Shown here one piece after another: positions 1 to 64,000 of a stretch of DNA of 64,000 nucleotides. Position 1 is the stretch's first letter. Each line of letters starts with the position of its first letter. The position numbers and the translations under genes are program-made. The notes below the pieces were generated by a model. It was not told the DNA's origin and did no database searches. It saw only the letters and a program-made list of their open reading frames with translations. Source of the stretch: Croceivirga sp. (lineage in GTDB: Bacteria; Bacteroidota; Bacteroidia; Flavobacteriales; Flavobacteriaceae); the NCBI GenBank assembly GCA_028284665.1, contig JANQRG010000019.1:1-64000 (forward strand), given 5' to 3'.

Positions 1-1170
1 GATATGACCCATAACCGGACGCTTCGACTTGTCACGATCACCACCACACCCCACTACGGTGATGACGTTTTCATTTCCAGTCCTCAATGCATTGATAGTG
101 ATCAATACATTTTTAAGTGCATCCGGTGTATGGGCATAATCAACAATAGCAGTAATTTTCCCTTTCGATATAAAGTATTGGAACCGACCTTCTACGGTTT
201 CCAATTCACTTAACAGTTGCAGGGTCTCCAGTTTTTCCAGTCCCAGAATATCCGCAGTCGCATAGATTGCCAATAGATTATAGGCGTTAAAATCTCCAAT
301 CAATTTTGTCCATAATTCATCCCCATCAATCTTCAACAACTGTCCATTTAATTGTCTTTCCAAAATCTGCGCCCGATAATCCGCATAGGACTTGAGCGCA
401 TACGTGACTTTTCTTGCTTTTGTGTTCTGCAGCATTACTTTGCCATTCTTATCATCTACATTGGTAAGTGCAAAGGCTTTTTTAGAAAGACCATCAAACA
501 GTTTTTTCTTGGTATCCCGGTAGTTCGCAAAGGTTTTATGGTAATCCAGATGGTCATGGGATAAATTGGTAAAAATGGCACCTTCAAACTGTAACCCTTC
601 TGCTCTTTTCTGATGAATCCCATGGGAACTCACCTCCATAAAACAATATTCCACTCCATCCTGGCACATTAACTGCAGGTAGTTGTTTATGGTCAGCGAA
701 TCCGGCGTAGTATGCCCTGTAGCATGCGCTTTGTCATCCACCATAATTTGAATAGTAGAAATCAGTCCTACTTTATATCCTGCCTTTCGGAAGAGATTAT
801 ACAAAAGGGTAGTTACCGTGGTCTTACCATTCGTCCCTGTTACCCCAACCAGCTTTAGGTTCTTAGAGGGATTATCGAAATAATTGGCCGCCATTACTGC
901 CAATGCCTTTTGACTGCTATCTACCTGCAGATACGTAACTCCGTTTACGGTGAGGTCAGGAAAAACCTCACATACAACTGCTTTTGCTCCTGAATTCACC
1001 GCCTTCTGGATAAAACGGTGGCCATCTACCTGAGTACCAGGCACCGCTACAAAAACATCATCAATCCCGATTTGACGTGAATCAAAGTGTATGGCATTCA
1101 CCATAACGTTCGTATCTCCCCGCACTGCAGTGAGCCCAACACCATACAATATGTCCTTAAGTAATTTCAT
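1..1170 (-). CDS. murE: UDP-N-acetylmuramyl-tripeptide synthetase MurE (partial, 3' end beyond window)
   Basis: Cytoplasmic Mur ligase that adds the third residue (normally meso-diaminopimelate) to UDP-MurNAc-L-Ala-D-Glu in peptidoglycan precursor synthesis. The frame stays open for 390 codons and leaves the window at base 1, so about the last 100 residues are missing. It begins MKLLKDILYG; the ATP-binding loop GTNGKTT lies near residues 112-118, followed by the Mur-ligase central domain (TTPDS, SNLSHDHLDYH-like region). The ATG at 1170 overlaps the ftsI stop as ATGA, implying translational coupling in the mraZ-rsmH-ftsL-ftsI-murE order typical of dcw clusters. The identity is clear; the exact amino acid added cannot be read without the C-terminal domain. 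Confidence 0.95.
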   Translation of the reverse strand, partial: MKLLKDILYGVGLTAVRGDTNVMVNAIHFDSRQIGIDDVFVAVPGTQVDGHRFIQKAVNSGAKAVVCEVFPDLTVNGVTYLQVDSSQKALAVMAANYFDNPSKNLKLVGVTGTNGKTTVTTLLYNLFRKAGYKVGLISTIQIMVDDKAHATGHTTPDSLTINNYLQLMCQDGVEYCFMEVSSHGIHQKRAEGLQFEGAIFTNLSHDHLDYHKTFANYRDTKKKLFDGLSKKAFALTNVDDKNGKVMLQNTKARKVTYALKSYADYRAQILERQLNGQLLKIDGDELWTKLIGDFNAYNLLAIYATADILGLEKLETLQLLSELETVEGRFQYFISKGKITAIVDYAHTPDALKNVLITINALRTGNENVITVVGCGGDRDKSKRPVMGHI

Positions 1171-3176
1171 GAAAGCTCCAAGACCACTTTTTTAACTTGA
1201 TCGACCTGTGTTCCCGGGCCCACGGACTGCTCCTTTACCTTGCCATTACCTTTTACCTCTACCTCTATTCCCATGTTCTCCAGGATAGAAATAGCGTCCA
1301 TGCCGCTCATTCCCTTTACATTGGGAATGGTATGCCCTTCTTGTTGCGATTGGGTATAATAGTTTTCATAGTCCGCAATGAGCTGATTCAGGCCCGACGG
1401 GCTTTGGGCCACCTTATCCACTACTGGGGAGTTGATATAGATTTTTTGGGCCAGGGACTTAAACACCGGACCCGAAACGTCGGCCCCATAGTAGCCTACA
1501 CTTTTGTCCGGTTCATGAATTACCACAATGCAAGAATATTTTGGATTGTCCGCAGGGAAGTAACCGACAAAAGAAGAAATATAGGCCAGTTTATCCGGGT
1601 CTTTGGCTACGTAATTTTTTTGGCAAGTCCCTGTTTTACCTGCCATAGAAAAGTTCCTGGAGTACAAGCCACTCCCGGTGCCAAAATCCTTTTCTACTAC
1701 ATTTTTGAGCAACTGTTGTGCCTGTTTTACAGTCTCCTTAGAACAAATGGAGGGATTGATAATTTCCTTTTCAAACCTTTTCACCTTCTTGCTACCCACC
1801 CTAACTGCTTTTAGAAATCGGGGGCGTACCATCTCGCCATTGTTCGCAATAGCGTTATAGAATGCCAAGGTCTGCATCGGCGTCATGGAAACTTCATAGC
1901 CATGAGACATCCACGCTAGCGATATACCGGACCAACCCTGATCCCCCGGATATCTCAGCACCGGCTGCCCCTCACCTACAATTGGAAGCTCCAAATCCTC
2001 GTGCAGCCCCATATTCATTAGCCGATTCACGAATTTTTCGGGGGCTTCCTTGTAATTCTCGTGTATTATTTTAGCAAAGGCCGTATTCGATGAAACCGCA
2101 AAGGCCTCCGCTACGGATATTTCACCATATCCGCCCCATTTGGAATCCCTAACTACCCTATCGTATACTCTCCATCTTCCTTTTTCAGTATTGACCACAG
2201 CACCTGTATCGATCACCTTATCTTCCAAAGCCGCTACCAGACTCATTAACTTAAAGGTAGATCCGGGTTCATGAGACTCTCCTACAGCATAATTTAACTT
2301 CTCGTAGTAGGTACCTTCTTCCGTTCTCCCCAGATTCGAAATAGCTTTGATCTCCCCGGTTGTCGTTTCCATCACCACAACACATCCGTGATCCGCCTTG
2401 TATTTTTCCAATTGTGCCAATAGTGCGTGGTGGGCAATATCCTGTATATTGGTATTAATTGTGGTGATAATATCCTGTCCGTCCCTGGGTTCAATCGTGT
2501 TATTAAACCCTACAGGTTTCCATTGACTGCCCGCACTTTTCTGCTTTAACCGTTTCCCCTCCTGACCTCGCAAAAAATTGGATCCAAAAGCGCCATCCAA
2601 TCCTACGCGGGTAAAATACCCCTGCTCATCAATTCTTTCATAGCCAATGCTTCTGGCCGCTATCTTTCCCAACGGATATTCCCGAACTACACGATGCTTT
2701 TCAATGAACCCGCCGCGATTTGGGCCATAGCGGAACAACGGAAACTTCCTCATTCTGGAATATTCCAAATACGAAACATTCTTAGCAATAAGCTTATAAC
2801 CGTTCTTATTTGCCCTTGCTTTCCGCAAAAGCTGTAAATAGTGTGATGCAGGTTTGTTAAAGAGTTTTCCCAGGGAATCGCATAGCGGGCCCAAATGCTC
2901 TTCCCAGTCTTTTTGTTTTACGGTATTCGCGTCAAATCGTATCTCATATTTTGCAGAGGAGGCCGCTAACAAACTTCCGTCGTCGGCATAGATGTTCCCT
3001 CTATTCGGTTGAATGGTGAACATCTTTTCTGTCTTTTGCATCGCCAACTCCTTGTAGGTGTCGCCCTTAACCATTTGAATGTCGACCAGTTTAACCACTA
3101 CCGCTACGGCAAAAACAAAAAGACCTCCTGCCACCAGATAGAGCCGATTCATGATGTTCTTTTCTGTAATGGCCAT
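1167..3176 (-). CDS. ftsI: Division-specific penicillin-binding protein FtsI/PBP3 with C-terminal PASTA domain
   Basis: Transpeptidase that cross-links septal peptidoglycan, anchored in the inner membrane by one N-terminal segment (about residues 8-35). Numbered from the ATG at 3176, the active-site SxxK is STFK (Ser306), followed by SSN (362-364) and KTG (514-516). The last ~60 residues form a PASTA domain (TIPNVKGMSGMDAISIL...), common in Bacteroidota FtsI. A longer frame starts at a TTG (3197) but would overlap the upstream gene; the ATG at 3176 sits one base past that gene's stop and is preferred. It sits between the ftsL-like gene and murE in one operon. Confidence 0.93.
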   Translation of the reverse strand: MAITEKNIMNRLYLVAGGLFVFAVAVVVKLVDIQMVKGDTYKELAMQKTEKMFTIQPNRGNIYADDGSLLAASSAKYEIRFDANTVKQKDWEEHLGPLCDSLGKLFNKPASHYLQLLRKARANKNGYKLIAKNVSYLEYSRMRKFPLFRYGPNRGGFIEKHRVVREYPLGKIAARSIGYERIDEQGYFTRVGLDGAFGSNFLRGQEGKRLKQKSAGSQWKPVGFNNTIEPRDGQDIITTINTNIQDIAHHALLAQLEKYKADHGCVVVMETTTGEIKAISNLGRTEEGTYYEKLNYAVGESHEPGSTFKLMSLVAALEDKVIDTGAVVNTEKGRWRVYDRVVRDSKWGGYGEISVAEAFAVSSNTAFAKIIHENYKEAPEKFVNRLMNMGLHEDLELPIVGEGQPVLRYPGDQGWSGISLAWMSHGYEVSMTPMQTLAFYNAIANNGEMVRPRFLKAVRVGSKKVKRFEKEIINPSICSKETVKQAQQLLKNVVEKDFGTGSGLYSRNFSMAGKTGTCQKNYVAKDPDKLAYISSFVGYFPADNPKYSCIVVIHEPDKSVGYYGADVSGPVFKSLAQKIYINSPVVDKVAQSPSGLNQLIADYENYYTQSQQEGHTIPNVKGMSGMDAISILENMGIEVEVKGNGKVKEQSVGPGTQVDQVKKVVLELS

Positions 3177-3177
3177 C

Positions 3178-3495
3178 CTATTTTTCAGATTTGACAATTA
3201 TCTTTTGAGGGGCTACCGCCGAAGGTTGCAAACCATTTTCCGCCACCACCATTCGGAGGTTAGATTCTAACCGAAGTTGTTGCAGTTGCCTGCGACTCTC
3301 CACAAATTCACTACGGAGCGCCCTTACTTCTTCATTCAATGTGGAAATTTTGGTCACTTTTTTGTCAGCTTGATGACTACTGGAAATCATCAGTGCCGCC
3401 AAAAACGATGCAAACAGCAAGAAGAGCCAGTTCTTTGGAGCGTCTCCACTTACCAAAAACTTGCCCTTAAGTATGTCTAAAACCCCTTTTTTCAT
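3178..3495 (-). CDS. FtsL-like small division protein
   Basis: A 105-residue bitopic protein: short cytoplasmic N-terminus, one membrane segment at about residues 23-40 (NWLFLLFASFLAALMI), then a periplasmic coiled-coil-like stretch rich in Leu, Arg and Glu (ISTLNEEVRALRSEFVES). This architecture and the position between rsmH and ftsI are those of FtsL, which joins FtsB/FtsQ to recruit and activate FtsW-FtsI. FtsL sequences diverge too much for residue-level proof, so the name rests on topology and context. Its TAG lies immediately before the ftsI ATG. Confidence 0.8.
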   Translation of the reverse strand: MKKGVLDILKGKFLVSGDAPKNWLFLLFASFLAALMISSSHQADKKVTKISTLNEEVRALRSEFVESRRQLQQLRLESNLRMVVAENGLQPSAVAPQKIIVKSEK

Positions 3496-3537
3496 TTACT
3501 AATTTGGTTGCTCGTTATTGCTTGTTGCTTTTACCTG

Positions 3538-4443
3538 CTATATTCTTTCCGCTATTCGTAGCCTGGCACTCCTGGCGCGATTATTTAAAGCAATTTCTTC
3601 TTGCAAGGGCACTATTAACCCCCCTACTTTTTTTAAAGGCACTTCTACATTACCGTAAAAATCCTTTTCCGCCTGGCCTTCGAACTTCCCTTCCCGGATA
3701 AAGCGTTTTACTAATCGGTCTTCCAGAGAATGATAGCTTATCACACACAAACGCCCTCCGGCCTTCAATACTTCAGGAACCTGTTCCAAAAACGCCCTCA
3801 ACGCTTCAATTTCTTCATTCACCTCTATCCGAATTGCCTGATACACCTGCGCCAACACCTTATTTTCCCTTCCCTTCGGAAGGAATCTTTGCAGTACATC
3901 CCGCAACTCCAAAGTCGTTCGAATTCCCTTTGTTGCCCTAGCTTCAACAATTGTCCTCGCCATTCCCCTTGCGCTGCGCAGCTCTCCATAGTTAAAAAGC
4001 ACCTGTGCCAACTGCTCCTGGCTATATCGATTTACCACATCAAAACCGCTTTTTTCCTTACGGCGATCCATACGCATATCCAAATCTGCATCTTGCCGTA
4101 TGGAAAACCCTCGGGAAGCCTCGTCAAATTGATGGGAAGAAACCCCAAAATCAGCCAGGATACCATCCACCTCTTCAATGCCATAGAACTTTAAAAACTG
4201 TTTGAGGTATCGAAAGTTCTCATTGATTAATTGAACCCTTTCGTCCTCTATTTTGTTGGCGATTGCATCCTCATCCTGATCAAAAGCGATCAACTTCCCT
4301 TTTTCACCGAGTTGCTCCAATATTTTCCGGGAGTGCCCTCCTCCTCCAAAAGTGACATCCACATATACCCCTTCTTTTTGAATGTTTAATCCGGCCACGG
4401 ATTCCTCCAAAAGCACCGGCAGGTGATAATCACTGTTCTCCAC
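3538..4443 (-). CDS. rsmH: 16S rRNA (cytosine(1402)-N(4))-methyltransferase RsmH (MraW)
   Basis: Class I SAM-dependent methyltransferase that modifies C1402 of 16S rRNA. Family hallmarks visible are HLPVLLEESV at the N-terminus, the SAM loop VDVTFGGGGHS, a DQDEDA acidic motif, ADFGVSSHQ, and the late motif VISYHSLEDRLVKRF. A GTG at 4443 gives about 301 residues beginning ENSDYHLPV, which fits the family start and overlaps mraZ by 14 bases. An ATG at 4485 would add 14 residues with no family counterpart and a 56-base overlap. It lies between mraZ and the ftsL-like gene. Confidence 0.93.
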   Translation of the reverse strand: MENSDYHLPVLLEESVAGLNIQKEGVYVDVTFGGGGHSRKILEQLGEKGKLIAFDQDEDAIANKIEDERVQLINENFRYLKQFLKFYGIEEVDGILADFGVSSHQFDEASRGFSIRQDADLDMRMDRRKEKSGFDVVNRYSQEQLAQVLFNYGELRSARGMARTIVEARATKGIRTTLELRDVLQRFLPKGRENKVLAQVYQAIRIEVNEEIEALRAFLEQVPEVLKAGGRLCVISYHSLEDRLVKRFIREGKFEGQAEKDFYGNVEVPLKKVGGLIVPLQEEIALNNRARSARLRIAERI

Positions 4444-4894
4444 TACTATTAAATATCGATTCCGATATTTTCTCGAACTCCTCATCCGACATAGAATCCA
4501 ACATCGTTTCGTATCGCTCTTTATCCCAAATCTCGATCATGCTATGAGAGGCATTTAACACCACCTCTTTCTCGATACCCGCATAGTCAAATAAATTCTT
4601 GGGGATTTGTAGCCGACCGGTTTCCGCATCAATGGGCACTTCTTTGAGTCCAGCAGTATATTTCCGAAGCCATAGCTGAAACTGTTTGCCCTGATTGGGG
4701 TGCCCCATGATCTGCTTCATGATATCGTCAAACTTCACTTTTGGATGCAACTCCAGACATTTTTGATAAGCAGAACGTTTGATCACAAAGTCGTCCCCCA
4801 TAAAAGGAATGAGCTTGTTCTTAAGGGAAGAGGGTAATGAAATCCTCCCCTTGGCATCTGCCTTACATTCATGTTGTCCTACAATGGAAGTCAC
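4430..4894 (-). CDS. mraZ: Transcriptional regulator MraZ
   Basis: A 154-residue AbrB/SpoVT-fold DNA-binding protein with two MraZ repeats: the first around GQHECKADAKGRISLPSSLK, the second around EVPIDAETGRLQIPKNLFDYA. MraZ typically represses its own operon by binding short direct repeats upstream. It is the first gene of the division cluster, starting at a GTG preceded by AAGG. Candidate binding repeats lie at 4941-4970. Confidence 0.93.
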   Translation of the reverse strand: MTSIVGQHECKADAKGRISLPSSLKNKLIPFMGDDFVIKRSAYQKCLELHPKVKFDDIMKQIMGHPNQGKQFQLWLRKYTAGLKEVPIDAETGRLQIPKNLFDYAGIEKEVVLNASHSMIEIWDKERYETMLDSMSDEEFEKISESIFNSSGEQ

Positions 4895-4924
4895 CTTAAA
4901 ACCTGTTCGCTTCTTTTATTAACC

Positions 4925-4970
4925 CAAATATATACAAATTATTTCCCTAAAATCCACAAATCTCCACTTT
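4925..4970 (-). promoter_or_regulatory. mraZ promoter with putative MraZ operator repeats
   Basis: On the minus strand a Bacteroidota-type -7 element TATATTTG lies at 4932-4925. Directly upstream (4970-4941) are three 10-base units, AAAGTGGAGA, TTTGTGGATT and TTAGGGAAAT, giving two GTGGA words and a GGGA word at 10-base steps. MraZ is known to bind GTGG-type direct repeats spaced 10 bases apart, so this is a likely autoregulatory operator. The promoter match is to TAnnTTTG; the -33 element is less clear. Confidence 0.6.
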
Positions 4971-5044
4971 GTTGATAACTTACCCACTTTATAACACTCT
5001 ATTTTTCACTTTTTTACCCTCCCTCACACTTTGTCCATTCCGAT

Positions 5045-5071
5045 TGTTGTGTTTTGAAATGCCTATATTTG
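5045..5071 (+). promoter_or_regulatory. Putative promoter of the alpha/beta hydrolase gene
   Basis: TATATTTG at 5064-5071 matches the Bacteroidota -7 consensus TAnnTTTG, and TTG at 5045-5047 lies about 16 bases upstream as a possible -33 element. The hydrolase ATG follows at 5097, leaving a short leader. It is divergent from the mraZ promoter. Confidence 0.45.
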
Positions 5072-5096
5072 TCCGCTCTATGCCGAACCAACTTAG

Positions 5097-5861
5097 ATGG
5101 AAGACGAAATCATAAAGGACGGTAAGTACCGTTACATTGAAATCGGTGAAGGAAAACCTATTATCATCCTTCATGGCCTAATGGGTGGGCTAAGCAATTT
5201 TCATGGCGTGACCGATTTTTTTCCAACAAAAGGTTATAAAGTCCTTGTCCCGGAGCTTCCCATTTACGACATGCCCATGCTCAAGACCACGGTAAAGAAC
5301 TTTGCTAAGTTCCTTGAGGAGTTCATAGAGTACAAGGAATTGGAGGAGGTCATTCTTTTGGGGAATTCCCTTGGCGGCCATATTGGTCTATTACACACCA
5401 AAATGTATCCGAATAAGGTCAAGGCCCTTGTCATTACCGGAAGTTCAGGCCTTTATGAGAGTGCCATGGGAGATGGTTATCCCAAACGCGGGGATTATGA
5501 GTTCATAAAAAAGAAAGCTCAGGATGTTTTCTACGATCCGAAAGTGGCTACCAAAGAAATTGTGGACGAAGTATTTGCCACTGTAAACGACCGTATGAAA
5601 CTGGTAAAAACCCTTGCCATTGCCAAAAGTGCCATCCGGCACAATATGTCCAAGGACTTACCCAATATGCGTACCCCTACTTGTATTATTTGGGGAAAAC
5701 AAGACAATGTTACCCCTCCGAACGTTGCCGAAGAATTCCACGAACTTTTACCGGACTCGGAGCTGTTTTGGATAGACAAATGCGGGCATGCACCAATGAT
5801 GGAACACCCAGAAGAATTCAATAAAATTCTGGACGCCTGGCTGGATCAACGAGAATTCTGA
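5097..5861 (+). CDS. Alpha/beta-fold hydrolase
   Basis: A 254-residue cytoplasmic hydrolase of the alpha/beta superfamily. Visible elements are the oxyanion-hole HGLMGG (26-31), the nucleophile elbow GNSLGGH (Ser91), a late acidic residue in WGKQDNVTPP and the catalytic His in KCGHAPMMEHP. The substrate is not deducible; such proteins are often esterases or C-C hydrolases. Divergent from mraZ and 92 bases before engB. Confidence 0.85.
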   Translation: MEDEIIKDGKYRYIEIGEGKPIIILHGLMGGLSNFHGVTDFFPTKGYKVLVPELPIYDMPMLKTTVKNFAKFLEEFIEYKELEEVILLGNSLGGHIGLLHTKMYPNKVKALVITGSSGLYESAMGDGYPKRGDYEFIKKKAQDVFYDPKVATKEIVDEVFATVNDRMKLVKTLAIAKSAIRHNMSKDLPNMRTPTCIIWGKQDNVTPPNVAEEFHELLPDSELFWIDKCGHAPMMEHPEEFNKILDAWLDQREF

Positions 5862-5874
5862 AGTGGTGGCAGAC

Positions 5875-5941
5875 ATTAGATTTGAGTCATGAGATCTAAG
5901 TTTTGGATGTGGACTTCTCAAATCTAATATCTCAAATCTAA
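5875..5941. repeat. Short inverted/direct repeat element between hydrolase and engB
   Basis: ATTAGATTTGAG (5875-5886) and CTCAAATCTAAT (5917-5928) are a perfect 12-base inverted repeat with a 30-base loop. The right arm is repeated directly as CTCAAATCTAA at 5931-5941. It could form a hairpin after the hydrolase gene, but there is no clear T-run. It resembles a dispersed intergenic repeat unit; the copy number elsewhere is unknown. Confidence 0.6.
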
Positions 5942-5953
5942 CGGCTAGTAATC

Positions 5954-6562
5954 ATGAAAATTACTTCTGCTGAATTTGTAATGAGTAACTCGGACGTGGG
6001 GAAATGTCCCAGGGAGCCGCTTCCCGAATATGCCTTTATCGGACGCTCCAATGTGGGCAAGTCCTCTTTGATCAACATGTTGATGAACCGAAAAGGGCTC
6101 GCAAAGACTTCCGGAAGACCGGGCAAAACACAGCTTATCAATCATTTCAGGATCAATGGTAATTGGTTCCTGGTAGACCTGCCGGGTTACGGGTATGCCA
6201 AAGTATCGAAAAAGGAAAAGAAGACCTTTCAGCGATACATCACCGATTATTTTCGGAAAAGACAACAGTTGGTTTGTGGATTCGTACTGGTAGACATCCG
6301 TCATGAACCGCAGCAAATTGATCTGGAATTCATGGAATGGCTTGGCAGTAATGCAATCCCTTTTGCGTTGATCTTTACAAAAGCTGATAAACTAAAGCCA
6401 GGGGCCATTGAAAAGCAGGTAGAAGACTACTTAAAAGTACTGCTCAATACCGCCTGGGAAGAAGTACCTCCCTATTTTGTTACGTCCTCTACGAATCGAA
6501 GGGGCAGAGAAGCCGTTTTGGAATATATTGAGGATATTAACCGGCAGGCAGTAACAAAGTAA
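5954..6562 (+). CDS. engB: Ribosome biogenesis GTP-binding protein EngB (YsxC/YihA)
   Basis: A 202-residue TRAFAC-class GTPase needed for large ribosomal subunit assembly. G1 is GRSNVGKSS (about 30-38), G2 lies around GRPGKTQ, G3 is DLPGYGYAKV, G4 is TKADKL and G5 is TSSTNRRG. Length and motifs match the family. Its 3' end converges on the first gene of the accessory island. Confidence 0.96.
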   Translation: MKITSAEFVMSNSDVGKCPREPLPEYAFIGRSNVGKSSLINMLMNRKGLAKTSGRPGKTQLINHFRINGNWFLVDLPGYGYAKVSKKEKKTFQRYITDYFRKRQQLVCGFVLVDIRHEPQQIDLEFMEWLGSNAIPFALIFTKADKLKPGAIEKQVEDYLKVLLNTAWEEVPPYFVTSSTNRRGREAVLEYIEDINRQAVTK

Positions 6563-6576
6563 ATGGTTTCTTTAGT

Positions 6577-6939
6577 CTAATCCATCCTTTCTTTGACCAG
6601 CTGAATCAGGGCATTTACCGTCTGCAGGGAATTCAATTCTTCGGTAGTTATAACAACTTCCAAACCATTGGCGCCTTCTGTAAGCACGATGGGGAAGGTA
6701 AACTTGTAGCCAAACTTGCTCTTGTAGGTTTTGGCAAACTCGTCTTTGTGTACAAATAGCATTTCATAAGTGGCCGCCTGCCGAAATCTTTTCCAGGTAT
6801 TATTTTCAGCCACTACACCAAAAGTGAGCTCGCACAATTTACAGTCATAGGTTTGGGGACTCAACACTTTATGCATGCTATCCAGGAAAGCATTACCATG
6901 CCCCGAGTTGGCGTTATATACAAAAATGAGTTTCGGCAA
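6577..6939 (-). CDS. Conserved hypothetical protein with YNANSG and CxLC motifs
   Basis: About 120 residues if started at the TTG at 6939 (PKLIFVYNANSG); a longer TTG frame reaches 6978 but would overlap the neighbouring gene. Notable features are the strand-plus-loop FVYNANSG, a cysteine pair in YDCKLCELTFG, and a C-terminal helix. I recall this family as a widespread conserved protein, sometimes loosely called a GTPase, but no P-loop is visible and no function is claimed. No ATG fits the start, and array motif copy 1 abuts the coding start, so the original 5' end may have been replaced when the neighbouring cassette arrived. Confidence 0.7.
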   Translation of the reverse strand: MPKLIFVYNANSGHGNAFLDSMHKVLSPQTYDCKLCELTFGVVAENNTWKRFRQAATYEMLFVHKDEFAKTYKSKFGYKFTFPIVLTEGANGLEVVITTEELNSLQTVNALIQLVKERMD

Positions 6940-6947
6940 AGGATCGT

Positions 6948-7583
6948 TTATTTGAACTTTTCTAAAAGTATATTCCAAAGGGCGTCATGGGTTTGTGAAG
7001 AAATATGTGCCGAACTGTGGGGCACAGATCCCAACTTATATTTATCGAACAAGACACCAACACGGGCATATGACCTCCTTTTAGCACCTTTCGGCAGATA
7101 GCCATATTCCTTGAATTCTTTTAGTTCTTTATTATCCAGATGTTTAGGTAAACCTAGCATTATTAAGTATGGTGGATCAATGTATTCGACGTATTCCTTG
7201 AACAACGGCAGGGCATCACGCCAATCCTTATAACTGAGGTAGTCAACATTGGGAGTCCGGAAAAAACATTGATTGCTGTAATTTACTTCATCGAAGGAAT
7301 ACCCAAAATATTTTTGCAAATAAAGATTGACATGTGATTTAAACTTCCAAGTATTCTGATCAATGTCTTTTGGATAAGTTTTCTGGGGGCTATGGCCCTT
7401 ATAGCTTTTGTCTCGGCTGACACCCCAGTTTAATCCGAATACGATAGGCTTGCTTCTAAAAATGGGGCCATTACAGATTGAGTAAAACCAATTCTCCTCC
7501 TTGTTCTTGGAATAAACTTCACTTTTTAGAAAGACATTCTCCGTCTTCTGTCGTAGATAATTAAAAAACTTTTCCTCGGTCAT
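6948..7583 (-). CDS. Hypothetical protein, possible uracil-DNA-glycosylase-like fold
   Basis: 211 residues, ATG start 14 bases after the stop of the upstream gene. There is no signal peptide. The pattern PIVFGLNWG near residue 46, then NQCFFRTPN, PPYLIMLGLP and finally SVPHSSAHIS recalls the order of motifs in the UDG superfamily (an early G-x-x loop, a central hydrophobic strand ending in G, and a late H-containing loop). This is a weak structural inference only. The stop codon lies inside motif copy 1 (6951-6960), as expected for a member of the array. Confidence 0.6.
   Translation of the reverse strand: MTEEKFFNYLRQKTENVFLKSEVYSKNKEENWFYSICNGPIFRSKPIVFGLNWGVSRDKSYKGHSPQKTYPKDIDQNTWKFKSHVNLYLQKYFGYSFDEVNYSNQCFFRTPNVDYLSYKDWRDALPLFKEYVEYIDPPYLIMLGLPKHLDNKELKEFKEYGYLPKGAKRRSYARVGVLFDKYKLGSVPHSSAHISSQTHDALWNILLEKFK
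6951..6960 (-). repeat. Array boundary motif, copy 1
   Basis: Minus strand AAAGTTCAAATAAACGAT (6960-6943). It overlaps the TAA of the 6948-7583 gene. Confidence 0.7.
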
Positions 7584-7589
7584 CCTTTT

Positions 7590-7599
7590 TTTGAACTTT
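7590..7599 (-). repeat. Array boundary motif, copy 2
   Basis: Minus strand TAAAGTTCAAAAAAAGGATG. It begins within the TAA of the lipoprotein gene and runs directly into the ATG of the next gene. Confidence 0.7.
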
Positions 7600-7978
7600 A
7601 ATTCTCAATTTGAGAGATTTTGACATCCTGGTGGTCAATCCAGATTTTTTTGCCACTACCTCTTAGCATTACTATACGGTATCTGGAAGAGTCAATAGTG
7701 CTACGAAAACCAAAAGTCCATCTTCCCATTCTCTTACTCTTGAAAACTATTTTTGGCTCCAGTGTATTGAAACGTAGTCTAAGAATTTCGTCCTTTGACA
7801 TATGAGTTTCTCCAAAATTCGCAACGATCAGATTCGTATCAATTTTAACTTCTGTATCTGTATAGCCATGTTGTTTTATAAAGTTCTCAGCAATTCGAAC
7901 CGCTTGCTCCTCTGAAATCTTATGGGCAGAACAGCCTATCAAAAACAGTATGATAATTGCTGAAAACATTCGAATCAT
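7598..7978 (-). CDS. Small lipoprotein, possible NTF2-like immunity-type domain
   Basis: 126 residues. A lipoprotein signal (MIRMFSAIIILFLIGCSAHK) places the lipidated Cys at 16, so it is exported and membrane-anchored. The segment SEEQAVRIAENFIKQHGYTD resembles the first helix of NTF2-like or immunity-type proteins common in Bacteroidota; this is an inference from pattern only. It is flanked on both sides by the array motif. Confidence 0.65.
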   Translation of the reverse strand: MIRMFSAIIILFLIGCSAHKISEEQAVRIAENFIKQHGYTDTEVKIDTNLIVANFGETHMSKDEILRLRFNTLEPKIVFKSKRMGRWTFGFRSTIDSSRYRIVMLRGSGKKIWIDHQDVKISQIEN

Positions 7979-7990
7979 TGACTCCTTTTT

Positions 7991-8000
7991 TTGAACTTTA
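7991..8000 (-). repeat. Array boundary motif, copy 3
   Basis: Minus strand AAAGTTCAAAAAAAGGAG, the GGAG serving as a ribosome-binding site for the lipoprotein gene starting at 7978. Confidence 0.7.
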
Positions 8001-8012
8001 CTCTGTTTTCTA

Positions 8013-8525
8013 TTAGCTACCGTATTCCTTGAATCGATTAATTAGATCTGACATTAATTCATCGGATGTAATTGGATAAATCTCACAACCAAGTGAATTC
8101 CAATAAACTTTTTCTGATATATTCTTTTCAGTCCTCAATACGGACTCTGCAATATTCAGTTTATTGTTTTTTACCAAAGCCCAAAAGCCATAAACTCTTA
8201 TTGCCGGATTTTTGCTTTTGGACATATGTAGAAAATCTGACACATTTCCTCTCTTATATATCTTTTGAAAAATGCTATATGATTTATTGTCCGAGAAATT
8301 ACGTTTAGAGGAAACAATATTGAAGGTTGCATTGTCATTAACGGTATATTGAACTATTGGTGTTTCTAGCTCAAATATTTCAGGTTGCTCATCATCAATA
8401 TAGGTAGTATCGGTGACGGAGATTTCTAAGTTATTGACCAATGTTGTAATTCTTTTAAAGGAATACTGTGAGTGGGCATACGTAGTGCCCAATAATAATA
8501 GAAAAATAAGGATATATCCTCGCAT
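8013..8525 (-). CDS. Secreted hypothetical protein
   Basis: 170 residues with a signal peptide (MRGYILIFLLLLGTTYAHSQ, cleavage near 18-20). The mature part has a beta-rich first half and a helical second half containing NPAIRVYGFWALVKNN, reminiscent of a HEAT-like helix pair. I do not recognise a family. It ends just before motif copy 3, and its upstream motif copy lies 82 bases before the ATG, giving a leader of about 70 bases. Confidence 0.65.
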   Translation of the reverse strand: MRGYILIFLLLLGTTYAHSQYSFKRITTLVNNLEISVTDTTYIDDEQPEIFELETPIVQYTVNDNATFNIVSSKRNFSDNKSYSIFQKIYKRGNVSDFLHMSKSKNPAIRVYGFWALVKNNKLNIAESVLRTEKNISEKVYWNSLGCEIYPITSDELMSDLINRFKEYGS

Positions 8526-8606
8526 TTGGTGGCTAACTTGTTTATATATCTAAAATACATCCTAATACCCCAAAAGGAATAAAATTGATGTAGTGGAAAT
8601 CGTTTG

Positions 8607-8616
8607 TTTGAACTTC
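8607..8616 (-). repeat. Array boundary motif, copy 4
   Basis: Minus strand GAAGTTCAAACAAACGATT, one base off the core. It lies upstream of the secreted protein gene. A near-matching AACTCC lies 18 bases upstream and could pair with GAAGTT. Confidence 0.65.
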
Positions 8617-8654
8617 TCTAACCTTTACGGAGTTACCTGTAAGGGTGTTTTTTG

Positions 8655-8819
8655 TTATACGTGCTTCCTCCAAAGTGCAAATACCGCTGCTATTGCTATG
8701 AACCCAACACCCGTGATGTTAGGGGGGTTGAAAATGCTTTCCCTTTGCATCCCCAAGTAGAGTATCATAGCCGCTAGAATTAACATGATAATGGTAGCCA
8801 AAGTCAATATATTTTTCAT
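8655..8819 (-). CDS. Small two-segment membrane protein (54 aa)
   Basis: A short frame from ATG (8819) to TAA (8655-8657). It has two hydrophobic stretches, ILTLATIIMLILAAMILYL and GVGFIAIAAVFALW, separated by a polar loop with NPPN. It ends in the basic RKHV, a plausible inner-membrane hairpin protein. It sits in the same orientation as its neighbours and is followed about 40 bases later by motif copy 4. The function is unknown. Confidence 0.55.
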   Translation of the reverse strand: MKNILTLATIIMLILAAMILYLGMQRESIFNPPNITGVGFIAIAAVFALWRKHV

Positions 8820-8838
8820 AGGGTTATTGTTATTAGAT

Positions 8839-8945
8839 TTATTTCAAGTGTTTGGCAAAGTCCATTCTGCCTCCCAAGACCCTGACCACAAAAATACGCT
8901 CCCCATCTTTATAATAGAGGATAACATATAATTTGAAGCTATAGC
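8839..8945 (-). pseudogene. Truncated ParE/RelE toxin remnant
   Basis: The reading frame ending at TAA (8839-8841) encodes the C-terminal ~35 residues of a ParE-type toxin (YYKDGERIFVVRVLGG then RMDFAKHLK). It closely matches the end of the intact toxin at 12223-12525 (YYKEPESIFIVRVLGG, RMDFPKHLK). At DNA level 8843-8887 is almost identical to 12227-12271. The N-terminal two thirds and any antitoxin are missing; homology stops near 8945, where a different plus-strand fragment begins. Confidence 0.75.
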
Positions 8946-9084
8946 GAATACACTACTAACTCAGGACCCCAATAACCCTTATGCACATGTGCATTTAGGC
9001 AGCTACTTTGACCCTGATCTGCCAAGTGCCCACCATAGATTTATCAGCCTATGGATGGCGGGCGCAGTAGATAGTGAAAAGTGA
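8943..9084 (+). pseudogene. C-terminal remnant of an unidentified gene
   Basis: A plus-strand frame without a start reads LLTQDPNNPYAHVHLGSYFD and further protein-like sequence ending SLWMAGAVDSEK before TGA at 9082-9084. Its composition looks like a real coding end. It begins exactly where the ParE remnant breaks off, so 8945 is probably a recombination junction. The family is not recognised. Confidence 0.4.
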
Positions 9085-9243
9085 TAAGGTGCGAAGTTTC
9101 ACTTGTCCACCTTTTTGGCGGAAACTTCGCACAGCGGGGTTTTCTCCGATAAGAAGCACGAACCAGACCACGGTTGCGATTACCAAACAGATACCCAATA
9201 TTAGATTTTGATAATTCATATGTTGAGCCCTAAGGAGAATCAT
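9049..9243 (-). CDS. Small membrane protein, C-terminus probably altered
   Basis: 64 residues from the ATG at 9243, or 56 from the internal Met at 9219 (MNYQNLILGI). One clear membrane segment is LILGICLVIATVVWFVLLIG. After GENP the frame runs through the 9089-9132 inverted repeat and then antisense to the plus-strand remnant. The basic tail (RQKGGQVKLRT and on) is therefore likely acquired rather than original. Motif copy 5 lies immediately upstream. Confidence 0.45.
   Translation of the reverse strand: MILLRAQHMNYQNLILGICLVIATVVWFVLLIGENPAVRSFRQKGGQVKLRTLSLFTIYCARHP
9089..9132. repeat. Perfect 12-base inverted repeat, nested hairpin
   Basis: GTGCGAAGTTTC (9089-9100) and GAAACTTCGCAC (9121-9132) pair perfectly. 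Within the 20-base loop, CACC and GGCG flank a T5 tract and could form an inner stem. It begins four bases after the stop of the plus-strand remnant, so it may be that gene's terminator or a mobile structured repeat. Confidence 0.8.
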
Positions 9244-9246
9244 TTA

Positions 9247-9256
9247 TTTGAACTTT
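9247..9256 (-). repeat. Array boundary motif, copy 5
   Basis: Minus strand AAAAGTTCAAATAAATGATT, containing the ATG of the small membrane protein. Just upstream AACAGGC and GCCTGTT form a perfect 7-base inverted repeat (about 9261-9295). Confidence 0.7.
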
Positions 9257-9315
9257 TTGAACAGGCAATCATTTACTTACGATTTAAGCCTGTTAATAAT
9301 CTCTAATACATTTTG

Positions 9316-9786
9316 TCAATCTCCCATGCCCCCAGATAGAAAAAATACTCCAAACCCCACAATTAATAGTCCTATCCCAGCCCCGGCAATAACTCCAAAA
9401 AGTGGAGACCCAGTGTTTTCTATTACAGAAAAGAAGGTTTGAAAAGCAATGTAAAAACCGCCAATAATAAAGACTATTCCGATAGTAGTACCGACAATAA
9501 ATTTAGGGGCATCTCTAAAACCATTAAACGTGTATTTGATTTTTTTAATTTGATACTTACTATTGTCTATATTGGTTTTATGGGAAACAAACCTAAAGCC
9601 AAAATCTTCTTCTAAATCTGAATTATATGTAATTCCAACTTTAGGGGACGTCCACTCACTTCCATTTTCAGTATAAGTAATCTCAAACCTTCCTTCAACA
9701 CTATTTTGAGTTTTCAATCTTGCGTCCTCATTCAAAACCTCTATTACAGCCTTATACTTTTCGGAATTAATAATTTGAATATTCAC
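9316..9786 (-). CDS. Hypothetical protein with two C-terminal membrane segments
   Basis: 156 residues, GTG start. The first ~90 residues are soluble and beta-rich; then come two hydrophobic segments, FIVGTTIGIVFIIGGFYIAF and LFGVIAGAGIGLLIVGFGVF. This suggests an inner-membrane protein with a cytoplasmic N-terminal domain. No family is recognised. Its start lies 11 bases after motif copy 6. Confidence 0.6.
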   Translation of the reverse strand: MNIQIINSEKYKAVIEVLNEDARLKTQNSVEGRFEITYTENGSEWTSPKVGITYNSDLEEDFGFRFVSHKTNIDNSKYQIKKIKYTFNGFRDAPKFIVGTTIGIVFIIGGFYIAFQTFFSVIENTGSPLFGVIAGAGIGLLIVGFGVFFLSGGMGD

Positions 9787-9797
9787 AAGAATGGTTT

Positions 9798-9807
9798 TTC
9801 GAACTTT
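9798..9807 (-). repeat. Array boundary motif, copy 6
   Basis: Minus strand AAAGTTCGAAAAACCATT, with G replacing A at one position. It lies between the DUF1737 gene and the GTG at 9786. Confidence 0.6.
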
Positions 9808-9815
9808 TGATCGCT

Positions 9816-9974
9816 TTAAGGTTTTGTGACAGCTTGAAAATAATTCAGGCTACCATTTCCAGGATGTACTTGTGTTTCCAAACCCCCAACAAGGGACCAA
9901 CCATTATTGATATAACTCGCTACTAGGGTTTCAAATTGCTGTTCATTACTATGATTTAATACTTTATATTCCAT
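9816..9974 (-). CDS. DUF1737-like small protein (52 aa)
   Basis: A short frame from ATG (9974), preceded by GGAG, to TAA (9816-9818). It reads MEYKVLNHSNEQQFETLVAS and continues with YINNGWSLVGGLE and NYFQAVTK. The pattern YKV...FE..V..YI..GW...GG.....Y.QA..K is that of DUF1737 proteins. The function is unknown. It ends 9 bases before motif copy 6. Confidence 0.6.
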   Translation of the reverse strand: MEYKVLNHSNEQQFETLVASYINNGWSLVGGLETQVHPGNGSLNYFQAVTKP

Positions 9975-10101
9975 TACTCCTTGGTTTATTAAAAGATGCC
10001 ATGTTATAGGAAAGGGGAATGACCAAAATTAACAAAAATCACGAAAGTCAGGTTTGGTTAGTTTGCCAATAAGGTTTTTAAAGGTGTAATTCAATCCTTT
10101 T

Positions 10102-10111
10102 ATTGAACTTT
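10102..10111 (-). repeat. Array boundary motif, copy 7
   Basis: Minus strand AAAGTTCAATAAAAGGATTG. The six bases TTTGAT and ATCAAA just upstream form an inverted repeat abutting it. Confidence 0.65.
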
Positions 10112-10124
10112 GATAAAAATTAAC

Positions 10125-10310
10125 CTAATCAAACGACGTAACTAATACCTCATTGTGGTTCCAATCATTAATCTCATTGAGCAATGTTTCAATATTTTCC
10201 CGGCCTTCTTTAGAATATTTCCTTAGCCGCCAATCAAGATATTCCAAATGATACTGATAAGGTCGATATTCTTCCAATGACTCCAGCTCTGCGAAGTGCC
10301 TTTCGATAAT
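10125..10310 (-). pseudogene. Start-less gene fragment
   Basis: A coding-like frame ending at TAG (10125-10127) reads ERHFAELESLEEYRPYQYHL and ends EINDWNHNEVLVTSFD. It has no ATG, GTG or TTG before a stop just upstream; the nearby ATG at 10317 is in another frame and stops early. Either a frameshift or 5' truncation is likely. It is acidic and helical, of unknown family, between motif copy 7 and the AlaDH-like gene. Confidence 0.4.
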
Positions 10311-10334
10311 TAAACATGCAAAAAGTGGATACTA

Positions 10335-11483
10335 TTAAGTCGAATACGTCAGCTCACAATGAGGATATTCGTTCGACCTGTTTTGAAAAGAGATGATTTT
10401 TGGATTTTGTATTATCCCATCCTTGATTTCAATAGCACGCCTAATGGTCTCACTTGCTTTCCATTTTTCCGGACCTCCCATTACTATGGGCAAATAAGGG
10501 ATCAAGCTGTTGGATATTTCCCAACTGGCGGAATTCCATAAATATGAAGGTGAATGATCTACCGCATAATAAAAAATCTCTCCTTCCCTAAATATCGGTG
10601 CGTCAAAATCAGTGGGTTTGGCAAAAGAGAAGCCCATACCTTCATCGCAACTGATATCCACAATGAGGCAGCCAGGTTTCAGTCGGTCATTTTGATCTTC
10701 CGGAACGAACATCAGGGGATGATCCGTATCTTGGAGAATACCATTCACTATAATATCCACATCGATCAATTCTTCCATAAAGGGACGGGACTGACGGTCG
10801 GGATGTATTGATATCAGATTGCCTTTCTCATCTTTATCAAATTGGCAATAATCGACTCCGGCCATTTGGTCCGCCACCAGGAAATGATGGCGTTGGGTAA
10901 ACACTGTAATGTCCTGTACGCCTCTGGCCAGCAATGCACGTATCGCCCCCCTACTTACCGAACCGAAACTAATCACCACAGCTTTGCGATTTTGCCCATA
11001 GTTTCCATCGATTCCCATCAGGTTCATGGCATGGTGCACGCCGGCATAGCCGGCAATTTCATTGTTTTTATGAAAGACATGCAATTGCCAATCTCCGTGA
11101 GCTGACCAACGATGCATGGCCTCCCAGGCAATAAGTGTCAGCTTTCGATCAATAGCTGTTTGGGTAATGCCTTTTTGCTGTACGCAGTGTGGCCAACCCC
11201 AATGGATGGTCCCTTCTCTCATGTTATCAAAATCTTCCTGTATTGGTTTGGCCAATAAAGCAATATCGCAACGTTCGAACAGCTCGGCCCTGTTGTGCAC
11301 ACCACCAGAAAGTCCAGCCATTTTATCGTCATTCATTCCAAAGGGCAAACCATATCCCTTTTCAAAAAACAGATGACTTCTTATCTCTTGATCTATCCAA
11401 TCCAATTGTAAAGGATGGATTGGCACTCTTTTTTCCTGCATTTTCCCAGAGGTTCCGAAAACACCAACAGTAAGTAAACCCAT
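10335..11483 (-). CDS. AlaDH/PNT-family dehydrogenase, N5-(carboxyethyl)ornithine synthase-like
   Basis: 382 residues, cytoplasmic. The N-terminal region (KMQEKRVPIHP, FFEKGYGLPFG) matches the alanine dehydrogenase/transhydrogenase N-domain. A nucleotide-binding segment VVISFGSVSRGAIRALLARG follows, in which a G-S-V-S-R-G loop replaces the usual GxGxxG. The motif HWGWPHCVQQKG recalls carboxyethylornithine synthase-type members, which reductively join pyruvate to an amino acid; the assignment within the family is uncertain. At 1.1 kb it is by far the largest gene in the array, between motif copies 7 and 8. Confidence 0.75.
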   Translation of the reverse strand: MGLLTVGVFGTSGKMQEKRVPIHPLQLDWIDQEIRSHLFFEKGYGLPFGMNDDKMAGLSGGVHNRAELFERCDIALLAKPIQEDFDNMREGTIHWGWPHCVQQKGITQTAIDRKLTLIAWEAMHRWSAHGDWQLHVFHKNNEIAGYAGVHHAMNLMGIDGNYGQNRKAVVISFGSVSRGAIRALLARGVQDITVFTQRHHFLVADQMAGVDYCQFDKDEKGNLISIHPDRQSRPFMEELIDVDIIVNGILQDTDHPLMFVPEDQNDRLKPGCLIVDISCDEGMGFSFAKPTDFDAPIFREGEIFYYAVDHSPSYLWNSASWEISNSLIPYLPIVMGGPEKWKASETIRRAIEIKDGIIQNPKIISFQNRSNEYPHCELTYST

Positions 11484-11638
11484 TAATCTTTATTTTCTAA
11501 TTCTATGAATTTTGATCTTAAAAAGGAATAACACAATTATGCTAAGCTACTTATCGTGAATGAGCAGAAGATACAAAAATCCTAAGGCATTCAATTGGCT
11601 TTCCCTGCCGAAGTTTTTAATTGGATTTCAATCGTTTT

Positions 11639-11648
11639 ATTGAACTTT
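11639..11648 (-). repeat. Array boundary motif, copy 8
   Basis: Minus strand AAAGTTCAATAAAACGATTG, four bases after the TAA of the 11653-12201 gene. An imperfect TTTGATT/AATCGAAA inverted repeat overlaps it. Confidence 0.65.
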
Positions 11649-11652
11649 CGAT

Positions 11653-12201
11653 TTAATCAAAAAAGATTTCATCCAATCTCCCTTTCTCGTAAGCTTTCAA
11701 AAATTTCTTTGACTTTGAGTTCAAGATAAGTCCATTATTTTTATTTGAAATGTAGTCCAAAAAAATTTTAGCGCCTTCTATTTGCGATTCTTTGACATCC
11801 TCCTGTTCGCTATACTTCTGACCCTCAATTTTCGTGTTTTTCAAATATCTGCCATTGTTGAGTTTTTCGTTCAAAATATAATTCGTAATCGCAATCATAT
11901 AGAAGTAACGCTGATTACTTTTTGGATTCAGCGAATTGTAAAAACTTCCGAAAATAGGAACGTTGATTCCAGTATCCTCATTTTTCCAAAAATCCACGAT
12001 TTGACAAGCACTTACGAATTCATCAGATTTAAAATTTACAGGATTGTCGAAGATATATTTTGTGGCATCAAAAAATAATTGCTCATAGTTGGCAAAATCC
12101 GGGTCTGGATCAGATTTCATCTTTTTAAGTGATTCCGATAATTGTGAATGACCGGAGATTGTTATGCCGAACAAAGCTATCAGAATTAATTTCTTTATCA
12201 T
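11653..12201 (-). CDS. Secreted hypothetical protein
   Basis: 182 residues with a signal peptide (MIKKLILIALFGITISGHSQ). The mature protein is helical, with SDEFVSACQIVDFWKN and a conserved-looking YFYMIAITNYILNE. Such small exported helical proteins are common in Bacteroidota, but I do not recognise the family. AT-richer than the housekeeping neighbours, with motif copies 8 and 9 on either side. Confidence 0.65.
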   Translation of the reverse strand: MIKKLILIALFGITISGHSQLSESLKKMKSDPDPDFANYEQLFFDATKYIFDNPVNFKSDEFVSACQIVDFWKNEDTGINVPIFGSFYNSLNPKSNQRYFYMIAITNYILNEKLNNGRYLKNTKIEGQKYSEQEDVKESQIEGAKIFLDYISNKNNGLILNSKSKKFLKAYEKGRLDEIFFD

Positions 12202-12214
12202 CTTTTATGGTTTT

Positions 12215-12224
12215 TTTGAACTTT
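12215..12224 (-). repeat. Array boundary motif, copy 9
   Basis: Minus strand TAAAGTTCAAAAAAACCAT. It starts in the TAA of the ParE toxin and lies 14 bases before the next ATG. Confidence 0.7.
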
Positions 12225-12525
12225 ACTTCAAGTGTTTGGGAAAGTCCATTCTGCCTCCCAAGACCCTGACTATGAAAATCGATTCCGGTTCTTTGTAATA
12301 GAATATCATATGTGCCTTATAGCGGTACTGTAGCAACATTTTATTTTTAACGGCCACATAACGCCTCCCAAGTTCGGGGTCATCACTAAGATCTCCAAGG
12401 ACTTCCTTCAGACCCATCGCATATTTCAAGGATTGAGCCTCGCCAAAGTTCTCGATTGTATATTTGGCAATGGATTTGATATCCAGTTTTGCCCTGGCAC
12501 TGATGACATATTTATTCTTTGGCAT
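12223..12525 (-). CDS. Type II toxin, RelE/ParE family
   Basis: 100 residues with the RelE/ParE fold signature: KYVISARAKLDIKSIAKYTI, an ENFGE segment, RRYVAVKNKMLLQYRYKAHM and the closing strand IFIVRVLGGRMDF. ParE toxins poison DNA gyrase while RelE members cleave mRNA; which applies cannot be told from sequence. It overlaps the antitoxin gene by 14 bases, the usual coupled arrangement. A truncated relative lies at 8839-8945. Confidence 0.88.
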   Translation of the reverse strand: MPKNKYVISARAKLDIKSIAKYTIENFGEAQSLKYAMGLKEVLGDLSDDPELGRRYVAVKNKMLLQYRYKAHMIFYYKEPESIFIVRVLGGRMDFPKHLK

Positions 12526-12763
12526 TATGCTCGTTTATGGCCTCTTCCCAAATACTGTCAATCGTTGCATCCGTTGGGCCGCTCTCCATACCCTCTATCA
12601 GCGCATCGTTTAAGTCTACGATTCGCTTTCTCCGCTCTTGGTCTTTTCGGATAATGTCCCTGATATATTCGCTGTCGTTGGTATAGAATCCCTGCTCTAT
12701 CAAGCTTTTGACAAAGGCATCCTGTTGTTCTGTGAATGTTATTGATTTTCGAATTACTCCCAT
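12512..12763 (-). CDS. Type II antitoxin, ParD/CC2985 family
   Basis: 83 residues: an N-terminal ribbon-helix-helix segment (IRKSITFTEQQDAFVKSLIE, YTNDSEYIRDIIRKDQ) for DNA binding, then an acidic C-terminal tail that would wrap the toxin. Its start codon lies two bases after a 27-base palindrome (12766-12792), a fitting autoregulatory operator. It forms an operon with the overlapping ParE gene. Confidence 0.88.
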   Translation of the reverse strand: MGVIRKSITFTEQQDAFVKSLIEQGFYTNDSEYIRDIIRKDQERRKRIVDLNDALIEGMESGPTDATIDSIWEEAINEHNAKE

Positions 12764-12765
12764 AA

Positions 12766-12792
12766 TGAACCAATAGTATTAATAATGGTTCA
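12766..12792. promoter_or_regulatory. Palindromic operator of the ParDE operon
   Basis: TGAACCA (12766-12772) and TGGTTCA (12786-12792) form a 7-base inverted repeat around an AT-rich centre with further partial symmetry. The palindrome ends just upstream of the antitoxin ATG, where ParD-type repressors usually bind. Confidence 0.55.
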
Positions 12793-12831
12793 ATTTAGTG
12801 ATAAAATATGAACTGGAAAAAATGGAGTTAG

Positions 12832-12894
12832 GAGCGTTTAATGCTTTTTACACCCGAATTGAGGCCACAGCCTCTGAGGTCTTGGCTAACGCTC
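12832..12894. repeat. Nested inverted repeats right of the TA module
   Basis: GAGCGTT (12832-12838) pairs with AACGCTC (12888-12894), and inside it GAGGC (12861-12865) pairs with GCCTC (12870-12874) around CACA. A 44-codon frame (12822-12956, beginning MELGAF) overlaps it but has no recognised relatives. Nothing else is seen in the 12793-13051 gap. Confidence 0.45.
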
Positions 12895-13051
12895 AAAACT
12901 TCTCCCCATTTTGGTATACTGCGGAGGCAAAGCAGTGGTTGAAAGAACATAAATAAACCCTAAATTGTTCTAAATTATAATGATGTAAACCCTAAAGGGT
13001 TAATGCAAAATATCTTTTATCTATTTCTAAGACTTATGAATAGTAAACTCT

Positions 13052-13816
13052 ATGGTGCTTGAAAACGGATCATTAACGCCAGAATTCCTCCCCACATCTT
13101 ACTGCGACACTTCATTTATACTTGATTTCGTATCATTCCCATTGGATTTAATCTTTAACCATCCAGAAAACAGTCCACACAAAAAGCCTAACGACTTCGA
13201 AAAATTTGAAAGACTACTTAAGAAATATTGGAAAAGTGAATCTCGGATACTTAAAATGAAAGAAATTGTCAGTAAAGTATATCATTATGATACCAAAACT
13301 AGTTTAGTCTACTCCCCATTAGTGACTATGGAATTCACTGAAAAAGTAGTCGAAGATAGTTTTAAAGGCTACGTTGCCAAATACTTATCTGTAAACAGCA
13401 TTCAAAGGTCTGGTCGCAAAGAAATTGGGAAGGCCCTAAAGAAAATACATGACGATTTCAAACCAGATGAAATAAGCGATTTCTCAAATCTTAGCGATTT
13501 GGAACTCCTAGGACTTAATTTATTCGAAACAAACTTAGGGCTTGAGGATAAAGCTTTAAACATTTTTGAGGTAACACCAGTAGACATAAAGAGTTTCAAT
13601 ATGTTTCATGATACTGAAGATTTTAAAAAACTCGTTCATTTGTCTAAACTTCAAATCGGTGTTGCGGACATTCTACATTTGTCGATTGCTCAGAAACTTG
13701 GTTGCGTTAACTTTCTAACTTTCGATAATGATTTTGTCCGAGTAAAAGATGAAATCTCGGATTATTTTGGTTTAAAAGTTCTGTATGATATTAACGAGAT
13801 AGAGAACACGATATAA
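13052..13816 (+). CDS. PIN-domain-like protein
   Basis: 254 residues. The start has the first PIN acidic residue in SYCDTSFILDF. The end has the characteristic GVADILHLSIAQKLGCVNFL then TFDNDFVRV, supplying the later catalytic acids. PIN domains are metal-dependent RNases, often toxins, but at 254 residues this is longer than typical VapC and no VapB-like partner is adjacent. The central insertion (roughly 30-170) is helical and not recognised. Located at the right margin of the accessory island, opposite strand to the array. Confidence 0.65.
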   Translation: MVLENGSLTPEFLPTSYCDTSFILDFVSFPLDLIFNHPENSPHKKPNDFEKFERLLKKYWKSESRILKMKEIVSKVYHYDTKTSLVYSPLVTMEFTEKVVEDSFKGYVAKYLSVNSIQRSGRKEIGKALKKIHDDFKPDEISDFSNLSDLELLGLNLFETNLGLEDKALNIFEVTPVDIKSFNMFHDTEDFKKLVHLSKLQIGVADILHLSIAQKLGCVNFLTFDNDFVRVKDEISDYFGLKVLYDINEIENTI

Positions 13817-14005
13817 TTACCAAACATTTTCTCTTCAAACCATTCTCATCCTTTCTTATATTTTTCATAGCCAAATTCATCACGGCAAAAGGTTTGGAAT
13901 ATTTCACGGAATAAGCTAAAAGAAAGGTCTATGCAATTATGATTGGATATTTAAAGAGCGTATTACCAAATTCTATTTGCGGAGGATAATCCCTATCTTA
14001 CCCTA

Positions 14006-14356
14006 ATGGAGTTTATCATTGTCTTGGTGGGACACTGGGTAGGGGATTATCTGCTACAGACCACTAACATGGCCACTAAGAAAAGTATCAGTCTCAAATG
14101 GCTATTGCTGCACGTATTAACCTATACTTTGGTGCTATTGGTAACCGGGAACGTTGTCTTCTCCTGGCAGGTGGGGCTAGGCTATGCTATTTTTAACGGG
14201 GCCTTGCATTTTATCACTGATTTCTTCACCAGTAAATTGGCGAGGCGATATCAGGACCAACCCAAAATTTATTATCCTATCCTGGGATTTGACCAGCTGG
14301 TACATATCAGCTGTTTGTACTGGACTTTTGTACATTCTGATATCCTGGCCCTATAG
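14006..14356 (+). CDS. DUF3307 family membrane protein
   Basis: 116 residues with four hydrophobic segments. The family pattern is visible: GHWVGDYLLQT near the start, KWLLLHVLTYT, FNGALHFITDFFTSK, and the FDQLVHISCLYW signature near the end. These proteins often pair with a SatD-like protein, but no intact satD gene is seen upstream. Its last codon overlaps the convergent gldC stop. Confidence 0.8.
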   Translation: MEFIIVLVGHWVGDYLLQTTNMATKKSISLKWLLLHVLTYTLVLLVTGNVVFSWQVGLGYAIFNGALHFITDFFTSKLARRYQDQPKIYYPILGFDQLVHISCLYWTFVHSDILAL

Positions 14357-14680
14357 CTCCAGCTTTTCCGCGAAATAATCGCAAAAGTCCTTCATGGTGG
14401 CCGTCATTTTTTCATCCTGCGTGGCGCGCATAAAGGTGTCGCTCATTGTTAACAGGGTTTGGTGAAAGAACAGTTTCATTTCTTCTACCGGCATGTCTTT
14501 CGTCCACAGGTCTATCTTTAACGATTCCTTGTTTTTACTATCCCAAACGGACAAAAGCATAGCTTTCGCCTCTTCATTGTTCACTCCTCCATCTTCTGCA
14601 GACCAGGTGAGTTCCTCCGGAACCCTGTTTTCATCCAAGCCTACTTTCAATCGTATTTCTGATGTATGTGCTACTGCCAT
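14351..14680 (-). CDS. gldC: Gliding motility protein GldC
   Basis: A 109-residue soluble protein (SEIRLKVGLDENRVPEELTW, MKLFFHQTLLTMSDTFMRAT) matching GldC, required for efficient gliding in Flavobacterium although its exact role is unclear. It directly follows gldB with a one-base TAATG overlap, the order known from Flavobacterium. The length fits the family. Confidence 0.92.
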   Translation of the reverse strand: MAVAHTSEIRLKVGLDENRVPEELTWSAEDGGVNNEEAKAMLLSVWDSKNKESLKIDLWTKDMPVEEMKLFFHQTLLTMSDTFMRATQDEKMTATMKDFCDYFAEKLEL

Positions 14681-15648
14681 TACTTTTTAGGTTTATAGTT
14701 TGCACTTTTAAAGATCTCATCTGCCGGCAACCCCAAAAGCGCTGTCAAAGATACTTCGGGATTTTTCATCATGAAGGCCCTCACTATTTGCCAGCCAATA
14801 TATCGTCCTAACCGACCGGGAGATTCACTATCCAGTTCCAGGCGAAACTTAGAGAAAGGAGCGGGATCCAAAAAACGGCGATCCAATTCGGAATCTGTGC
14901 TATAGAGTGCTTCTTGTTCTATAAAATATCGCCATATCTGTTCTTCATTAGCTGTTGCCCAATCCATCTCTTCCGATGCATACCCTATTTTTTGCGCGTC
15001 GGTACAATTGGGCAACAATCGATCCTTGAGATACAATTCCTTTCCGTAATATACCATTCTGGAGAGAAAGGTTCTGTTCCTCGGATAACGATTCACCCTT
15101 TTTGCAAAGGCATTGGCAACATCAGAAACCAAAAACTTCTTATCCAAACCTGTAGCTATATAACGCGCAATACCCCGGTAAAAATGATGGTCTTTCCCTA
15201 AATAATTGTCAAGCCCCAGCAATACCACTGAATCCGTCAACACTACCCGATTGTCATACTGCACTTCAGAGGTTAAGGTGACTACTTTAGGAATTGTATA
15301 GTTCGGAAAATAATACTTGATATGTTGGAAAAGCGCTGTAAGTTCCTCCTCTTCAGCTCCAAAGTCTCCAAAGACGTTATCTACTTCCTGAAATAACTCC
15401 CGTTGAACGGTGTCATTAAGCTTGGCGATCCAAATACTGTCAGGAAACTGCTCAGGGAACAAATAGGGATATTGTGCCTTAAGTCCTGGAATTTCTTCCG
15501 GTGTTGCCGTGGCAAACTCCCTATCAAAACGCACCACATCCAATTGCATCGGAATTTTAGCAATTACTGCCTCTTTTTTATCCTCCTTTTTACAAGAAAT
15601 AGCAACCGTAAATAGCAGTATGGGAAAGTATTTGCGTATCAACTTCAT
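14680..15648 (-). CDS. gldB: Gliding motility lipoprotein GldB
   Basis: 322 residues from the ATG at 15648. The lipoprotein signal MKLIRKYFPILLFTVAISCK puts the lipidated cysteine at 19. The body has the GldB features DVVRFDREF, a run on subunit-like helices, and RYIGWQIVRAFMMKNPEVSL near the end. GldB is essential for gliding and linked to the type IX secretion and motility apparatus. A longer frame upstream lacks homologous character and would remove the lipoprotein signal. Divergent from nadE. Confidence 0.92.
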   Translation of the reverse strand: MKLIRKYFPILLFTVAISCKKEDKKEAVIAKIPMQLDVVRFDREFATATPEEIPGLKAQYPYLFPEQFPDSIWIAKLNDTVQRELFQEVDNVFGDFGAEEEELTALFQHIKYYFPNYTIPKVVTLTSEVQYDNRVVLTDSVVLLGLDNYLGKDHHFYRGIARYIATGLDKKFLVSDVANAFAKRVNRYPRNRTFLSRMVYYGKELYLKDRLLPNCTDAQKIGYASEEMDWATANEEQIWRYFIEQEALYSTDSELDRRFLDPAPFSKFRLELDSESPGRLGRYIGWQIVRAFMMKNPEVSLTALLGLPADEIFKSANYKPKK

Positions 15649-15715
15649 TTTTAACACCTCAGCGTTTAAATTTACAAGGTGCAAAGGTAATTTTTTGAAG
15701 ATAAAGTAAGACACT

Positions 15716-16513
15716 ATGCAAACAGAAAAGGTCATAGAACACATTGTAGCCTGGTTAAAGTCGTACGCCGAAAATGCAGGCATAAAAGGATTTGTAGTAG
15801 GGGTTTCGGGAGGTATCGATTCCGCAGTAACATCAACACTATGTGCAAAGACAGGAATGGAGGTATTATGTGTAGAAATGCCCATACATCAGGCTTCCAA
15901 GCAAGTAACACGAGCGGATAGACATATTAGTTGGTTACTGAAGCATTTTTCCAATGTAAGCAGGCAGCCTGTTAATCTGACCCCCATCTTTGACAGCCTT
16001 CTACAGGCCCTACCCCCGGAAAGTGATGAAGAACGGCGCTTTATGGCATTGGCCAATACTCGCGCCAGGTTGCGAATGACCACCCTCTATTATTTTGCAG
16101 CACTCGAAGGGTACCTGGTAGCCGGAACCGGAAATAAAGTAGAAGATTTTGGAGTGGGCTTTTACACTAAGTACGGCGACGGCGGCGTAGATCTAAGCCC
16201 GATTGCCGACCTGCTGAAAACAGAAGTCTATGAAGTGGGTCGTGTATTAGGTATTAATGCAGAAATTATGGAAGCTCCCCCAACTGATGGGCTATGGGGA
16301 GACAATAGAACGGACGAAGATCAGATAGGTGCCAGCTATCCGGAGTTGGAGTGGGCCATGCAAATGGATGCCGAAGGAAAAACGGCAGAATTGTTTTCAG
16401 GACGGAAAAAAGAAGTGTTCACGATCTACAAAACCCTAAATACCGCAAATAAGCATAAGATGATTCCTATCCCCGTTTGTGAAATTCCTGATTCGCTAAA
16501 AGATGCATCTTAA
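15716..16513 (+). CDS. nadE: NAD(+) synthetase NadE
   Basis: 265-residue ammonia-dependent NAD synthetase converting deamido-NAD to NAD. The ATP pyrophosphatase P-loop SGGIDS is at 31-36, then RARLRMTTLYYFA, GTGNKVEDFGVGFYTKYGDGG and ADLLKTEVYEVGR. There is no glutaminase domain, so ammonia or a separate glutaminase is used. The next-door gldBC pair is the usual neighbour in Flavobacteriaceae. Confidence 0.95.
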   Translation: MQTEKVIEHIVAWLKSYAENAGIKGFVVGVSGGIDSAVTSTLCAKTGMEVLCVEMPIHQASKQVTRADRHISWLLKHFSNVSRQPVNLTPIFDSLLQALPPESDEERRFMALANTRARLRMTTLYYFAALEGYLVAGTGNKVEDFGVGFYTKYGDGGVDLSPIADLLKTEVYEVGRVLGINAEIMEAPPTDGLWGDNRTDEDQIGASYPELEWAMQMDAEGKTAELFSGRKKEVFTIYKTLNTANKHKMIPIPVCEIPDSLKDAS

Positions 16514-16678
16514 CCTAGTGAATTGTGATTAAAACGAATAAAACCTTAAAAATTCTGTGGTTTTAATAAAAAAATGGGAGTTTTGTGAGGCTAATTGGTT
16601 ACCTTGCCTTTCACTAAATGTAAGCTTCCGATTACTAAAGGAAAGCAGAACCAACAGAATTAACTAAAACAAACTAGC

Positions 16679-17308
16679 ATGATCAAAGTTTTAATAGCAG
16701 ACAACCACCCTATTGTGCGTCTGGGAATCAAGCAGATACTAGAAGCTACTTCCAATTTTGATGTCATAGGGGATGTATCCTCTACCTCAGAGCTTTTCTC
16801 TTCTCTTGAAAAGATAAACCCTGATGTGGTAATGCTCGAAATGGACATCCCAGAGATTAACGGTATTGCCACTTTACGAAAAATTAAGCAGGAATTTCCT
16901 CATATTAAGGTGTTGATGTACAGCGGGCAATCGGAAGATGTTTATGCACTGAGTACCATCCGGGCAGGTGCTTTTGGTTACTTGTCCAAAACTGCCGATG
17001 TGGATTATATCACCACCGCAGTACAAAAAGTCGCCGAAGGCAACATGTTTATTACTAATGAGTTAGCACAACGTTTAGCCTTTGATGAAGGTACACAAAA
17101 ACCAAGAAGGTTCTTTAGGAAACTGTCTACACGAGAAGTGGAAGTTTTAAAGCTTCTCGCCAGTGGAAAACGCAACAAAGAAGTGGCCGAAGGCCTGAAT
17201 TTGAACGAAAAGACCGTTAGCACGTACAAGGCGCGATTGATGCGAAAATTGAATGTGGATAACTTAGTGGACCTGTTGCAACAAGCAAAAGCATTGGAGT
17301 TATATTAA
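16679..17308 (+). CDS. NarL/LuxR-type response regulator with substituted phospho-acceptor
   Basis: 209 residues: an N-terminal receiver domain (1-120) and a C-terminal LuxR-type helix-turn-helix (about 147-205, LSTREVEVLKLLASGKRNKE). In the receiver, the expected Asp in PDVVMLEMDIPE is Glu54, and the second acid of the DD pair is Asn9 (IADNHP). The conserved Lys (YLSKTA) and Ser (MYSG) remain. Loss of the phosphorylatable Asp suggests phosphorylation-independent, perhaps constitutively active behaviour. A 165-base leader separates it from nadE and a bidirectional terminator follows it. No histidine kinase is near. Confidence 0.9.
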   Translation: MIKVLIADNHPIVRLGIKQILEATSNFDVIGDVSSTSELFSSLEKINPDVVMLEMDIPEINGIATLRKIKQEFPHIKVLMYSGQSEDVYALSTIRAGAFGYLSKTADVDYITTAVQKVAEGNMFITNELAQRLAFDEGTQKPRRFFRKLSTREVEVLKLLASGKRNKEVAEGLNLNEKTVSTYKARLMRKLNVDNLVDLLQQAKALELY

Positions 17309-17329
17309 AATTCTTTTGGATTACGAGAC

Positions 17330-17356
17330 AAAAACCCCGGACGTATCGGGGTTTTT
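17330..17356. terminator. Bidirectional rho-independent terminator
   Basis: AAAAACCCCG (17330-17339) and CGGGGTTTTT (17347-17356) form a 10-base stem with T-runs on both strands. It lies between the response regulator and the convergent dnaG. Confidence 0.9.
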
Positions 17357-17360
17357 GCTT

Positions 17361-19334
17361 TTAAGATAATACCCTGTTTAATTTGGCATTCAATAATTTG
17401 TTCAGTTGCAGGTAATTCATAATCTCCTCTAATATCTCGGCGTTATGGTCATTAGAGTCCTGTGTATCTTTCCGAAGTTTCGCGATTCTACTCTTAATGA
17501 GATTGCACCGTAATGTCAAAATTGTTTCGCTCACAAGTTGCGCAATTCCCTGCTGTTTTTCTTTTGGATATATGTCCTTTCGCTCCCAATTATGAAGTGT
17601 ATACTTTTCGTCTTCCATAAGTAAAGAAGATACTTGCCCTACATACTCCTGGTTTAATTCTCCCATGAAACTTGTTACGGAAAAATCTTCATTTTCATTG
17701 AGTTTTCGCACCAGGTGATGGTATATTTCCCTGAAACTATGATTGGAAAGTTCTATCTCATCTTCCTGAAGATCCAGATACACCTTTTCATACACCTTTG
17801 CTTCTACAGTTTCCGGTTCCAGGATAAGTTGTCCATCTTCATTTTCCTTCAACAACAGATCTTCAAATTGTTGTTTTTCCTGCCCGTACAAAAGCAGTAT
17901 TTCAATAATCTTTCGCTCCAACTCAAACTGCACATCCACTTGCTCCACCAACGGTTCGTTCTTGACCACTTCAAACGCTTTTTGCTGTTGTTTCAATTTT
18001 CTGGTGGTCTCAGAAATGTCTTTTTTATTGCGCTGAGCAAGTGTGTTGTAGAGTACCTCTTCGGAAACCTGTAGTATTCTGGCACATTCCTGAATATAGA
18101 TCTCTTGTTGGATAAGGTCCGGGATCTTTGCAATGGAACGCACGATATCCCGTACCGTTTCGGCACGTTTAATAGGATCATTTGCCGCTTCGGCGGCTAA
18201 CAAAGACGTTTTGAATTGTATAAAATCCTTGGCATTTTCCTGCAGGTACTGTAGCACATCCTCGTAGGGATTGTTCTTTGCAAAGCTGTCCGGATCCTCC
18301 CCCTCCGGAAAGGTACATACCTTCACATTCATCCCTTGTTCCAGGATAAGGTCAATCCCTCGCAAAGAGGCTCTCAGGCCAGCAGCATCACCATCGAATA
18401 GCACGGTGATATTCCTGGTCAAACGATTGATCAAACGGATCTGTTCCGGGGTAAGTGCCGTACCGCTGGAAGCCACCACATTTTCTATTCCGCATTGCTG
18501 CATCTGGATAACATCGGTATAGCCCTCAACCAAATAACAATTATCCGCTTTGGCAATCGCCTGTTTCGCAAAATAGATACCATATAGCACCTTACTTTTA
18601 TGATAGATGTCGCTCTCAGGGGAATTCAGGTATTTGGCGGCTTTCTTATCACTGGTAAGAATCCTTCCTCCAAAACCCAGTACGCGCCCACTCATGGAGT
18701 GAATCGGGAATATCACCCTTCCTTTAAAGCGGTCAAAGGTCTTTTTTTGCCCAACGGTTTGTTCCTTAACTATGGCCAGGCCTGTTTTTTCCAGAAACTC
18801 GAGTTGATACCCCTCTTCCAAAGCTGTCCTGGTAAATGCCTCCCATTCATCCGGGGAATAGCCCAAACCAAATTTTTTGATGGTCTCTTCCCGGAAACCG
18901 CGTTCTTTAAAATAGGATAGCCCTATAGCTTTGCCGGATTCCGTTTGCCAAAGCGTTTTTACAAAATAATCCTGAGCATATTCGGAAACCAAATACATGC
19001 TTTCCCGTTCATTGGCCTGTTCCTTCTGTTCATCCGATTGCTCCGTTTCTTCTATTTCAATATTGTATTTCTTGGCGAGGTATCGAATAGCTTCCGGGTA
19101 GCTAAAATGCTCATGTTCCATTAAAAAAGCCACCACATTGCCTCCTTTACCACTACTAAAGTCCTTCCAAATCTGCTTTACCGGAGAAACCATGAAACTG
19201 GGCGTACGTTCATCAGTAAAAGGACTCAAACCCTTAAAGTTGGATCCTGATTTCTTCAATTGCACAAAATCTCCAATCACCTCCTCCACCCGGGCGGTCT
19301 CATATACCTGATCTATAGTAGTTTTTGCTATCAT
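17361..19334 (-). CDS. dnaG: DNA primase DnaG (zinc ligands lost)
   Basis: 657-residue primase that makes RNA primers at the fork. The TOPRIM core is intact (LVEGYTDVIQMQQ, LFDGDAAGLRAS). The C-terminal part should contact DnaB. The N-terminal zinc-binding domain keeps its shape (NFKGLSPFTDERTPSF, QIWKDFSSGKGGN), but the four ligands of the E. coli CHCC site align with Ser, Thr, Asp and Ser, so no zinc can bind in the usual way. Length is normal and the frame is intact, so this appears to be a lineage feature, not decay. Confidence 0.95.
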   Translation of the reverse strand: MIAKTTIDQVYETARVEEVIGDFVQLKKSGSNFKGLSPFTDERTPSFMVSPVKQIWKDFSSGKGGNVVAFLMEHEHFSYPEAIRYLAKKYNIEIEETEQSDEQKEQANERESMYLVSEYAQDYFVKTLWQTESGKAIGLSYFKERGFREETIKKFGLGYSPDEWEAFTRTALEEGYQLEFLEKTGLAIVKEQTVGQKKTFDRFKGRVIFPIHSMSGRVLGFGGRILTSDKKAAKYLNSPESDIYHKSKVLYGIYFAKQAIAKADNCYLVEGYTDVIQMQQCGIENVVASSGTALTPEQIRLINRLTRNITVLFDGDAAGLRASLRGIDLILEQGMNVKVCTFPEGEDPDSFAKNNPYEDVLQYLQENAKDFIQFKTSLLAAEAANDPIKRAETVRDIVRSIAKIPDLIQQEIYIQECARILQVSEEVLYNTLAQRNKKDISETTRKLKQQQKAFEVVKNEPLVEQVDVQFELERKIIEILLLYGQEKQQFEDLLLKENEDGQLILEPETVEAKVYEKVYLDLQEDEIELSNHSFREIYHHLVRKLNENEDFSVTSFMGELNQEYVGQVSSLLMEDEKYTLHNWERKDIYPKEKQQGIAQLVSETILTLRCNLIKSRIAKLRKDTQDSNDHNAEILEEIMNYLQLNKLLNAKLNRVLS

Positions 19335-19405
19335 TTAGTGCATTATCCGGCGCGGTAACGCCTACAAGTCATAACTTTGCGAAAGTTATTAAAGATATCG
19401 CTAAA

Positions 19406-19648
19406 ATGATACTGTTCTTTGGCACCCGACCCGGAAAACAAACGGTGCAAGCGTTAGAAAGGGTTTCTTGCCCTCATTGTCAACAAAGTGGGACATTGCG
19501 TTTAGTATCGCAACCGAATTATTTTCATTTGTTTTGGCTGCCGTTATTCACCATAAACACTTCTCGTTTTGCTGAATGTACCCACTGTAAGCGGGTATAT
19601 TATAAAGAAGAATTCACCCGGGAGATGCGGCAGGCGATCGGATCATAA
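19406..19648 (+). CDS. Zinc-ribbon protein
   Basis: 80 residues from the ATG at 19406 (MILFFGTRPGK). Two cysteine pairs, SCPHCQQSG and ECTHCKRVY, flank a hydrophobic stretch with NYFHLFWLPLFTI, the layout of the zinc-ribbon 15 family. The function is unknown. A longer frame from 19325 overlaps dnaG and is not needed. It overlaps the convergent outer-membrane gene by six bases. Confidence 0.75.
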   Translation: MILFFGTRPGKQTVQALERVSCPHCQQSGTLRLVSQPNYFHLFWLPLFTINTSRFAECTHCKRVYYKEEFTREMRQAIGS

Positions 19649-20716
19649 GTCAAAACGAAGTCCTACTGAGATATTATTTTGGTCTACTTCGGCATCTCTG
19701 AAAATGGGATTCAAATCGTATTTAACATAGAGTAAGATTCCTCCGAATCCTGCGTATCCGCTTAAACCGTAGATCAAATCACTGGTATTGTAATCTCTTT
19801 TCAATTTGTCCTTAACATCATCTCCATTACGGTTGTATTTTAACTTTTGCCGCGTGCCAATGTTGAAGCCACCGTATCCGCCAATACCCATACGAAACTG
19901 TCTATCGATGGAATAACGGATCTTTTCCTCCGACTCATATAAGCGGGAAGGCCCAAATTCCAAATGTACCGGAAATACCAGGTTGTCCATCCGCAATTTT
20001 GATTTATCCAACTCCACATCAAATTCCTGTAATTCGGTTTGGTTCCCATTCTCTACAAAGAACTGGTTGTCCTCAGGTTTTAGACCGTTAAATTGAAAGG
20101 AAAAGCCGTAATTGAACCGCAACCAATTGGAACGTTTAAAGACCCGTGTACGCCACTGCCAGCCCATTTCAAAAAACCGGCTCCCTGCTATTCTGTACGG
20201 GGAATCATCCAAAGATTGCCCTTCAATGAGTGCGTTGTTCAGGCCAACGGCAAAAACAAAGTCGGAGTAGGTTCTTCGATCGTATTTGATATCCCGTCTC
20301 CATCGGTTAGAATTTATGCCAAAAATAGATTCCCCATCTACTGTTAGATCCAACCGCACCTGATCGTTGGCAAGGGTATCCGCTTCTAACAATACCAGGG
20401 TTTTCCCTTCATTTCGTTCCAGTAGGGAAATTTGATTTTCTAGGATGGCAACGCGATTTTCAATGTTTAGCGCTCTTTTTTTTGCTGCCTCTTCTTTTAG
20501 GCTATTTGCCTCCTCTTCAGTAATACTCCCTCTTTCCAAGCGTTCATTTATCGATTTGATTTCCAGTTTAAGCGCTTCTTTTTCCTGATCGGTAATCTTT
20601 TCTTTTTGGATTTGGAGCCTGGCTACTTTTTTCTCGTACTTCCTTTCCTGACCTTCCAGTTGCCTGGCAATTAATGCTAATAAAACAAGAATAAAAACTT
20701 TACTAATTCTTTTCAC
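19643..20716 (-). CDS. Outer-membrane beta-barrel protein with N-terminal coiled coil
   Basis: 357 residues, GTG start. A signal peptide (MKRISKVFILVLLALIARQL) is followed by a charged helical coiled coil at about 25-105 (EKKVARLQIQKEKITDQEKE). Then come alternating amphipathic strands typical of a porin-like barrel, ending in the outer-membrane signature GLRFDL with a terminal aromatic-x-Leu. It follows the sigma/anti-sigma pair on the same strand, so it may be part of that regulon. No specific function is recognised. Confidence 0.7.
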   Translation of the reverse strand: MKRISKVFILVLLALIARQLEGQERKYEKKVARLQIQKEKITDQEKEALKLEIKSINERLERGSITEEEANSLKEEAAKKRALNIENRVAILENQISLLERNEGKTLVLLEADTLANDQVRLDLTVDGESIFGINSNRWRRDIKYDRRTYSDFVFAVGLNNALIEGQSLDDSPYRIAGSRFFEMGWQWRTRVFKRSNWLRFNYGFSFQFNGLKPEDNQFFVENGNQTELQEFDVELDKSKLRMDNLVFPVHLEFGPSRLYESEEKIRYSIDRQFRMGIGGYGGFNIGTRQKLKYNRNGDDVKDKLKRDYNTSDLIYGLSGYAGFGGILLYVKYDLNPIFRDAEVDQNNISVGLRFDL

Positions 20717-20796
20717 GACGATTTGATTTTAGACCGTCCTTTACCAGCCCCCTTTTCAGGGGGCATTCATAAAGGCCCAGCTTGATTGATGAATGG

Positions 20797-21561
20797 TTAA
20801 TTATTACGATCTGCCACTGCGGTCCGCAGTTTGAAAAATCCTTCTTTTAAGGTATCGAACAACTGATCTCTGAAAGTTTGATCCAATTCTTCCTCTACCT
20901 CGTTTAAGAGCGCCATGGCATCTACCTTTCCGTCTTCCTGCATTACTTTATCCAGTAAAAGTTCGTGTTGAGCCGCTAGTAACAAGCTATCAATTTCAGC
21001 ATCTGTGACTGTAATTTTACTTTCCTCCATTGCAGTAACCTGGGCCAGTACCTCATTCAATTTATTTTGAATCTTAGTATCGATCGCCTTTTCTGCTTCC
21101 ACTATTGCAGACGATTGAAGGCCTATTGTCTCCTGCTGATTTTCCACCACACCCGATGTGTTTTTGGGTATTCCTGAGAAGCCCGTATCTGATGTAAATT
21201 CCAGTTGTTCTTTTTCAACCACCGGTATTGTGTTTTCCTCGGAAGGTGTTGGTGTGTTAGGTTCCTCTTGTGCTATTTCCATAAGGGGCGTCACTACCTC
21301 CTTTTCCGCTTCATTTTCCGAAGTGCCTTCCACTATTGTATTTTCCGCGGGTTGCGTATCCTTAGCATTCCAAAAGTTAATGGAAAGTGTTACCACTGCC
21401 AGTAGTCCAGCAGCTATGCCTACTGTCCAAAACAGCGGTCTCTTGTTTTGTGAGCGTTTTTCTTCGCCCAAGGCTTCGTTAATCTGTTCCCAGGCTTTTG
21501 GAGAAGGGGATATTTCCCTTTCCTGAAACTTTTGCCTGATATGTTTTTCAAATTTTTCCAT
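20797..21561 (-). CDS. Putative membrane-anchored anti-sigma factor
   Basis: 254 residues from the ATG at 21561. A short cytoplasmic N-terminus (MEKFEKHIRQKFQEREISPS) contains a helix plus AWEQINEAL, then a single membrane segment at about 42-62. The periplasmic tail is long, acidic and Pro/Thr-rich. This topology, 17 bases after an ECF sigma gene, is that of a Bacteroidota anti-sigma factor. The sigma-binding domain is too short for a firm family match. Confidence 0.7.
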   Translation of the reverse strand: MEKFEKHIRQKFQEREISPSPKAWEQINEALGEEKRSQNKRPLFWTVGIAAGLLAVVTLSINFWNAKDTQPAENTIVEGTSENEAEKEVVTPLMEIAQEEPNTPTPSEENTIPVVEKEQLEFTSDTGFSGIPKNTSGVVENQQETIGLQSSAIVEAEKAIDTKIQNKLNEVLAQVTAMEESKITVTDAEIDSLLLAAQHELLLDKVMQEDGKVDAMALLNEVEEELDQTFRDQLFDTLKEGFFKLRTAVADRNN

Positions 21562-21578
21562 GGCATTCACTTCAATTA

Positions 21579-22145
21579 CTATCCCATTTTTTTTGGGGAA
21601 GTGGTTTTTTTAAACTTCAAATTTTCCTGCAACAACTTACGTGCTTTAAACAACTGTGATTTTGACGTGCCTTCTGAAATTTCCAGCATTTTGGCAATTT
21701 CATGATGTTTGTATCCTTCCACAGCGTACAATACAAACACCATTTTGTATCCTTCCGGTAAAGCGTCGATCATCGTTTGAAGGTATTCTACTTCCATGAA
21801 CGCACCTTCTGCCTGGGCAGGTACTGCCTTGGCGGTTAACATTTCATCGTCATATACCACAAACTGTCGCTTTCGGAGGTAGGAAATGCACTCCCTTACC
21901 ATAATTTTGCGGATCCACCCTTCAAAACTTCCCCGATGTTCAAAGGTCTCCAACCCCTTAAACACCTTAACAAACCCATTGACCATTACATCTTCTGCAA
22001 ACTGAACATCTTTGATGTACTGTCTGCAAATACTCAGCATTTTTGGGGCAAATCTGTCATAAATGGCCTGTTGGGCAACACGTTGCCCGGTTTTGGCACG
22101 TCTGATCAGCTGCTTCTCATTACTGTAGAATGGTATTACTTTCAA
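21579..22145 (-). CDS. RNA polymerase ECF sigma factor
   Basis: 188-residue sigma-70 family protein (TTG start). Region 2 is seen in AQQAIYDRFAPKMLSICRQY and FVKVFKGLETFEHRGSFEGW, and region 4 in LPEGYKMVFVLYAVEGYKHH followed by EIAKMLEISEGTSKSQL. It is organised as an operon with the membrane protein downstream, its likely anti-sigma. Confidence 0.92.
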   Translation of the reverse strand: MKVIPFYSNEKQLIRRAKTGQRVAQQAIYDRFAPKMLSICRQYIKDVQFAEDVMVNGFVKVFKGLETFEHRGSFEGWIRKIMVRECISYLRKRQFVVYDDEMLTAKAVPAQAEGAFMEVEYLQTMIDALPEGYKMVFVLYAVEGYKHHEIAKMLEISEGTSKSQLFKARKLLQENLKFKKTTSPKKMG

Positions 22146-22212
22146 GGGTTCTCGATTTGCCTTCTATTGGTAAAGACGCTCAAAACTTCAGTACGGTTGC
22201 CCAGGAGTAAAA

Positions 22213-23190
22213 TTATTGCTTTCTTTCTACTACATAATTGACCATTAAGGTCAACGCCGCCTTGTAATCCGATGCCGGGTAGTTATCCAGGATCTCCAAA
22301 GCTTCGTCCTTAAATTGTATCATTTTCGCCACGGCGTAGTCCAGACCGCCCTTTTCCTTTACATAGGCGATCACCTCCTTAACTCTCTTTTTGTCCTTAT
22401 TGTGGTTTTTGATCGAGTTGATGAGCCATCTTCGATGTTTTTTATCACTGGTATTTAGCGCGTAGATCAACGGGAGGGTCATTTTTTGCTCCTTGATATC
22501 AATCCCGGTAGGCTTTCCAATGCGTTCGGTCCCATAGTCAAACAGATCGTCCTTGATCTGAAATGCCATACCACAGAGTTCCCCAAATCTCCTAAACGTC
22601 CCTACTTCTTCTGAGTCAGGTAGTACCGAGGCAGCTCCTATACTGCAGCAGGCCGCGATAAGTGTCGCTGTTTTTTGTCGGATAATATCGTAATACACTT
22701 CCTCCGTAATATCCAGAAGCCGGGCCTTTTCTATTTGCAGTAACTCTCCTTCACTCATGGATTTTACCGAATTGGAAACGATCTGTAACAAATCATAATC
22801 CCCCTTTTCCAATGCCACTAATAATCCTTTGGAAAACAAATAATCTCCTACCAAAACTGCAATCTTATTTTTCCACAGCGCGTTTATGGAGAAAAAACCT
22901 CGTCTTTTATAGCTATCATCCACAACATCGTCATGCACCAAACTTGCGGTATGAATAAGCTCAATAATAGCCGCCCCAGTATATGTACGTTCTGCAACTT
23001 CGCCACCGTTAAGCATTTTCGCTGTCAAAAAGACGAACATGGGACGCATTTGCTTCCCTTTTCTGTTTACAATGTAGTAGGTAATACGATTAAATAAGGC
23101 TACCTTGGAAGACATGGAATCATAGAACTTCTGCTCAAAAAGTTCCATTTCTTTTTCAATAGGCTCGCGTATTTGTGAGACAATCTTCAT
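22213..23190 (-). CDS. Polyprenyl diphosphate synthase
   Basis: 325-residue trans-prenyltransferase. The first Asp-rich motif is in LVHDDVVDDS and the second in QIKDDLFDYG; the KQMRP segment near 50 binds IPP. It makes a long-chain isoprenoid, most likely the menaquinone side chain, though chain length is not readable here. Intact length and motifs; monocistronic, with a 212-base featureless gap upstream. Confidence 0.92.
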   Translation of the reverse strand: MKIVSQIREPIEKEMELFEQKFYDSMSSKVALFNRITYYIVNRKGKQMRPMFVFLTAKMLNGGEVAERTYTGAAIIELIHTASLVHDDVVDDSYKRRGFFSINALWKNKIAVLVGDYLFSKGLLVALEKGDYDLLQIVSNSVKSMSEGELLQIEKARLLDITEEVYYDIIRQKTATLIAACCSIGAASVLPDSEEVGTFRRFGELCGMAFQIKDDLFDYGTERIGKPTGIDIKEQKMTLPLIYALNTSDKKHRRWLINSIKNHNKDKKRVKEVIAYVKEKGGLDYAVAKMIQFKDEALEILDNYPASDYKAALTLMVNYVVERKQ

Positions 23191-23402
23191 GCGATCTCCA
23201 AATATACTTATCCCTGTGCTTTAAGTAATGATATTCTAAAATTTATCGGCTTGTCGTCAGATTCTTCGGTAGGGCATTTTGACGAATTGAGTTTCGATAG
23301 TATTCCTATTTGAGATCCAACCTAGTTATGAAACTATACGCTTAAAAATGGGCCCTAAATTGTATTCACGGAAAGTTTGGCGCGACCCTGTTTTTTACCG
23401 GA

Positions 23403-24443
23403 CTACGCCTTATTGGCCAACTGACCACAGGCTGCGTCGATATCCTTTCCCCGGGAACGCCTGATGGTCACTACAATACCGTTGGCCTCCAGGGCTCTTA
23501 CATAGTTTTGAATCACCTCCTCCGGAGCTTGTTGAAATTGCCCGTCGTCTATTGGATTGTATTCAATAAGATTCACCTTGGCAGGTGCAAAACGGCAAAA
23601 CTTTACTAAGGCTTCGATATCTTCTTTGCGATCATTTATTCCTTGCCATACAACGTACTCATAGGTAATCTTCTTTCGCGTCTTTTGATACCAGTGGATC
23701 AAAGCTTCCCGCAAATCTTTCAAGGGGAAGGTGGCATTGAAGGGCATGATCTGAGTACGTACGGCATCGATCGCAGAATGTAGTGAAACCGCCAGATTAA
23801 ATTTCACTTCTTCATCTGCCATCTTTTTTATCATTTTAGGTACTCCGGAAGTGGAAACGGTTATTCGCTTTGGGGACATTCCCAATCCTTCTTCACTGGT
23901 AATCTTATCAATTGCCTTCAACACATTGGGATAATTCATCAGGGGTTCTCCCATTCCCATAAAAACGATATTACTTAAGGGTCGATCGAAATACAATCTA
24001 CTTTGTCTATCAATAGCAACCACTTGATCGTAAATTTCATCCGGATTCAGATTGCGCATGCGTTTTAAACGGGCGGTAGCACAGAATTTGCAATCCAAAC
24101 TACAGCCCACCTGACTGGAAACGCAAGCGGTGGTTCTCGTTTCGGTAGGGATCAGGACAGATTCTACGATCAACCCATCATGCAGTTTCACCGCATTCTT
24201 GATGGTCCCGTCGGAACTGCGCTGCATAGCATCTACTTTAATATGGTTGATCACAAAATGCTGTTCAAGCATCGCCCGGGTGGCTTTCGTAAGATTGGTC
24301 ATCCCCTCAAAGGAGTGGGCCGATTTTTGCCACAACCATTCATAAACCTGGTTACCACGAAAGGCCTGCTCGCCCCGGGAAATAAAGAACTCCCTGAGTT
24401 GCACTTTTGAAAGGGCCCGAATATCCTTTTTTACTACCTCCAT
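23403..24443 (-). CDS. rlmN: 23S rRNA (adenine(2503)-C(2))-methyltransferase RlmN
   Basis: 346 residues from the ATG at 24443 (a GTG two codons upstream is also possible). The radical SAM cluster CxxxCxxC is seen in VGCSLDCKFCATARL. The C-terminal Cys needed for the methyl-cysteine mechanism is in DAACGQL. It methylates A2503 of 23S rRNA and some tRNAs. A terminator of the upstream gene queA precedes it. Confidence 0.95.
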   Translation of the reverse strand: MEVVKKDIRALSKVQLREFFISRGEQAFRGNQVYEWLWQKSAHSFEGMTNLTKATRAMLEQHFVINHIKVDAMQRSSDGTIKNAVKLHDGLIVESVLIPTETRTTACVSSQVGCSLDCKFCATARLKRMRNLNPDEIYDQVVAIDRQSRLYFDRPLSNIVFMGMGEPLMNYPNVLKAIDKITSEEGLGMSPKRITVSTSGVPKMIKKMADEEVKFNLAVSLHSAIDAVRTQIMPFNATFPLKDLREALIHWYQKTRKKITYEYVVWQGINDRKEDIEALVKFCRFAPAKVNLIEYNPIDDGQFQQAPEEVIQNYVRALEANGIVVTIRRSRGKDIDAACGQLANKA

Positions 24444-24463
24444 TTCCACAAAAATAGGAAAGA

Positions 24464-24490
24464 AAAATCCCGGAGACTTTCCGGGATTTT
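24464..24490 (-). terminator. Rho-independent terminator of queA
   Basis: AAAATCCCGG (24464-24473) and CCGGGATTTT (24481-24490) form a 10-base stem with a 7-base loop. It lies between the queA stop and the rlmN start. Confidence 0.8.
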
Positions 24491-24523
24491 CTATACGTTA
24501 ACAGGCTTTATCTGTTAAAGCTC

Positions 24524-25573
24524 TTATATAATTAGCATAGCATCGCCGTAAGAGTAAAAACGATACTGTTCCAAAATAGCTTGTTTATAGGCCTTTTTCA
24601 TAAGATCGTGGCCCACAAAGGCTGAGATCATCATTAGCAAGGTGGACTTGGGCAAGTGAAAATTAGTCACCATGCAGTCCGCTATGCTGAAATCGTATGG
24701 GGGAAAAATGAATTTATTGGTCCAACCTTCAAAGGTATTCAAGGTTCTTTCGGAAGAAACTGCGCTCTCCAGGCCTCGCATTACCGTTGTACCCACTGCA
24801 CACACCTTTTTCTTATCGGCTTTGGCCTTGTTTACAATTTCTGTTGCCTTCTCATCAATAACCAATTCTTCGCTATCCATTTTATGCTTGGAAAGATCTT
24901 CTACCTCAACCGGGTTAAACGTTCCCAACCCGACATGTAAGGTTACTTCAGCGAAATCAATACCTTTTATCTCAAGGCGTTTTAACAAGTGTTTGGAAAA
25001 ATGCAGACCGGCAGTAGGTGCGGCCACAGCCCCTTCATGTTTTGCATAAATGGTTTGATACCGTTCTTCGTCTTCCGGTTCTACAGCGCGTTTTATGTAT
25101 TTGGGAAGTGGGGTCTCTCCTAATTCTCGCAGCTTTCTTCTGAAATCGGTATAAGAACCATCATAAAGAAAGCGTAACGTCCTCCCCCGGGAGGTTGTAT
25201 TGTCAATCACTTCCGCCACCAAACTTTCATCTTCTCCAAAATATAATTTGTTACCAATCCTTATTTTACGAGCGGGGTCGACCAGAACATCCCATAAGCG
25301 TTGCTCATCGTTCAACTCCCTTAACAAGAATACCTCAATTCGAGCCCCGGTCTTTTCCTTATTGCCATAGAGTCTGGCCGGAAACACTTTGGTATTGTTG
25401 AGCACCATTACATCGCCTTCATCAAAATAATTAATCAAATCCTTGAACATCTTGTGTTCTATTTTACCGGAATCGCGATGGATGACCATTAATCTGGATT
25501 CGTCCCTGTTTTCTGCGGGATATTCTGCTAAAAGCTCCTTAGGAAGCTCAAAATTGAAGTTGGATAATTTCAT
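24524..25573 (-). CDS. queA: tRNA preQ1(34) S-adenosylmethionine ribosyltransferase-isomerase QueA
   Basis: 349 residues. It transfers the ribosyl moiety of SAM to preQ1 in tRNA, giving epoxyqueuosine. Family motifs include [60 protein letters not shown] and [15 protein letters not shown]. Length is typical. It is followed by its own terminator. Confidence 0.96.
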
Positions 25574-25651
25574 TTTACGGAATGATGTTTTTCAAAAGAG
25601 CGCAAATATACAATCTGCTAACAGGGCTTGTCAAGCAATTATGGAATTAAT

Positions 25652-26893
25652 TCACAAGACTTCTGCGATTTCGAAACCCACCTTTTTCAAGTCCTTCCAA
25701 AAGTCCGGGTAGGATTTTGAAACGACCCCTGCATCATTGATCATCAAACCCTCCTTTAGGGCCAGGGGGGCAAATGCCATGGCCATTCTATGATCATTGT
25801 AGGTGTCTACGCTCACTCCCCTTTTAATAGCGTTTGAGGGGGCTACACTGAGGCTTTCATGATCTATACGCACCTGAGCTCCAAATTTTTCCAGTTCCGT
25901 TTTCATCGCCCCTAACCGGTCTGTTTCCTTAATGGGAAGTGTATGCAAGCCTGTAAGGTGTGTTCCAAGACCTAATCCAAAACAAGTAACTGCCAGTGTT
26001 TGTGCTATATCCGGGGCGTTGGAGAGATCAAGAACAAGTTCATCCGTTTGTGCAACAGCTATTTTTTCCAGAACAATAGTCCCATTTTGAAATAGGGTCC
26101 GTACCCCCAGGTCCTGATAGATTTCCTGAAGCACACTATCGCCTTGTAATGAAGCCTTTTTATAGGTGGAGAGTTGTATTTTACTTCCGATATCGGACAA
26201 TGCCACGATACTGTAAAAATAGCTAGCGGCGCTCCAATCCGATTCAGCAACTAATGTTTTCGAAGTTACTTCAGCCTTAGGCGAAACAGTAATTTGATTT
26301 CCTTGAAATACCGTTTCCACACTAATCTCATTTAAGAGGGCTAGCGTCATCTTTATGTAAGGAACCGAGGTGATCTTTCCTTCCAAATCGATTTGAAGCC
26401 CCTCCGGAAAACCAGGGGCCATCAAACAAAGGGCGGAAATGTACTGGCTGCTCACATCTGCAGGAAGCCTTACTTTTTTACCGCTTACTACGGTCCCTTT
26501 AATTACTAAAGGAGGGTACCCTTCTTTTGCCGCATATGTAATTTCCGCACCCAAATGCCGAAGTGCTTCTACCAAAACCCCTATAGGCCTTTGTTGCATC
26601 CTTTCAGAACCGGTAAGGGTTACCTCTTTTCCCTCCTGGGTGGCAAAAAAAGCCGTCAGAAACCGCATGGCTGTTCCGGCATGATGGATATCTACCTTCC
26701 CCTGTGTGATCCCTAATCCCTTTTGCATGGCCTCAGCATCATCGGAATTGGAAGCATTTTCTATTGCCAGGCTGGGATAGAGCGCCTGCAAAAGTAACAT
26801 CCGGTTTGTCTCACTTTTAGAGCCGGTGATGGTGATCGCTGTATCCAACAAGGTATCGGAAGTAAAAGAAAGTGATAGCTTCAAGAGTGACAA
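25652..26893 (-). CDS. aroA: 3-phosphoshikimate 1-carboxyvinyltransferase (EPSP synthase)
   Basis: 413 residues, TTG start preceded by GGAG. It joins PEP to shikimate-3-phosphate in the shikimate pathway. Visible motifs are GSKSETNRMLLLQAL, HHAGTAMRFLTAFFA, KETDRLGAMKTELEKFGA and YNDHRMAMAFAPLA. Length is typical. It lies in a different unit from the aromatic operon at 30.1-34.2 kb. Confidence 0.94.
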   Translation of the reverse strand: MSLLKLSLSFTSDTLLDTAITITGSKSETNRMLLLQALYPSLAIENASNSDDAEAMQKGLGITQGKVDIHHAGTAMRFLTAFFATQEGKEVTLTGSERMQQRPIGVLVEALRHLGAEITYAAKEGYPPLVIKGTVVSGKKVRLPADVSSQYISALCLMAPGFPEGLQIDLEGKITSVPYIKMTLALLNEISVETVFQGNQITVSPKAEVTSKTLVAESDWSAASYFYSIVALSDIGSKIQLSTYKKASLQGDSVLQEIYQDLGVRTLFQNGTIVLEKIAVAQTDELVLDLSNAPDIAQTLAVTCFGLGLGTHLTGLHTLPIKETDRLGAMKTELEKFGAQVRIDHESLSVAPSNAIKRGVSVDTYNDHRMAMAFAPLALKEGLMINDAGVVSKSYPDFWKDLKKVGFEIAEVL

Positions 26894-26958
26894 TTTTGGA
26901 AAGCTCCAAAAATAAAAAAACGCGAATAAGGCCCCTACATCTTGCAGATATATTTACC

Positions 26959-27285
26959 TCATTTTAGCTTCTTATTGTTATGATGTCTATTATGATCCCG
27001 TTCGGCCTTGAGATCCAGTTTTTTTTCAAAGGCTCCTTGCAAATCCACACCGGTTTGATTTGCCAGACAGAGCACAACAAACAGTACATCTGCCAACTCT
27101 TCCCCAAGGTCCTTGTTCTTATCCGATTCTTTTTCGCTTTGTTCCCCATATCTCCGGGCAATAATACGAGCTACTTCCCCAACTTCCTCGGTCAGCTGAG
27201 CCATATTGGTGAGCTCGTTAAAATAGCGCACCCCATGGTTCTTAATCCACTTGTCTACAGCTTCCTGGGCGTTTTGAATGTTCAT
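26959..27285 (-). CDS. MazG-like nucleotide pyrophosphohydrolase
   Basis: 108 residues, all-alpha NTP-pyrophosphatase fold. The metal-binding pattern is in QLTEEVGEVARIIARRYGEQ followed by LGEELADVLFVV. It probably hydrolyses non-canonical NTPs. The start touches the dtd stop (27285), so the two are co-translated with rsgA upstream. Confidence 0.85.
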   Translation of the reverse strand: MNIQNAQEAVDKWIKNHGVRYFNELTNMAQLTEEVGEVARIIARRYGEQSEKESDKNKDLGEELADVLFVVLCLANQTGVDLQGAFEKKLDLKAERDHNRHHNNKKLK

Positions 27286-27737
27286 TATTCTTTCTTTTTA
27301 GTATCTACCACAATTGTCACAGGACCGTCATTTAATAAGCTTACTTTCATATCGGCGCCAAACACTCCGGTTCCGACTTTTTTACCAAGGAGTTTTTCCA
27401 ACTGCTCCACAAACTCTTCGTAAATGGGAATGGCTACATTGGGTTTGGCAGCTTTTATATAAGAAGGCCGGTTGCCTTTTTTCGTAGCGGCATGTAAGGT
27501 AAACTGGCTCACCACAATAGCATCTCCCCGCTGTTCCATCAGTGAGCGGTTCATAACACCGTTCTCATCATTGAAAATACGGAGATTAGCGATCTTCTTT
27601 GCCAACCATTCAATGTCTTCTTCCCCATCGGCATTTTCTATCCCCAGCAAAACAAGTAATCCGGGGCCTATATTTGCAACCTGTTGGCCTTCTACAACTA
27701 CATCTGCCTTAGCAACCCGCTGAATTACCGCCCGCAT
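27285..27737 (-). CDS. dtd: D-aminoacyl-tRNA deacylase
   Basis: 150 residues. It hydrolyses D-amino acids mischarged on tRNA. The two hallmark motifs are SQFTLHA (catalytic Thr region) and NDGPVT at the end (the Gly-cisPro region). It begins inside the rsgA stop (TAATG) and is followed without gap by the mazG-like gene. Confidence 0.95.
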   Translation of the reverse strand: MRAVIQRVAKADVVVEGQQVANIGPGLLVLLGIENADGEEDIEWLAKKIANLRIFNDENGVMNRSLMEQRGDAIVVSQFTLHAATKKGNRPSYIKAAKPNVAIPIYEEFVEQLEKLLGKKVGTGVFGADMKVSLLNDGPVTIVVDTKKKE

Positions 27738-28690
27738 TATCGTTCCCTGTATTTATCAGCCCTGTAGGTCTCTTCTACGTCTTCTTCCAACATCTGTACA
27801 TAGCTCCTATACCGACTCCACGCCAACTCATTATTTTCAAGCGCTGCTTTCACGGCACATCCCGGTTCATCCAAATGAAGACAGTTATGGAACTTACATT
27901 CTGATTTTAATCTAAAAAACTCGGGAAAATAATCCCCAATCTCATCTTTATCCATTTCTACAACACCAAATCCACGGATCCCGGGAGTATCAATAATACG
28001 TGCCCCGAAGGACAGATCATACATTTCCGCAAAGGTGGTGGTATGTTGTCCTTGCATATGTTGCTCGGAAATTTCCGAAGTCTTCAATTCCAACTCCGGT
28101 TCCAAGGCATTAATTAAAGTAGACTTTCCAACCCCGGAATTCCCGGCAAACATGTTGGTTTTCCCTAGCATCATCGCCTTTACCTTTTCCAGGTGCTGTC
28201 CTGTGAGCGCAGAGATCTCAAAAACGGTATACCCAATCGAGCGATATAACTGCACCAAATAGTCGACTTCTACCAGTTCATCTTCATCGTAATCATCCAT
28301 CTTATTAAACAATAAAACAGCTGGAATAGCATACGCTTCGGCAGTTACCAGAAAACGATCAATAAAACTGGTATATGTAGTGGGATTATTTAGTGTAATC
28401 ATAAGGAAGACCTGATCGAGATTGGCCGCAATAATGTGGACCTGTTTTGAGAGCTTCACAGCCCTTCTGATAATATAATTTCTACGTTCGCCAATGGCGG
28501 TGATTATTCCCAAGGTTGTATCGCCTACCTTTTCCAGCTCAAATGTAACTGAGTCGCCCACGGCTACAGGATTGGTGCTTTGAATGCCTTTAATACGGAA
28601 CTTCCCTTTGATCCTGCATTCGTAAAAATCGCCCGACTCCGTTTTTACGGAGTACCAGCTACCTGTGGATTTATACACTGTCCCTTGCAT
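27737..28690 (-). CDS. rsgA: Small ribosomal subunit biogenesis GTPase RsgA
   Basis: 317 residues. Circularly permuted GTPase: an OB-fold N-terminus, G4 (LLFNKMDDYDEDE), G1 (GNSGVGKSTLINAL), G3 (DTPGIRGFGV) and a C-terminal zinc finger (ECKFHNCLHLDEPGCAVKAA). It matures the 30S subunit. First gene of the rsgA-dtd-mazG-like operon. Confidence 0.96.
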   Translation of the reverse strand: MQGTVYKSTGSWYSVKTESGDFYECRIKGKFRIKGIQSTNPVAVGDSVTFELEKVGDTTLGIITAIGERRNYIIRRAVKLSKQVHIIAANLDQVFLMITLNNPTTYTSFIDRFLVTAEAYAIPAVLLFNKMDDYDEDELVEVDYLVQLYRSIGYTVFEISALTGQHLEKVKAMMLGKTNMFAGNSGVGKSTLINALEPELELKTSEISEQHMQGQHTTTFAEMYDLSFGARIIDTPGIRGFGVVEMDKDEIGDYFPEFFRLKSECKFHNCLHLDEPGCAVKAALENNELAWSRYRSYVQMLEEDVEETYRADKYRER

Positions 28691-28797
28691 TTAAAATGCT
28701 TGTTGATAACAATTTATACTTCGCAAAGAAACAATTTTCTTTTCTTACCAAATCCCTTTAACATTGTCATCTAATTAACAAAAACACCATTCCTATT

Positions 28798-29238
28798 ATG
28801 AAAAAACTTCTTTTTTTAGCCGCCTTTGCCCTGCTTGCCACAGTACCCTCTAATGCACAACAGTATAAGGTAGTTACCAGTGTGGAATCTATCGTTCCTA
28901 ATGGACTAGGTCGATCCCGTATCGTGAATGCACTTGAAGAAAAAGATTATAAAGAATATACCTCTGTTCGATCGGAAGAAGACAATACTCGGAATAAATC
29001 GGATAGAGGGGATATCCGTGTGAAAAACTTTGAAGAAACCAAGCTATTGAACTTTTACAATCTGGGTGGAATCCGTTTTCAGAACATTGCTGCTAACGAT
29101 GCCTTGATCACCAATATGATCAACACCATGATCTCTGAGGGCTGGAGTCTTGAATTTGTGGTTAGCGCCGTAGAGAGCGAAGGAGGAAAAGGAGATGGAA
29201 AAGGGATTTTTATCACCCGATATATCTTTAAAAAGTAA
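28798..29238 (+). CDS. Secreted hypothetical protein
   Basis: 146 residues with a signal peptide (MKKLLFLAAFALLATVPSNA, cleavage near 20). The mature portion is charged in its first half and ends in MISEGWSLEFVVSAVESEGG and FITRYIFKK, a pattern that recalls DUF1737-like small domains (GW then aromatic-rich strand) but is not a firm match. Monocistronic, followed by a strong terminator. Confidence 0.7.
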   Translation: MKKLLFLAAFALLATVPSNAQQYKVVTSVESIVPNGLGRSRIVNALEEKDYKEYTSVRSEEDNTRNKSDRGDIRVKNFEETKLLNFYNLGGIRFQNIAANDALITNMINTMISEGWSLEFVVSAVESEGGKGDGKGIFITRYIFKK

Positions 29239-29252
29239 AAGCATTGAATGCA

Positions 29253-29284
29253 AAAAAAGCCCTGATTGTGATCAGGGCTTTTTT
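29253..29284 (+). terminator. Rho-independent terminator
   Basis: AAAAAAGCCCTGAT (29253-29266) and ATCAGGGCTTTTTT (29271-29284) form a 14-base stem with loop TGTG, with a T-run; it may work in both directions. Confidence 0.93.
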
Positions 29285-29306
29285 ATTTGTCCAAAACTTT
29301 ACCTCA

Positions 29307-29981
29307 TTACTCCACAAGGCGTATTCTTCCACCAACAAAGGTTTTCTTATTCACATGTTTGGGTCGCCCGTAAACCACTACATCGCCACCGGCTTTTACA
29401 TCAATATCGATCCGCTCTGAGGCAAATACTTCCGCCTCTCCGCCAGCCGAGATCTTTACTTTAGAGGTAGCGGTTCTTAAGTCGCTTCCCTCAAAGATAC
29501 CCCCTGTGTTAATTACCACCGACTGGTTTTCTGCCAAGCCCGAAGCTTGCACTATGCCACCGGTCACCGCCCGAACCTCCGCAACGGCTACATCCATGCC
29601 AATAATAATTTTTCCACCTTCCTGAGCGCGTAGTTCTATTTTGTTTTTCGTCACTACCTCATTGCACGTGATCTCTGCTCCCTCATTAGCATCTATAATA
29701 TCCAAATCAGTATAATGCACCTCAATAAAAGTGTCTTCTCCGGTAAACTTTTTGTCCAGCTGCATCCGTAATTTGAGCACGCCATCTCTATTTACCCATT
29801 TTATGTCATCTACATTTCTGCCTTTGATCAAAATCTTATTTTCTTCAGATTGAATAAGATTTACTTCAATCAGATCAAACACTTTTACTGTGTGGAAGGT
29901 CCCTACGCTTTTGTCAACAATGCGTTGTGCCGTTAGCTGCATTGCTGCTAAAAAAAGCATTGCTGTTATCATCTTCTTCAT
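29307..29981 (-). CDS. DUF2807 (head GIN domain) secreted protein
   Basis: 224 residues. Signal peptide MKKMITAMLFLAAMQLTAQR, then a right-handed beta-helix-like region (VKVFDLIEVNLIQSEENKIL, VRAVTGGIVQASGLAENQSV) with repeated G-G turns. It matches the putative auto-transporter adhesin/head GIN DUF2807 family. The role is unknown, likely cell-envelope. A second member lies at 41713-42510. Confidence 0.8.
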   Translation of the reverse strand: MKKMITAMLFLAAMQLTAQRIVDKSVGTFHTVKVFDLIEVNLIQSEENKILIKGRNVDDIKWVNRDGVLKLRMQLDKKFTGEDTFIEVHYTDLDIIDANEGAEITCNEVVTKNKIELRAQEGGKIIIGMDVAVAEVRAVTGGIVQASGLAENQSVVINTGGIFEGSDLRTATSKVKISAGGEAEVFASERIDIDVKAGGDVVVYGRPKHVNKKTFVGGRIRLVE

Positions 29982-30099
29982 GGTAACAATTCGTTTAATT
30001 TCCCTAAAGATGTACCTGTATGTAAATTGTTACAGTTTTTCCTGGCTACCGATAGTTAAAGATAAATGAAAATCTGCTCGATTGATCTTTTCCTGCTGT

Positions 30100-31182
30100 T
30101 TAAGCATTAATGATCTTTTCCTGATGGTTGATGGATTCCTGGTGTATTGCTTTGAACATTCTTAATACAAACTCTTCACTTAAACCTCTCTGCTCTCCTT
30201 CTAAAATCATATGACCCAAAATAGAATTCCATCGGTTGGTCTGGAGCACCGCTACGTTACGCTTCTTTTTAAGTTCTCCGATACCATCCGAAACCTTCAT
30301 TCTTTTTCCTAACAGATCAATCAACTGATTGTCCAATACATCTATCTGCGCTCTTAAGTTTGCCAATTGTGCATTGTATTCGGCTTCCTGGTCAGTTTCC
30401 TTTCGCATCTTTAAATCAATAAACATCTGTTTTAGCGTAGTAGGGGTAACCTGCTGTGCGGCATCGCTCCAGGCGTTGTCGGGATCACTATGGGTTTCTA
30501 TCATTAATCCGTCAAAATTAAGGTCCAAGGCCGTTTGGGAAACATCAAATACCATATCTCTTTTCCCCGTGATATGGCTGGGATCATTGATCAAAGGCAG
30601 GTCCGGAAAGCGGCTTTGCAGTTCAATGGCCAATTGCCATTCCGGAATATTGCGATACTTGGTTTTCTCATAGGTGCTAAAACCCCGATGGATCACTCCC
30701 AATTTTTTAATGTTTGCACTATGTAACCGTTCTACCGCTCCTAACCACAATGATAGATCCGGATTGACCGGATTTTTCACCATGACCACTTTGTCCGTAC
30801 CGGCCAATGCATCGGCGATCTCCTGTACTATAAATGGGCTTACCGTAGATCTCGCACCTATCCATAACAGATCCACATCATATTCCAGTGCCAGGTCTAC
30901 ATGTGTTCTGTTGGCTACTTCAGTAGCTGTTTTTAATCCTGTCTCTTCCTTAACCCGTTTTAACCAATTGAGCCCAATAGCTCCCACCCCTTCAAAATTA
31001 CCAGGTCGGGTACGAGGCTTCCATATACCGGCCCGGTAATAGCTCACATCCGAATCCTTCAATTCATTTGCGACAAGCATCACCTGTTCTTCCGTTTCGG
31101 CACTGCAAGGCCCTGCAATTACAAGTGGATGGGGTAAGTTCATATCATCTAACCAATTTCTAAGTTGTTTTGAGTTCTCCAT
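30100..31182 (-). CDS. Bifunctional DAHP synthase / chorismate mutase
   Basis: 360 residues. The N-terminal ~270 form a KDO8P-type 3-deoxy-7-phosphoheptulonate synthase (HPLVIAGPCSAETEEQVMLV, YYRAGIWKPRTRPGNF, INDPSHITGKR). The C-terminal ~90 form an AroQ-type chorismate mutase (LANLRAQIDVLDNQLIDLLG then KRMKVSDGIGELKKKR). It thus carries the first step of the shikimate pathway and the branch step to prephenate. Last gene of the pheA operon, two bases from tyrA. Confidence 0.93.
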   Translation of the reverse strand: MENSKQLRNWLDDMNLPHPLVIAGPCSAETEEQVMLVANELKDSDVSYYRAGIWKPRTRPGNFEGVGAIGLNWLKRVKEETGLKTATEVANRTHVDLALEYDVDLLWIGARSTVSPFIVQEIADALAGTDKVVMVKNPVNPDLSLWLGAVERLHSANIKKLGVIHRGFSTYEKTKYRNIPEWQLAIELQSRFPDLPLINDPSHITGKRDMVFDVSQTALDLNFDGLMIETHSDPDNAWSDAAQQVTPTTLKQMFIDLKMRKETDQEAEYNAQLANLRAQIDVLDNQLIDLLGKRMKVSDGIGELKKKRNVAVLQTNRWNSILGHMILEGEQRGLSEEFVLRMFKAIHQESINHQEKIINA

Positions 31183-31184
31183 AG

Positions 31185-32054
31185 CTAATCCAAGGTTTTA
31201 GTAAGCGGTATTCCTTTTAAAATTTGTTTTATTCGATTTGTGTTGTTCATTTCATTGTAGATCCCTTCAAAATCATTAGCCTCCATCATTTTTTTAAACG
31301 CTTCCAAATTTTCAATATACTCTTCCAGCGTTTCAATAACATTCTCCCTGTTTTGTTCAAAAATCGGCGTCCACATATCGGGAGAACTTTTAGCCAAGCG
31401 GACCGTACTCTCAAATCCACTTCCGGCCATATCAAAAATATCCCGTTCATTTTTTTCTTTCTGGATCACCGTCTTCCCCAACATAAAGGAGCTGATGTGA
31501 GACAGATGTGAGACATAGGCAATATGCCTATCATGTGCTACCGGATTCATATAGCGAATACGCATCCCTAACTTTTGAAAAAAATGCAATGCCCGCTCCT
31601 GCAGGGGAAAAGCTGTTTTTTCGATTTCGCAAATAATATTGGTCTTCCCTTCATAGAGTCCGTCAAAAGCTGCCTGCGGACCGGAAAACTCTGTTCCCGC
31701 AATAGGATGGCAGGCCAAAAAAACATGCCGCTTAGGATGATTTTCAACAGTTTGGCAAATCAGGGATTTTGTAGATCCGGCATCAACTACCACACAATCC
31801 TCTTTCACTGCATCCAAAATTCCCGGAAGTTCCTCTACCAAAGCGTTCACCGGGATAGCCAAAATAACCATATCGGCTTCTGCCATAGTTTTTGTAGTAG
31901 CCCTCTCATCCACCAAGCCGATTTGAATCGCCTTTTCCAGGTGATCTTTATTCGCATCCAATCCGGATAGCACGACTTTTGGATACACTCTTTTCATCCC
32001 CTTTGCAAAAGACCCTCCAATTAACCCAACCCCGATGATAACTACACGTTCCAT
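31185..32054 (-). CDS. tyrA: Prephenate dehydrogenase TyrA
   Basis: 289 residues. The Rossmann motif GVGLIGGSFAKGMK is at the N-terminus. Substrate-site elements are CHPIAGTEFSGP, HDRHIAYVSHLSHISSF and AGSGFESTVRLAKSSP. It makes 4-hydroxyphenylpyruvate for tyrosine. Third gene of the operon. Confidence 0.94.
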   Translation of the reverse strand: MERVVIIGVGLIGGSFAKGMKRVYPKVVLSGLDANKDHLEKAIQIGLVDERATTKTMAEADMVILAIPVNALVEELPGILDAVKEDCVVVDAGSTKSLICQTVENHPKRHVFLACHPIAGTEFSGPQAAFDGLYEGKTNIICEIEKTAFPLQERALHFFQKLGMRIRYMNPVAHDRHIAYVSHLSHISSFMLGKTVIQKEKNERDIFDMAGSGFESTVRLAKSSPDMWTPIFEQNRENVIETLEEYIENLEAFKKMMEANDFEGIYNEMNNTNRIKQILKGIPLTKTLD

Positions 32055-32055
32055 T

Positions 32056-33198
32056 TCAAAATCGCTCTATTGCTTCTATAATTTTTTCTTCGGCCACACA
32101 GAGGGAAAATCGGATATACCCTTCTCCGTTACTTCCAAATATTGTGCCTGGAGCAATGAATATATTTTTTTGGTAGAGTACCTCATCAATAAAGTCTTCA
32201 GCAGATTTTGACCCCTCTGGCAATTTGGCCCAAATGAACATTCCGGCAGCATCTGGGTCATAGGTACAGTGCAGCTTATCTACCAATTTAAACATCAACT
32301 CCCTTCTTTTTTTATACGTTGCATCCAAACGCGCAAACCATTCTCCCCCGCTTTCCAGTGCGGCAATTGCTCCTTTTTGGATCCCATAAAACATTCCCGA
32401 ATCCATGTTGCTTTTAACCTTGAGCACTGCCAGTACATGGGCTGCGCTTCCCAAGACCATGCCCACACGCCACCCTGCCAGGTTGAATGTCTTGCTAAGT
32501 GAGTTGAGTTCCATAGCGCAATGTTTTGCCTCAGGGACTTGTAAAATACTTGTGGGGGTATCGTTTAGTACAAAACTGTACGGGTTATCATTCACTAATA
32601 AAATATCATGACGACTGCAGAAATGCACCAACTTTTCCATTTTTTGGAGTGTGATTTTGGCTCCTGTGGGCATGTTGGGATAGCTGATCCACATCAACTT
32701 TACTTTAGACAAATCCTCCTGCTCCAGCTTTTGCAAGTCCGGTAGCCAATCATTGTCTTCACTCAAATCGTATTGCAACGGCACAGCACCAATGAGCTTG
32801 GTCACCGAGGTGTAGGTTGGATACCCCGGATTTGGCACCAAAACCGTATCACCCGTATTTAAAAAGGCCATACTGATGTGCATAATGCCCTCTTTTGACC
32901 CGATTAAAGGTAAAAGCTCGCTCAACGAATCAATAGTTACTCCAAAACGCTCTTTGTAAAACCCGGCCATAGCATCACGGAGCTCCGGTAAACCTTGATA
33001 GCTTTGGTATTGATGTGCGCCGTCCTGATACAGGACACCTGTAAGTCCTTCTAAAGCCGTGGCCGGCGGGGGAAGGTCAGGACTACCAATACCCATGTTG
33101 ATTATAGGACGCCCTTCAGCAACTAAGGATTTAACTTCCCGTAGTTTTTTAGAAAAATAGTACTCCTGAACGCTATGTAATCTATCTGCAACTGTCAT
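32056..33198 (-). CDS. PLP-dependent class I/II aminotransferase (aromatic amino acid branch)
   Basis: 380 residues, fold type I. The PLP lysine is in NSLSKTFNLAGWRVGMV, and the substrate carboxylate site is in FSLCVAEEKI. It lies between pheA and tyrA, so it most likely transaminates phenylpyruvate and 4-hydroxyphenylpyruvate or prephenate; the exact substrate is inferred from context. It overlaps pheA by four bases. Confidence 0.9.
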   Translation of the reverse strand: MTVADRLHSVQEYYFSKKLREVKSLVAEGRPIINMGIGSPDLPPPATALEGLTGVLYQDGAHQYQSYQGLPELRDAMAGFYKERFGVTIDSLSELLPLIGSKEGIMHISMAFLNTGDTVLVPNPGYPTYTSVTKLIGAVPLQYDLSEDNDWLPDLQKLEQEDLSKVKLMWISYPNMPTGAKITLQKMEKLVHFCSRHDILLVNDNPYSFVLNDTPTSILQVPEAKHCAMELNSLSKTFNLAGWRVGMVLGSAAHVLAVLKVKSNMDSGMFYGIQKGAIAALESGGEWFARLDATYKKRRELMFKLVDKLHCTYDPDAAGMFIWAKLPEGSKSAEDFIDEVLYQKNIFIAPGTIFGSNGEGYIRFSLCVAEEKIIEAIERF

Positions 33199-34025
33199 GG
33201 TAACAAGGCATTTTTGTATTCTCCAAGCACGGTAAAGTCCTCAGACATTATTTCCAACAACGATTTGGATTTGGCAAAATGGTCGTAATGCTCAAAAGTT
33301 ACATCCACAAAGAACGCATACTTCCATGGGGTTTCTATTACCGGTAAGGATTGAATTTTGGTAAGGTTGAGATTGCAATCACTCATTACATTCAACACCG
33401 TAGCTAAACTACCGCGTTTGTGATCCGTGATAAAACGGAGCGATGCTTTATTGATCTCCTCTTTAGGTAGTACTTTATTCTGCCTTTTTAGAATTATAAA
33501 ACGCGTAGCGTTGTTTTTAATGGTTTGTATTTCGGCTGCAATGATATCCAAATCATAAAGCTCCGCTGCGGCCTTCGGAGCAATTGCTGCTACATGTGAC
33601 AAACGATCCTGTCGGATTTTCTTCGCCGTTTCAGCAGTATCTGCATCCTCAACCAGTTTCAGATGCGGAAACTGTTTTAGATACTCCATGCACTGCAAAA
33701 GGGCCATGGGATGCGTCCGTACTTCTTTTATATCCTGTAGCGTTTGTCCCTTTAACACCATTAGGTTATGGTGAATGTTCAAATAGTGCTCTCCTATAAT
33801 ATGCAACTTCTTATGGCACAACAGGTTGTAATTGGGAATAATGGAACCCGCAATAGAGTTTTCAATGGCCATTACGCCCTTATCTGCAGTGCCTTCCAAA
33901 AGATGATCGATCAGATTATCGAAAGAAAGGCATTCTACCAGGTCAATGCCAGCTCCAAAATACTCCTGGGCTACCTGATGATGATTGCTCCCTTGAATTC
34001 CCTGTATAGCTACTTTTAACTTCAT
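33195..34025 (-). CDS. pheA: Prephenate dehydratase PheA
   Basis: 276 residues. Catalytic domain with IQGIQGSNHHQVAQEYFG, GVMAIENSIAGSIIPNYNLL and NNATRFIILKR, then a C-terminal ACT domain (LATVLNVMSDCNLNLTKIQS) for phenylalanine feedback. It converts prephenate to phenylpyruvate. First structural gene of the operon; the T-run of an attenuator terminator ends four bases upstream of its ATG. Confidence 0.95.
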   Translation of the reverse strand: MKLKVAIQGIQGSNHHQVAQEYFGAGIDLVECLSFDNLIDHLLEGTADKGVMAIENSIAGSIIPNYNLLCHKKLHIIGEHYLNIHHNLMVLKGQTLQDIKEVRTHPMALLQCMEYLKQFPHLKLVEDADTAETAKKIRQDRLSHVAAIAPKAAAELYDLDIIAAEIQTIKNNATRFIILKRQNKVLPKEEINKASLRFITDHKRGSLATVLNVMSDCNLNLTKIQSLPVIETPWKYAFFVDVTFEHYDHFAKSKSLLEIMSEDFTVLGEYKNALLP

Positions 34026-34028
34026 TCC

Positions 34029-34059
34029 AAAAAAAAAGCCCCGAAAATATGTCGGGACT
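34029..34059 (-). terminator. Attenuator terminator of the aromatic operon
   Basis: Minus strand AGTCCCGA (34059-34052), 7-base loop, TCGGGGCT (34044-34037; one G-T pair), then nine Ts (34037-34029). A competing antiterminator pairs GGGACT (34097-34092, near the end of the leader peptide) with AGTCCC of the terminator's first arm. Confidence 0.85.
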
Positions 34060-34084
34060 TTACGTTTCTTATCGATGATATATC

Positions 34085-34156
34085 CTAGAACAGTCCCTTA
34101 CTTCTTTGAAAAAAGAAGTAGTAGTAAAAACCGTTCCAGAAATATATTCTTTTCAT
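34085..34156 (-). CDS. Phe/Tyr-rich leader peptide (23 aa)
   Basis: ATG at 34156 to TAG at 34087-34085. Of 23 residues, six are Phe, four Tyr and one Trp. They are clustered as YFW at 5-7 and a run of seven aromatics, FYYYFFF, at 10-16. It is followed 25 bases on by a terminator in front of pheA. Such composition in a short leader upstream of a Phe/Tyr operon is the signature of transcription attenuation by ribosome stalling. A perfect 7-base hairpin CTTCTTT/AAAGAAG overlaps the Phe codons, a likely pause structure. Confidence 0.85.
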   Translation of the reverse strand: MKRIYFWNGFYYYFFFQRSKGLF

Positions 34157-34200
34157 GATCTTGATATTCAGGGCTAAGATTAGCTATTCTATTGAAAATT

Positions 34201-34208
34201 CAAAACTA
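34201..34208 (-). promoter_or_regulatory. -7 element of the pheA leader promoter
   Basis: Minus strand TAGTTTTG matches the Bacteroidota -7 consensus TAnnTTTG and lies 45 bases upstream of the leader ATG; no convincing -33 element was found. The rest of 34209-34400 shows no gene and is AT-rich. Confidence 0.45.
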
Positions 34209-34425
34209 TTCTTTAATTTTTTTTGATTTTTAGAAAAATCAAAGGATTCTGAAGAAATTCATTCCTAATTTGTTACGATAATTTCCAATATCGAATTTTT
34301 GGTTTCCTCCGATATGCTATACCTGAACCCAAAAACAGTAAATTCAGGCCGACCATTTCAAACGGACCACTATCGCAACCGGGAAGCTGTAAGAAATCTC
34401 TATTTTTGAAGCCAAATCTGTAAGA

Positions 34426-35319
34426 ATGTCTATCGTTGTAAGTGATATTACCAAGACCTTTGGCCAACAAAAGGCGTTACAAGCGGTTTCTTTTACGATC
34501 AATAAAGGGGAGATCGTTGGGTTCCTGGGTCCCAATGGTGCCGGTAAATCTACCATGATGCGGATCCTAACTACTTACTATAAAGCGGATTCCGGAGAGG
34601 CCAGCGTGAATGGTTTTGATGTTGTTACACAACCGAGGAAAGTACAGCAAAGTATTGGGTATTTACCTGAACACAACCCCCTTTATCTTGAAATGTATGT
34701 AAAGGAGTACCTATTATTCAATGCTCGTGCCTATAAAGTTCCTAAAAAACGTATTGCTGAAGTTATTGTACAAACGGGATTGACTCCTGAGGCTGGTAAA
34801 AAGATTGGGCAGCTTTCCAAGGGATACCGTCAGCGAGTAGGTCTGGCTGCCGCATTGTTACATGAGCCGGACGTATTAATCTTAGATGAACCCACGACCG
34901 GTTTAGATCCCAATCAATTGATTGAAATACGAAAACTTATCCGAGAAATTGGTCGAGAAAAAACCATTTTGTTATCCACCCATATCATGAAAGAGGTGGA
35001 GGCTGTTTGTGATCGGGTGATTATTATTAATCAGGGTACCATTGTCGCAGACAAAAAATTGGAGGAGCTACGGCAGACCGAAGAACAAATCATAGAAGTG
35101 GAATTTGACTATCGCGTGGAAGAGGTATTATTACGGAAGCTATCTCACGTGACTGCTGTTAAAAATACCGGGGGGTTTGTTTACGAGATCACATTTGGAA
35201 CAGATTTGGATATGCGCGCTAACGTCTTTGACTTCGCTCATGACAACCAGCTGAAAACACTCCAACTAAGCCGTAAGAATAAGAATTTGGAAAGCCTTTT
35301 TACGGAATTGACGGGATAG
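34426..35319 (+). CDS. gldA: Gliding motility ABC transporter ATP-binding protein GldA
   Basis: 297 residues. Walker A GPNGAGKST at 35-43, signature LSKGYRQRVGLA, Walker B VLILDEPTTGLDP and the switch His in LLSTHIMKEVE. The closing region (LKTLQLSRKNKNLESLFTEL) is typical of GldA, which with GldF/GldG forms an ABC transporter required for gliding. GldF and GldG are not in the window. Preceded by TATTTTTG (34401-34408), a likely -7 element. Its 3' end overlaps the convergent gene by 20 bases. Confidence 0.9.
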   Translation: MSIVVSDITKTFGQQKALQAVSFTINKGEIVGFLGPNGAGKSTMMRILTTYYKADSGEASVNGFDVVTQPRKVQQSIGYLPEHNPLYLEMYVKEYLLFNARAYKVPKKRIAEVIVQTGLTPEAGKKIGQLSKGYRQRVGLAAALLHEPDVLILDEPTTGLDPNQLIEIRKLIREIGREKTILLSTHIMKEVEAVCDRVIIINQGTIVADKKLEELRQTEEQIIEVEFDYRVEEVLLRKLSHVTAVKNTGGFVYEITFGTDLDMRANVFDFAHDNQLKTLQLSRKNKNLESLFTELTG

Positions 35320-38300
35320 GTTGCTCTTCTGTGGTTACCCACCGGGAGAACCTCATGAGTAGCGTATTGAAACTATCAATTTCTGATTGTACCAAGGCTT
35401 CAGTGGAATACTTCGATAGGATATCTATTGTCCTTTGATAGCCATCCATGTCTGAGAAAATAGTATTGATCCGGAGATATTGCTCCTCCAAAGATAAACC
35501 CGAGTAGTAGTCCAACCTTTCTTTATATACATTTTTCAACCTGTTGTACAGGTTCAAGGCCTTATCATCTTCCCCTATGCTAAAATAGCTCTCCAAAAAT
35601 GGTTCTAGAAAAGCATAATACCCATAATTTTCAAAGGGAATATTAGTTTCGGCTATTTCGAGAATTTCCCTGGCTTTAGTAATCTTATCCTCTGCAATGA
35701 GCGTTTCTACCAGGCGCGCCAGATTAAGTCGGAATGAGACTCCAAATTGTTTTCTGGTTTGCGGATCGTGATATACTTCCGGGTTCCCCGAATTTCCCCA
35801 ATCCCACTTTTTGACAATGTCATACATTAAATCCGTGTCAATCCTTCCCATATCCAGAGGGTCGTCATTCCTGGTGCGAATGGGAACCAGTTTATACACA
35901 AGGCCGTCCAACTGCAGATAATCTTTCATCCAAATGTATTCGGCATCATCAAAGCTCCCACCCGAAAAATAAATAGGTCGTTCCCAGTCATTGTTTGCCA
36001 AAATGTCCAACATCATCAGTCTGTTTTTGGTTAAATACGATTGCGGAATATCTATATCTATATGCTCTTCGATCAAAGCAGTATCTTTCACTTTAACCAA
36101 TCCACTTTTCAGTACGTTTTCTTTATTTACCGGAATACGAAGTTTGTGGGTGGGGTAATACTGTGCCTTTCGGATCACTTCCGGATATTCATTGGGATCC
36201 AAACCTCTTAGTTCTAAAATATGCCCTAATTTGGTTTTGGGGTCCTCACTGGCCATCCAATCCATAAAATCTTTAATATCCCAGCGCTTATCCGTCCTGT
36301 TTTGATAATATACCACATCCCTGGTTCCATAGCGGTATTGCTTGTGCTTTAATTGTGATGGTATAGGTGCACTTTCATAAGACCTCCTTTTCATCTGATC
36401 AATATACCAGTCTGTAGCAAAATATCCTGTTACTATTACCCGCACATCTGTTCTATACCCCTCTACTTCCTGCACATACCAAAGCGGAAAATTATCGTTG
36501 TCACCAATGGTAAATAGTATAGCTCCTGCATTCTGTTGGGTAGAATCCAGATAGGCTTTGGCCGACGCCCTTGCTGTAAATCGGCCAGAGCGATCATGAT
36601 CGTCCCAGTTTTGAAAAGCCATCAAGAACGGCACCAGAACCAGGCTCCCCAGTATGCCGGCTATTGCAGTAAGCTTGTAGGGTAAAAAACGCTTTGTCAA
36701 TTGAATGAGCCCAAATACCCCTACTCCTATCCAAATAGAAAAAATATAAAAAGATCCTACCAAAGCATAGTCCCTTTCCCTGGATTGAAACATACTGGGG
36801 TTAGTGTAAAATTGAATCCCCAGACCCGTGAGAAGGAAAAACACAAAAAGCACCCAGAAAAGCTTTGGCCTTGTTGTAGCCATAAACAAAAACCCTAAGA
36901 CACCAAAGAGCAAGGGTAAACAATAGTAGGTATTGCGTGCTTTGTTTTGGAGTATTTCGAACGGCTGATTTTCCTGGTTCCCCAAACGAAGACTATCCAG
37001 AAAACCAATCCCGCTCAGCCAATTCCCGTGATCATCATAGTATCCTTGTATATCATCTTGTCGTCCCGCAAAATTCCACATAAAATAACGCCAGTACATA
37101 TAGCCCCATTGATAATGAAACAAATACCTTACGTTATCCCAAAAAGAAGGCGGTGTTACCGTGATGTACTCGGCAAAGCCCTCCAGAAATCGGATGTATT
37201 GTTCCGTTCCAAGTTCTTGTTGCTCTACCGCCTTCCTGATCTTTTCGATTTCAAGCCGTAATTCCTGGTTCCCTAAGTATTCGGGTCGGATGGTAAAGTC
37301 GAGCAGGCCGAAATGATGCATATAGTTTTCGGCATCTTCGTAATTCCACATTCTGGGTAACCACCCCGTATGCTCCGGGTTGGACTTTTCCAGGGCATCC
37401 TTGTATGGATTCACAATGATGTACTTTTTGAGCTGTTTGTCCTGTTCGTACTTTGGATTTTCGTCCTTTTTGCCTCCGGAAGGCGCAAACCTATCGGAAT
37501 AATATGCTCCATAAAATGGACTGAGTTTTGGATATTGTTCCCGATTGTAGTACGCCAACAAGGTACGTGCATCCGAAGGATCATTAGCATTGATAGCTAC
37601 ATGGGCATTAGCGCGAATAGGAAGCATTAACCAGGTAGAAAATCCGAGAAACAGAAAAACACTACATAAAAGAAAGGTATTCAGCCTTTGTAAGCCTTTT
37701 TTTTGGGTATACCAGATAAGTAGTCCAAAACCCAATAGGAATACTATTCCAACACCAATGGTCCCTGAATTAAAAGGCATTCCCAAGGTATTAACAAAAA
37801 AGAGCTCTCCCCAACCAAAAATCTTTAATACATAAGTAAGGGAAAACTGAAATACCACAACCAACACTCCCAATCCAACCAGATTGAAGATGATAAAGTT
37901 TTTTACCGTGATATGGGGATAGCGCTTAAAGCAATACAACAGTACTATGGAGGGAATAGCCAAAAACCCCATGAACTGTATCCCAAAAGTAAGCCCAATC
38001 ACAAAGGCGATAAGCAATAATAACCTGTGCGCATTTAGATTTTGAAGGTCTTCTGTCCATTTAAGGCCCAGCCAAAGCAGTAGGGCCATGATAAAGCTTG
38101 CCATAGCATAAACTTCCGTCTCCACGGCGTTGAACCAAAAACTATCTGAAAATGTAAAGGCCAGCGCACCTACCAAAGCACTACCCAGAATAGATAGGGT
38201 TTTAAAAGTGTCTAACTCAACAGTATTACCCCCTAACTTTCGCAATACCCGGACCAGTGTCCAGTATAAGAAAAGAATTGTAAAGGAGCTTGCGATCACC

Positions 38301-38548
38301 GAGACAAAGTTGATCATCTTAGCGATTTGCGTTTTTTCTGAAGCAATTAGCGCAAAACAGGCCCCAATAAGTTGAAATAAAGGAGCACCCGGAGGATGGG
38401 CTATTTCAAGTTTCGCTGATGTTGCAATATATTCTCCGGAATCCCAAAAGCTTACGGTGGGGGCCATGGTACCGTAATAGGTAAGCAAAGCAATACTAAA
38501 AACACCCCATCCAATACCCCTATTCCATTGATCAAAACGCTTGGCCAT
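35300..38548 (-). CDS. DUF2723 membrane protein (putative protein-O-mannosyltransferase-like)
   Basis: 1082 residues. The N-terminal half has about 10-12 membrane segments. The DUF2723 start is clear: YYGTMAPTVSFWDSGEYIAT, where the DSGE acid resembles the metal/donor site of GT-C glycosyltransferases, then AHPPGAPLFQLIG. The C-terminal ~400 residues are periplasmic with helical repeats. Probably transfers a sugar from a lipid carrier to secreted proteins or glycans, inferred from fold class. Intact. Confidence 0.85.
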   Translation of the reverse strand: MAKRFDQWNRGIGWGVFSIALLTYYGTMAPTVSFWDSGEYIATSAKLEIAHPPGAPLFQLIGACFALIASEKTQIAKMINFVSVIASSFTILFLYWTLVRVLRKLGGNTVELDTFKTLSILGSALVGALAFTFSDSFWFNAVETEVYAMASFIMALLLWLGLKWTEDLQNLNAHRLLLLIAFVIGLTFGIQFMGFLAIPSIVLLYCFKRYPHITVKNFIIFNLVGLGVLVVVFQFSLTYVLKIFGWGELFFVNTLGMPFNSGTIGVGIVFLLGFGLLIWYTQKKGLQRLNTFLLCSVFLFLGFSTWLMLPIRANAHVAINANDPSDARTLLAYYNREQYPKLSPFYGAYYSDRFAPSGGKKDENPKYEQDKQLKKYIIVNPYKDALEKSNPEHTGWLPRMWNYEDAENYMHHFGLLDFTIRPEYLGNQELRLEIEKIRKAVEQQELGTEQYIRFLEGFAEYITVTPPSFWDNVRYLFHYQWGYMYWRYFMWNFAGRQDDIQGYYDDHGNWLSGIGFLDSLRLGNQENQPFEILQNKARNTYYCLPLLFGVLGFLFMATTRPKLFWVLFVFFLLTGLGIQFYTNPSMFQSRERDYALVGSFYIFSIWIGVGVFGLIQLTKRFLPYKLTAIAGILGSLVLVPFLMAFQNWDDHDRSGRFTARASAKAYLDSTQQNAGAILFTIGDNDNFPLWYVQEVEGYRTDVRVIVTGYFATDWYIDQMKRRSYESAPIPSQLKHKQYRYGTRDVVYYQNRTDKRWDIKDFMDWMASEDPKTKLGHILELRGLDPNEYPEVIRKAQYYPTHKLRIPVNKENVLKSGLVKVKDTALIEEHIDIDIPQSYLTKNRLMMLDILANNDWERPIYFSGGSFDDAEYIWMKDYLQLDGLVYKLVPIRTRNDDPLDMGRIDTDLMYDIVKKWDWGNSGNPEVYHDPQTRKQFGVSFRLNLARLVETLIAEDKITKAREILEIAETNIPFENYGYYAFLEPFLESYFSIGEDDKALNLYNRLKNVYKERLDYYSGLSLEEQYLRINTIFSDMDGYQRTIDILSKYSTEALVQSEIDSFNTLLMRFSRWVTTEEQPIPSIP

Positions 38549-38613
38549 CTCGCAATGTTTTGAAACAAAGGACTGATTAATTGAAAAAAAGCAACGGTAG
38601 AATAGGGTCTGAA

Positions 38614-39405
38614 TTAGGTGCTAGTACCCGTATGTTTTTGCAGTAACTCCTGCCGGCTCGTGATATTCAGTTTTCCGTAAAGGTTAGTGATATGTGTCTT
38701 TACTGTACTGAGGCTAATAAAAAGCTCGTTGGCAATTTCTTTATTCGTCTTGCCTTGCAAGATAAGATTCCGTACTGTTACCTCTTGCTTGCTAAGTTCA
38801 GGAAGTACACTACTTTTCCGGGCCGTTTTTATCCGAAACGCAAAAAACAATAGCAGTATGCATAGACTCCCCATCACGAAGATTACGATCCTACTCTGCC
38901 CTAACTTTTCCTCCATCGCACCTTGATTCATAAAGGCCATTTTCTCCTCCAGGAAGCGGTATTCCGCCTGTGGTATGCTACTTTCCCGGAGTTCGGCAAG
39001 GAGGGTATTGTAGTAGTGGAGATTTTCTACCATGTCCCTGTCCAACAACTCTTTTTCTTCCAAAAGTCTAACCGCCATCAGCTTTACCTCAAGTATACGT
39101 AAGGAATCCCGGGTATAAGCCCGTAACTGATCTTGCTGCTGGGATTGAACAAGGGGCGTCAGTGCTAATTTCTTTTCAAAGTCCCTGAGCTTTTTCCATT
39201 CCGAGGCAGACATTTCTGTTAATCCGGAATCCTTGAGTATTTCTTCAACCGAATAACCAGTACTCTTAGATTGCCCCAAAGCGGAGTATCCTACTAAAAG
39301 TAAACCGAAGATTAAAACGTTTTTTAGCAATTGTACCTTACTGACTTTAGCTAAAGTTCTATAAAATTTGAAAAGCACACAAGCACAAAACCTTAATTTA
39401 CTCAT
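38614..39405 (-). CDS. Membrane-bound LuxR-type transcriptional regulator
   Basis: 263 residues. A signal-anchor near 27-45, a periplasmic helical region (about 48-170, rich in Glu and Leu), one membrane segment (IVIFVMGSLCILLLFFAFRI) and a C-terminal cytoplasmic LuxR HTH (about 205-258, LSKQEVTVRNLILQGKTNKE then IANELFISLSTVKTHI). It would sense an envelope signal directly and regulate transcription without a kinase. The target is unknown. Monocistronic. Confidence 0.8.
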   Translation of the reverse strand: MSKLRFCACVLFKFYRTLAKVSKVQLLKNVLIFGLLLVGYSALGQSKSTGYSVEEILKDSGLTEMSASEWKKLRDFEKKLALTPLVQSQQQDQLRAYTRDSLRILEVKLMAVRLLEEKELLDRDMVENLHYYNTLLAELRESSIPQAEYRFLEEKMAFMNQGAMEEKLGQSRIVIFVMGSLCILLLFFAFRIKTARKSSVLPELSKQEVTVRNLILQGKTNKEIANELFISLSTVKTHITNLYGKLNITSRQELLQKHTGTST

Positions 39406-39679
39406 TTTCAGTATATTTCAACACAACCGTATATGCTTAACTTCAGTATCTCGTAAAAGTTAAAAAGAAACTATTTCATTGAAGATCCTCACCAAATCTT
39501 TGGATTGGCCAAAGAAATAGGAGTGACTCGCATGTATCTGATATACCTTATCGCAAGGGCTTTTGGTTCCATTTGTTGCGAGTTATTGTTACATTATGTT
39601 GTCTTCAGCGAAAGGCACAGCTTGCCATGGTGTGGCGATTTACACCCTTTTCTCGTATTAAAATTGAATGATTTGAGGG

Positions 39680-40525
39680 TTACCGGGCAGCTATGCGAGA
39701 AGCCTCCCAGCCTATCATAGCCTTTTTGCGGTTGGCTCCCCAGTGGTATTCTCCAAAATACCCGGTTGATTGTATTACCCTGTGACAGGGAATTAAAAAG
39801 GCAACCGGATTTGCTCCTACCGCCGAACCAACCGCTCGGGACGCTTTAGGTCTTCCAATACGGTCTGCGATGGATTTGTAGGTTACCAACTTACCCAAAG
39901 GCACCCGGATCAGACTCTCCCATACTTTTAATTGGAAATCCGTACCCTTTAAATGCAACTTTATCTCACCTGGCTTGCTCCAATCGTGCCTAAAAATAAA
40001 AAGGGCGTTTTGTTGAAGGGCGTCTACTTTTTGTATCAATTTTGAATTCGGATACTTCTCCTTCAATACTAACAGGGCACTTTGAGCTTCCTCAGCAAAA
40101 GCCAAATGACAGATACCTTTTGGTGTAGCAGCCACCAAAATAGTACCGAACGGGCTATCAGCAAAACTATAGTTGATCACGAGGTGCTTACCCCCATTTT
40201 TGTATTCCGCAGGGGTCATCCCCTCTATATTGATAAAAAGGTCATGTAGCCTACTTGAACCCGAAAGGCCGGTTTCATAACTCGTAGCCGAAAGGCTCGC
40301 CATATCCTCTCTAAGTAATCTCTTTGCATACGACAGACTAATAAATTGCAGGAATTTCTTTGGGCTCACCCCTGCCCAGTCTGTAAATAGCCGTTGGAAA
40401 TGATATGGGCTTAGGTGGACTTTTTCCGCTACTTCTTCGAGATTGGGTTGGGCTTTGAAGTTTTCAGATAGATACCCTATGGCTTTTGCAATTCTTTCAT
40501 AGTTATGCGCTGCATGTGTTTTCAT
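39680..40525 (-). CDS. Ada-like bifunctional AraC regulator / methylated-DNA cysteine methyltransferase
   Basis: 281 residues. An AraC-type HTH occupies about 1-105 (LEEVAEKVHLSPYHFQRLF). The C-terminal MGMT domain carries the acceptor cysteine in IPCHRVIQSTGYFGEYHWG. It repairs O6-alkylguanine; the Ada N-terminal phosphotriester Cys domain is missing, so it lacks the usual sensor switch. The 274-base gap upstream of the LuxR gene (39406-39679) holds no convincing gene. Confidence 0.92.
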   Translation of the reverse strand: MKTHAAHNYERIAKAIGYLSENFKAQPNLEEVAEKVHLSPYHFQRLFTDWAGVSPKKFLQFISLSYAKRLLREDMASLSATSYETGLSGSSRLHDLFINIEGMTPAEYKNGGKHLVINYSFADSPFGTILVAATPKGICHLAFAEEAQSALLVLKEKYPNSKLIQKVDALQQNALFIFRHDWSKPGEIKLHLKGTDFQLKVWESLIRVPLGKLVTYKSIADRIGRPKASRAVGSAVGANPVAFLIPCHRVIQSTGYFGEYHWGANRKKAMIGWEASRIAAR

Positions 40526-40633
40526 TGTAGTCCGCTATTGAATACATTGTAAAAGTATCGCAACCTTTTCTCTAAAAACACCCGAATCTTGCTAACTTCC
40601 AGGTAGCAGATGCCTAATAATTGTTTTCCCAGG

Positions 40634-41713
40634 TCATTTTTGGAAGCACACAATAACCTCATCCAATTGTTGCTGTATCTTGGGATCCGCACAATTAATT
40701 AGCATTGCCATTACCAACTGTTCTTCCGGGTATACAAAAAAGTTAGTATAGGCGCCTACGCTATTTCCCACATGACCCACAAACGCCCTACCGCGGGCAT
40801 CCTGGCTTATCTGAAATCCTAAACCATAATAGGTGGGTGTTCCATTTACGTATTGCGAAGTAAGCAACTGGCGGTACGTTTCCGGGGTGAGCAGTTGTTG
40901 CTCCAAAATGGCTTGACCCATTCGGGCAATATCTTTACTTGTTGACAAATATCCCCCTCCGGCTAGTTTGTAGAAATTGTTTACAGGCATAGCTTGCCTG
41001 AAATCTTTTTGTCTTTTGGTATACCATTGGGCAGTTGAGATTCCCCGCTTTACTCGAAACGACAATTCATCTTCGTTTGGTGGAAAAGTGTGCTCCATTC
41101 CTAGAGGAAGGAGCACCTTTTCCTTTACGTATTCCTCAAAAGGTATACCGGAAGCCTCCTGCATTGCCAAAGACAACAATACAAAATCAAAACTGTTATA
41201 CAGGTATCCTTTTCCCGGTTCGAAAAGCAAAGGATCTTTTTCAAAAACAGCAATACTATCCTTAATGGAAAAGTCCCGATTTAAACCATATTCCTTTCCA
41301 CGATACCCACGTATTCCTGCAGTATGTGCTGCCAATTGCCGTAACGTAAAATCAAAAGTTTTGTTTGGAAAATAAGGAACGTAATCATAGAGAGAGTTAT
41401 CCCAATTCACAATACCTTCTTCAACCATTTTTCCCAGTGCCAGCGCTGTAATACATTTGGAAATGCTGGCGATTCGAAAAACGGTTTGTTGGGGATCCAC
41501 TCCGATCCTTTTTTCGATATCGGCATAACCATATCCTTTTTCGAGTACTGTTTTTCCCTTCCGGAGGATCGTTACCGCCATTCCCGGGATCCTATGCTCT
41601 GCAATTAAGTTATGTAATAAAGCATCTGCTTTTAGCAATCCCCCTAGTCCTCTCCGAGAAACAGGTTTTTCCTTGTCCTTAAAGCGTCCTTTAATGTATT
41701 CATAAAGGCCCAT
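40634..41713 (-). CDS. Serine hydrolase, beta-lactamase (class C/EstB) family
   Basis: 359 residues without a clear signal peptide. The SxxK nucleophile is in FRIASISKCITALALG, the YxN-type motif in YLYNSFDF, and the third motif near HVGNSVGAYTNF. The family includes esterases and D-aminopeptidases; the substrate is unknown. Start overlaps the upstream DUF2807 stop (ATGA), so the two are co-translated. Confidence 0.85.
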   Translation of the reverse strand: MGLYEYIKGRFKDKEKPVSRRGLGGLLKADALLHNLIAEHRIPGMAVTILRKGKTVLEKGYGYADIEKRIGVDPQQTVFRIASISKCITALALGKMVEEGIVNWDNSLYDYVPYFPNKTFDFTLRQLAAHTAGIRGYRGKEYGLNRDFSIKDSIAVFEKDPLLFEPGKGYLYNSFDFVLLSLAMQEASGIPFEEYVKEKVLLPLGMEHTFPPNEDELSFRVKRGISTAQWYTKRQKDFRQAMPVNNFYKLAGGGYLSTSKDIARMGQAILEQQLLTPETYRQLLTSQYVNGTPTYYGLGFQISQDARGRAFVGHVGNSVGAYTNFFVYPEEQLVMAMLINCADPKIQQQLDEVIVCFQK

Positions 41714-42510
41714 CAGTCCTGAAAAATTAATCGCCCTTCAAACGTTTCTTCAACCATGACCTCCTCAGGTCGATTTACACTGATCACGTCGCCATAACCT
41801 CGAATTGTACCGGAAATACGCTGTTGCGGATTCACCAATATATCATTAGTTCCTCTATGATTTACGGTAACTGAGGTGGCTGAAAGTCCTTCTGCCTCAA
41901 TGCGGGAATCCCCCGCAGCTATAAACACATTGAGATTTTCTGCGGTACCTCGTATCCTAAAATACGCAATCCCATTTGCCAAAAGCTGTACGTTTTGAGA
42001 TGCAAGTTGCAGATCAAAACTCCCCGAAGTGGTCTCCGATGTATTCTCACTAAAACTCTCGGAAACCAGACGTATATCCGGATAGTTCAATACTCCCTCA
42101 CTGGAGATCAATAAACCGGTACTGCTGCGTACTTCGTTAATATCTGGTGCCTTGACATACACCGTAGACAAACCGTATTCCCTGAACAAATTACAGCCGT
42201 TATCATTTCTTAAAATCAGCCGGCCATCTTCCACTGTTGCGGATATTTCATTGAGCAATAACTCCCCCGATTCGATCTCTACGCTTTGCTCCTCCCCTTG
42301 TATCAATACCAAATTCAACCGCTCAAAAACCGTTATATCGGAAAAGTCAGGTACATCTACCTGAACTCTAACCAAATCCCCGGCATTCTGAAAACAATCC
42401 GGTGCATTTTCAGAGTTGCAGGATAATAGCAAAAGCAACAACACCAGCGATCCTCCCGCTATGTTCAAAGCGATAATTCTACTTTTACTATACCTTTTAT
42501 TTTCTATCAT
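41713..42510 (-). CDS. DUF2807 (head GIN domain) lipoprotein
   Basis: 265 residues from the ATG at 42510. Lipoprotein signal with LVLLLLLLSCNSE, then a repetitive beta region (VFERLNLVLIQGEEQSVEIE, LLISSEGVLNYPDIRLVSES). Same family as 29307-29981. It follows a PagL-like barrel by seven bases, in an envelope-related operon. A longer TTG frame to 42540 overlaps the previous gene. Confidence 0.75.
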   Translation of the reverse strand: MIENKRYSKSRIIALNIAGGSLVLLLLLLSCNSENAPDCFQNAGDLVRVQVDVPDFSDITVFERLNLVLIQGEEQSVEIESGELLLNEISATVEDGRLILRNDNGCNLFREYGLSTVYVKAPDINEVRSSTGLLISSEGVLNYPDIRLVSESFSENTSETTSGSFDLQLASQNVQLLANGIAYFRIRGTAENLNVFIAAGDSRIEAEGLSATSVTVNHRGTNDILVNPQQRISGTIRGYGDVISVNRPEEVMVEETFEGRLIFQD

Positions 42511-42517
42511 CTTAATG

Positions 42518-43618
42518 TTACAATCTAATTCCCATCCCAAATTCTACCGCTTCTGCTGCTGCTCCATGGGATTTTAAGGTAACACTCCCAAAAAACCTAT
42601 CTCCAAAATAACGCTTCAACCCAATGCGATTATAGACCCTGCCTTCAAAATCAAAAGGATAGTACACATAGTAGCCCAACTGCGTTACCACGCTTAGCTT
42701 ATTGATGAATAGTTCATGGCCCAAAAAGACCCCAACACGTTTGAAATCGGTATCCGGGGCTATATTCATTTCCGGAAAGGAATTGCTTTGAAATCGGATA
42801 AGCTCTTTCAGAAAGTACGAAAAGAACACATCCGTACCGGCCTGAATTGCACTTATTCTTCCCAGGCGTTTATCCGCATATGCCGAGAGGATAAAAAATC
42901 CGAAACGACCGGAATTTACCACATCGCTTTCGTTAATTCCTCCGCGTAAAACAAAGTTGTAGGCAACAGGTTCGGCATATTTCTTTTCCTTTTTTGGTTT
43001 TACATACTCAACCTCATAATTCCGATTTAAGTCGTAAGTAACGCCAAGATTAAAAGCAAAGGTATTGGTAGAGGTATTGGGAGCTTTAAAATTAGCATTG
43101 GAGTAATGGATCAAAGAAATCCCTGCTTTTAGCCCCAAATCAGCTATCAAATTTTCTTTATGATAGTTGATCATCGCCACTGTAGAACTTAGCAGATGAG
43201 ATCCGTAGGCCGAGTTCCTAAAATTGGTTTCCCTGTCATAAGGGTTGGTAGTATATGCTATTCCCTGGGCAATGCGAAACTGAAGATTGCGCTTGAAAAA
43301 ATAAAAATTGTAGTGGGCATAAAGGCCGAAGTGTTCTCCCAAGACGGGATTATTCATATTTTGATACACAAACGTAAATCCCGTGTCCGGATACCCAAAT
43401 AAACCCTCCCATTCCCTGGCGCCATAGGTCTTACGATTAATACCCAGAATAATCCCTCCAGGGTGCTCGGTGATCAGATGTGAAATATCAGGGTTGTGTA
43501 ATAGCACAGAACCGTAAAACTGGTTTAGGTCTATGACATACTTTGTTGGACTTCCTTCGCTCTGGGGAAAGCATACTGTTACCAAACAAAAAAAGAAAGG
43601 GAGTAGTAGGCGTCTCAC
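42518..43618 (-). CDS. Outer-membrane acyloxyacyl hydrolase / PagL-like protein
   Basis: 366 residues, GTG start. Signal peptide (MRRLLLPFFFCLVTVCFPQ) and a beta-barrel body. The His-Tyr-Ser-Asn-Ala motif in LIHYSNANFKAPNTSTNTFA corresponds to the lipid A 3-O-deacylase active site; the second half adds strands not found in PagL. Likely modifies lipid A. The identification rests on one motif and topology. Confidence 0.7.
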   Translation of the reverse strand: MRRLLLPFFFCLVTVCFPQSEGSPTKYVIDLNQFYGSVLLHNPDISHLITEHPGGIILGINRKTYGAREWEGLFGYPDTGFTFVYQNMNNPVLGEHFGLYAHYNFYFFKRNLQFRIAQGIAYTTNPYDRETNFRNSAYGSHLLSSTVAMINYHKENLIADLGLKAGISLIHYSNANFKAPNTSTNTFAFNLGVTYDLNRNYEVEYVKPKKEKKYAEPVAYNFVLRGGINESDVVNSGRFGFFILSAYADKRLGRISAIQAGTDVFFSYFLKELIRFQSNSFPEMNIAPDTDFKRVGVFLGHELFINKLSVVTQLGYYVYYPFDFEGRVYNRIGLKRYFGDRFFGSVTLKSHGAAAEAVEFGMGIRL

Positions 43619-43637
43619 AGAGGGTAAAAGTAGGAAA

Positions 43638-44591
43638 TTAAAAGACCTCCTGCGCGATAGCCTTAATATTATCCGATTTTCCCATGGAATAGTAATGCAA
43701 CACCGGAACTCCGGCAGCTTTTAGTTCTTTGGACTGCTGGATACACCATTCAATTCCCACCTGACGCACCGCTTTGTTATCCTTACATTTTTCAACTGCT
43801 TCAATGAGTTCTTCCGGAATATCCACTCGAAATACCTGTGGTAACAATTGAAGATGCCGCTTTACTGCGATAGGTTTTATCCCTGGAATTATGGGTACAT
43901 CAATGCCCATCGCCCTGGCTTCTTCTACAAAATGAAAGAATTTAGCATTGTCAAAAAACATTTGGGTAACCACATAGTCTGCCCCTAGTTCGACCTTCTC
44001 TTTTAGCCGTTTTAGATCCGATTTTAAGGACGGCGCTTCCATGTGCTTTTCGGGATACCCCGCCACACCAATACAAAAATCGGAACAGTTATCGGTTTCT
44101 ATCACTTCGTGCAAATAGTTGCCACAATTGAGTTGTTGAATTTGTTTTACCAGATCCGATGCGAATTTGTGGCCTCCATTGGTAGGGGCAAAGTATTTCT
44201 CCTCCTTCATAGCATCTCCTCTTAACGCCATAACATTATCTATTCCCAAATAATGGCAATCGACCAGGAGATATTCTGTTTCTTCCTTGGTAAATCCTCC
44301 ACAAAGGACATGTGGCACAGTATCTACATCATATTTATGTTTGATGGAAGCACATATCCCCAGAGTTCCCGGACGCATGCGGGTAAGTTTCTTGTCTAAT
44401 AGACCATCTCGATCGATGTAAACATATTCCTCTCTCGATGTTGTTACATCAATAAATGGCGGTTTAAACTCCATTAAGGGATCGATATTGTTATATAGCT
44501 CCTGGATGCTTCTTCCTTTTACCGGAGGAATGATCTCAAAACTAAAAAGGGGTTCCCCGTTAGCCTGGTTAATATGTTCGGTTACTTTCAT
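43638..44591 (-). CDS. metF: 5,10-methylenetetrahydrofolate reductase MetF
   Basis: 317 residues, FAD-dependent TIM barrel: SFEIIPPVKGRSIQELYNNI, FIDVTTSREE, NVMALRGDAMKEE, GVAGYPEKHMEAPS and ADYVVTQMFFDN. It makes 5-methyl-THF, the methyl donor for MetH. Downstream of the split metH genes; a small unrelated gene lies between. Confidence 0.96.
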   Translation of the reverse strand: MKVTEHINQANGEPLFSFEIIPPVKGRSIQELYNNIDPLMEFKPPFIDVTTSREEYVYIDRDGLLDKKLTRMRPGTLGICASIKHKYDVDTVPHVLCGGFTKEETEYLLVDCHYLGIDNVMALRGDAMKEEKYFAPTNGGHKFASDLVKQIQQLNCGNYLHEVIETDNCSDFCIGVAGYPEKHMEAPSLKSDLKRLKEKVELGADYVVTQMFFDNAKFFHFVEEARAMGIDVPIIPGIKPIAVKRHLQLLPQVFRVDIPEELIEAVEKCKDNKAVRQVGIEWCIQQSKELKAAGVPVLHYYSMGKSDNIKAIAQEVF

Positions 44592-44633
44592 TCTACAGAT
44601 TAATTGTTGATGGTTTTTGGTTGATGGAAAAGG

Positions 44634-44987
44634 TCATTTGGTAGCGAAGTAGTTTATAAAACCATTTAGCAATTTCTTACAAGACACGACTTGTTCAAGT
44701 GTTTTTTCGTATACTTCACCTCCTAAATATCCTTGATCGCAGGCTAAAATCAATTGCGTTTCCAACTCATATAAAGAACCTCTTGCTATGTATAGAAATT
44801 GTAATGTGCTAGCTGAAGTTCTTCTTCCACAACCTTCGGCAATATTTGAAGGAACGGAGATACTACTTCTTCGTATTTGATGACGTAGTCCAAATACTTC
44901 CTCCTTAGGAAAGGATTTAGACAGATTATAAATCATTTGAACCAACTCTCGAGACTCCTTCCAAACATCTAAATCTTTATACTCCAT
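44634..44987 (-). CDS. Four-helix bundle (S23 / 23S rRNA intervening-sequence-type) protein
   Basis: 117 residues: DLDVWKESRELVQMIYNLSK, LRHQIRRSSISVPSNIAEGC and LYIARGSLYELETQLILA are the family hallmarks. The function is unknown. Placed between metF and metH on the same strand, likely an insertion into the met unit, as this family is often found at variable sites. Confidence 0.85.
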   Translation of the reverse strand: MEYKDLDVWKESRELVQMIYNLSKSFPKEEVFGLRHQIRRSSISVPSNIAEGCGRRTSASTLQFLYIARGSLYELETQLILACDQGYLGGEVYEKTLEQVVSCKKLLNGFINYFATK

Positions 44988-45013
44988 TTAGTACTTCTAT
45001 CAACAATTCCCTA

Positions 45014-47704
45014 TCAACTGTCAGCTAAATTTGGTGCCAGCCACTTCTGTGCCTCCTCCACAGCAATATCTTTTCGCCGTGCAAAATCTTCAACCTGATC
45101 TGGTTTAATCTTTCCTAAACCGAAGTATCTTGCCTGGGGGTGAGCAAAGTAATACCCACTAACACTGGCGGCTGGCCACATGGCCAGGCTTTCTGTAAGT
45201 TTTACACCAATGCTCTCCTGAACCTGAAGGATTTCCCAAATGGTCAGCTTTTCCAAGTGATCCGGACAAGCGGGATATCCCGGCGCCGGACGGATCCCAC
45301 GGTATTTTTCAGCGATCAAAGCTTGATTATCCAGGCTTTCCTTAGCGGCATACCCCCAGTACTTTGTTCGCACTTCGCGGTGCAGGTACTCCGCGAAAGC
45401 TTCTGCCAGGCGATCTGCCAACGCCTTAATCATTATAGCACTGTAATCATCATTGTCTTTTTCAAATGCTTCAGCGAGTTCCTTAGTTCCAAAACCAGTA
45501 GAAACACAAAAACAACCCATGTAGTCCTGAACTCCGGATTGCTTTGGAGCAATAAAATCTGCCAGCGCTATATTGGCCACGCCTTCCCGTTTCTTAGATT
45601 GTTGTCTTAGTGTGCGAAAAGTATATTCATCTCCATCCGCATTTAGTTCAATATCATCTTCATTTACCTGATTCGCCGGGAAAATACCAAAAATTGCTTT
45701 GCCGGCTAATAGCTTTTGATCCAGCACATTACGGAGCATTTTTTGGGCATCTTCAAACAGTTCTGTGGCCTGTTCTCCTACAACAGTGTCCTTTAAAATA
45801 TCCGGATACTTCCCATGAAGGTCCCAGGAACGAAAAAATGGGGTCCAATCGATAAACTTTTCTAACAAGCCCAAATCAAATTCTTCCCAAACCTTGATCC
45901 CCAAATAATTGGGCGTAAAAATATCCTGTTGCTGAAAATCTATCTTCAGCTTGTTGGCTCTGGCCTGGCTCAACGTTAAGTACTCTTTTTGTTTTGTTCT
46001 GGCTAAGAACTTTTCCCGAAAACTTTCGTAATCTGATTTTATACCGGCCTTATAGGTTACCCCCGTGTCCTTTTGTAACAAATCGCCCACAACGGTGACC
46101 GCTCTTGAGGCATCGTTAACATGTACCACCGAATGGCTGTATACCGGATCTATTTTTACTGCGGTATGTGCTTTACTTGTTGTGGCGCCTCCAATTAACA
46201 AAGGGAGTTGAAAGTGCTGCCGTTCCATTTCCTTTGCCAAGAAAACCATTTCATCCAGGGAGGGTGTGATCAATCCACTTAGGCCAATAATGTCAACCCG
46301 CTCTTCGACTGCTTTTTGAATGATCTTTTCCGGGGGTACCATCACCCCTAAATCCACAATCTCATAGTTGTTACAGGCCAGTACCACACTTACGATGTTT
46401 TTTCCGATATCGTGGACATCGCCCTTTACCGTAGCCATTAAAATTTTACCTGCAGCCTGACTTACAGCTCCTTCGGCATTATTTTTCTTTTCCTCCTCAA
46501 TGTAAGGTTCTAAATAGGCAACGGCTTTTTTCATCACACGGGCCGACTTCACTACTTGGGGAAGAAACATCTTTCCGCTTCCAAAAAGATCACCAACCAC
46601 ATTCATCCCAGTCATAAGGTGCCCCTCAATGACTTCCAGAGGTCTTGATACGGACTGTCTCGCCTCTTCAACATCCTCCACTATGAACTGGTCAATTCCC
46701 TTTACCAGTGCCCGCGTAATTCTTTCCTGCAACGCCGTGGTACGCCAGGACAGATCTACTTTAGATTCCCTTACTTTGCCCTGTACGGTTTCAGCAAATT
46801 CCAACAGCCGTTCGGTAGCATCGTCACGTCGGTTTAAAATCACGTCCTCAACATGCTCCAAGAGATCTTTGGAGATATCATCGTAAACTTCCAGCAAGGT
46901 AGGATTTACTATACCCATGTTCATTCCCGCCTTTATCGCATGATACAAGAAGACCGAGTGCATCGCTTCCCGCACCGCGGTATTCCCTCGGAATGAAAAG
47001 GAAACATTACTGACACCACCACTAACACTACAATGGGGAAGATTTTCCCTTACCCATTTTGTCCCTTCTATGAAATCCAGGGCGTTGCGTTTGTGTTCCT
47101 CCATGCCTGTTGCCACCGGAAAGATATTGAGGTCAAAAATGATGTCCTCAGGAGGAAATTTTACCTGGTCCACCAGAATACGGTAGGACCGCTCCGCGAT
47201 TTCAATGCGTCGTTCCAAATTATCGGCCTGCCCTACTTCATCAAAAGCCATCACGATTACAGCTGCGCCATAACGCCTTATCAAAGTGGCTTGATGAACG
47301 AATTCTTCCTCACCTTCCTTCAAACTAATGGAGTTCACCACACATTTTCCCTGAACGACCTGCAATCCCGCTTCTATGATCTCCCACTTTGAGCTGTCTA
47401 TCATAATCGGGACCCGGGCAATATCGGGTTCGGCCACTACCAGATTCAAAAATCTTACCATTGCGGCCTTTCCGTCTATGAGACCATCATCCATGTTAAT
47501 GTCAATGATCTGGGCACCCCCTTCCACCTGATGCCTGGCAATTTCAAGCGCTTCTGCGTACTCCCCCTCTTTGATCAAACGCAAAAACTTTCTGGAGCCC
47601 GCAACATTAGTACGCTCTCCAACATTTATAAAGTTGCTGTCCGGGGTAATTACCAGGGGCTCCAGGCCCGACAGTTGTAAGTATTTTGGCTTTCTTTCCT
47701 TCAT
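45014..47704 (-). CDS. metH: Methionine synthase MetH, pterin-, B12- and activation-domain part
   Basis: 896 residues from the ATG at 47704. A methyl-THF-binding TIM barrel ([32 protein letters not shown]-like), the cobalamin domain with the His ligand in [20 protein letters not shown], and a C-terminal SAM-binding activation domain ([17 protein letters not shown]). It lacks the homocysteine barrel, which is encoded by the gene just upstream. An intact split enzyme, not a frameshift: both halves have full domain ends. Confidence 0.94.
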
Positions 47705-47717
47705 AGCGGATTCTTGC

Positions 47718-48719
47718 CTACACAGGAATGACAATTTTTCTGGGTTGATAGTTACCTACAAGATCAGCAATGGCCTTTATATGCTCCGGGGTAGTGCCGC
47801 AGCAACCACCAACAATATTAACTAATCCTTTTTCCAGATACTCCTTGATCTGAGCCGCCATCTCTTCAGGAGTTTCGTCATATTCCCCAAACGCATTAGG
47901 AAGTCCTGCATTCGGGTGCGCTGACGTAAAAAAATCTGCCTTTGTGGCTATGGCTTCCAAATGTGGGGTGAGTTGCTTGGCCCCTAAGGCGCAATTAAAA
48001 CCGACCGATAAAATGGGAAGGTGGGTGATTGAGATTAGAAAGGCTTCTGGTGTCTGACCCGACAATGTTCTTCCTGAAGCGTCTGTTATAGTGCCACTTA
48101 CCATTACAGGTACTTTTAAATCACGCACTTCTTTTACCTCTTCGATAGCGAAAAGTGCAGCCTTGGCGTTTAGTGTATCAAAAACTGTTTCTACTAAAAG
48201 AATATCAGCACCTCCATCCAACAATGCCTCTACCTGTTGCTTATACGCTTCTCGTAGCTCATCAAAGCTTATTGCCCGAAAGCCCGGGTCATTCACATCA
48301 GGGGAAAGACTAGCTGTTTTATTGGTTGGTCCTATACTTCCCGCAACAAAACGTGGTTTTTCAGGGTTGCTTAGAGTAAATTTATTCGCCACCGCTTTGG
48401 CAATCTTTGCCGACTCATAGTTCATTTCATACACCAATTCCTCCATACCGTAGTCTGCCATAGCTATTGTAGTTCCCGAGAACGTATTCGTCTCCGCAAT
48501 ATCTGCTCCTGCTTCAAAATACTTTGTATGCACTTCGGCAAGTGCCTTGGGCTGCGTCAAGGACAACAAGTCATTGTTTCCCTTTAACGATTGCGGCCAG
48601 TCTTTGAATCTGGAGCCCCTAAAATCTTCTTCGGTAAAGTTGTAGCGTTGTAGCATTGTCCCCATAGCGCCATCCAAGACCAGAATCCGCTCTTTTAAAA
48701 TTTGTTCAATTTGCGACAT
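47718..48719 (-). CDS. metH: Methionine synthase MetH, homocysteine-binding part
   Basis: 333 residues. The homocysteine methyltransferase barrel: [51 protein letters not shown] and the zinc ligands [17 protein letters not shown]. It presents zinc-bound homocysteine for methylation by the partner gene downstream. The unit starts with a SAM-I riboswitch at 48798-48896. Confidence 0.94.
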
Positions 48720-48797
48720 AACAAACTATTTGCACTTTAGTGTACATGATTACGTCAAGAGTTGTTAGGAGGAAAATCGAAATAATATTTCGCATTT

Positions 48798-48896
48798 GTC
48801 ATCTTTTCCCGTTGCCGAGATAGAACGTAGCACCTTCTCAATAGTGAGGGTTGCTAAGGTTTCGATGGGTCTATTCCCTCCACCTTTCTTGATAAC
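48798..48896 (-). ncRNA. SAM-I (S-box) riboswitch upstream of metH-metF
   Basis: Minus strand reads GTTATCAAGAAAGGTGGAGG, then the S-box core AGACCC, GAAACC, TTAGCAACC and GGTGCTA, and closes with GATGAC. The outer stem P1 pairs GTTATC with GATGAC. Downstream, CGAAATA and ATTTCG with a T4 run (about 48780-48797) could be the off-state terminator. Binding of SAM should shut off the metH-metF genes. Confidence 0.9.
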
Positions 48897-48950
48897 TTCA
48901 ATTTTTTAATGAACTAGTGCGTAAAGTAACAACGCAAATGTTTGAAATAC

Positions 48951-48986
48951 AAAAAAACCTTTCAAAAAGGTTTTGAAAGGTCTTTT
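48951..48986 (-). terminator. Rho-independent terminator
   Basis: ACCTTTCAAAA and TTTTGAAAGGT (48957-48967 and 48971-48981) form an 11-base stem with a 3-base loop and a T-run on the minus strand. It follows the flavoprotein gene (49006-50067) and precedes the riboswitch. Confidence 0.9.
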
Positions 48987-49005
48987 TAAGCAATTCAATA
49001 TGCGA

Positions 49006-50067
49006 CTAGGCAATGGCCTGGACAACCTCTTTCTTTGCTTCTTTTCTGGAACCATCAAATCCTTGTACCCCACCCACCGTAGTATACTTCATTATGTAGC
49101 GTTTATTGGGATTAATAATTTGATAAGCATACTGGCACATTACTGCAGCTTCATGAAAACCCGAAAGTATTAATTTTAGTTTGCCTTCATAGGTGTTGAC
49201 GTCGCCAATAGCGAATACTCCAGGAATATTGGTTTGATAATCCCTGGCATTGTTCACCTTAATCGCATTCTTTTCGATTTCTAACCCCCAGTTGCCTATG
49301 GGCCCCAGTTTGGGAGATAATCCGAAAAGAGGTATAAAATAATCCGTCTCCAAATAGGTGGGAGCTAGTGCCTCCTTGTTAGGACGAATTATCAAAGCCT
49401 CCAGCGTTTTCTTACCATGTAATTCGGCAACTTCTGCTTCGGTAAATAGCTTTATTTTTCCTATTTGAGCCAATTCCCTGGCTTTTTCGACGGAATCCAG
49501 CGCTCCACGGAATTCATTCCTTCGGTGTACCAGGGAGACCTCAGCAGCAACGTCCGAAAGGAAAATAGCCCAATCCAAAGCAGAATCTCCCCCTCCGGCA
49601 ATAACCACCTTTTTATCCCGATAGACTTCAGGATCTTTGATCATATAGACGACCCCTTTTTCCTCAAATTCCGAAATGCGCTCCAATTGGGGTTTACGGG
49701 GTTCAAAAGAACCTAAACCTCCGGCTATTACCACTACAGGGGCATGATGCCTTGTTCCCTTATTTGTGGTAACTACAAAAGATCCATCCTCTTGCTTTTC
49801 CAAAGTTTCAGCGCGTTCTCCGAAAGTAAAACCCGGTTCAAAAGGTCGTATTTGTTCCATGAGTTTATCCACCAAATCACCGGCCAGTATCTCCGGATAA
49901 GCCGGGATATCGTAAATAGGCTTTTTAGGGTAGATCTCGGAACACTGCCCTCCAGGTTGGGGAAGTGCGTCAATAAGATGGCACTTTAGTTTTAAAAGGC
50001 CTGCTTCAAAAACTGTAAATAGGCCTGTTGGGCCAGCTCCTATGATAAGGATATCTGTTTTGATCAT
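49006..50067 (-). CDS. NAD(P)/FAD-dependent oxidoreductase, ferredoxin-NADP+ reductase type
   Basis: 353 residues. Two dinucleotide folds: FAD site IIGAGPTGLFTVFEAGLL and NADPH site VVIAGGGDSALDWAIFLS, then GVFAIGDVNTYEGKLKLI. No CxxC redox pair, so it is the thioredoxin-reductase-like FNR type rather than TrxR. Its placement after the sulfite reductase and siroheme genes suggests it supplies electrons to the reductase. Confidence 0.88.
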   Translation of the reverse strand: MIKTDILIIGAGPTGLFTVFEAGLLKLKCHLIDALPQPGGQCSEIYPKKPIYDIPAYPEILAGDLVDKLMEQIRPFEPGFTFGERAETLEKQEDGSFVVTTNKGTRHHAPVVVIAGGLGSFEPRKPQLERISEFEEKGVVYMIKDPEVYRDKKVVIAGGGDSALDWAIFLSDVAAEVSLVHRRNEFRGALDSVEKARELAQIGKIKLFTEAEVAELHGKKTLEALIIRPNKEALAPTYLETDYFIPLFGLSPKLGPIGNWGLEIEKNAIKVNNARDYQTNIPGVFAIGDVNTYEGKLKLILSGFHEAAVMCQYAYQIINPNKRYIMKYTTVGGVQGFDGSRKEAKKEVVQAIA

Positions 50068-50082
50068 TTTTTTACTCGCTTT

Positions 50083-50661
50083 TTATATTTTTTCTACCAA
50101 TTTTTGGGTGATTTCGTTCATTTTGTTCACTTTTTCCTCAAAATCCCCTTTTATTGTTTTTCGATAGGCATTTAAGTTTTCCACCATTTTGCTAATATCC
50201 GTGGGCAAAACCTCTTCGAAAAACTGACGTAACCGCTTTGCCGTGGTAGGCGACTTGCCATTTGTAGAAATGGCCACTTTTACATGGCCTTTGGTAACAA
50301 TACCTCCCATGTAAAAATCACATAGCGGAGGATTATCGGCCACATTTACTAAAGTATTCAGTTTCCTACAGTCCTGGTACACCCGTAGATTTATCTCTGG
50401 CTTATCCGTTGTAGCGATCACCATATGTCTGCCGTACAGATAATTTGCATTATACTGATCCACGATCATTTTTACATGGAATTTATTCGCCAAAGCCTTA
50501 GTAGCTTCCCGGAACATTGGAGAAACCATGGTAACTTTTGCATCCGGGCTCGATTTTGTGAGAAAGTGTAGTTTTTCTTCGGCAACATAGCCCCCACCCA
50601 CAATAAGGATGTTCAGTTGTGAGGACTTTAGAAAAATTGGATATAACGTATTCTGTTCCAT
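50083..50661 (-). CDS. Precorrin-2 dehydrogenase / sirohydrochlorin ferrochelatase (siroheme synthase N-domain)
   Basis: 192 residues. Rossmann motif ILIVGGGYVAEEKLHFLTKS, Asp/Glu-rich linker and the ISTNGKSPTTAKRLRQ segment of the CysG N-terminal module. It oxidises precorrin-2 and may insert Fe2+ to give siroheme for the sulfite reductase. Its start overlaps the cobA stop. Confidence 0.9.
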   Translation of the reverse strand: MEQNTLYPIFLKSSQLNILIVGGGYVAEEKLHFLTKSSPDAKVTMVSPMFREATKALANKFHVKMIVDQYNANYLYGRHMVIATTDKPEINLRVYQDCRKLNTLVNVADNPPLCDFYMGGIVTKGHVKVAISTNGKSPTTAKRLRQFFEEVLPTDISKMVENLNAYRKTIKGDFEEKVNKMNEITQKLVEKI

Positions 50662-51416
50662 CAGACCAGTACCATTTTTTCTTTTTTGATTGCATTTAAC
50701 TTTTCGCGATGGTTCACCACTTCCCCGATTACAATGATTGCAGGATTTGAAAGCCCTTCTTCAAGCACCTTGGCTTCAATAGTAATAACAGTACCAACAA
50801 CGGTTTTTTCATTTTTGGTAGTGCCCTCCTGAATTACCGCAACCGGTAGTTGCGATTTCCCCTCACCTCGAAATAGCATCATGATTTCGGGTAACTTAGC
50901 CATTCCCATCAAAATCACGATCGTTGCGGAAGACTTGGCTGCTAGGGCAACATCTCCTGATAATTTATGTTCTCTCGTAGTTCCGGTAATGACCCAGAAG
51001 CTTTCGGCTGCACCCCGTTTCGTCACAGGGACGTTTTGGGATGCGGGTACCGCTATGGATGAAGAAATTCCCGGAACAACCGCCACTTCCATCCCATAAT
51101 GTGCCGCATATTCCATTTCCTCCGCACCTCGACCAAATACAAAGGGATCTCCTCCTTTTAAGCGTACTACATGACAACCTAAATGGCCTCTTTGAACGAT
51201 CAGTTCATTGATCTGCTCTTGTTGAAAACGATAGCAACCTTTCCGCTTGCCCACAAAGATGTGTTCGGCTTTCGGAGCATACTCTAGCAATTGGGTATCT
51301 ACCAAGGCATCGTACAATACCACATCTGCTGCCTTTAAAGCTTTGACCCCTTTTAAGGTGATCAGCTCTACATCTCCGGGACCTGCTCCAACCACTGTTA
51401 GTTTTCCGGTATTCAT
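50661..51416 (-). CDS. cobA: Uroporphyrinogen-III C-methyltransferase
   Basis: 251 residues. SUMT signature VVGAGPGDVELITLKGVKAL, the SAM site RLKGGDPFVFGRGAEEM and PGISSSIAVPA. It methylates uroporphyrinogen III to precorrin-2. Starts within the sulfite reductase stop (ATGA) and leads directly into the dehydrogenase gene. Confidence 0.95.
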   Translation of the reverse strand: MNTGKLTVVGAGPGDVELITLKGVKALKAADVVLYDALVDTQLLEYAPKAEHIFVGKRKGCYRFQQEQINELIVQRGHLGCHVVRLKGGDPFVFGRGAEEMEYAAHYGMEVAVVPGISSSIAVPASQNVPVTKRGAAESFWVITGTTREHKLSGDVALAAKSSATIVILMGMAKLPEIMMLFRGEGKSQLPVAVIQEGTTKNEKTVVGTVITIEAKVLEEGLSNPAIIVIGEVVNHREKLNAIKKEKMVLV

Positions 51417-53503
51417 ACTTGTTGTAATTCTAACGTTCTGTACGCCTCCAACTGCGCTATAATTTTTTTGGCATCCTCTACGTATCTTTTAGCAAAGATC
51501 TCGTTCGGAGCATTTTGATTCAGTTGAAGTACTGTTTCACTAAAGCTATATCCTAAATCCAACTTTCCCTCGATAACAAATAGGGTTTCAAAATCCCGTA
51601 TGATGCTGGCATGTGTATTGGTTTTGGTTTTCTCTGCCGTCAGCAAGGCTTTGGCAGCATTCACCATAGCCTGATAGGAATAATAGATACTTGCGGCCCA
51701 CTTACCTGACTGGATCGCTTCATTGGCACTTTCAATTTTCTCGTGACTTTCAAAAAAGAGCGTAGCCACCAAATCCACAATTACACCGGCACATTCGCCA
51801 ATCCCTATTTCCTTTTTGTATTTTTCTGAATTTCCCCAATCAATAAAATCATCCGCAGTTAAATTCTCTACATTGGAAAGGTGCTTTAAATATTCATAGA
51901 AATAATGTTCCCCTTTCTCGGCATAGTAGTCCTCAAATGGTTTCCCGTTACCGTGGGCCTCGTAATCGTCCAAAATTAACCGTAGGGCCTGCGGCCCTCT
52001 TTTACTTGGGATCTTTACTACTTTATCCGCAAAGGTTCCTTTTCCATTTCCGTGATTTCCGCCACCCAGTAGCACTTGAAGGGCCGGAGCCACCAACTTG
52101 TCTTTAGTGCGAATACTCATACCTTGAAACCCAATATGTGCCATGGTATGCTGTCCGCAAGCATTCATGCAACCGCTTATCTTAATCACGACATCCGGAT
52201 TTTGAATGTACTGCGGGTATTCTTTTTGAATTACCCGCTCCAGTTCCCCCGCAATTCCCGTGCTACTGGCAATTCCTAAATTGCAGGTATCGGTTCCGGG
52301 ACACGCCGTAATATCCAAGGCCTTGTTATAGCCCACTTCGGCAAAACCCATCGCTTTTAGCTCCTTGTAAAAGAATGGGATCAACTCCTCCTTGACATAA
52401 GGAATAAGAATATTCTGGCGAAGTGACAATCGGATTTCCCCGGCTGCGTAATTTTCCACCAGGTCTGCTAGTTGCCTGGCTTTATCGGTATAAAAATCGC
52501 CTAGCAGCACTTTAATCCCGATGGCTACGAAGCCTTCCTGTTTTTGGGGAACCAGATTGGTTCGTTGCCATTGTTCAAAGGCTTCCTGATCTTCAACTTC
52601 CACCTGTGGAATCTCTACATCAGCAACATCGATCCTGGGATACTCCTCGAACCGAATAGGGTAGGTTTTTATAGGGATGGCTTGTTGCTCTTCAGACAAC
52701 AGTTTTTTAAACCCCTCGAGGCCAACATCTTTCAATAGAAATTTTAATCTCGCTTTAGCACGGCTTTTTCGCTCCCCATAGCGGTCAAATACCCGGATCA
52801 CTCCTTCCATCAAAGGAATGATACCCTCTGACGGAAGAAAATCGAATAAGACATCTGCATGTCTGGGTTGAGAACCCAGTCCGCCTCCAAGCATAACTTT
52901 AAACCCCCGTATGCCATTTTGTAACTTGGCAATGAATCCCAAATCATGCATATAAGAGAGCCCGGTATCTTCGTCCGAAGCTGAAAAGGAAACCTTGAAT
53001 TTCCTTCCCATTTCCTGTCCGATAGGATTTCTGAGGAAATACTCAAACAGTGCCTGGGCGTATGGGGAAACATCAAAGGGTTCAGCAGGATCAATACCTG
53101 CAGTTTCAGAAGCAGTAACATTACGAACTGTATTACCGCAAGCCTCACGCAGTGTCACCTCATCTTTCTCTAATTGCGCCCAAAGTTCCGGGGTTCGCTC
53201 CAGATCCACATAATGAATTTGAATATCTTGCCGGGTGGTTATGTGTAAACGTCCTGTTGAGTACTCATCGGAAACATCAGCAATGCGTCTCAACTGATTT
53301 GTCGTTACTTTGCCATAAGGTAGTTTGATCCGCACCATTTGAACTCCGGACTGGCGTTGCCCGTATACGCCCCGAGCCAATCGTAAACTTCGAAACTTTT
53401 CTTCATCAATATTTCCTTCCTTAAACCTGCGGATCTTTCCTTCCAGCTCTAGGATGTCCTTTTCAACAACCGGATTTTCTATTTCTGTTCTGAAACTACG
53501 CAT
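51413..53503 (-). CDS. Siroheme-Fe4S4 sulfite/nitrite reductase fused to a C-terminal HEPN-like domain
   Basis: 696 residues. Residues 1-560 are a two-repeat nitrite/sulfite reductase; the 4Fe-4S and siroheme cysteines are in TACPGTDTCNLGIASSTG and ISGCMNACGQHTMAHIGF. The last ~120 residues (GECAGVIVDLVATLFFESHE then WAASIYYSYQAMVNAAKALL) form a helical bundle resembling a HEPN domain. Embedded among cysH and siroheme genes, so sulfite is the likely substrate. HEPN domains are known mostly in toxins and RNases, which makes this fusion unusual. A motif shared with cysH lies upstream (53537-53553). Confidence 0.9.
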   Translation of the reverse strand: MRSFRTEIENPVVEKDILELEGKIRRFKEGNIDEEKFRSLRLARGVYGQRQSGVQMVRIKLPYGKVTTNQLRRIADVSDEYSTGRLHITTRQDIQIHYVDLERTPELWAQLEKDEVTLREACGNTVRNVTASETAGIDPAEPFDVSPYAQALFEYFLRNPIGQEMGRKFKVSFSASDEDTGLSYMHDLGFIAKLQNGIRGFKVMLGGGLGSQPRHADVLFDFLPSEGIIPLMEGVIRVFDRYGERKSRAKARLKFLLKDVGLEGFKKLLSEEQQAIPIKTYPIRFEEYPRIDVADVEIPQVEVEDQEAFEQWQRTNLVPQKQEGFVAIGIKVLLGDFYTDKARQLADLVENYAAGEIRLSLRQNILIPYVKEELIPFFYKELKAMGFAEVGYNKALDITACPGTDTCNLGIASSTGIAGELERVIQKEYPQYIQNPDVVIKISGCMNACGQHTMAHIGFQGMSIRTKDKLVAPALQVLLGGGNHGNGKGTFADKVVKIPSKRGPQALRLILDDYEAHGNGKPFEDYYAEKGEHYFYEYLKHLSNVENLTADDFIDWGNSEKYKKEIGIGECAGVIVDLVATLFFESHEKIESANEAIQSGKWAASIYYSYQAMVNAAKALLTAEKTKTNTHASIIRDFETLFVIEGKLDLGYSFSETVLQLNQNAPNEIFAKRYVEDAKKIIAQLEAYRTLELQQV

Positions 53504-53536
53504 TGCTTCTTTGCTTAGTGTATTTTATATATATTT

Positions 53537-53553
53537 CCTATAGATTTTATAGG
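53537..53553 (-). promoter_or_regulatory. Putative cysteine-regulon operator, copy upstream of sulfite reductase
   Basis: Plus strand CCTATAGATTTTATAGG, itself a CCTATA/TATAGG inverted repeat, lies 33 bases upstream of the reductase start. Near-copies at 54255 and 54335 share CCTATRGWTTTAKTAGR. Confidence 0.55.
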
Positions 53554-53620
53554 ATAAATTGTTGTTTATGTCTATCCTGGTATTAACCCTTTAATATCCC
53601 CTATACGTTTGTGATTTAAA

Positions 53621-54244
53621 CTACTGCAAATGAATGCCACATTCCCGAGTCTCCAACGCCTTAACAGGGTCAAAATAGGTGCTGTTCTTTGGAAGATCAT
53701 GTGCTTCCAAATAATCATCCAGATCCTCATCAGTCCAATAATAGAAAGGGCTTACCTTTAATATCCCTTCTTTACTTAAGCTTAATATATCCTTAGAACT
53801 CCTTAATTCCGTTTGACGGATACGAATGTTTGTGAACCAAACATCGGGTTGGTGTTTGGCTAATGCCCTTCGGAAAGGCTCCAGTTTTACGATTTCCGAA
53901 AATTCGGTATGTCCCGGTTGGTCCGTAGCAGGAAAACCTAAGCGATGTTCAAGATAGGCCCTTGTCTCATTGGGAACATAGGTATTCAGATTAAGATTGA
54001 AACGCTCTGTGAGGTACTTTGCATGCTCATAGGTTTCCGGGAGGTTATACCCGGTATCACACCATACCACATCGATCTCAGGGTCTGTACGTTGAAAGGT
54101 ACTTAACAAAACTGCAGAATACTTTCCAAAGCTGGTAGTAACAATTCTGCGTCCGGACAATTGTAATGCCCAGTAAATTATTTCCTCCGGTGGTATGCCC
54201 CGAAACTGTTTGTTGTAATAGGCTAAGTCGATGTTAATTTTCAT
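53621..54244 (-). CDS. cysH: Phosphoadenosine phosphosulfate (PAPS/APS) reductase CysH
   Basis: 207 residues. The adenylyl-binding loop TTSFGKYSAVLLS is a PP-loop variant, and the catalytic Cys is in the C-terminal RECGIHLQ. The paired cysteines of APS-type iron-sulfur reductases (CC...CxxC) are not seen, favouring PAPS. It makes sulfite for the adjacent reductase. cysDN-like genes are not in the window. Two copies of the operator motif lie upstream. Confidence 0.88.
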   Translation of the reverse strand: MKINIDLAYYNKQFRGIPPEEIIYWALQLSGRRIVTTSFGKYSAVLLSTFQRTDPEIDVVWCDTGYNLPETYEHAKYLTERFNLNLNTYVPNETRAYLEHRLGFPATDQPGHTEFSEIVKLEPFRRALAKHQPDVWFTNIRIRQTELRSSKDILSLSKEGILKVSPFYYWTDEDLDDYLEAHDLPKNSTYFDPVKALETRECGIHLQ

Positions 54245-54254
54245 TTTTATAATT

Positions 54255-54271
54255 CCTATGGATTTAGTAGA
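54255..54271 (-). promoter_or_regulatory. Putative cysteine-regulon operator, cysH proximal copy
   Basis: Plus strand CCTATGGATTTAGTAGA 11 bases upstream of the cysH ATG. Minus strand reads TTTAGTCTACTAAA, a perfect TTTAGT/ACTAAA palindrome across its edge. Confidence 0.55.
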
Positions 54272-54334
54272 CTAAACAAACATACGGCTTTTCCATGCCC
54301 CAGAACGTTAAAGTCATAATAAACTTATAATTAC

Positions 54335-54351
54335 CCTATAGTTTTAGTAGA
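54335..54351 (-). promoter_or_regulatory. Putative cysteine-regulon operator, cysH distal copy
   Basis: Plus strand CCTATAGTTTTAGTAGA in the 145-base gap between the Rrf2-type gene and cysH; matches the copies at 53537 and 54255. Confidence 0.5.
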
Positions 54352-54389
54352 TTATTAAAAATAACCCAAAATGTATTAGGATTTTTCAA

Positions 54390-54815
54390 CTATTCTTCTG
54401 ATTCCTTGCAGATCAGATCAGCCAGAGTAGTATTCCGATAGATTTCCAGGGCGCTGTCCCTGACGTTTAGCATTAAATTATGCACGGGGCACACATTTTC
54501 ATCCGGACAGTCGTCACATTTCTCGTAAAAGTTCAGGCTTACGCAAGGCACCATAGCTATTGGCCCTTCAAGGATGCGCATTACCGCAGTCATAGGAATT
54601 TCATGAGGTTCTTTGATGAGATAGTACCCCCCTCCTTTTCCCTTTTTGGAACCCAAAAACCCGTTTCGACGCAAAGTGAGTAGAATACTCTCCAGAAATT
54701 TCTGAGAAATGTTTTCGTTTTTGGCGATCTCTGCAATTTGAACTGGTTCCCGATCCTTTCTCCCTGCCAAATAGGTCAAGGCTTTTATACCGTATTTGGT
54801 CTTCTTAGAAAGCAT
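54390..54815 (-). CDS. Rrf2-family transcriptional regulator
   Basis: 141 residues. Winged-helix start (MLSKKTKYGIKALTYLAGRK), then ISQKFLESILLTLRRNGFLG and KGKGGGYYL, the family signature. A cysteine cluster in PCVSLNFYEKCDDCPDENVC could hold an Fe-S cluster as in IscR. It sits between metZ and the cysteine genes, so it probably senses sulfur or cysteine status and binds the CCTATRG motif near cysH; that link is inferred from position. Confidence 0.9.
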   Translation of the reverse strand: MLSKKTKYGIKALTYLAGRKDREPVQIAEIAKNENISQKFLESILLTLRRNGFLGSKKGKGGGYYLIKEPHEIPMTAVMRILEGPIAMVPCVSLNFYEKCDDCPDENVCPVHNLMLNVRDSALEIYRNTTLADLICKESEE

Positions 54816-54838
54816 TTGTTAAAGATAGCCAAAAATGA

Positions 54839-56005
54839 CTACCCAAGGGCCTGTACTATATCTGCAATAATATCATCAACATGCTCCAAGCCAACGGAAA
54901 CCCGTACCATACCGTCCGTGATCCCAACTCTAAGCCGCTCTTCTTCTGAAAGCTTACTATGGGTGGTAGACGCCGGATGGGTGACGATGCTGCGGGAATC
55001 CCCCAGATTGGCCGATAGTGACAACAATCTAATGGCATCAAAAAAAGCTTTCCCGGCTTCCAGGCCGCCTTTTACCTCAAAAGCAACCACACTTCCACCA
55101 GCTTTCATTTGTTTTTTGGCAATCTCATAATTGGGATGCGACCGTAAAAACGGATATTTCACCCAATTTATATTGGGATGATTTTCCAAATATTCGGCTA
55201 ACCGTAGCGCATTTTCACAATGCCGGTCTACCCGAATTGCCAGGGTCTCCAAACTTTTGCTCAACACCCAGGCATTAAATGGCGATAAGGTAGGGCCAGT
55301 AATACGAGAGAATCGGTACACCTTATCCACTAATTTGGCATTTCCCACAGTGATCCCCGCCAGTACCCGTCCTTGCCCGTCGATCAGCTTTGTTCCGGAG
55401 TGAATGACCAAATCCGCCCCAAATTGTATCGGTTGTTGTAAATAAGGGGAGGCAAAACAGTTGTCTACAACGAAGAGTATTCCACGTGCCTTTGCGATTT
55501 TACCCAAAAACTCCATATCCAGAACATCAACTCCCGGATTGGTAGGAGATTCTACATAAATAATTTTGGTGTTGGGTTGAATGTATTCCTCAATACTCGC
55601 TTCTTCATTAACGTCAAAAAAAGTTGTTGCTATCTGCCACTTTGGGAAGAAATTGGTAAATAAGGTATGGGTGGATCCAAATACACTACTACAGGAGAGC
55701 ACATGGTCCCCACTTTCCAAAAGTGCCGCAAAAGTGGAAAATACCGCCGACATGCCCGAGGCGAAAGCAAAACCGGCTTCCGCTCCTTCCATCTGGCAAA
55801 TCTTATCGACAAGTTCGGAAGTATTTGGGTTGGAATAGCGAGAATAGATATTGCGTTCCTTTTCCTCCGCAAAGGAAGCCCGCATATCTTCGGCGTCTTC
55901 AAAAACGTAGCTGGAAGTGAGATACAAGGGTACGGAGTGTTCCAAAAATTGCGTCCGTTCCAGCTGGTTCCGAATGGCGATGGTTTCGAATTTTTTGTTT
56001 GTCAT
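54839..56005 (-). CDS. metZ: O-succinylhomoserine sulfhydrylase-type trans-sulfuration enzyme
   Basis: 388 residues, Cys/Met metabolism PLP family. The PLP lysine is in DLVIHSGTKLIDGQGRVLAG; other hallmarks are YSRYSNPNT, GFAFASGMSAVFSTFAALL and GDSRSIVTHPASTTHSKL. It attaches sulfide to an acylated homoserine. The start at 56005 (ATG) is preferred over a TTG at 56014. It is next to the MetX fusion and a separate MetY-type enzyme, so two sulfhydrylases coexist; which acyl group is used is uncertain. Confidence 0.88.
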   Translation of the reverse strand: MTNKKFETIAIRNQLERTQFLEHSVPLYLTSSYVFEDAEDMRASFAEEKERNIYSRYSNPNTSELVDKICQMEGAEAGFAFASGMSAVFSTFAALLESGDHVLSCSSVFGSTHTLFTNFFPKWQIATTFFDVNEEASIEEYIQPNTKIIYVESPTNPGVDVLDMEFLGKIAKARGILFVVDNCFASPYLQQPIQFGADLVIHSGTKLIDGQGRVLAGITVGNAKLVDKVYRFSRITGPTLSPFNAWVLSKSLETLAIRVDRHCENALRLAEYLENHPNINWVKYPFLRSHPNYEIAKKQMKAGGSVVAFEVKGGLEAGKAFFDAIRLLSLSANLGDSRSIVTHPASTTHSKLSEEERLRVGITDGMVRVSVGLEHVDDIIADIVQALG

Positions 56006-56038
56006 AGTTAACAATTAGGTAGCTGAGCGTAGTCGCAG

Positions 56039-59000
56039 CTACAGTTTCTCGGCTATTCGTATTATATCGCCAAAAACCCCTCTGGCAGTTACTGTGGCCC
56101 CCGCACCTGCGCCCTGAATAACGATTGGCCTGTCTCCATAGGACTCCATGTAAATCTCGATAATAGAATCCGATCCTGAAACCTGACCTAAAGCACTTGT
56201 TTTGGGTACGGCAATCAGTTTTACTTCCAGAACCCCTTTCTCTTCTTGCAAATCTCCGTGTAACTCCCCCACATAACGCAATACATGGTTAGGAGGCAAT
56301 TGTTCTTTTTTACCCTGAAAAACAATATCCATCTGCTCCAGTTGCGCTAAGAATGTTTCCTTAGAAAGTGGTATCAAATCTTGAGGGATCAGGTTCTCGA
56401 TAGAAATCTCATTGAATTCATTCTTGAGGTCCAACTCCCGTGCCAGGATCAAAAGCTTTCTTCCGACGTCGTTACCGGAAAGGTCTTCCCTGGGATCCGG
56501 TTCTGTAAAGCCTTTCTGCATTGCCTCTAAAACCACAGATGAAAACGAGCGGTCCGATTCAGAGAATACGTTAAAAATATAGCTTAACGAACCAGAGAAC
56601 ACCCCGTTAATTCTGGTGATGTTCTCCCCGGAAAGGTGGAGCAACTTGATGGTGTCTATCAAAGGAAGGCCCGCTCCAACATTGGTTTCGTACAAGTATT
56701 GTTTTCGTCTTTCTTTCAGGCTTTTCCGAACCAGGGCATAATAATCATACTCCAATGTATTGGCAATCTTATTTGAGGATACCAAATCGAATCCCGCCTG
56801 TATCAATTCAAAATAATGACCTACAAAGTCCGCATTGGCCGTATTATCTATTGCGATCAGATTCTCTAAATGGTTTTCCTCCGCAAAACCGATGATATCC
56901 TCAACACTGTAGCTCTCAGCTTCTTCGGCCATCGCCTTGCGCCAATTTCTGTCTATTCCGGATCGCTTTAGAAGCAGTTTTTTTGAATTGGCAACGGCAA
57001 AAATGGACAAGTGCAATCCTTTACGCCCCTCAATCGCTGCCTGGGATGTCAGAATCTGGTCGATAAGGGTTGCTCCCACATTGCCGTGTCCGAAAATGGC
57101 CAGGTTGATCTTTTTGCTCACCCCGAAGATCTGGCCGTGCATTACGTTAAGTGCTTTATGCAAATCTGTTTTTTCAAGGACTAGGCTAATGTTTTTCCCG
57201 GAAATGGTGTTGTTCAGCAGCAAAGGAACAATGCCATTTTTGATCAACGCATCATAAGGTTTATGGAAGGTGCTCAAGTCTTCTCCAATAATGGAGATTA
57301 TAACAACTTCCTTTATCACTGTAATGGCGTTGATATCGCTGGAGGAGTAGTCTGCATCAAACTCTTCGTCAAGTGCTTGTTTCGCCTTCCTAGCATTCTG
57401 GGCTTCCACTACCAGGCCGATACCGCGTTCGGAAGAACCTTGCGAAATGATACTGACATTGATGTTTTTCCGCTCTAATGTCTTAAAAATCCTTGCGTCT
57501 ATTCCAACCTTACCAAGAAGTCCTCTTCCTTCCAGATTGATAAGAGAGACTTTATCTATTACCGATAAAGATTTGATTCCATCCCCCCTAGCTTTGGAAC
57601 TTATAAGTGTACCTCCGGATTCTGGATTATAGGTGTTTAAAATTCGAAGCGGGATGTTTTTTTCTATAAGGGGAATAATCGTTTTTGCATGCAAAACCTT
57701 GGCGCCAAAACTGGCCAATTCATTGGCTTCAGAATACGAAAGGTTTTCAATCACCTTTGCATCGGGTACGTAATCCGGATTGGCCGTAAAAATACCGTCT
57801 ACATGGGTGTAGTTAAGCATTTCTTTGGCATCCAAGAAATTCGCGACTAGTGCCGCGGTGTAATTACTACCATTTCTTCCAAGGGTGGTGGTTTCGCCAT
57901 TGTTGTTAGCAGCAATAAACCCGGTTATTACAGGTACTCCATCCTCTGAAAGTTCAGTGAACTTTTGAATCACATTTTGTCTGGAAGTAGCTTCATCAAC
58001 TTTAGCATTCCCGAAGGTATCATCTGTTATGATCAGTTCGCGGGCATCAAAAAATTGAGCGTTAACCCCTCTTTCCAACAAAAGTTGCGTGACCAATTTT
58101 CCTGAAATCAATTCGCCATAGGCTAAAAACGCGTCCTTCGTTTTGTCACTATAGTCCCCTAGCAAGGAAACCCCTTCCAATTTTTTGGAAACCTCACCGG
58201 TTTCCTTTGTGAAATCAATCTGCGGGAAATCCCCCACCTGATATTGTTGGAAGGCTGAGATATCTTCCTCATAGCTAAGGCCCCGGGCTGCTTTTAAAAG
58301 TAGGTTTTCAAGCTTATCCGTCGCTTTCTCCCGAGCAGAAAGCACCACCGCTATTTGCTCCCCGGCCGCTACTTTGTCCGCTATAATTTGTAGTACTTGC
58401 TCTAGCCCTTCCCCATTGCTCAAGGATTTCCCCCCGAATTTCAGTATTTTCAGCCCATTGTCCTTGCGTTTGGATTTGGTAAAAACATCTTTCAAAAGGT
58501 TCTCCAATTGTTTGAACTCCATCAAAAAAGCATCATGCCCGTGCAAAGACTGTACCTCGCCATATGTTACATTAGCAAAGGCTTGCGCAAATCTTTTATG
58601 GGTTTCCTTGTTCTCCGCAGCGGTAAAGAACAGATCAGAATTCACCCCAACAATATGTATTTTCATATCGCTTTTTTGCAAAGCTTCAAAAGCGGCCGCT
58701 CCTTCCCGTTTAATGTCGATGGTTTTTAACAACTGATTCATCAATTTATAGGCAGATAACTGAAAACGCTCTCTCAATTTTTTACCATGATGCATCAGCC
58801 AACTTTCCACATTAAAGACATTAAGTTCTTCGTTGGTACTTCGTTGAAAGCGTTCCTTAAAAGATTCCGGTGTCCGGTAACAGAGCATGGCGTGCATCCT
58901 GGCATCATGTACCGGTTGACTGGAATTATTCAAAATCTGTTCCTGGATCTGGCAATTGGCGATCAGCCAATCCGTAGATTTCCAGTCAGCAGCTACCGGG

Positions 59001-59491
59001 ATCAAATGTTCCGTGATCTCAGGGTTCAGCGCGGCCATCTCCCAGGCAATGCCACCCCCCAGGGAGCCTCCGATAATTGCGTACAACCGTTCAATTTCCA
59101 ATTGCCGTAAGCCTTCTAAAAAAATCCTGGCAATATCACCGGCTACGAAGTCCTTATAGTTGTCAATCACAAAACCATCGTATCCATTCCCGGGAATGTT
59201 GAAGGCCAATACAGAGTACTTTTCGGTGGCAATGCATTTTCCAGGTCCTATGAGATCGGACCACCAACCCTCCTCCCCCGTCACATTTGAATTTCCGGTT
59301 AAGGCGTGGTTGACCAGAACAACAGGAGCAGCATGCAAAGGTTGTCCAAAGGCCTGATAGGACAATTCTATATCTTGTTGATGGCCACTAAAAGTGATGA
59401 AGTCTTTTATTACAAGTCGCTGAAGCACTATGGGATCTTTTAGGGATAGGTGGGATGTAGCCGGAAAGTTGGTTACAACTCCCGACCACAT
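56039..59491 (-). CDS. Trifunctional MetX-like acyltransferase / aspartokinase / homoserine dehydrogenase fusion
   Basis: 1150 residues in one frame. Residues 1-335 are a homoserine O-acetyltransferase-type alpha/beta hydrolase (HALTG, nucleophile Ser143 in IIGGSLGGGIAWEMA, His319 in LHGHDAFLME). From about 348 an aspartokinase begins (LKILKFGGKSLS, then GRNGSNYTAALVANFLDAKE, ACT region around 640-780). The final ~360 are homoserine dehydrogenase (NLAIFGHGNVGATL, GAGLPLIDTIKLLHLSGENI, FSGSLSYIF). Thus the first, third and the activating step to methionine share one chain. Between metY and metZ downstream of a SAM riboswitch. Confidence 0.93.
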   Translation of the reverse strand: MWSGVVTNFPATSHLSLKDPIVLQRLVIKDFITFSGHQQDIELSYQAFGQPLHAAPVVLVNHALTGNSNVTGEEGWWSDLIGPGKCIATEKYSVLAFNIPGNGYDGFVIDNYKDFVAGDIARIFLEGLRQLEIERLYAIIGGSLGGGIAWEMAALNPEITEHLIPVAADWKSTDWLIANCQIQEQILNNSSQPVHDARMHAMLCYRTPESFKERFQRSTNEELNVFNVESWLMHHGKKLRERFQLSAYKLMNQLLKTIDIKREGAAAFEALQKSDMKIHIVGVNSDLFFTAAENKETHKRFAQAFANVTYGEVQSLHGHDAFLMEFKQLENLLKDVFTKSKRKDNGLKILKFGGKSLSNGEGLEQVLQIIADKVAAGEQIAVVLSAREKATDKLENLLLKAARGLSYEEDISAFQQYQVGDFPQIDFTKETGEVSKKLEGVSLLGDYSDKTKDAFLAYGELISGKLVTQLLLERGVNAQFFDARELIITDDTFGNAKVDEATSRQNVIQKFTELSEDGVPVITGFIAANNNGETTTLGRNGSNYTAALVANFLDAKEMLNYTHVDGIFTANPDYVPDAKVIENLSYSEANELASFGAKVLHAKTIIPLIEKNIPLRILNTYNPESGGTLISSKARGDGIKSLSVIDKVSLINLEGRGLLGKVGIDARIFKTLERKNINVSIISQGSSERGIGLVVEAQNARKAKQALDEEFDADYSSSDINAITVIKEVVIISIIGEDLSTFHKPYDALIKNGIVPLLLNNTISGKNISLVLEKTDLHKALNVMHGQIFGVSKKINLAIFGHGNVGATLIDQILTSQAAIEGRKGLHLSIFAVANSKKLLLKRSGIDRNWRKAMAEEAESYSVEDIIGFAEENHLENLIAIDNTANADFVGHYFELIQAGFDLVSSNKIANTLEYDYYALVRKSLKERRKQYLYETNVGAGLPLIDTIKLLHLSGENITRINGVFSGSLSYIFNVFSESDRSFSSVVLEAMQKGFTEPDPREDLSGNDVGRKLLILARELDLKNEFNEISIENLIPQDLIPLSKETFLAQLEQMDIVFQGKKEQLPPNHVLRYVGELHGDLQEEKGVLEVKLIAVPKTSALGQVSGSDSIIEIYMESYGDRPIVIQGAGAGATVTARGVFGDIIRIAEKL

Positions 59492-59503
59492 GCTATTTGA
59501 AAA

Positions 59504-60802
59504 TTAGGTCAAAACTGATTTGTCGATGGTTGCAAAAGCCGCTTCCAGATCTGCTTGTAGATCTGTCAAGTCTTCCAATCCTACTGATAACCGAATCAAG
59601 TCTTTGGTTACCCCGGTAGCTTCTTGGGAAGCATCGTCCAACTGTTGATGTGTGGTACTTGCCGGATGAATGATCAAAGATTTCGTATCGCCAATATTAG
59701 CCAACAATGAAAATATTTTGGTGTTGTCAGCAATTTTTTTGGCTGAATCATACCCTCCTTTAACACCAAAAGTAACAAGGCTACTCTGCCCGTCAGGTAA
59801 GTAAGCATCCGCCAACGCTTTGTATTTGCTACTGGGTAAACCGGGATAATTTACCCAGGTAACTTCTTCCCTGTCCTGTAGCCACTTTGCTAAGGCCAAT
59901 GCATTCTCACTATGCTTTTTCATTCTTACCTCCAACGTTTCCAGGCCCTGGATAATTTGAAACGCATTAAACGGGCTCAGGCAGGCCCCATGGTCTCGTA
60001 AACCTTCTATTCTGACCTTAGCAATAAAAGCGGCAGGCCCAAGTGCTTCATGATATACCAGCCCGTGATACCCCGGGGAGGGCTCGGTAAATTCGGGAAA
60101 CTTGCCATTTGCCCAATCAAAGGTTCCGGCATCAACCACCGCACCACCCAAAGCCGTTCCATTTCCGTTAATGTATTTGGTCAATGAATGAATTACAATA
60201 TTAGCCCCATGTGCTATTGGATTTAACAGCGCTGGGCTGGCAACCGTATTGTCTACTATGAATGGGATCTTTGCCTTTTTGGCCTCTGAGGAAATCGCCT
60301 TTAGATCTAAAACATCCAGTTTTGGATTTCCAAGGGATTCCACAAAAATGGCTCGGGTATTTTCCTGCACCGCTTTTCCGAAATTTGCGGGATCATCCGG
60401 ATCTACAAAAGTTGTGGTAATTCCCAGTCTCGGAAGGGTAACATCCAACAAATTGTACGTTCCTCCATACAAGCTGTTGGAAGCAATAATGTGATCGCCT
60501 GCTTTTAACAGGACCAATAAGGCTGCGTTCAACGCGGCGGTACCCGAAGCGGTTGCTACCGCAGCAATCCCTCCTTCCAACGCGGCCAGGCGCTGTTCCA
60601 AAATATCATTGGTAGGATTGTTAATCCGGGTATAAATATTACCAAACTCCTGCAAGGAAAACAGGTTGGCGGCATGATCTGCATTATTAAATACGTAGGA
60701 CGTACTTTGATAGATGGGTACCGCCCTTGTTCCGGCATTTACGGTAACATCATGCCCGGCATGGAGGGCATTTGTTGCTCTGGAAAAATTTTGATCACTC
60801 AT
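59504..60802 (-). CDS. metY: O-acetylhomoserine aminocarboxypropyltransferase MetY
   Basis: 432 residues. PLP family with NAGTRAVPIYQSTSYVFNNA, IYTRINNPTNDILEQRLAAL, ASGTAALNAALLVLLKAGDH and the lysine in VIHSLTKYINGNGTALGG. It forms homocysteine from O-acetylhomoserine and sulfide. First gene after the riboswitch at 60915-61020 and 13 bases from the fusion gene. Confidence 0.93.
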   Translation of the reverse strand: MSDQNFSRATNALHAGHDVTVNAGTRAVPIYQSTSYVFNNADHAANLFSLQEFGNIYTRINNPTNDILEQRLAALEGGIAAVATASGTAALNAALLVLLKAGDHIIASNSLYGGTYNLLDVTLPRLGITTTFVDPDDPANFGKAVQENTRAIFVESLGNPKLDVLDLKAISSEAKKAKIPFIVDNTVASPALLNPIAHGANIVIHSLTKYINGNGTALGGAVVDAGTFDWANGKFPEFTEPSPGYHGLVYHEALGPAAFIAKVRIEGLRDHGACLSPFNAFQIIQGLETLEVRMKKHSENALALAKWLQDREEVTWVNYPGLPSSKYKALADAYLPDGQSSLVTFGVKGGYDSAKKIADNTKIFSLLANIGDTKSLIIHPASTTHQQLDDASQEATGVTKDLIRLSVGLEDLTDLQADLEAAFATIDKSVLT

Positions 60803-60914
60803 GTTTTTTTAAATTTTAGCGTTACAAATACTTTAAAAACACGAAGCCTTTCTATTCGTAAAGGCGTAATCAAAAAGTTATAAGAAAGTGATTGTCGGTT
60901 TAAAACCGATAGTC

Positions 60915-61020
60915 GTTATCCATCCTGGTACATTAGGTAGAAAGTAGCACCTTCATGACGCGGGAGGTCAAGGGTTGCTAAGGCTTCAAAGGGTCTATTC
61001 CCTCCACCTTTCTTGATAAC
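60915..61020 (-). ncRNA. SAM-I (S-box) riboswitch upstream of metY
   Basis: Minus strand GTTATCAAGAAAGGTGGAGG, AGACCC, GAAGCC, TTAGCAACC, GGTGCTA, closing with GATAAC; P1 pairs GTTATC with GATAAC perfectly. Downstream TCGGTTT and AAACCGA (about 60894-60912) form the likely expression-platform hairpin. It should switch off metY, the fusion gene and metZ when SAM is abundant. Confidence 0.9.
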
Positions 61021-61141
61021 TATTCAATACGTGTTTGAACTTATTACAACAAATATAAAGGCAGAACTTTCTAAAATCCTAATGATTTAGAAATTTTTCA
61101 CAAATTCCTAGTGACTTTGTAGGGTTTTATTTGGTATTCTG

Positions 61142-61278
61142 GATTTCTCACATTCGTTCGAAATGACTTTTGATACCATTCATTAGCCATTTCGAAATGA
61201 CCAGTTCGTCTCTGCAGGCATTTAGAACCTCCCAGAGGTGGACAGGCTGATCCCAACAACTGTCGGGGGTGAGAAATC
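61142..61278. repeat. Intergenic element bounded by a 10-base inverted repeat
   Basis: GATTTCTCAC (61142-61151) and GTGAGAAATC (61269-61278) bracket 137 bases without a coding frame. This is the only structure seen in the gap 61021-61301. The size suggests a small mobile or dispersed repeat unit; copy number is unknown. Confidence 0.5.
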
Positions 61279-61301
61279 TAAAGGGGTTACTTTTCAGTAA
61301 T

Positions 61302-61964
61302 TCAAAACATTTTGAGCATAGTGGTTACGATCCTTCCTTTATACCCCATGGCCTCAAGAGACAGTAGTTGCTTTTTTTCGTTTACTTTTAAATAAAATGG
61401 AGCTTTCAATAAATCCAGACCACTTCGCTTTTTCAGCCGGATTCCCTGACCTGAAACAATGTCTTTGTTGGGTAGAAACTCCCCGGCAGGAATATGTTCG
61501 GTTAGTAGTACATATTTATAATTATAAAGGGTATTCACAGTTTTTCCAACCTCGGCATTGGACAAATGTTGTAATACGTGCCGTAAGATCACACAGTTCC
61601 CCCGAGGTACATTGTCCTTTGCGATATCCAAACATTGAAACTCCAAATTAGGATAGTTGAATTTCTTCCTGTTATAAGCGATCAACTCAGGAACAATGTC
61701 TATTGCGATATACTTCTTCGTGTAGGGTACCAGTTCCTTTCCGATATTGAAATCACCACATCCCAAATCACATACCGTGATGGGTGCGGCGAAAGATCTC
61801 AAGAATTTGGTTAAGACTTTGATATAGGGGATTATTACTTCCGGATGATGGGAACCTAAACCCGAATAAAATTCAGTGCCATTATCTCCCCAAAGCTTAT
61901 CCCGGTAAACCTGTTGCATCGCAGCTTTGGTAGGCCATGGTTTCCTTTTCCTAATGACCGTCAA
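61302..61964 (-). CDS. Class I SAM-dependent methyltransferase
   Basis: 220 residues, TTG start two bases after the upstream stop. Motif I is in ITVCDLGCGDFNIGKELV, an acidic residue follows in KYIAIDIVPEL, and a DNVPRGNCVILRHVLQHLSN segment precedes the fourth strand. The substrate is unknown. Coupled to the hydrolase gene upstream. Confidence 0.8.
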   Translation of the reverse strand: MTVIRKRKPWPTKAAMQQVYRDKLWGDNGTEFYSGLGSHHPEVIIPYIKVLTKFLRSFAAPITVCDLGCGDFNIGKELVPYTKKYIAIDIVPELIAYNRKKFNYPNLEFQCLDIAKDNVPRGNCVILRHVLQHLSNAEVGKTVNTLYNYKYVLLTEHIPAGEFLPNKDIVSGQGIRLKKRSGLDLLKAPFYLKVNEKKQLLSLEAMGYKGRIVTTMLKMF

Positions 61965-61966
61965 TT

Positions 61967-63889
61967 TTAGTTCAACACAGAAAACTCCAGGCTCGAATCC
62001 GTAAAAACAGTATGTGTTTGGGTCTGAAAATCAGATTCTTCCGCTTTAAAAATGTTCTCAACATACGTCTGCGGATTCAAATCAATAAGGGGAAACCAGG
62101 TACTCTGCACCTGCACCTGTAGTTTATGTCCTTTTTTAAAGGTATGGAACACATCCTGTAATTTAATGTTCACATCAGTCTTTTTGTTCGGTACGAAGGG
62201 TTCCGGTTGGGAGAAGCTATTTCGAAACCTTCCCCGAAGCACTTCACTACGTACCATGAGATGGTAATTGCTCATTTTCAAATGATCCTGCATCTCCTCA
62301 TTGGTTTCTGAGTCATTGGGATGCACATCAATCACTTTCACGATCCAATCTGCAGCAGTCCCCGTGGTAGCGACCTTTAGTCGGGCCATAATATCCCCCG
62401 CCAACGTCAGATCTTCTTGAAGCACATCGGTTTCAAACACCAATACATCCGAACGCCGGGCGGCAAAGCGCTGGTCATCCGTCATGTATTTTCTTGGGGT
62501 AAAGACGGTTTTTATGTCTTCAGAATAGGGTACGGGTTTTTTAACATCGCTAATAAACTGAATGGCCGTTTCGCCTCGTTTTTCAGGGGTCAATTGCTCA
62601 TCCTCAGACAAATACAACGTCTGCTTTTCAATGCCTTTTGGAGGCCATGCATTGAACTCTTCCCATGCTTTTCTTCCGGAATCGTACATATAGGCTTCCG
62701 GTAATCCCGTATTGCCATCTCCAGGTCCCTTTAAAAAGTGCTCAAAGAATTGTGTTTCGATATTGTCCTGGTAGAATTCGGAGATGGAATCCCCAAAATA
62801 ATAGTTCCCCACCAAACTGCGGCCATTTCGCCTTGCCCATCTGCCGTGGTCCCATGGACCAAAAACTACGGTGTTATAGGCTCCTTTGTTATACTCTTCA
62901 ATGTTCTTATAGGTTTCCAGCGGACCGTACAAATCTTCAGCATCGAACCATCCTCCCACGATCATTGTCGCGACATGAGGTTTAGTATTATCCAAATGCT
63001 GGATCAAGCCGCGACTTTGCCACAATTCGTCATAGTTCGGATGTTCTTTGAGTTCGTTCCAAAAGAAGTCATCTGTCATTTCATCCGGAGCTAGTGAAGG
63101 TTGGTCTTTGATATCGTATTCAAAATAGTTATTCAGATTTTTTAGTGAACCCGCGTCCAGGAAAAACTCGTATTGGTCTTCAGTACCCACATCGGGAAAA
63201 GTATACCAGGCTGTGTCCACAGGTTGATCTCCATTAGGCCTTGGGGTGCCAAAAAGAGAAGTCACCCGAAAATAACTCAGTAAATAGGCACCATTGTGAT
63301 GAAAATCATCAAAAAAGAAATCGCCGATACAGGCTTGCGGAGAAGATGCTCTAAGCGCGGGATGCGGGTCAATTGTGCCATAGGTCGCATAAAAGCCCGG
63401 ATATGATATCCCCCAAAGGCCAACACGACCGTTATTGTTTTCCACATTGTTTACCAACCACTCTATGGTATCATAGGTATCCGAGCTTTCATCCACCTGT
63501 TGGTCAGTAGTTTTGTCAGGGATGTATGCCCGCATATTTTCATAGTGACCTTCACTCATCCATCTGCCGCGAACATCCTGATACACTACAATATAGCCTT
63601 CCTTCATCATATTGATGTTCGGACCTATTTGTTTTCTGAATTGCCCTTCACCATAGGGCCTGGAACTGTATGGGGTGCGTTGCATGATAATAGGATATTC
63701 CTTTGAAGTATCCTTGGGCGAATAAATGGTGGTATGCAATTTTACCCCATCGCGCATACTAATATCAACCTCTTCCTTGGTATAGTGTTCCGCCACATAA
63801 TTCTCCTCAACTTTGGCTACATCTTTCTTACACGCATTACATGCGATAGCAAAACAAAGGGAAATGAGAAATACACGAAATAGTTTCAT
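61967..63889 (-). CDS. CocE/NonD family X-Pro dipeptidyl-peptidase-like hydrolase (lipoprotein)
   Basis: 640 residues with a lipoprotein signal (MKLFRVFLISLCFAIACNAC). The nucleophile elbow is in RVGLWGISYPGFYATYGTID, the acid and His fall in VGGWFDAEDLYG and FGPWDHGRWARR. The C-terminal jelly-roll domain completes the family. It likely hydrolyses acylated or peptide-like amides (glutaryl-7-ACA acylase class); the natural substrate is unknown. Confidence 0.88.
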   Translation of the reverse strand: MKLFRVFLISLCFAIACNACKKDVAKVEENYVAEHYTKEEVDISMRDGVKLHTTIYSPKDTSKEYPIIMQRTPYSSRPYGEGQFRKQIGPNINMMKEGYIVVYQDVRGRWMSEGHYENMRAYIPDKTTDQQVDESSDTYDTIEWLVNNVENNNGRVGLWGISYPGFYATYGTIDPHPALRASSPQACIGDFFFDDFHHNGAYLLSYFRVTSLFGTPRPNGDQPVDTAWYTFPDVGTEDQYEFFLDAGSLKNLNNYFEYDIKDQPSLAPDEMTDDFFWNELKEHPNYDELWQSRGLIQHLDNTKPHVATMIVGGWFDAEDLYGPLETYKNIEEYNKGAYNTVVFGPWDHGRWARRNGRSLVGNYYFGDSISEFYQDNIETQFFEHFLKGPGDGNTGLPEAYMYDSGRKAWEEFNAWPPKGIEKQTLYLSEDEQLTPEKRGETAIQFISDVKKPVPYSEDIKTVFTPRKYMTDDQRFAARRSDVLVFETDVLQEDLTLAGDIMARLKVATTGTAADWIVKVIDVHPNDSETNEEMQDHLKMSNYHLMVRSEVLRGRFRNSFSQPEPFVPNKKTDVNIKLQDVFHTFKKGHKLQVQVQSTWFPLIDLNPQTYVENIFKAEESDFQTQTHTVFTDSSLEFSVLN

Positions 63890-63952
63890 AGTTTTCTTGA
63901 TTTTGGCAATGTTAAAACTACGAAGAATTTGGTTCAGCTTTGGTACAGACCC

Positions 63953-64000
63953 TTAAAGACCAAAAGCGGCCTTCACCGCCTCAACACTATCCAATTTTTC
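63953..64000 (-). CDS. Partial CDS (C-terminal end only)
   Basis: The last 15 codons of a frame (EKLDSVEAVKAAFGL then TAA at 63953-63955) enter from beyond the window, about 65 bases upstream of the hydrolase gene. Amphipathic and Ala-rich; the product cannot be named. Confidence 0.4.
   Translation of the reverse strand, partial: EKLDSVEAVKAAFGL

Follow-up and report, generated by a model that had tools for sequence, protein, structure and literature searches.

The pheA operon in our window (the whole 64-kb stretch of DNA analysed, from a host genome of 4.59 Mb in 51 contigs) is preceded by an aromatic-rich leader open reading frame (ORF) and a terminator, as a first-pass annotation of the sequence had observed. 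We consider it very probable that the two form part of a classical four-strand ribosome-mediated attenuator, by which the supply of charged tRNA-Phe and tRNA-Tyr would control pheA, aspC, tyrA and an aroG/chorismate mutase (CM) fusion gene. Ribosome-mediated attenuation had been proposed in that annotation, and it is supported here by conservation of the reading frame among relatives and by covariation of both the antiterminator and the terminator. From comparative evidence we infer that the leader is transcribed and translated, that ribosomes stall in it, in which direction it regulates, and that it senses Tyr as well as Phe. The four genes, identified from Pfam, are consecutive and on one strand; together with the elements ahead of them, the features are as follows.

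34174..34204 (-), promoter-like element: TTTG, an 18-nt spacer and TAATCTTAG; read from the sequence
34085..34156 (-), leader peptide ORF MKRIYFWNGFYYYFFFQRSKGLF, 23 codons and TAG; read from the sequence, with conservation and a shuffle control
34127..34139 (-), strand 1 of the protector hairpin 1:2, running from the last base of codon 6 through codon 10; fold and covariation
34112..34120 (-), apical 5' arm of hairpin 1:2 (the pause hairpin of the first-pass annotation); fold, no clear covariation
34099..34107 (-), apical 3' arm of hairpin 1:2; fold, no clear covariation
34085..34097 (-), strand 2 (GGGACTGTTCTAG), which pairs with strand 1 or strand 3; covariation and swap test
34052..34061 (-), strand 3, the terminator 5' arm, with AGTCCC (34059-34054) pairing alternatively with strand 2; covariation
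34035..34044 (-), strand 4, the terminator 3' arm; covariation
34029..34037 (-), nine-T run of the terminator, its first Ts overlapping the stem base; read from the sequence
33195..34025 (-), prephenate dehydratase gene pheA, first in the presumed operon; PF00800 (PDT), E = 1.7e-58
32056..33198 (-), class I/II aminotransferase, here called aspC; PF00155, E = 6.5e-53
31185..32054 (-), tyrA, prephenate dehydrogenase; PF02153 (PDH_N), E = 2.9e-32, and PF20463 (PDH_C), E = 2.2e-24
30100..31182 (-), aroG/CM fusion (DAHP synthase and CM_2); PF00793, E = 2.3e-38, and PF01817, E = 6.1e-22

The leader was read directly from the window sequence and is as it had first been described, with 23 codons of which 11 are aromatic (six Phe, four Tyr and one Trp), including seven in a row (F YYY FFF, codons 10–16, 34129-34109 on the minus strand). 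The combination of an aromatic-rich ORF and a terminator occurs once in the window on either strand, at the pheA locus, and the RNA of the two folds at z = -6.3 relative to 200 dinucleotide shuffles. The element at 34174..34204 resembles the Bacteroidota promoter consensus, and transcription probably starts about 10–14 nt 5' of the leader ATG. At 113 of 118 loci in the genus and family (all but L111, where the script chose another ORF), a TTAG core is found 12–36 nt ahead of the leader ATG, whereas 50 mononucleotide shuffles averaged 15.7 such loci and never exceeded 23. A stricter promoter motif (106/118 loci) was set aside in favour of the TTAG core count: the window's own box fails it, the stretch matched there being a different one, and it also matched the wrong stretch in some relatives.

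To define a leader elsewhere, we used a fixed criterion of an ATG-initiated ORF of 15–32 codons with at least 8 aromatic codons at a density of at least 0.33, no more than 600 nt from pheA. Searching for PheA gave a match in 11/11 genus genomes and 268 of 299 sampled family genomes. The loci examined came from our own genome, its ten relatives in the genus and 108 other genomes of the family (28 + 80), and an aromatic-rich ORF of this kind lies 5' of pheA at all 119 of these, a set that leaves outside it 158 of the 268 PheA-bearing family genomes, including the most diverged. Among controls, such an ORF turned up in 7 of 595 dinucleotide shuffles and in 3 of the 119 reverse-complemented regions. 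It is thus the aromatic frame, and not just the terminator, that relatives keep, and a short leader ORF rich in codons for the end products of its operon, as expected for this class of attenuator, is present both in the window (11/23 codons) and in the relatives (119/119).

Folding of the window RNA placed the leader and the terminator in one scheme. Left free, the RNA forms a long hairpin over nearly the whole ORF, pairing codons 6–10 with codon 20 to the stop. This protector hairpin 1:2 sequesters the antiterminator strand 2; it was absent from the first-pass annotation and is added by the present analysis. The alternative pairing that had been proposed joins GGGACT of strand 2 (34097-34092) to AGTCCC of strand 3 (34059-34054); both segments are where they had been placed, and this antiterminator covaries among relatives. 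Strand 3 can otherwise pair with strand 4 to give the terminator stem (34061-34035, minus strand), the predicted energies in the window being -26.1 kcal/mol for 1:2, -9.8 for 2:3 and -13.0 for 3:4. The terminator had been called perfect with nine Ts; the nine Ts and the full pairing stand, and strict perfection does not, as one of the ten pairs is G-U. The T run ends at 34029 and the pheA ATG begins at 34025, so that three bases separate them.

On this scheme, RNA polymerase would start about 10–14 nt ahead of the leader, and the fate of the transcript would depend on the ribosome. When Phe and Tyr are abundant, the ribosome would reach the stop codon and sit on strand 2 (GGGACTGTTCTAG); with strand 2 covered, strand 3 would be free for strand 4, the terminator would form and the operon would be off. 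When Phe or Tyr is scarce, the ribosome would stall in FYYYFFF, covering strand 1 and blocking 1:2, and strand 2, just past its leading edge, would pair with strand 3, preventing the terminator. If the leader were untranslated, the strong 1:2 hairpin would form, leaving strand 3 to the terminator and the operon again off.

We assessed these pairings for covariation in an alignment (A1) of 56 genus and family elements, consisting of 48 cluster representatives of the 133 in the largest group and eight of the 46 outside both large groups. The antiterminator 2:3 (CGGGACT with AGTCCCG) was paired in 93.4% of cells, with 6 double-change cells versus 0.9 in shuffles, and 0–2 of 500 shuffles scored as high on each of five measures. 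For the terminator 3:4, 97.2% of cells were paired, with 8 double-change cells versus 0.8 (0/500 shuffles). The protector 1:2 was paired in 89.3% of cells, compared with at most 54.7% for slid versions, although the structure scored came from the window's own fold, a choice that favours it over slid versions; it showed 23 double-change cells versus 13.7 ± 2.5 (0/500 shuffles, and 0–10/500 over the five measures). Its weakest pair, which joins the third base of codon 7 to that of codon 23, is unformed in 22 of the 56 sequences. All three pairings therefore coevolve in one large group, with the proviso that kinship among sequences inflates shuffle tests of this kind. The CTTCTTT/AAAGAAG hairpin over the Phe codons, described in the first-pass annotation as a pause hairpin, is present and is paired in 87.7% of cells (at most 69% when slid), but its double changes are not in excess (6 cells versus 4.2, 112/500 shuffles). 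We rejected it as an independent conserved feature and retain it as the tip of 1:2.

A second clade, aligned separately (A2, 40 sequences), has the motif CGAGAC/GTCTCG instead of CGGGAC/GTCCCG, and this G-C to A-U change between the two clades is compensatory. Within A2, 2:3 is paired in 240/240 cells and contributes no covariation because it varies by wobble only, while 1:2 lies weakly above shuffles (3 to 336 of 500, depending on the measure). The protector overlaps the control codons, as expected for attenuators of this class, with weaker support in the second clade. Two further comparisons covered all groups. In a swap test on 171 non-redundant leaders, each leader scored a mean of 17.6 with its own terminator arm and 15.4 ± 0.15 with permuted arms; none of 300 permutations reached the own-arm mean, and 149 leaders lay above their mean foreign score and 22 below. 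Both the covariation and the swap test point to an antiterminator that excludes the terminator. Leader ORFs were also more stable than their synonymous-codon resamplings (mean z of -1.75, -1.41 and -1.09 in groups of 104, 33 and 46, with 98%, 100% and 87% of z-scores below zero), and codon choice therefore seems to serve the RNA fold.

The spacing between the control codons and the antiterminator is narrow. In 192 non-redundant leaders we compared the terminator 5' arm with the sequence lying between aromatic run and terminator and took the best helix; it starts 9–11 nt past the aromatic run in 169 and within 7–14 nt in 188, the remaining four, at 29 nt, being an artefact of the script's choice of aromatic run. 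When the last control codon occupies the A site, a ribosome shields about this length of mRNA downstream, and strand 2 would therefore begin at the leading edge of the stalled ribosome. The antiterminator strand lies in all three reading frames (39, 82 and 71 leaders), and is therefore conserved as RNA and not as peptide. Moreover, leaders with an early stop or an indel (L077, L081, L095, L096 and L119) retain strand 2 with the peptide tail lost. Taken together, the variety of frames and the tail-less leaders that keep the strand indicate that the tail acts as RNA and that what holds steady is how far the strand lies from the control codons. The end of the leader stop codon is more variable, lying anywhere between 5 nt upstream and 34 nt downstream of the helix start. 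In L144, L149 and L152 it falls 31–34 nt beyond the start of the best antiterminator helix, and a ribosome terminating there would thus not mask the helix in a simple way.

These data bear on three other explanations. A nascent peptide that binds an aromatic amino acid and stalls the ribosome, as in TnaC, would not rely on a lack of charged tRNA; the strong conservation of the peptide over codons 5–16 in the largest group of leaders (group 1, below) is what such a mechanism would predict, but conservation at codons 6–10 is also explained by the pairing of strand 1. Between clades, the order of F, Y and W, the length and the N-terminus all vary while codon content and RNA pairing persist, and the tail is in different frames or, in some leaders, lost. 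We therefore give a TnaC-like mechanism a very small probability. Smaller still is the probability of translational control, in which a hairpin beside the ATG would hide the pheA start. The window itself would allow it, with the T run three bases from the ATG, yet among relatives the terminator can lie as little as about 7 nt or upwards of 200 nt from pheA. The smallest probability falls to a plain terminator, outside any control by translation, whose T-rich frame is incidental; it would be a constitutive attenuator or mark where an sRNA ends. T-rich leaders do readily yield Phe codons, and RNAalifold predicted the terminator as the sole structure on A1, but chance frames of this kind arose in only 7/595 shuffles against 119/119 loci, and neither the coevolution of the antiterminator and of 1:2 nor the narrow spacing from the aromatic run would be expected of it.

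Among 80 named loci taken from genome contigs, which share species with the 119-locus set and are not independent of it, 78 have a leader. The two exceptions in this count are L191 (Allomuricauda nanhaiensis), where no aromatic leader was found though the upstream sequence was long enough, and L223, which has only 152 nt upstream. The order pheA-aspC-tyrA-aroG/CM is kept in 77 of the 80, the other three having the first two or three genes only. A search of 159 genomes across the class found PheA in 42, of which 38 are outside the family, and 37 of these upstream regions were examined (G434, a partial match, was left out). An aromatic leader is present at 24 of the 37, comprising 22 found by the ORF criterion, L122 (start codon unclear) and L133 by eye; L125 is weak. 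No leader was found at the other 13. An intrinsic terminator lies between leader and first gene, as expected of an attenuator: the script found one at 214 of 220 loci with an accepted leader ORF, and at five of the 22 (L141, L146, L147, L150 and L151), where the script found none, it was identified by eye. The leader goes with the aroG/CM gene, which lies downstream of pheA at 23 of the 24 leader loci (in the 24th, L133, the contig ends just past tyrA) versus 3 of the 13 leaderless loci; two further leaderless loci have aroG/CM upstream of pheA.

A covariance model run over 295 class genomes matched 77 genomes at E ≤ 0.01, a tally that is unusable as a count of elements because 15 of the 30 loci inspected look like background, the others being 13 pheA leaders and 2 Thr/Ile leaders. 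It gave one match in our own genome. At three loci, pheA is preceded by two successive aromatic leaders: L148 (ORFs at -348 and -186) and L154 (-283 and -167), each leader with a terminator found by the script, and L141 (-315 and -173), with terminators found by eye. We read these as putative tandem attenuators.

For the question of which amino acids are sensed, we compiled 183 distinct leader peptides from the 214 loci with leader and terminator. Phe and Tyr both occur in all 183 and Trp in 121, with means of 6.0 Phe and 3.3 Tyr per distinct leader. Group 1, comprising 108 distinct 23-codon DNA leaders, is strongly conserved in peptide over codons 5–16, with Phe at codon 14 in 108, codon 15 in 107 and codon 16 in 98, and Tyr at codon 13 in 101 and codon 11 in 90. 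The Trp codon of the window leader (codon 7) lies within strand 1, where pairing may be the reason for its retention.

We also considered operons without tyrA, of which seven were found using tblastn and PF02153 (G347, G319, G386, G450, G420, G389 and G417); PF20463 was a poor probe for tyrA, as it missed Bacteroides ihuae in the control set. In G347 and G319 tyrA is at another place in the genome, and in G386, G450 and G420 tyrA matches are weak and at other places only. G389 and G417 (leaders L152 and L154) gave no PDH_N match at E ≤ 0.001 genome-wide; both have a strong match to an aromatic amino-acid hydroxylase (PF00351), and Tyr may be made from Phe in these two. Four other genomes (G413, G444, G379 and G339) have a weak, divergent PF02153 match directly downstream of aroG/CM and are counted with the tyrA-bearing operons. 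The leaders of the seven tyrA-less operons contain 1–5 Tyr codons (one in L154, 3–5 in the other six), and Y/(F+Y) is 0.48 in these 7 operons and about 0.45 in 13 with tyrA, by hand grouping. We therefore rejected any dependence of the Tyr codons on a tyrA within the operon, as the ratios are alike and tyrA-less operons keep their Tyr codons. Upstream of the stand-alone tyrA genes L278 and L289, no separate leader with at least 5 aromatic codons was found.

The same attenuator might instead sense Phe alone, with Tyr and Trp codons as passengers tolerated for their likeness to Phe codons. The excess of Phe over Tyr codons (6.0 versus 3.3) would suit this, as would the near-invariant Phe at the last two positions of the run in group 1 (107/108 and 98/108) and the L154 leader, whose tyrA-less operon has 5 Phe codons and 1 Tyr. 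Nevertheless we consider it unlikely, given that Tyr is present in 183/183 distinct leaders and held at positions 11 and 13 of group 1 (90 and 101 of 108), that the six other tyrA-less operons retain 3–5 Tyr codons, and that the Phe_leader consensus translates to a Phe-rich start without Tyr. One sensor for both Phe and Tyr is plausible, and appears likely because Tyr codons occur in every distinct leader compiled and persist without tyrA; a sensor of the whole Phe/Tyr branch also fits the leader sequences better than a reading tied to tyrA.

We noted some further observations in the same genomes. In our own genome, an open frame of about 590–610 aa (G000:C46:34742-35551) matches PF00351 (Biopterin_H) in two separate pieces, and a like frame is found in G347, G386, G450, G420, G378 and G338. 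Also in our own genome, L277 (G000:C22, upstream of hisG) has, 343 nt before the HisG match, a leader MKVRISHHHIDSIAQAR with three consecutive His codons, followed by what by eye is a terminator-like hairpin and T run; this is a candidate his attenuator. L297 (G386) and L299 (G479) have a Thr/Ile-rich leader (MIFNTSIITTIIITTG...) about 220 nt before an aspartokinase-like gene, an amino acid kinase beginning MKVLKFGGTSV. The leader and the kinase gene of L297 are separated by a terminator with a T run, and this would be a thr-type attenuator of similar design to that of pheA.

Ribosome-mediated attenuation requires a ribosome close behind RNA polymerase. To our knowledge, such coupling is not universal in bacteria and has been little studied in Bacteroidota, whose ribosomes mostly initiate without Shine-Dalgarno pairing. 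A well-conserved attenuator with three coevolving pairings would allow coupling in this phylum to be tested readily in vivo, and its mixed Phe/Tyr run makes the question of one sensor or two directly testable through codon replacement. The pheA leader is in addition a candidate for inclusion in Rfam as a family and a likely point of control over the supply of aromatic amino acids. More broadly, we see about an even chance that it represents a Bacteroidia-wide attenuator family, matching no Rfam family at threshold, that jointly reads Phe and Tyr (often with Trp), gates entry to the aromatic pathway, tracks aroG/CM and not tyrA, keeps its Tyr codons where a hydroxylase seems to make Tyr, and is sometimes stacked in series. 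Tight coupling between RNA polymerase and the ribosome would in that case be an old trait of Bacteroidota.

The switch type is classical and well known, whereas this Bacteroidota pheA family is hardly described. A survey of attenuation across bacteria by Lopatovskaya and colleagues, from 2010, may include Bacteroidetes predictions. A blastn search of the window stretch against plasmids found no match, and no Rfam family matched at threshold in 20 related loci. In Flavobacterium psychrophilum, the transcriptome gave clues for leader-peptide attenuation before amino-acid operons, and pheA was named among 5' structured elements shared with other Flavobacteriaceae genera and without Rfam hits (PMC9723704, ISME Commun. 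2021). That element shares its gene and bacterial family with ours; the one passage of the main text that mentions pheA gives no leader sequence, alternative pairings or spread past the family, and supplements may add detail (PMC9723704). The Bacteroid-trp motif (RF01692) is listed as a candidate cis-regulatory RNA of Bacteroidetes in Table 1 of a further study, which also has a pheA motif, from Actinobacteria (PMC2864571, Genome Biol. 2010). By its name Bacteroid-trp is tied to trp genes, a different operon from pheA, and it gave no threshold match in the 20 loci. In the portions of the literature covered (PMC9723704, PMC7366714, PMC4833913, PMC12121999 and PMC2864571), a direct description of a Bacteroidia pheA leader was not found. 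As far as searched, the four-strand anatomy, its coevolution, the class-wide spread, the retention of Tyr codons and the occurrence of tandem copies are new.

The best Rfam match of the window stretch is Phe_leader (RF01859), at 25 bits against a gathering threshold of 55 (E = 0.082). Enteric pheL-pheA attenuation works through a leader peptide, a protector, an antiterminator and a terminator, and the window element is like it in having a Phe-rich leader followed by these same parts before pheA. It differs in mixing Phe and Tyr where the start of the Phe_leader consensus reads Phe without Tyr, in an operon that includes tyrA and aroG/CM, and in a strand 2 that lies inside the coding frame. In reading more than one amino acid it resembles thrL (Thr/Ile) and ilvL (Ile/Val/Leu) of E. 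coli, each of which responds to more than one end product of related pathways; here the pair would be Phe and Tyr, often with Trp.
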